Assembly: GCA_937941745.1 (NCBI GenBank)
Contig: CALDGV010000320.1
Span: 1-9,403, forward strand
Direction: 5' to 3'
DNA from: an uncultured Prosthecobacter sp.
GTDB lineage: Bacteria; Verrucomicrobiota; Verrucomicrobiia; Verrucomicrobiales; Verrucomicrobiaceae
DNA length: 9,403 bases
Both the position numbers and the translations under genes were made by a program. This document shows, in pieces, positions 1 through 9,403 of this stretch (positions are counted from its first letter, which is position 1; each line of letters begins with the position of its first letter). Below the pieces are notes generated by a model, which saw only the letters and a program-made list of their open reading frames with translations, made no database searches and had not been told where the DNA came from.

Positions 1-1
1 G

Positions 2-523
2 ACCACCTTGGCAGAGGTTTTGCGCGCCTATCCAGGCGCACAAAGGGCCCTTTTCGCCCGTTATCACATTGGCGGCTGCAGTGCCTGCGCCTACCAGCCC
101 ACGGAAACCCTTGCCCAGGTCTGTGCCCGCAATCAGCTTAGCCTTCCCGAGGTCATCGAGCTCATCCACTCCAGCCATGCAGAGGATGTGAAGCTGCAGA
201 TTTCACCGCAGGATCTGGCGGAATGGCTGCGTGCTGGCGTTGAAGTGCGCCTTTTGGACGCCCGCACCCGTGAAGAGCATGAGGCGGTGAAGATTCCAGG
301 CTCGCAGCTGGTCACTCAGGAGCTTGTGCAGGAAGCCTTCAACGCCTGGCCGAAGGAATCCCGCATCGTGCTATATGATCACACCGGAAATCGCAGCATG
401 GATGTGGCGGCCTATTTCCTGGGGCACGGCTTTGGAAACACCCAGTGCCTCGCTGGAGGCATCGACGCCTACAGCCGGGAGGTGGATGCCAGCCTACCCC
501 GCTACCGGGTGGAGTTGGAGTGA
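2..523 (+). CDS. Rhodanese-like domain protein with N-terminal CxxC domain (5' partial)
   Basis: The reading frame is open to the left edge, so the start codon probably lies just outside the window; the first in-window candidate is TTG at 8, without visible Shine-Dalgarno context. Counting from that TTG, residues 1-55 resemble the small DUF1858/ScdA-N-like redox-disulfide domain, with the motif GGCSAC (C24 and C27). Residues 65-171 form a rhodanese fold: LLDARTREEHEAVKIPGS is the usual DxRxxxEaxxxhIPGA segment, and LAGGIDAY is the conserved C-terminal segment. The active-site loop reads DHTGNRS where active sulfurtransferases have CxxGxRS, so the catalytic cysteine is Asp124. Sulfur transfer by the classical persulfide is therefore unlikely, and the CxxC pair may be the functional thiol site, or the protein may be regulatory. 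It has no clear link to the signalling genes, which converge on it. The rhodanese fold is secure; the role is unknown. Confidence 0.85.
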   Translation, partial: TTLAEVLRAYPGAQRALFARYHIGGCSACAYQPTETLAQVCARNQLSLPEVIELIHSSHAEDVKLQISPQDLAEWLRAGVEVRLLDARTREEHEAVKIPGSQLVTQELVQEAFNAWPKESRIVLYDHTGNRSMDVAAYFLGHGFGNTQCLAGGIDAYSREVDASLPRYRVELE

Positions 524-545
524 GCTAGGCTGCTACTGACTGCGC

Positions 546-1088
546 TCAAGATGCGAGCAGCTGGACCTTGCAGTCCTGCTTCTGGTGCCGCTGGGGAGGG
601 CATGGCGGCGTCTGGTTGAGCTTTTCCCGCTCATCTTCGCTGTAGCCAGACATGGCACAATTCCAGACATCCCCTCCAAGGACGGGGCATGGCCAGGGGC
701 AGCGCTGTGGAACGTAGCCGCGACAGCCCAGGGCTTGATTGACCTTGATGAACAAGTCATCCACACAGTAGGGCTTGCCCAGAATGTCCAGGCTGGTCAT
801 GCCTTGGGATGCTGCCGCCAGATTGCGTTCGCAATCCCCTGAGATCAGGATCACGGGCACTTGGATCGCCTGAAGCCGCAACTGGCGGATAACCTCGGCA
901 CCACTGAGGCCCGGCATGACCATGTCGAGCAGGATGCAGTCTGGCAGGCGATCGGTAAGGGAGACGAGAAATGCGGCACCTGTCCGGAAAAACTCCGTTT
1001 CAAATCCCAGCATCGTCAGCAGGCGGGTGAGGGACAGCCCTACAGTCTCATCATCGTCGATGACGGAGATCAGTGGACTGGATGCCAT
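546..1088 (-). CDS. Receiver-domain response regulator with Cys/Pro-rich tail
   Basis: A CheY-like receiver fills residues 1-120: the acidic cluster DDD at 11-13, phosphoacceptor Asp55 (LLDMVMPG), Ser83 in the Thr/Ser position (ILISGD) and Lys105 (LGKP). The receiver is of the FixJ subfamily, but no LuxR-type helix-turn-helix follows. Instead there is a tail of about 60 residues with six cysteines and many prolines (for example RCPWPCP) that I do not recognise. It may bind metal or a partner, or be the scrambled remnant of a lost output domain. The ATG at 1088 gives a normal receiver N-terminus. A TTG at 1127 is a real alternative: it overlaps the stop of the upstream regulator (TTGA) and has GGAGAG 6 bases before it, which suggests translational coupling and 13 extra residues. 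This is the last gene of the leftward operon. It probably takes a phosphoryl group from the kinase-like protein encoded at 1779-2549 or from another kinase at the locus. Confidence 0.85.
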   Translation of the reverse strand: MASSPLISVIDDDETVGLSLTRLLTMLGFETEFFRTGAAFLVSLTDRLPDCILLDMVMPGLSGAEVIRQLRLQAIQVPVILISGDCERNLAAASQGMTSLDILGKPYCVDDLFIKVNQALGCRGYVPQRCPWPCPVLGGDVWNCAMSGYSEDEREKLNQTPPCPPQRHQKQDCKVQLLAS

Positions 1089-1123
1089 GGTGTGAATGGA
1101 TGAAATGGATGTTTCAGGCCTCT

Positions 1124-1771
1124 TCAAAAGGGACTCTCCGCCCTAGACCTTTCTTGTACAACGCCTAAACGATCGGCCATCCTTACGAGATCGGCCAGAG
1201 ATTGAGACTGCATTTTGGTCATGATGCGTCCGCGGTGGATCTTGATGGTCTTTTCGCTGGTGCCCAGCTCTGCTGCCACCTGCTTGTTGAGCATGCCGGT
1301 TGTCACCAGGGCGAAGACCTCTCGTTCCCGGGGGGACAGTCGCTGGTAGCGCTCCTGAACACCTTGGGCACTGATCAATTCGGCGTGCCGTTCCTGGCTC
1401 TTTTTCAAGGCTTCGTCCACTGCCCGCAGCAACACCGTGTCTTCCACGGGCTTGGACAAAAAGTCCACGGCACCGGTTTTCAGGGCTTCGACACACTGTT
1501 CGATTCGCCCATGAGCTGTCAGGAAAAGCACGCCCAGGGGGCTGCGGTGCTGAACCATTCTCTTTTGAAGCGCCAGCCCATCGAGTTCGGGCATGTGCAT
1601 GTCCAAAATGGCACATCCAGGTGCGTCCATGGCCACAGAATGGAGAAATTCTGCCGGGAATTGAAAAGGCTTCACCCGATGCCCTTCCGATTCCAGAAGC
1701 CGAGTCAGCGCCCTGAGCAGGGCAGCGTCGTCATCGACGACATAGACTTCGAGGTTTCTGTGGGGTTTCAT
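1124..1771 (-). CDS. FixJ/NarL-type response regulator (receiver + LuxR HTH)
   Basis: 215 residues, the usual length for the FixJ family. The receiver (about 7-122) has the acidic triad at D13-D15, phosphoacceptor Asp57 (AILDMHMPELDG), Thr85 (FLTAHG) and Lys107 (LSKP). A linker rich in charged residues leads to a LuxR/GerE helix-turn-helix at about 143-205, with the family signature LSPREREVFALVTTGMLNKQ and the recognition helix around SEKTIKIHRGRIMTKM. It is therefore expected to be a cytoplasmic DNA-binding transcription factor controlled by phosphorylation. The ATG at 1771 lies 7 bases downstream of the stop of the kinase-like gene, so the two are surely co-transcribed. It is the only recognisable DNA-binding output protein in the window, which makes it the natural candidate for the palindrome at 2573-2590 and for the output of the locus. 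The target genes cannot be read from sequence. Confidence 0.95.
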   Translation of the reverse strand: MKPHRNLEVYVVDDDAALLRALTRLLESEGHRVKPFQFPAEFLHSVAMDAPGCAILDMHMPELDGLALQKRMVQHRSPLGVLFLTAHGRIEQCVEALKTGAVDFLSKPVEDTVLLRAVDEALKKSQERHAELISAQGVQERYQRLSPREREVFALVTTGMLNKQVAAELGTSEKTIKIHRGRIMTKMQSQSLADLVRMADRLGVVQERSRAESPF

Positions 1772-1778
1772 CTACAGG

Positions 1779-2549
1779 CTAGAGGATCTTGAATTCCAGA
1801 CCGCATAAGATGGAGTCATGAGCGGCTGAATCGAGGAAAAAACTACCCCTGGAGCCCACAAGTTTGGAATTGAGCCAGCGGGAGCGGCGCATGAGCGCGC
1901 CGGTGACCTCAGCCTGGAAGATGATGCGCAGGGAGCCTGGGGCGTTTTCTGTGCGGACCTGAATCATTCTGCAGGCATCCGGGAGGCCTGCCAGGGCGTC
2001 GAACAAGTCCAGAAGGATAATGATGCATGACCGGATCAGCCTGGGAGAGTCGATTTCCACGACGGGGGTCTCCGCAGGAATGGTTGTCTGGATATGCACC
2101 TGCCTGCGGACCAGTTCACCTGCCACGAGTGACAGTGCCGTAGATAAGGCCTCCTGCACATCTACAGTGCCCCGTCCGTTGCGTACAGTGCCAAGGTATC
2201 CGCCAAAGGCCGACACCAGGCTTTTCAGCCTCCCCACTTCCTGCACAATGTCATGAAGAGCATCCTCAAGGATGTTTTGACCAGGGGGCGGGTCCCTTTT
2301 CACCACCCTCAGGGCTGCCTGGGCATTGAGAAGAATGGCTGCGATAGGCTGGCGCAGGTCGTGAAGCAGGGCGGACGAGAACGCCAGGGGCACCTCGACA
2401 TGATCGCAGACCTCTCCATCGCTGGATGTGCTTGTTTGAACAGCCTCTTCGGGCGAATCTGATACCAGAGAGGTGGGGTTCGATGACATGAGGCGCCGCA
2501 TATCAGCTACACTGATTTGCGTCAACCCAGCCATTCGGCCTGCCTGCAT
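1779..2549 (-). CDS. Histidine-kinase-like protein, intact H-box, degenerate ATPase domain
   Basis: 256 residues, soluble, with no transmembrane segment and no PAS domain. After a polar N-terminus (1-53) comes a HisKA dimerisation segment with His63 in FSSALLHDLRQPIAAILLN, an H-box typical of kinases partnered with FixJ-type regulators. The C-terminal half should hold the HATPase domain, but the N-box position reads IIILLDLFDALAG without the catalytic asparagines, and no DxGxG or GxGxG box follows. I infer a pseudokinase: a phosphotransfer protein, a phosphatase for the neighbouring regulators, or a protein phosphorylated by another kinase. It is the first gene of the leftward operon and starts 84 bases from the nearest possible divergent start. 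The ATG at 2549 has no Shine-Dalgarno; ATGs at residues 6, 17 and 21 are alternatives. The kinase-like nature is clear; the missing ATP-binding function is an inference from motif absence. Confidence 0.85.
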   Translation of the reverse strand: MQAGRMAGLTQISVADMRRLMSSNPTSLVSDSPEEAVQTSTSSDGEVCDHVEVPLAFSSALLHDLRQPIAAILLNAQAALRVVKRDPPPGQNILEDALHDIVQEVGRLKSLVSAFGGYLGTVRNGRGTVDVQEALSTALSLVAGELVRRQVHIQTTIPAETPVVEIDSPRLIRSCIIILLDLFDALAGLPDACRMIQVRTENAPGSLRIIFQAEVTGALMRRSRWLNSKLVGSRGSFFLDSAAHDSILCGLEFKIL

Positions 2550-2572
2550 CCATGCCCATGATTTTCAACGCC

Positions 2573-2590
2573 ATAGGACCATAGTCCTAT
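2573..2590. promoter_or_regulatory. Perfect inverted repeat in divergent control region (candidate operator)
   Basis: ATAGGAC-CATA-GTCCTAT has two perfect 7-base arms and a 4-base spacer. It lies between the leftward operon (start 2549) and the rightward one (start 2667, or 2634 with GTG). An 18-base dyad is the right size for a dimeric LuxR-type response regulator, and such a regulator is encoded in the leftward operon. No T-run follows, so it is not an obvious terminator. I could not identify convincing -35/-10 boxes for either direction. Confidence 0.45.
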
Positions 2591-2666
2591 AGAAGTCATA
2601 CAAGCTCGCAAATACGGTTACCCTCTAGATGGGGTGCCCTGTTCTGCCGTCCACACTCTCGACTCG

Positions 2667-4313
2667 ATGTTTTCCTCCCTGGTTCTCATGTTCTGCAGCT
2701 TGCTCGCCTATACAACGGTGGCGGGTGTGCTGGCGTGCAGACCCACCCTGGCAGGACGCTTTCGAATCCTGCTGATCTTGCTCCCGTTGGCGCCAGGATT
2801 GTGGAGTGCCATCCATCTTGCCTCAACGCTGGCCGGAAGGTTCCAAGATGAAGGAACGATGACGATTGTCTCCGGTTCCTGCCTGCTTGCCGCGCTGACG
2901 ATGCTGTTCTGTGCCGCCCTGGTGGCCGTTTTCACAGGCCTCCTCAAGCGCAGCCACGAGAGGGAGCGTGTCATGTCTGAAATGGCGGCAGAGCTGGAGT
3001 TTGAGGAAGCCCAGACCAGTCTCGTGGTCAATTCGATCAGTGGAGTGCTTTGGCGCCGTTGTCCCGAAAGCGGTCGTTTTCTCAGTCTCAGCCCGCAGGT
3101 GGATGGCTTTTTGGGATACACTGGAGCAGAGTGGGAGAGTCATGCCGCTTTCGCCAAGGAGCGCATTCATCCCCAGGATTTGCAGCGGGTCGAGGCTGCC
3201 AGGAAAAAGGCCCTTGATACGGGTGGACGTTACCAGTCGGAATACCGTTTTAAGCGCAAAGACGGAACTTATGCCGTGGTGTGTGAAGATGGTGTGGTGC
3301 TGCCTGATGCGGCGGGCCATAAGACGGTTTGTGGCGTGATGAAGGACATCACCCAGCGCCATGCCCAGAGCGAGATGCAAAAGCGGCTGCACAAGCAGCA
3401 GGTGGCAGCAGCTCATGAGGCGGGCCGGGCGGAGATCGCCAAAAGCGTGCTGCACAACATTGGGAATGTGCTCACCAGCCTCAATGTGAGCGTCAAACTC
3501 CACGTGGAGAAGATCTCCGCTTCGCGTGCCTCCAATCTGGGCAAGGCGGTCAGGCTGATGCGCGAACACGAGGACAATCTGGCCCGTTTCTTCGAAGAGC
3601 ATCCCCAGGGCAGGCGGCTTCCCGGCTACCTGATCTCCGTGAGTGACCATCTGGCGGCTGAAAACCGCCAGCTTTACCTGGATGCCATGGGCATGGTTCA
3701 GCACATCGAGCACATGCGGGACGTGATCGCTCTCCAGCAAGTCCATGGGCGTGCTGCCCAGGTCGAAGAAGCGGTGGACCTTGCCATTCTGTTTGAGCAG
3801 GCATTGGCCCTCGAAGGTGATCTTCTGAGGGACCGTGACATCGTCATCGAAAGAAATTTTGCCGACATGCCGCTGCTGCTGCTGCCTCGGAATCTCATGC
3901 TTCAGGTTCTGGTCAATCTGCTCAGCAATGCCCGCTATGCCGTTTCCGCTGCTGGCGTGAAGGAGCGAAGGATCATCCTCAGCATTCTGCAGCCTCTTCC
4001 TGGATCAGTGATCATGGCCGTCCAGGACACGGGATGTGGAATCTCCAAATCCAACTTGAAGCGCATTTTCACCCACGGCTTCACCACTCGTAAGGATGGC
4101 AACGGCTTCGGACTGCATCATGCCGCCCTGCTGGTGGAGGAGATGGGCGGCACTTTGAAGGCGCAGAGCGATGGCGAAGGCTGCGGCTCCAGCTTTATCG
4201 TGGAGTTCCCACCGCGTTTCGCCCCGCCGGCGATGGCGGCTGCCCTGCGCGCACCTCCCAATCATTCTCCGGGGGCTTCCGTCAAGCTCCCGGCTTCGGC
4301 GCCGGCTTCATAA
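2667..4313 (+). CDS. Membrane PAS sensor histidine kinase (HNIGN-type H-box)
   Basis: From the ATG at 2667 the protein has 548 residues. Three hydrophobic segments (about 3-23, 34-54, 67-93) anchor it in the inner membrane, then a short charged helix leads to a PAS domain at about 118-230 with a PAC end (YRFKRKDGTYAVV ... MKDITQRH). The phosphorylation helix carries His263 in VLHNIGNVLTSLNVS, a variant in which Asn replaces the usual Glu/Asp after His. The ATP-binding domain is intact: N-box LVNLLSNARYAV (Asn417, Asn421), G1 DTGCGI (Asp454), FTHGFTTRKDG and GNGFGLHHA. A tail of about 30 residues rich in Ala and Pro ends the protein. It is the only kinase seen whole in the window with all catalytic boxes. 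GTG at 2634 would add 11 residues; neither start has a Shine-Dalgarno. The next gene begins 13 bases after the stop. The signal sensed is unknown; the membrane segments could bind a hydrophobic ligand. Confidence 0.92.
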   Translation: MFSSLVLMFCSLLAYTTVAGVLACRPTLAGRFRILLILLPLAPGLWSAIHLASTLAGRFQDEGTMTIVSGSCLLAALTMLFCAALVAVFTGLLKRSHERERVMSEMAAELEFEEAQTSLVVNSISGVLWRRCPESGRFLSLSPQVDGFLGYTGAEWESHAAFAKERIHPQDLQRVEAARKKALDTGGRYQSEYRFKRKDGTYAVVCEDGVVLPDAAGHKTVCGVMKDITQRHAQSEMQKRLHKQQVAAAHEAGRAEIAKSVLHNIGNVLTSLNVSVKLHVEKISASRASNLGKAVRLMREHEDNLARFFEEHPQGRRLPGYLISVSDHLAAENRQLYLDAMGMVQHIEHMRDVIALQQVHGRAAQVEEAVDLAILFEQALALEGDLLRDRDIVIERNFADMPLLLLPRNLMLQVLVNLLSNARYAVSAAGVKERRIILSILQPLPGSVIMAVQDTGCGISKSNLKRIFTHGFTTRKDGNGFGLHHAALLVEEMGGTLKAQSDGEGCGSSFIVEFPPRFAPPAMAAALRAPPNHSPGASVKLPASAPAS

Positions 4314-4326
4314 ATCCGATACTGTC

Positions 4327-6093
4327 ATGTATTCGAATACCCGCATTCTGATCGTCGATGACAACCCTGCCATCCGCGATGACTACCAGCGCATCCTGTC
4401 GCCATCCGACGCTGGTGAAGACGAGCTTTCCCAGGTGGAAGCCATGCTCTTTGATGAAATGCGGCAGCATCAGATGAGGGTGCGGCCGAATTTCCGGATG
4501 GCCTTTGCCAGCCAGGGGGAAGAGGCTGAGACGCTCTGCCGTGCTGCCCTGGAGCAGGGAATGCCGTTTGCAGTGGCGATCGTGGATGTGCGCATGCCGC
4601 CTGGGATTGATGGCGTCGAGACGGTGAAAAGAATCTGGAAGGTCCAGTCGGACACACAGATCGTCCTTTGTACCGCCTATGCCGACTACTCGTGGCGTGA
4701 GATTGTGGAGCAGCTTGGCGCCAGCCATCGGCTGGTGGTTTTGAAAAAGCCTTTTGATCCCATTGAGGTGCTGCAGCTCTGCCAGGCAATGTGCATCAAA
4801 TGGGTGGCTGAACGCGAGATGGCCTGCCGCCAGATCGATCTGCAGAGCAGGTTGATGCGCGCTTCGCTCCGCGTCGAGAAGATGGCGAGTGAGCTCTATC
4901 AGGAGCGGACCGTCCGGACGGAGAATGTCCGACGCCACAGTGAGACGGAGATCGTGGACATCATGTCCGGGCTGGCGGCCAACATCGCTCATGACTTCAA
5001 CAATGCTCTGACCGTCATTCAGGCACATTTGAGCACGGCGCTGATGTCACCGAAGGCAACTGCCGAGTCTCTGCCTCTCGAGCAGATGATCAAGGCGGCG
5101 GGACGAGCCTCACTGCTTAGCCGGCAGATGATGGCTCTTAGTTCAGAGATCCACACGCCGCTGGATGTGCATGTTTTAAATGCACGTCCCGTCATTGCTC
5201 AGCAGTTGGAGATGATGGGCCGTGTGCTGAAGGACAAGGTAAGAATCGACCTCTATTACAGCGGTGCGGATCTGTTTGTCTGTGCCTCAGAGCCTTTGCT
5301 GTCCCGGCTGCTCAACCTGATGGTCATTCGTGCGCAGGAAATCACGCCTCGCGGCGGTTGTGTGAGCATCACGCTTGCCAGCCAGGCCCCTTTGGAGGGC
5401 CAGGGAGGCCCCCGGCATATGATGCTTCACGTCGTCTGTCCGGTCACGCCTCGTGAGGATGTGGTGGAACTGCAGCAGGAATTGCAAATCCGCCTTTCTC
5501 CAGCCGTGAAACTGGCGGAGAGCCTGGGCGGACAGTTGACCTCCCAGCTCAGCCCCGAATGGAACTGCACCTTGTCCCTGGCTCTTCCCGAAGCCGATCC
5601 AATGCAGCCTCAAGAAGCCGTTCAGCGCGTTGCCATGGCTCGCGGCATGGTCACCAATATGGAAAAGAAATTCACGTTCATGGTGGTGGATGACGAACCT
5701 TCCATCTGTGACATCCTGGGGTACATTTTGGGAGGGCAGGGGCATCAAGTTTACAAGGCTGGCACGGCTCTCGAAGCCTGGACCCTATGGCAGGCCAACC
5801 GAGACAAGATCGACATGGTCATATCAGACATTTACCTGCCCGACGGCCTCACTGGCTTTGATCTGGCAGGGTATATCCGTGCTGCAGCCCCTGATCTGCC
5901 CATCATCTACATGAGCGGATATCAGCCTGCCATGATCACGGGCGGCGAGAATCTGATCGTTGGCGTGAACTACCTCGCGAAGCCTTTCGATGTGCTCGAT
6001 CTGTTGAATGTCATCACAAGGGCGTTGGAAAGAAGCTCTTCATCAGCGGGTTCCGCGACCAAAACTCAGCCTTTGACCTCTTTAGTGGCTTGA
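4327..6093 (+). CDS. Receiver / pseudo-histidine kinase / receiver hybrid protein
   Basis: 588 residues, cytoplasmic. Residues 1-155 form a receiver with an unusually long stretch between helix 1 and strand 2, phosphoacceptor Asp87 (IVDVRMPPGIDG), LCTAYADYSW and KKPFD. A helical linker leads to a HisKA-like segment with His222 (ANIAHDFNNALTVIQ). The following HATPase-like region has LLNLMVIRAQEITPRGG, where the N-box Asn is Ile, and no DxGxG or GxGxG, so it is probably not an ATP-using kinase. A second receiver spans about 447-575 with Asp501 (ISDIYLPDG) and Lys552 (LAKPFD). This looks like a phosphorelay hub with two Asp sites and one possible His site. Receiver-plus-kinase architecture recalls PhcR of the Ralstonia Phc system, but the degenerate ATPase and second receiver differ. 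The frame stays open upstream to an ATG at 4171, which would overlap the kinase gene by 143 bases; the ATG at 4327 begins a canonical receiver (NTRILIVDDN) and is preferred. Confidence 0.9.
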   Translation: MYSNTRILIVDDNPAIRDDYQRILSPSDAGEDELSQVEAMLFDEMRQHQMRVRPNFRMAFASQGEEAETLCRAALEQGMPFAVAIVDVRMPPGIDGVETVKRIWKVQSDTQIVLCTAYADYSWREIVEQLGASHRLVVLKKPFDPIEVLQLCQAMCIKWVAEREMACRQIDLQSRLMRASLRVEKMASELYQERTVRTENVRRHSETEIVDIMSGLAANIAHDFNNALTVIQAHLSTALMSPKATAESLPLEQMIKAAGRASLLSRQMMALSSEIHTPLDVHVLNARPVIAQQLEMMGRVLKDKVRIDLYYSGADLFVCASEPLLSRLLNLMVIRAQEITPRGGCVSITLASQAPLEGQGGPRHMMLHVVCPVTPREDVVELQQELQIRLSPAVKLAESLGGQLTSQLSPEWNCTLSLALPEADPMQPQEAVQRVAMARGMVTNMEKKFTFMVVDDEPSICDILGYILGGQGHQVYKAGTALEAWTLWQANRDKIDMVISDIYLPDGLTGFDLAGYIRAAAPDLPIIYMSGYQPAMITGGENLIVGVNYLAKPFDVLDLLNVITRALERSSSSAGSATKTQPLTSLVA

Positions 6094-6125
6094 ACAGCCA
6101 ACACTAAACCTTCAAAAAGAATAAA

Positions 6126-7334
6126 ATGAAGTTCTCTAAAATACTAACCTCGTTGTTGAGCGTGCTGGTAGGCGCAGTTCCCGCTGTTCATGCTGCGGAA
6201 TCCTTGTCGCTGATTCCCGATTCAGCCGAAGCGCTAGGTATCGCTGGCGGACGTTTCGCCAACCTCCAAGACGCCACGACTGCCAGGGTAGCCCCGGCAT
6301 CGATGGTGGACGCGGAGCAGGCTTCCATTCAGGTGAATGCAGGGCTCTGGAGATCAGACATCGGCCTGGAGTCCAGCGCAGGGATTTCTCTTCATAACAA
6401 CGATCCCTGGGTTTACCCCGCCAGCCTCTATGCCGTCGTTCCCTTCTTGGATAATCGGATGGCCGCGGGACTTGGGATCAGCACGCCTTACGGTCTGGGT
6501 TCTCAATACTCGAAATCCTCGCCGCTAAAATACCTCGTGCCCTATGAGTCCAGCCTGATGACCTACAGCATCACGCCTTCCCTGGCTTTTCGCGTCACGG
6601 ACAGCGTCAGTGTTGGGCTCGGCCTGGATTTCATGTATGGCGACCTTCGCATCAATCAGCTTTTTCCCCTGGTGCCAGGTGTAGATGGAGAGTTTCGGTT
6701 CGATGCCCAAGGCTGGGGTGCGAGCGGGTTTGGCAGCGTTCTCTGGAAGATCACTCCAAGGCAGCGCCTGGCCTTGGTTGGCCGCCTTCCCCTGCGCCTA
6801 GAGATGGATGGTGACCTGCAGATTCGGACTGCTGGGACCACAATAACCGACTTTGAGACGGACATGACGTTCCCTGGCTCTATCGGTCTTGGTTATGGGA
6901 TTGATCTGACGGATCGCTTCACCTTGGGCTTTGATTTCAAATGGTCGGCCAACAGTTCGCATGATGACATCCCGCTGCGGACCAAAAACGTCACCCTCCC
7001 GCAGCAGAGCCTGCCGTTGAAATGGAAAAACTCCATCGATCTGGGTGTTGGCGGTACCTACAAGCTGTCGAAGAGCTGGCTCTTGCGTGCAGGCTATCTC
7101 TTCTCGGAAAACTCAATGCCGGACAGCACCTATACGCCCTCCATCCCCGCCTATGACCGCCACATCTTCAGCTTCGGCCTGGGCTGGCGTGGGAAAAGCA
7201 ACCGCATCGATGCCACTTACGGATTCATCTACAACCCCGACCGAACCGTCACTGGAGCGAGCACGGCAGCCTTCAATGGCAGTTATCGGCATCAATGGCA
7301 TGTCCTCAACCTTAGCTTTACCCACCTTTTCTGA
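6126..7334 (+). CDS. FadL/OmpP1-type outer-membrane transporter
   Basis: 402 residues, slightly short for the FadL family (usually about 400-450). A signal peptide is clear: MKFSK, hydrophobic stretch 6-20, cleavage likely after Ala23 (VHA|AES). The mature N-terminus resembles the FadL plug region: AEALGIAGGRFANLQDATTA matches the G-x-AG-x-A-x-A-x-DAST pattern, although the usual NPA motif reads APA (VAPASM). The rest alternates polar and hydrophobic residues as in a beta barrel, with SLYAVVPFLDNRMAAGLGIS, STPYGLGSQY and the typical late strand DRFTLGFDFKW. The protein ends in Phe (LNLSFTHLF), as expected for outer-membrane assembly. FadL proteins pass long-chain fatty acids and other hydrophobic molecules. 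Its place 32 bases after a phosphorelay gene and just before a PhcB-like methyltransferase suggests, as inference, uptake of a lipid-like signal rather than nutrition. Confidence 0.9.
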   Translation: MKFSKILTSLLSVLVGAVPAVHAAESLSLIPDSAEALGIAGGRFANLQDATTARVAPASMVDAEQASIQVNAGLWRSDIGLESSAGISLHNNDPWVYPASLYAVVPFLDNRMAAGLGISTPYGLGSQYSKSSPLKYLVPYESSLMTYSITPSLAFRVTDSVSVGLGLDFMYGDLRINQLFPLVPGVDGEFRFDAQGWGASGFGSVLWKITPRQRLALVGRLPLRLEMDGDLQIRTAGTTITDFETDMTFPGSIGLGYGIDLTDRFTLGFDFKWSANSSHDDIPLRTKNVTLPQQSLPLKWKNSIDLGVGGTYKLSKSWLLRAGYLFSENSMPDSTYTPSIPAYDRHIFSFGLGWRGKSNRIDATYGFIYNPDRTVTGASTAAFNGSYRHQWHVLNLSFTHLF

Positions 7335-7453
7335 CCGTGTCAGAAAGTCAGGCGGCGGCAGGTGCAGCCTCAGCGCGTTTGCGCCCGTCTCCATGGGCGG
7401 AGCTTCGGTGCATTTTTTAGCCTGTCCGGCCTGGTTTTAATTACCAACGATTT

Positions 7454-8914
7454 ATGGTTTTCGACATTGTCCCCCAGACGGCATCCGGCGGCCCGCTCGC
7501 CGGCGACCGCCTTGGCATCATCTACTGCCGCAACAGCCAGGGTGCCGAGGTGCGAGGTACCATCCTCCGGCTGACGAGGCACTCTGCTGTGTTTGAGGTG
7601 TACAACCCATACAGCATCCTGCAGCTGTCTGAGGTGCTCAGTGAGCTGCAGATCAGCGTCAACGAGCGTGTCCTTTATTCAGGGCGCGCGGTCATCAGCA
7701 ACTTATTAAACGCAGGAATCATGCTCGTGCTGGAAGCCGCTCTCGAGGAGGAGGGCTGGCGCAATGTGGATGCGTTCAATCCGCTGGGGGATCTGAAACG
7801 GCTCAGCGGTGAGCTGGCGGACTTTCTTCAGGACAGCAAGCGGGTGTTCCAGGTGAATCCAGAGTTCAAGCTGGTCGTGTCGGACATCCAATCCATCCTC
7901 GTGGACCTCCGCCGTTGGATGGAGCAGGTGGAATTCGGAGTGAACACGTTGCCTGCGACCGACCGGGATCACGTGGAGCTGGAGATCATCCGCAGTCTCG
8001 AGGACCCCGTAGTGCCTGTCATGCTGCCGCTGATGCGGAAATTTGAAGGCATTGCAGGTGAGATACCGCCTGAGCAGCAGCCCGTGCATCGCAGCTACAT
8101 CAAGCGCCAGCTGCATCCCCTGGTGCTGTGCGCCCCCTTTGTTTACCGGACTTTCGTCAAGCCGCTCGGCTACGCTGGCGATTATGAAATGGTCAGCATG
8201 ATGCTGCGCGACCCATACGAAGGCGGCAGCACTTATGCCAAGCTCCTGAACAAGCTCTACCTTGAGATTCCTCCAGTCATCGCGCATCGGAACAGGATCA
8301 CCTATCTCGTGGAGCGCCTGTCCGAGGAGACTCAGCGCATGAAAACCTTGGGGCGGCGTGCCCAGGTCTTCAATCTTGGCTGCGGGCCGGCGCAGGAAAT
8401 TCAGCGGTTTTTGAAGGATCAGCCCATCAGTGATGAAGCGGATTTGACGCTCCTGGATTTCAATGACGAAACGATCGAGAATACGGCGGCGACGACACGG
8501 AAAAACGCCGTTGAACATGGTCGCCGCACAGGTCTGAGCTTCGTGAAGAAATCGGTGCAGCAGGTTTTGAAGGAATCCATGAAGTCTGGAGGACCGGAAG
8601 CCGGACGATATGACTTGGTTTATTGCGCCGGTCTTTTCGATTACCTCTCGGACAGGATTTGCCGACGTTTGCTGGAGATTTTTTATGACATGCTGGCGCC
8701 CGGTGGACTTTTGATTGCCACAAATGTCCACCCGAGCAACGACTGGAAAAACTGGATGGAGTACCTCGCGGAATGGCACCTGGTCTACCGTGATGAGCAG
8801 CAGTTTCTGGCCTTGGCCCCATCTGCAGCCTCCCCTGATTCCATCAGGGTCATTCCTGATGCCACGGGCGTGAACATCTTCCTGGAAGTGCGCAAGCCGG
8901 ATGTCCCTTCATGA
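7454..8914 (+). CDS. PhcB-like SAM-dependent methyltransferase with PilZ-like N-terminus
   Basis: 486 residues. Residues 20-95 resemble a PilZ-type beta barrel (RGTILRLTRHSAVFEVYNPY ... YSGRAVISNLLNAG) but lack the RxxxR and D/NxSxxG motifs that bind cyclic di-GMP. Residues 100-290 are mostly helical. From about 295 there is a class I methyltransferase fold: motif I VFNLGCGPA (Gly309, Gly311), acidic residue Asp335 after LTLL, DLVYCAGLFDYLSD around Asp387, and LAPGGLLIATNVHPSN. The whole resembles the family annotated as 3-hydroxypalmitic acid methyl ester biosynthesis protein (PhcB of Ralstonia), whose product is a fatty acid methyl ester quorum signal; this is recalled, not searched. There is no signal peptide, so it should act in the cytoplasm. 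The ATG at 7454 has no Shine-Dalgarno, and the stop overlaps the next gene by ATGA. The methyltransferase class is firm; the substrate is inferred. Confidence 0.88.
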   Translation: MVFDIVPQTASGGPLAGDRLGIIYCRNSQGAEVRGTILRLTRHSAVFEVYNPYSILQLSEVLSELQISVNERVLYSGRAVISNLLNAGIMLVLEAALEEEGWRNVDAFNPLGDLKRLSGELADFLQDSKRVFQVNPEFKLVVSDIQSILVDLRRWMEQVEFGVNTLPATDRDHVELEIIRSLEDPVVPVMLPLMRKFEGIAGEIPPEQQPVHRSYIKRQLHPLVLCAPFVYRTFVKPLGYAGDYEMVSMMLRDPYEGGSTYAKLLNKLYLEIPPVIAHRNRITYLVERLSEETQRMKTLGRRAQVFNLGCGPAQEIQRFLKDQPISDEADLTLLDFNDETIENTAATTRKNAVEHGRRTGLSFVKKSVQQVLKESMKSGGPEAGRYDLVYCAGLFDYLSDRICRRLLEIFYDMLAPGGLLIATNVHPSNDWKNWMEYLAEWHLVYRDEQQFLALAPSAASPDSIRVIPDATGVNIFLEVRKPDVPS

Positions 8915-9403
8915 TGCTCACGACGAAAGCCAGTCTTTACGAGGCCGATGCGGGCCTGAGGCGTGAGTTTCAGGCTTACGAGAGGGATATTCGCATCAGC
9001 AACTACCGCAACTGCGCGATTCTCGCGGCCTTTTTCATGGTGGCGGGTGCATCTCTCGACTGGATTGTTTACGGCACAGATGGAGTGAAGGCCTTCATTC
9101 ACCTGCGTGTGATATCGGCGGTCATGCTGCTTGGCATCCGGATGGCATTGAAGCATCCTTTTGGGCGTGAATGGCATCGTCCACTCGGGCTCGCCATGGG
9201 GATTCCATTGATGGGGGCGATTGGCTGGATGATTTATGTCAATGAAGGTTATGCCTCCCCCTACTATGCGGGATTGAACCTTGTGCTTGTGGGCGCTGCG
9301 ATCCTGATGCGCTGGCCTTTGTTTGAGAGCTGTCTCGTTGTCGTGCTCACGCTCGGCATTTACCTGCTGGCTTGCGTCCTTCATGGCCCCATTTCAAAAC
9401 TCA
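8911..9403 (+). CDS. Polytopic membrane protein, probable PhcS/LqsS-type sensor kinase N-terminus (3' partial)
   Basis: The frame starts at ATG 8911 (a second ATG at 8914) inside ATGATG, overlapping the methyltransferase stop by 4 bases, and stays open for 164 codons to the window edge. After a charged N-terminus (1-31, EFQAYERDIRISNYRN) there are about five hydrophobic segments: 35-54, 64-80, 92-110, 119-134 and 138-157. Short loops and the motif SPYYAGLNLVLVGAAILMRW occur in membrane sensors of the LqsS/PhcS kind, in which about six helices bind the signal before a cytoplasmic kinase, and also in some adenylate cyclases. No kinase motif lies within the window, so the output domain is unseen. 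Start-stop coupling to a PhcB-like synthase supports a signal synthase/sensor pair. Confidence 0.8.
   Translation, partial: MMLTTKASLYEADAGLRREFQAYERDIRISNYRNCAILAAFFMVAGASLDWIVYGTDGVKAFIHLRVISAVMLLGIRMALKHPFGREWHRPLGLAMGIPLMGAIGWMIYVNEGYASPYYAGLNLVLVGAAILMRWPLFESCLVVVLTLGIYLLACVLHGPISKL

What the first reader, a model, noticed from the sequence alone, without database searches (positions are those of the whole stretch)
6126..9403. Candidate Phc-like fatty acid methyl ester signalling locus outside the Proteobacteria
A PhcB-like methyltransferase gene overlaps by 4 bases a gene starting like a multi-helix membrane sensor, the synthase/sensor order known from Ralstonia phcB-phcS. Upstream are a FadL-type porin and phosphorelay proteins. 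Phc quorum sensing is established in Ralstonia and relatives; the host here looks verrucomicrobial, and the porin and pseudokinases are not part of the known phc operon. Seen: gene order, overlap, motifs. Known: PhcB makes 3-hydroxy fatty acid methyl esters. Inferred: that this set is one signalling system.
Basis: partly seen in the sequence, partly recalled or inferred. Interest (0 to 1): 0.8.

Follow-up and report, generated by a model that had tools for sequence, protein, structure and literature searches.

The report
Verrucomicrobial Phc-type quorum-sensing locus
This DNA, likely from a Verrucomicrobiota bacterium, carries relatives of the genes with which Ralstonia and its kin make and sense a fatty-acid methyl ester crowd signal, right beside a fatty-acid channel gene, and together they are predicted to let these bacteria signal to each other with a similar oily molecule.

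Summary
The gene at 7454-8914 encodes a full-length relative of Ralstonia pseudosolanacearum PhcB (45% identity over 454 residues). The truncated gene at 8911 encodes the membrane domain of a PhcS-type sensor. In most relatives the complete sensor has a membrane domain, a kinase, a receiver and a second, PhcS-type kinase; a PhcR/PhcQ-like regulator follows. The sensor lies directly downstream in 30 of 30 near loci, the regulator in 27 of 27 with room. Of 387 Verrucomicrobiota genomes 22 carry the synthase, 21 of them with the sensor next door. A FadL channel lies directly upstream in 24 of 29 near loci with room, and within 8 kb in 10 of 24 genomes where 0.1 is expected. The synthase's N-terminus has a PilZ-like fold without the c-di-GMP motif. 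Differences from Ralstonia: doubled sensor kinase, FadL, a receiver-synthase fusion, and in some genomes a second short Phc-like operon. A published survey of Proteobacteria found phc in Betaproteobacteria (PMC10653808, passages). Signal chemistry and targets are untested. New variant of a known kind.

The parts
7454..8914 (+). PhcB-like signal synthase, class I SAM-dependent methyltransferase, 486 aa
   Evidence: 45% identity over 454 residues with R. pseudosolanacearum PhcB P0267; 78% to Brevifollis; predicted structure mean pLDDT 83.8 with methyltransferase matches over residues 227-484
7505..7807 (+). N-terminal PilZ-like beta-barrel domain of the synthase (residues 18-118), holding R34 that aligns with Ralstonia PhcB R22
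   Evidence: folded alone, pLDDT 85.1; 11 best Foldseek rows and 21 best VIA rows are PilZ proteins; R in 28 of 38 rows
8911..9403 (+). PhcS-type sensor, first 164 codons (multi-helix membrane domain); kinase part lies beyond the window
   Evidence: 67% identity to the Brevifollis sensor start and 25% (Brevifollis row) to the Paraburkholderia one in the alignment; complete relatives
6126..7334 (+). FadL/OMPP1-family outer-membrane channel, proposed signal channel
   Evidence: Pfam PF03349 144.6 bits; upstream in 24 of 29 near loci with room
4324..6093 (+). receiver-HisKA-receiver protein without recognisable ATPase domain, possible phosphorelay partner
   Evidence: same order in L001, L008, L009, L027
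2634..4313 (+). PAS histidine kinase, possible phosphorelay partner
   Evidence: same order in L001, L008, L009, L027

Best explanation
This is the front part of a Phc-type operon in which the PhcB-like methyltransferase likely makes a fatty-acid methyl ester that the PhcS-type sensor encoded next to it is predicted to detect, so that the bacteria would sense their own density. Shown: the synthase is a full-length PhcB relative; the sensor's membrane domain and (in relatives) its second kinase are closer to the PhcS-like kinase of Paraburkholderia than any other gene of the loci examined; a PhcQ-like receiver protein follows in relatives. Inferred: PhcB methylates a 3-hydroxy fatty acid and the ester leaves the cell; it returns across the outer membrane with the help of the neighbouring FadL channel and acts on the sensor's membrane domain; the sensor passes phosphate through its own receiver and to the downstream regulator, which has no recognised DNA-binding domain. 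The PilZ-like domain of PhcB would be a regulatory or interaction module that does not bind c-di-GMP in the usual way. The target genes are unknown.
For: PhcB: 45% over 454 residues with Ralstonia PhcB; length 486 aa against 464-468 (PMC8578825, passages). Sensor: the Paraburkholderia sensor's membrane domain finds 49 synthase-linked sensors before any other ORF of 50 loci (next E 1.5), its kinase finds 47 of them first, its PhcQ-like neighbour 45 downstream regulators first. Adjacency 30 of 30 and 19 of 20; 21 of 22 in a phylum sample. Histidine box at 233 in Paraburkholderia and 232 in the short verrucomicrobial sensor L074, against H230 in Ralstonia PhcS (PMC11960443, abstract and introduction). 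PhcB and PhcS trees join the Betaproteobacterial rows to the same verrucomicrobial loci. FadL within 8 kb in 10 of 24 genomes, 0.10 expected; FadL aids perception of long-chain AHLs in Sinorhizobium (PMC5977203, passages). A receiver-synthase fusion in L076.
Against: No chemistry. The window itself ends 164 codons into the sensor. Only one Betaproteobacterial sensor was compared and no Ralstonia PhcS, PhcR or PhcQ. Two phylum loci (L071, L072) show no separate regulator and L077 has neither sensor nor regulator next to its synthase. FadL is missing next to the synthase in L017, L018, L026, L028, L029 and in 20 of 20 phylum loci within 1.5 kb, and 6 of 24 genomes have no FadL-family hit at all. 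PhcA was not searched. R22 is not R in 10 of 38 rows.
Confidence: 0.7

Rival explanations
1. Same circuit type, different molecule: the methyltransferase would methylate another lipid-like acid, and the sensor and FadL channel would be tuned to that product, so it works like Phc without 3-hydroxy fatty acid methyl esters.
For: Only about 40-45% identity with PhcB; substrate residues are not known; generic family models only; more distant relatives such as L074, L076, L077 lose several conserved blocks.
Against: Most conserved blocks are shared with PhcB (KPxGYAGDY and [AS]GLFDY in 35 of 38 rows), the sensor is conserved alongside, and FadL-family channels take fatty acids.
Confidence: 0.2
2. 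The locus senses outside lipids rather than cell density: FadL brings in environmental fatty acids, the methyltransferase modifies or detoxifies them, and the sensor would report their presence.
For: FadL neighbour and FadL-family roles in fatty-acid and hydrocarbon uptake (PMC7728783, search listing only).
Against: No fatty-acid breakdown genes were recognised in the window's nine ORFs scanned; synthase and sensor are the conserved pair, FadL the variable one.
Confidence: 0.07
3. A generic methyltransferase lies beside a generic kinase by chance.
For: Both families are large and Pfam/NCBIfam give generic names.
Against: Adjacency in 30 of 30 and 19 of 20 loci; specific best matches to Phc-like proteins.
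Confidence: 0.02

Closest known systems
[quoted passage not shown]
   Same: Synthase homologous over nearly its whole length; order synthase - membrane sensor kinase - receiver protein(s); histidine box near 230 in the one-kinase sensors
   Different: Most verrucomicrobial sensors carry an extra kinase and receiver before the PhcS-type kinase; FadL neighbour; usually one regulator gene, two or more in L028 and L067-L070; PhcA not searched
FadL channels that help perceive long-chain AHLs in Sinorhizobium and other rhizobia (PMC5977203 passages, PMC9938287 abstract)
   Same: FadL-family outer-membrane channel linked to a lipid-like signal
   Different: Here the gene lies next to the synthase, and the predicted signal is not an AHL; cargo untested
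PilZ domains (for example Pseudomonas putida PP4397, Alg44, MrkH)
   Same: Predicted fold of the synthase N-terminus
   Different: No [DN]xSxxG motif in 38 of 38 rows, and no RxxxR in the first 120 residues of the window protein; 17 of 38 rows have an RxxxR somewhere there, 8 of them at about residue 116

Membership tests
Phc quorum-sensing system | Synthase homologous to PhcB over its length | tested here: met
   45% over 454 residues, E 5e-131
Phc quorum-sensing system | PhcS-type membrane sensor encoded next to the synthase | tested here: met
   Membrane domain in the window and in relatives, tested against the Paraburkholderia sensor, not Ralstonia PhcS
Phc quorum-sensing system | Sensor ends in a histidine kinase with the PhcS-type histidine box | tested here: inconclusive
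   Met in relatives (HE[IV]NNP box); the window ends before this part
Phc quorum-sensing system | Sensor with a single kinase as in Betaproteobacteria | tested here: not met
   Most relatives have kinase-receiver-kinase; L074 and the second-operon sensors have one kinase
Phc quorum-sensing system | PhcR and PhcQ receiver proteins downstream | tested here: inconclusive
   At least one in 27 of 27 near loci with room and 17 of 20 phylum loci (my count after removing L071 and L072, whose match lies inside the sensor); beyond the window end here
Phc quorum-sensing system | LysR regulator PhcA as output | not tested
   No PhcA search was made
Phc quorum-sensing system | Signal is a 3-hydroxy fatty acid methyl ester | not testable with these tools
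   Needs mass spectrometry
FadL / OMPP1 channel family | Match above the curated PF03349 cut-off | tested here: met
   144.6 bits against 29.7
PilZ c-di-GMP receptor | PilZ fold | tested here: met
PilZ c-di-GMP receptor | RxxxR and [DN]xSxxG c-di-GMP motifs (recalled) | tested here: not met
   Neither in the window protein; [DN]xSxxG in none of 38 rows
MASE8 membrane sensor domain (PF20968) | Match above curated cut-off | tested here: inconclusive
   9 of 16 sensor rows match at E up to 1; of ten proteins four match and one passes the cut-off (L062, 40.3 bits against 26.2); L074 20.5 bits; none for the window fragment

The most novel reading that the evidence does not exclude
Verrucomicrobiota are a main and old home of Phc signalling: single cells run two parallel Phc circuits (PilZ-PhcB with a two-kinase sensor, and a short PhcB with a one-kinase sensor), the lipid signal enters through a dedicated FadL channel, the synthase is gated by a PilZ-fold or receiver domain, and the Betaproteobacterial virulence regulator phcBSRQ came from an Opitutaceae-like lineage, so the two phyla can hear each other.
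Probability: 0.25. Interest if true: 0.88.

Novelty: new variant of a known kind. Interest (0 to 1): 0.72.

Why it matters
A 2023 survey that looked at Proteobacteria found the phc cluster mainly in Betaproteobacteria (PMC10653808, passages); it did not look at other phyla in the passages seen. The synthase in 45 of 68 genomes of one verrucomicrobial family (neighbours not examined there) and in 22 of 387 across the phylum would give these hard-to-grow bacteria a concrete, testable density-sensing system, and a second lineage in which to ask how PhcS reads a membrane-soluble signal. The PilZ-like fold gives a structural home to Ralstonia PhcB R22, which the authors of the R22C study placed outside known domains (PMC6989110, passages). 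Signalling between phyla in soil becomes a question that can be tested.

Tried and rejected
Considered and rejected: a generic methyltransferase beside a generic kinase; a cyclase or other output on the 8911 product; the 2634 and 4324 proteins as core parts, because the same order is seen in only 4 of 30 loci (several loci have no room). LqsS/CqsS-type sensors were not compared.

Led nowhere or weak: the solved-structure search by sequence with the synthase gave only weak rows (best E 0.007, none of them PhcB). The whole-protein fold search filled with methyltransferases, so the N-terminus was folded alone. The phylum search with the sensor alignment A5 was flooded by kinase hits because one row (P0241) carried its kinase; I used only rows that match positions before about 220, and the listing was cut. 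In one search some sensor queries came from loci in the set (L001, L009, L030, L068, L072, L075), so for these the match is by construction; the independent query finds them too (L030 only at E 0.001), while L027 (E 0.41) and L073 (E 0.002) are weak there. Tree direction: with the short methyltransferases as outgroup (two long outgroups and L076, L077 left out) the test does not reject verrucomicrobial monophyly (p-AU 0.33), and the other outgroups sit on very long branches, so the direction of transfer is open. Trees used 28 of 51 verrucomicrobial synthases at hand (window, 30 and 20 loci) and one Betaproteobacterial sensor. The 8-kb FadL limit was set after seeing the places and the genomes are related, so the Poisson value (3e-17) is only indicative. 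Related motif forms (KPxGYxGD) also occur in the two outgroup methyltransferases, so the motif alone does not define PhcB.

Not in print, as far as searched in the open PMC library: phcB or the ester with Verrucomicrobi, quorum sensing with Prosthecobacter, PhcB with PilZ, quorum sensing terms with Verrucomicrobi; the listings were read, and six papers in passages, none of which reports it. Subscription papers are not covered. JGI pipelines already name such genes 'extracellular factor (EF) 3-hydroxypalmitic acid methyl ester biosynthesis protein'.
Full report
What is there. The window holds a FadL-family gene (6126-7334), a methyltransferase gene (7454-8914) and the first 164 codons of a membrane sensor gene that starts inside the methyltransferase's stop codon (8911) and runs off the end. 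Upstream on the same strand are a PAS histidine kinase (2634-4313) and a receiver-HisKA-receiver protein (4324-6093); on the other strand two receiver proteins and a HisKA protein (546-2549). No whole genome is held for the window. The nearest named proteins and contigs are from Verrucomicrobiaceae such as Brevifollis gellanilyticus (78%), so the host is very likely one of them.

The methyltransferase is a PhcB relative. General libraries give only generic methyltransferase names. A plasmid-borne Paraburkholderia graminis protein matches over 94% of the query at 39.8%; a kinase gene and two receiver-protein genes follow it. Searching from there reached Cupriavidus, Massilia and Janthinobacterium, and from Cupriavidus proteins named PhcB in Ralstonia pseudosolanacearum. 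Against one of these (P0267) the window protein shows 45% identity over 454 residues, E 5e-131. PhcB is 464-468 aa in Ralstonia (PMC8578825, passages), 486 here. KPxGYAGDY and [AS]GLFDY are each kept in 35 of 38 rows; the two outgroup methyltransferases lack both in this form but carry related KPxGYxGD stretches.

The 8911 gene is a PhcS-type sensor. The complete Brevifollis gene encodes 915 aa: membrane domain, HisKA-HATPase, receiver, second HisKA-HATPase. The Paraburkholderia sensor is shorter (445 aa): membrane domain and one kinase. Ralstonia PhcS itself was not at hand. The Paraburkholderia membrane domain finds 49 synthase-linked sensors before any other ORF of 50 loci (next E 1.5; the two weakest of the 49 at E 0.002 and 0.41). 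Its kinase finds 47 of them first (the rest are cut by contig ends), in the long sensors at the second kinase. Its PhcQ-like neighbour finds 45 downstream regulators first. So the first kinase plus receiver looks like an insert between the membrane domain and a PhcS-type kinase. A one-kinase form also exists in Verrucomicrobiota (L074, histidine at 232; Paraburkholderia 233), against H230 reported for Ralstonia PhcS (PMC11960443, abstract and introduction). In L071 the parts are two genes.

Neighbourhood. By tblastn the sensor lies directly behind the synthase in 30 of 30 loci fetched by similarity to the window and in 19 of 20 fetched from a phylum-wide search; a separate receiver protein follows in 27 of 27 with room and in 17 of 20 (one search prints 19 of 20, but in L071 and L072 the match lies inside the sensor; L077 has none). 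The phylum search found the synthase in 22 of 387 genomes at E 1e-60; a membrane-domain match follows in 21 of the 22, one of them weak (L052, 45 bits), L057 none. In the family of Brevifollis 45 of 68 genomes have the synthase, 38 of them at E 1e-215 or better. The genome of L030, whose record names no phylum, drew the same genomes as its phylum, so it is taken as Verrucomicrobiota.

FadL. A FadL gene is directly upstream on the same strand (within 1.5 kb) in 24 of 29 near loci with room (not in L017, L018, L026, L028, L029; L003 has no room) and in 0 of 20 phylum loci. Counting PF03349 genes, 31 in 24 synthase-bearing genomes, 10 genomes have one within 8 kb where 0.10 is expected; without G002 and G004, 8 against 0.096. 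FadL occurs in 16 of 22 synthase-bearing against 127 of 365 other genomes (Fisher p 5e-4). Places vary (upstream or downstream, either strand). The genomes are related and the limit was chosen afterwards. Precedent: FadL aids perception of long-chain AHLs in Sinorhizobium (PMC5977203, passages; PMC9938287, abstract).

Trees. In the PhcB trees the ten Betaproteobacterial rows form one clade, joined with loci L028 (Opitutaceae), L067, L068 and L069 (100/97; 99/97). The PhcS tree joins its one Betaproteobacterial row with L028 and L067 (95/89), then L068 and L069 (99/93). The agreement suggests that synthase and sensor travelled together. The direction of transfer is unresolved (p-AU 0.33).

Further variants. 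Some genomes carry a second operon: a methyltransferase of 319 aa without the PilZ part, a one-kinase sensor of 495-497 aa and a receiver-ATPase protein (L079, L080); in L081, L082 and L078 the sensor and regulator occur without the methyltransferase next door. In L076 the synthase is fused to an N-terminal receiver domain (PF00072, 1.4e-24); frames of similar length (686-713 aa) occur in five further genomes, where the fusion was not checked. Such a fusion ties the synthase to phosphorelay.

How it likely works (inferred). The synthase makes a fatty-acid methyl ester, FadL where present helps it cross the outer membrane, the sensor's membrane domain responds to it, and phosphate flows from the kinases through the sensor's receiver to the regulator. 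The Brevifollis regulator has receiver and ATPase parts and a weak HisKA match below the cut-off, lacks a clear N box (by eye) and shows no DNA-binding domain, as described for PhcR (PMC8578825, passages). The final transcription factor is unknown.

Judgement. Homology and synteny are firm; the signal's identity, FadL's cargo and the output are not tested. A published survey of Proteobacteria reported phc in Betaproteobacteria (PMC10653808, passages). I file this as a new variant of the Phc kind.

Noticed in passing
L079:7505-11346 (+); L080, L081, L082, L078 (reverse-strand or forward places): A second, shorter Phc-like operon in Verrucomicrobiaceae genomes that also carry the window-type one: short methyltransferase, one-kinase sensor, receiver-ATPase protein; in three of the five the methyltransferase is not next door.
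   Followed up: partly
L076:2089-4143: The PhcB-like synthase is fused to an N-terminal receiver domain (685 aa); frames of similar length occur in five further genomes.
   Followed up: partly
L083 (G317), 5274-11496: A two-kinase PhcS-type sensor with two receiver proteins lies behind a tryptophan-halogenase-like gene instead of a PhcB-like one.
   Followed up: partly
window 546-2549 (-): Two receiver proteins (one with a LuxR-type DNA-binding domain) and a HisKA protein, divergent from the operon; relatives of the LuxR-type and HisKA genes lie in the same place in L008 and L027. They could supply the missing DNA-binding output.
   Followed up: no
window 2-523 (+): End of a gene with a rhodanese domain and, before it, a cysteine-bearing stretch that looks like a DUF1858/ScdA-type domain (recalled, not tested).
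   Followed up: no
literature, PMC12753962: Root Verrucomicrobiota strains reported to suppress bacterial wilt; the main text has no mention of quorum sensing or phc. Whether they carry this locus is open.
   Followed up: no
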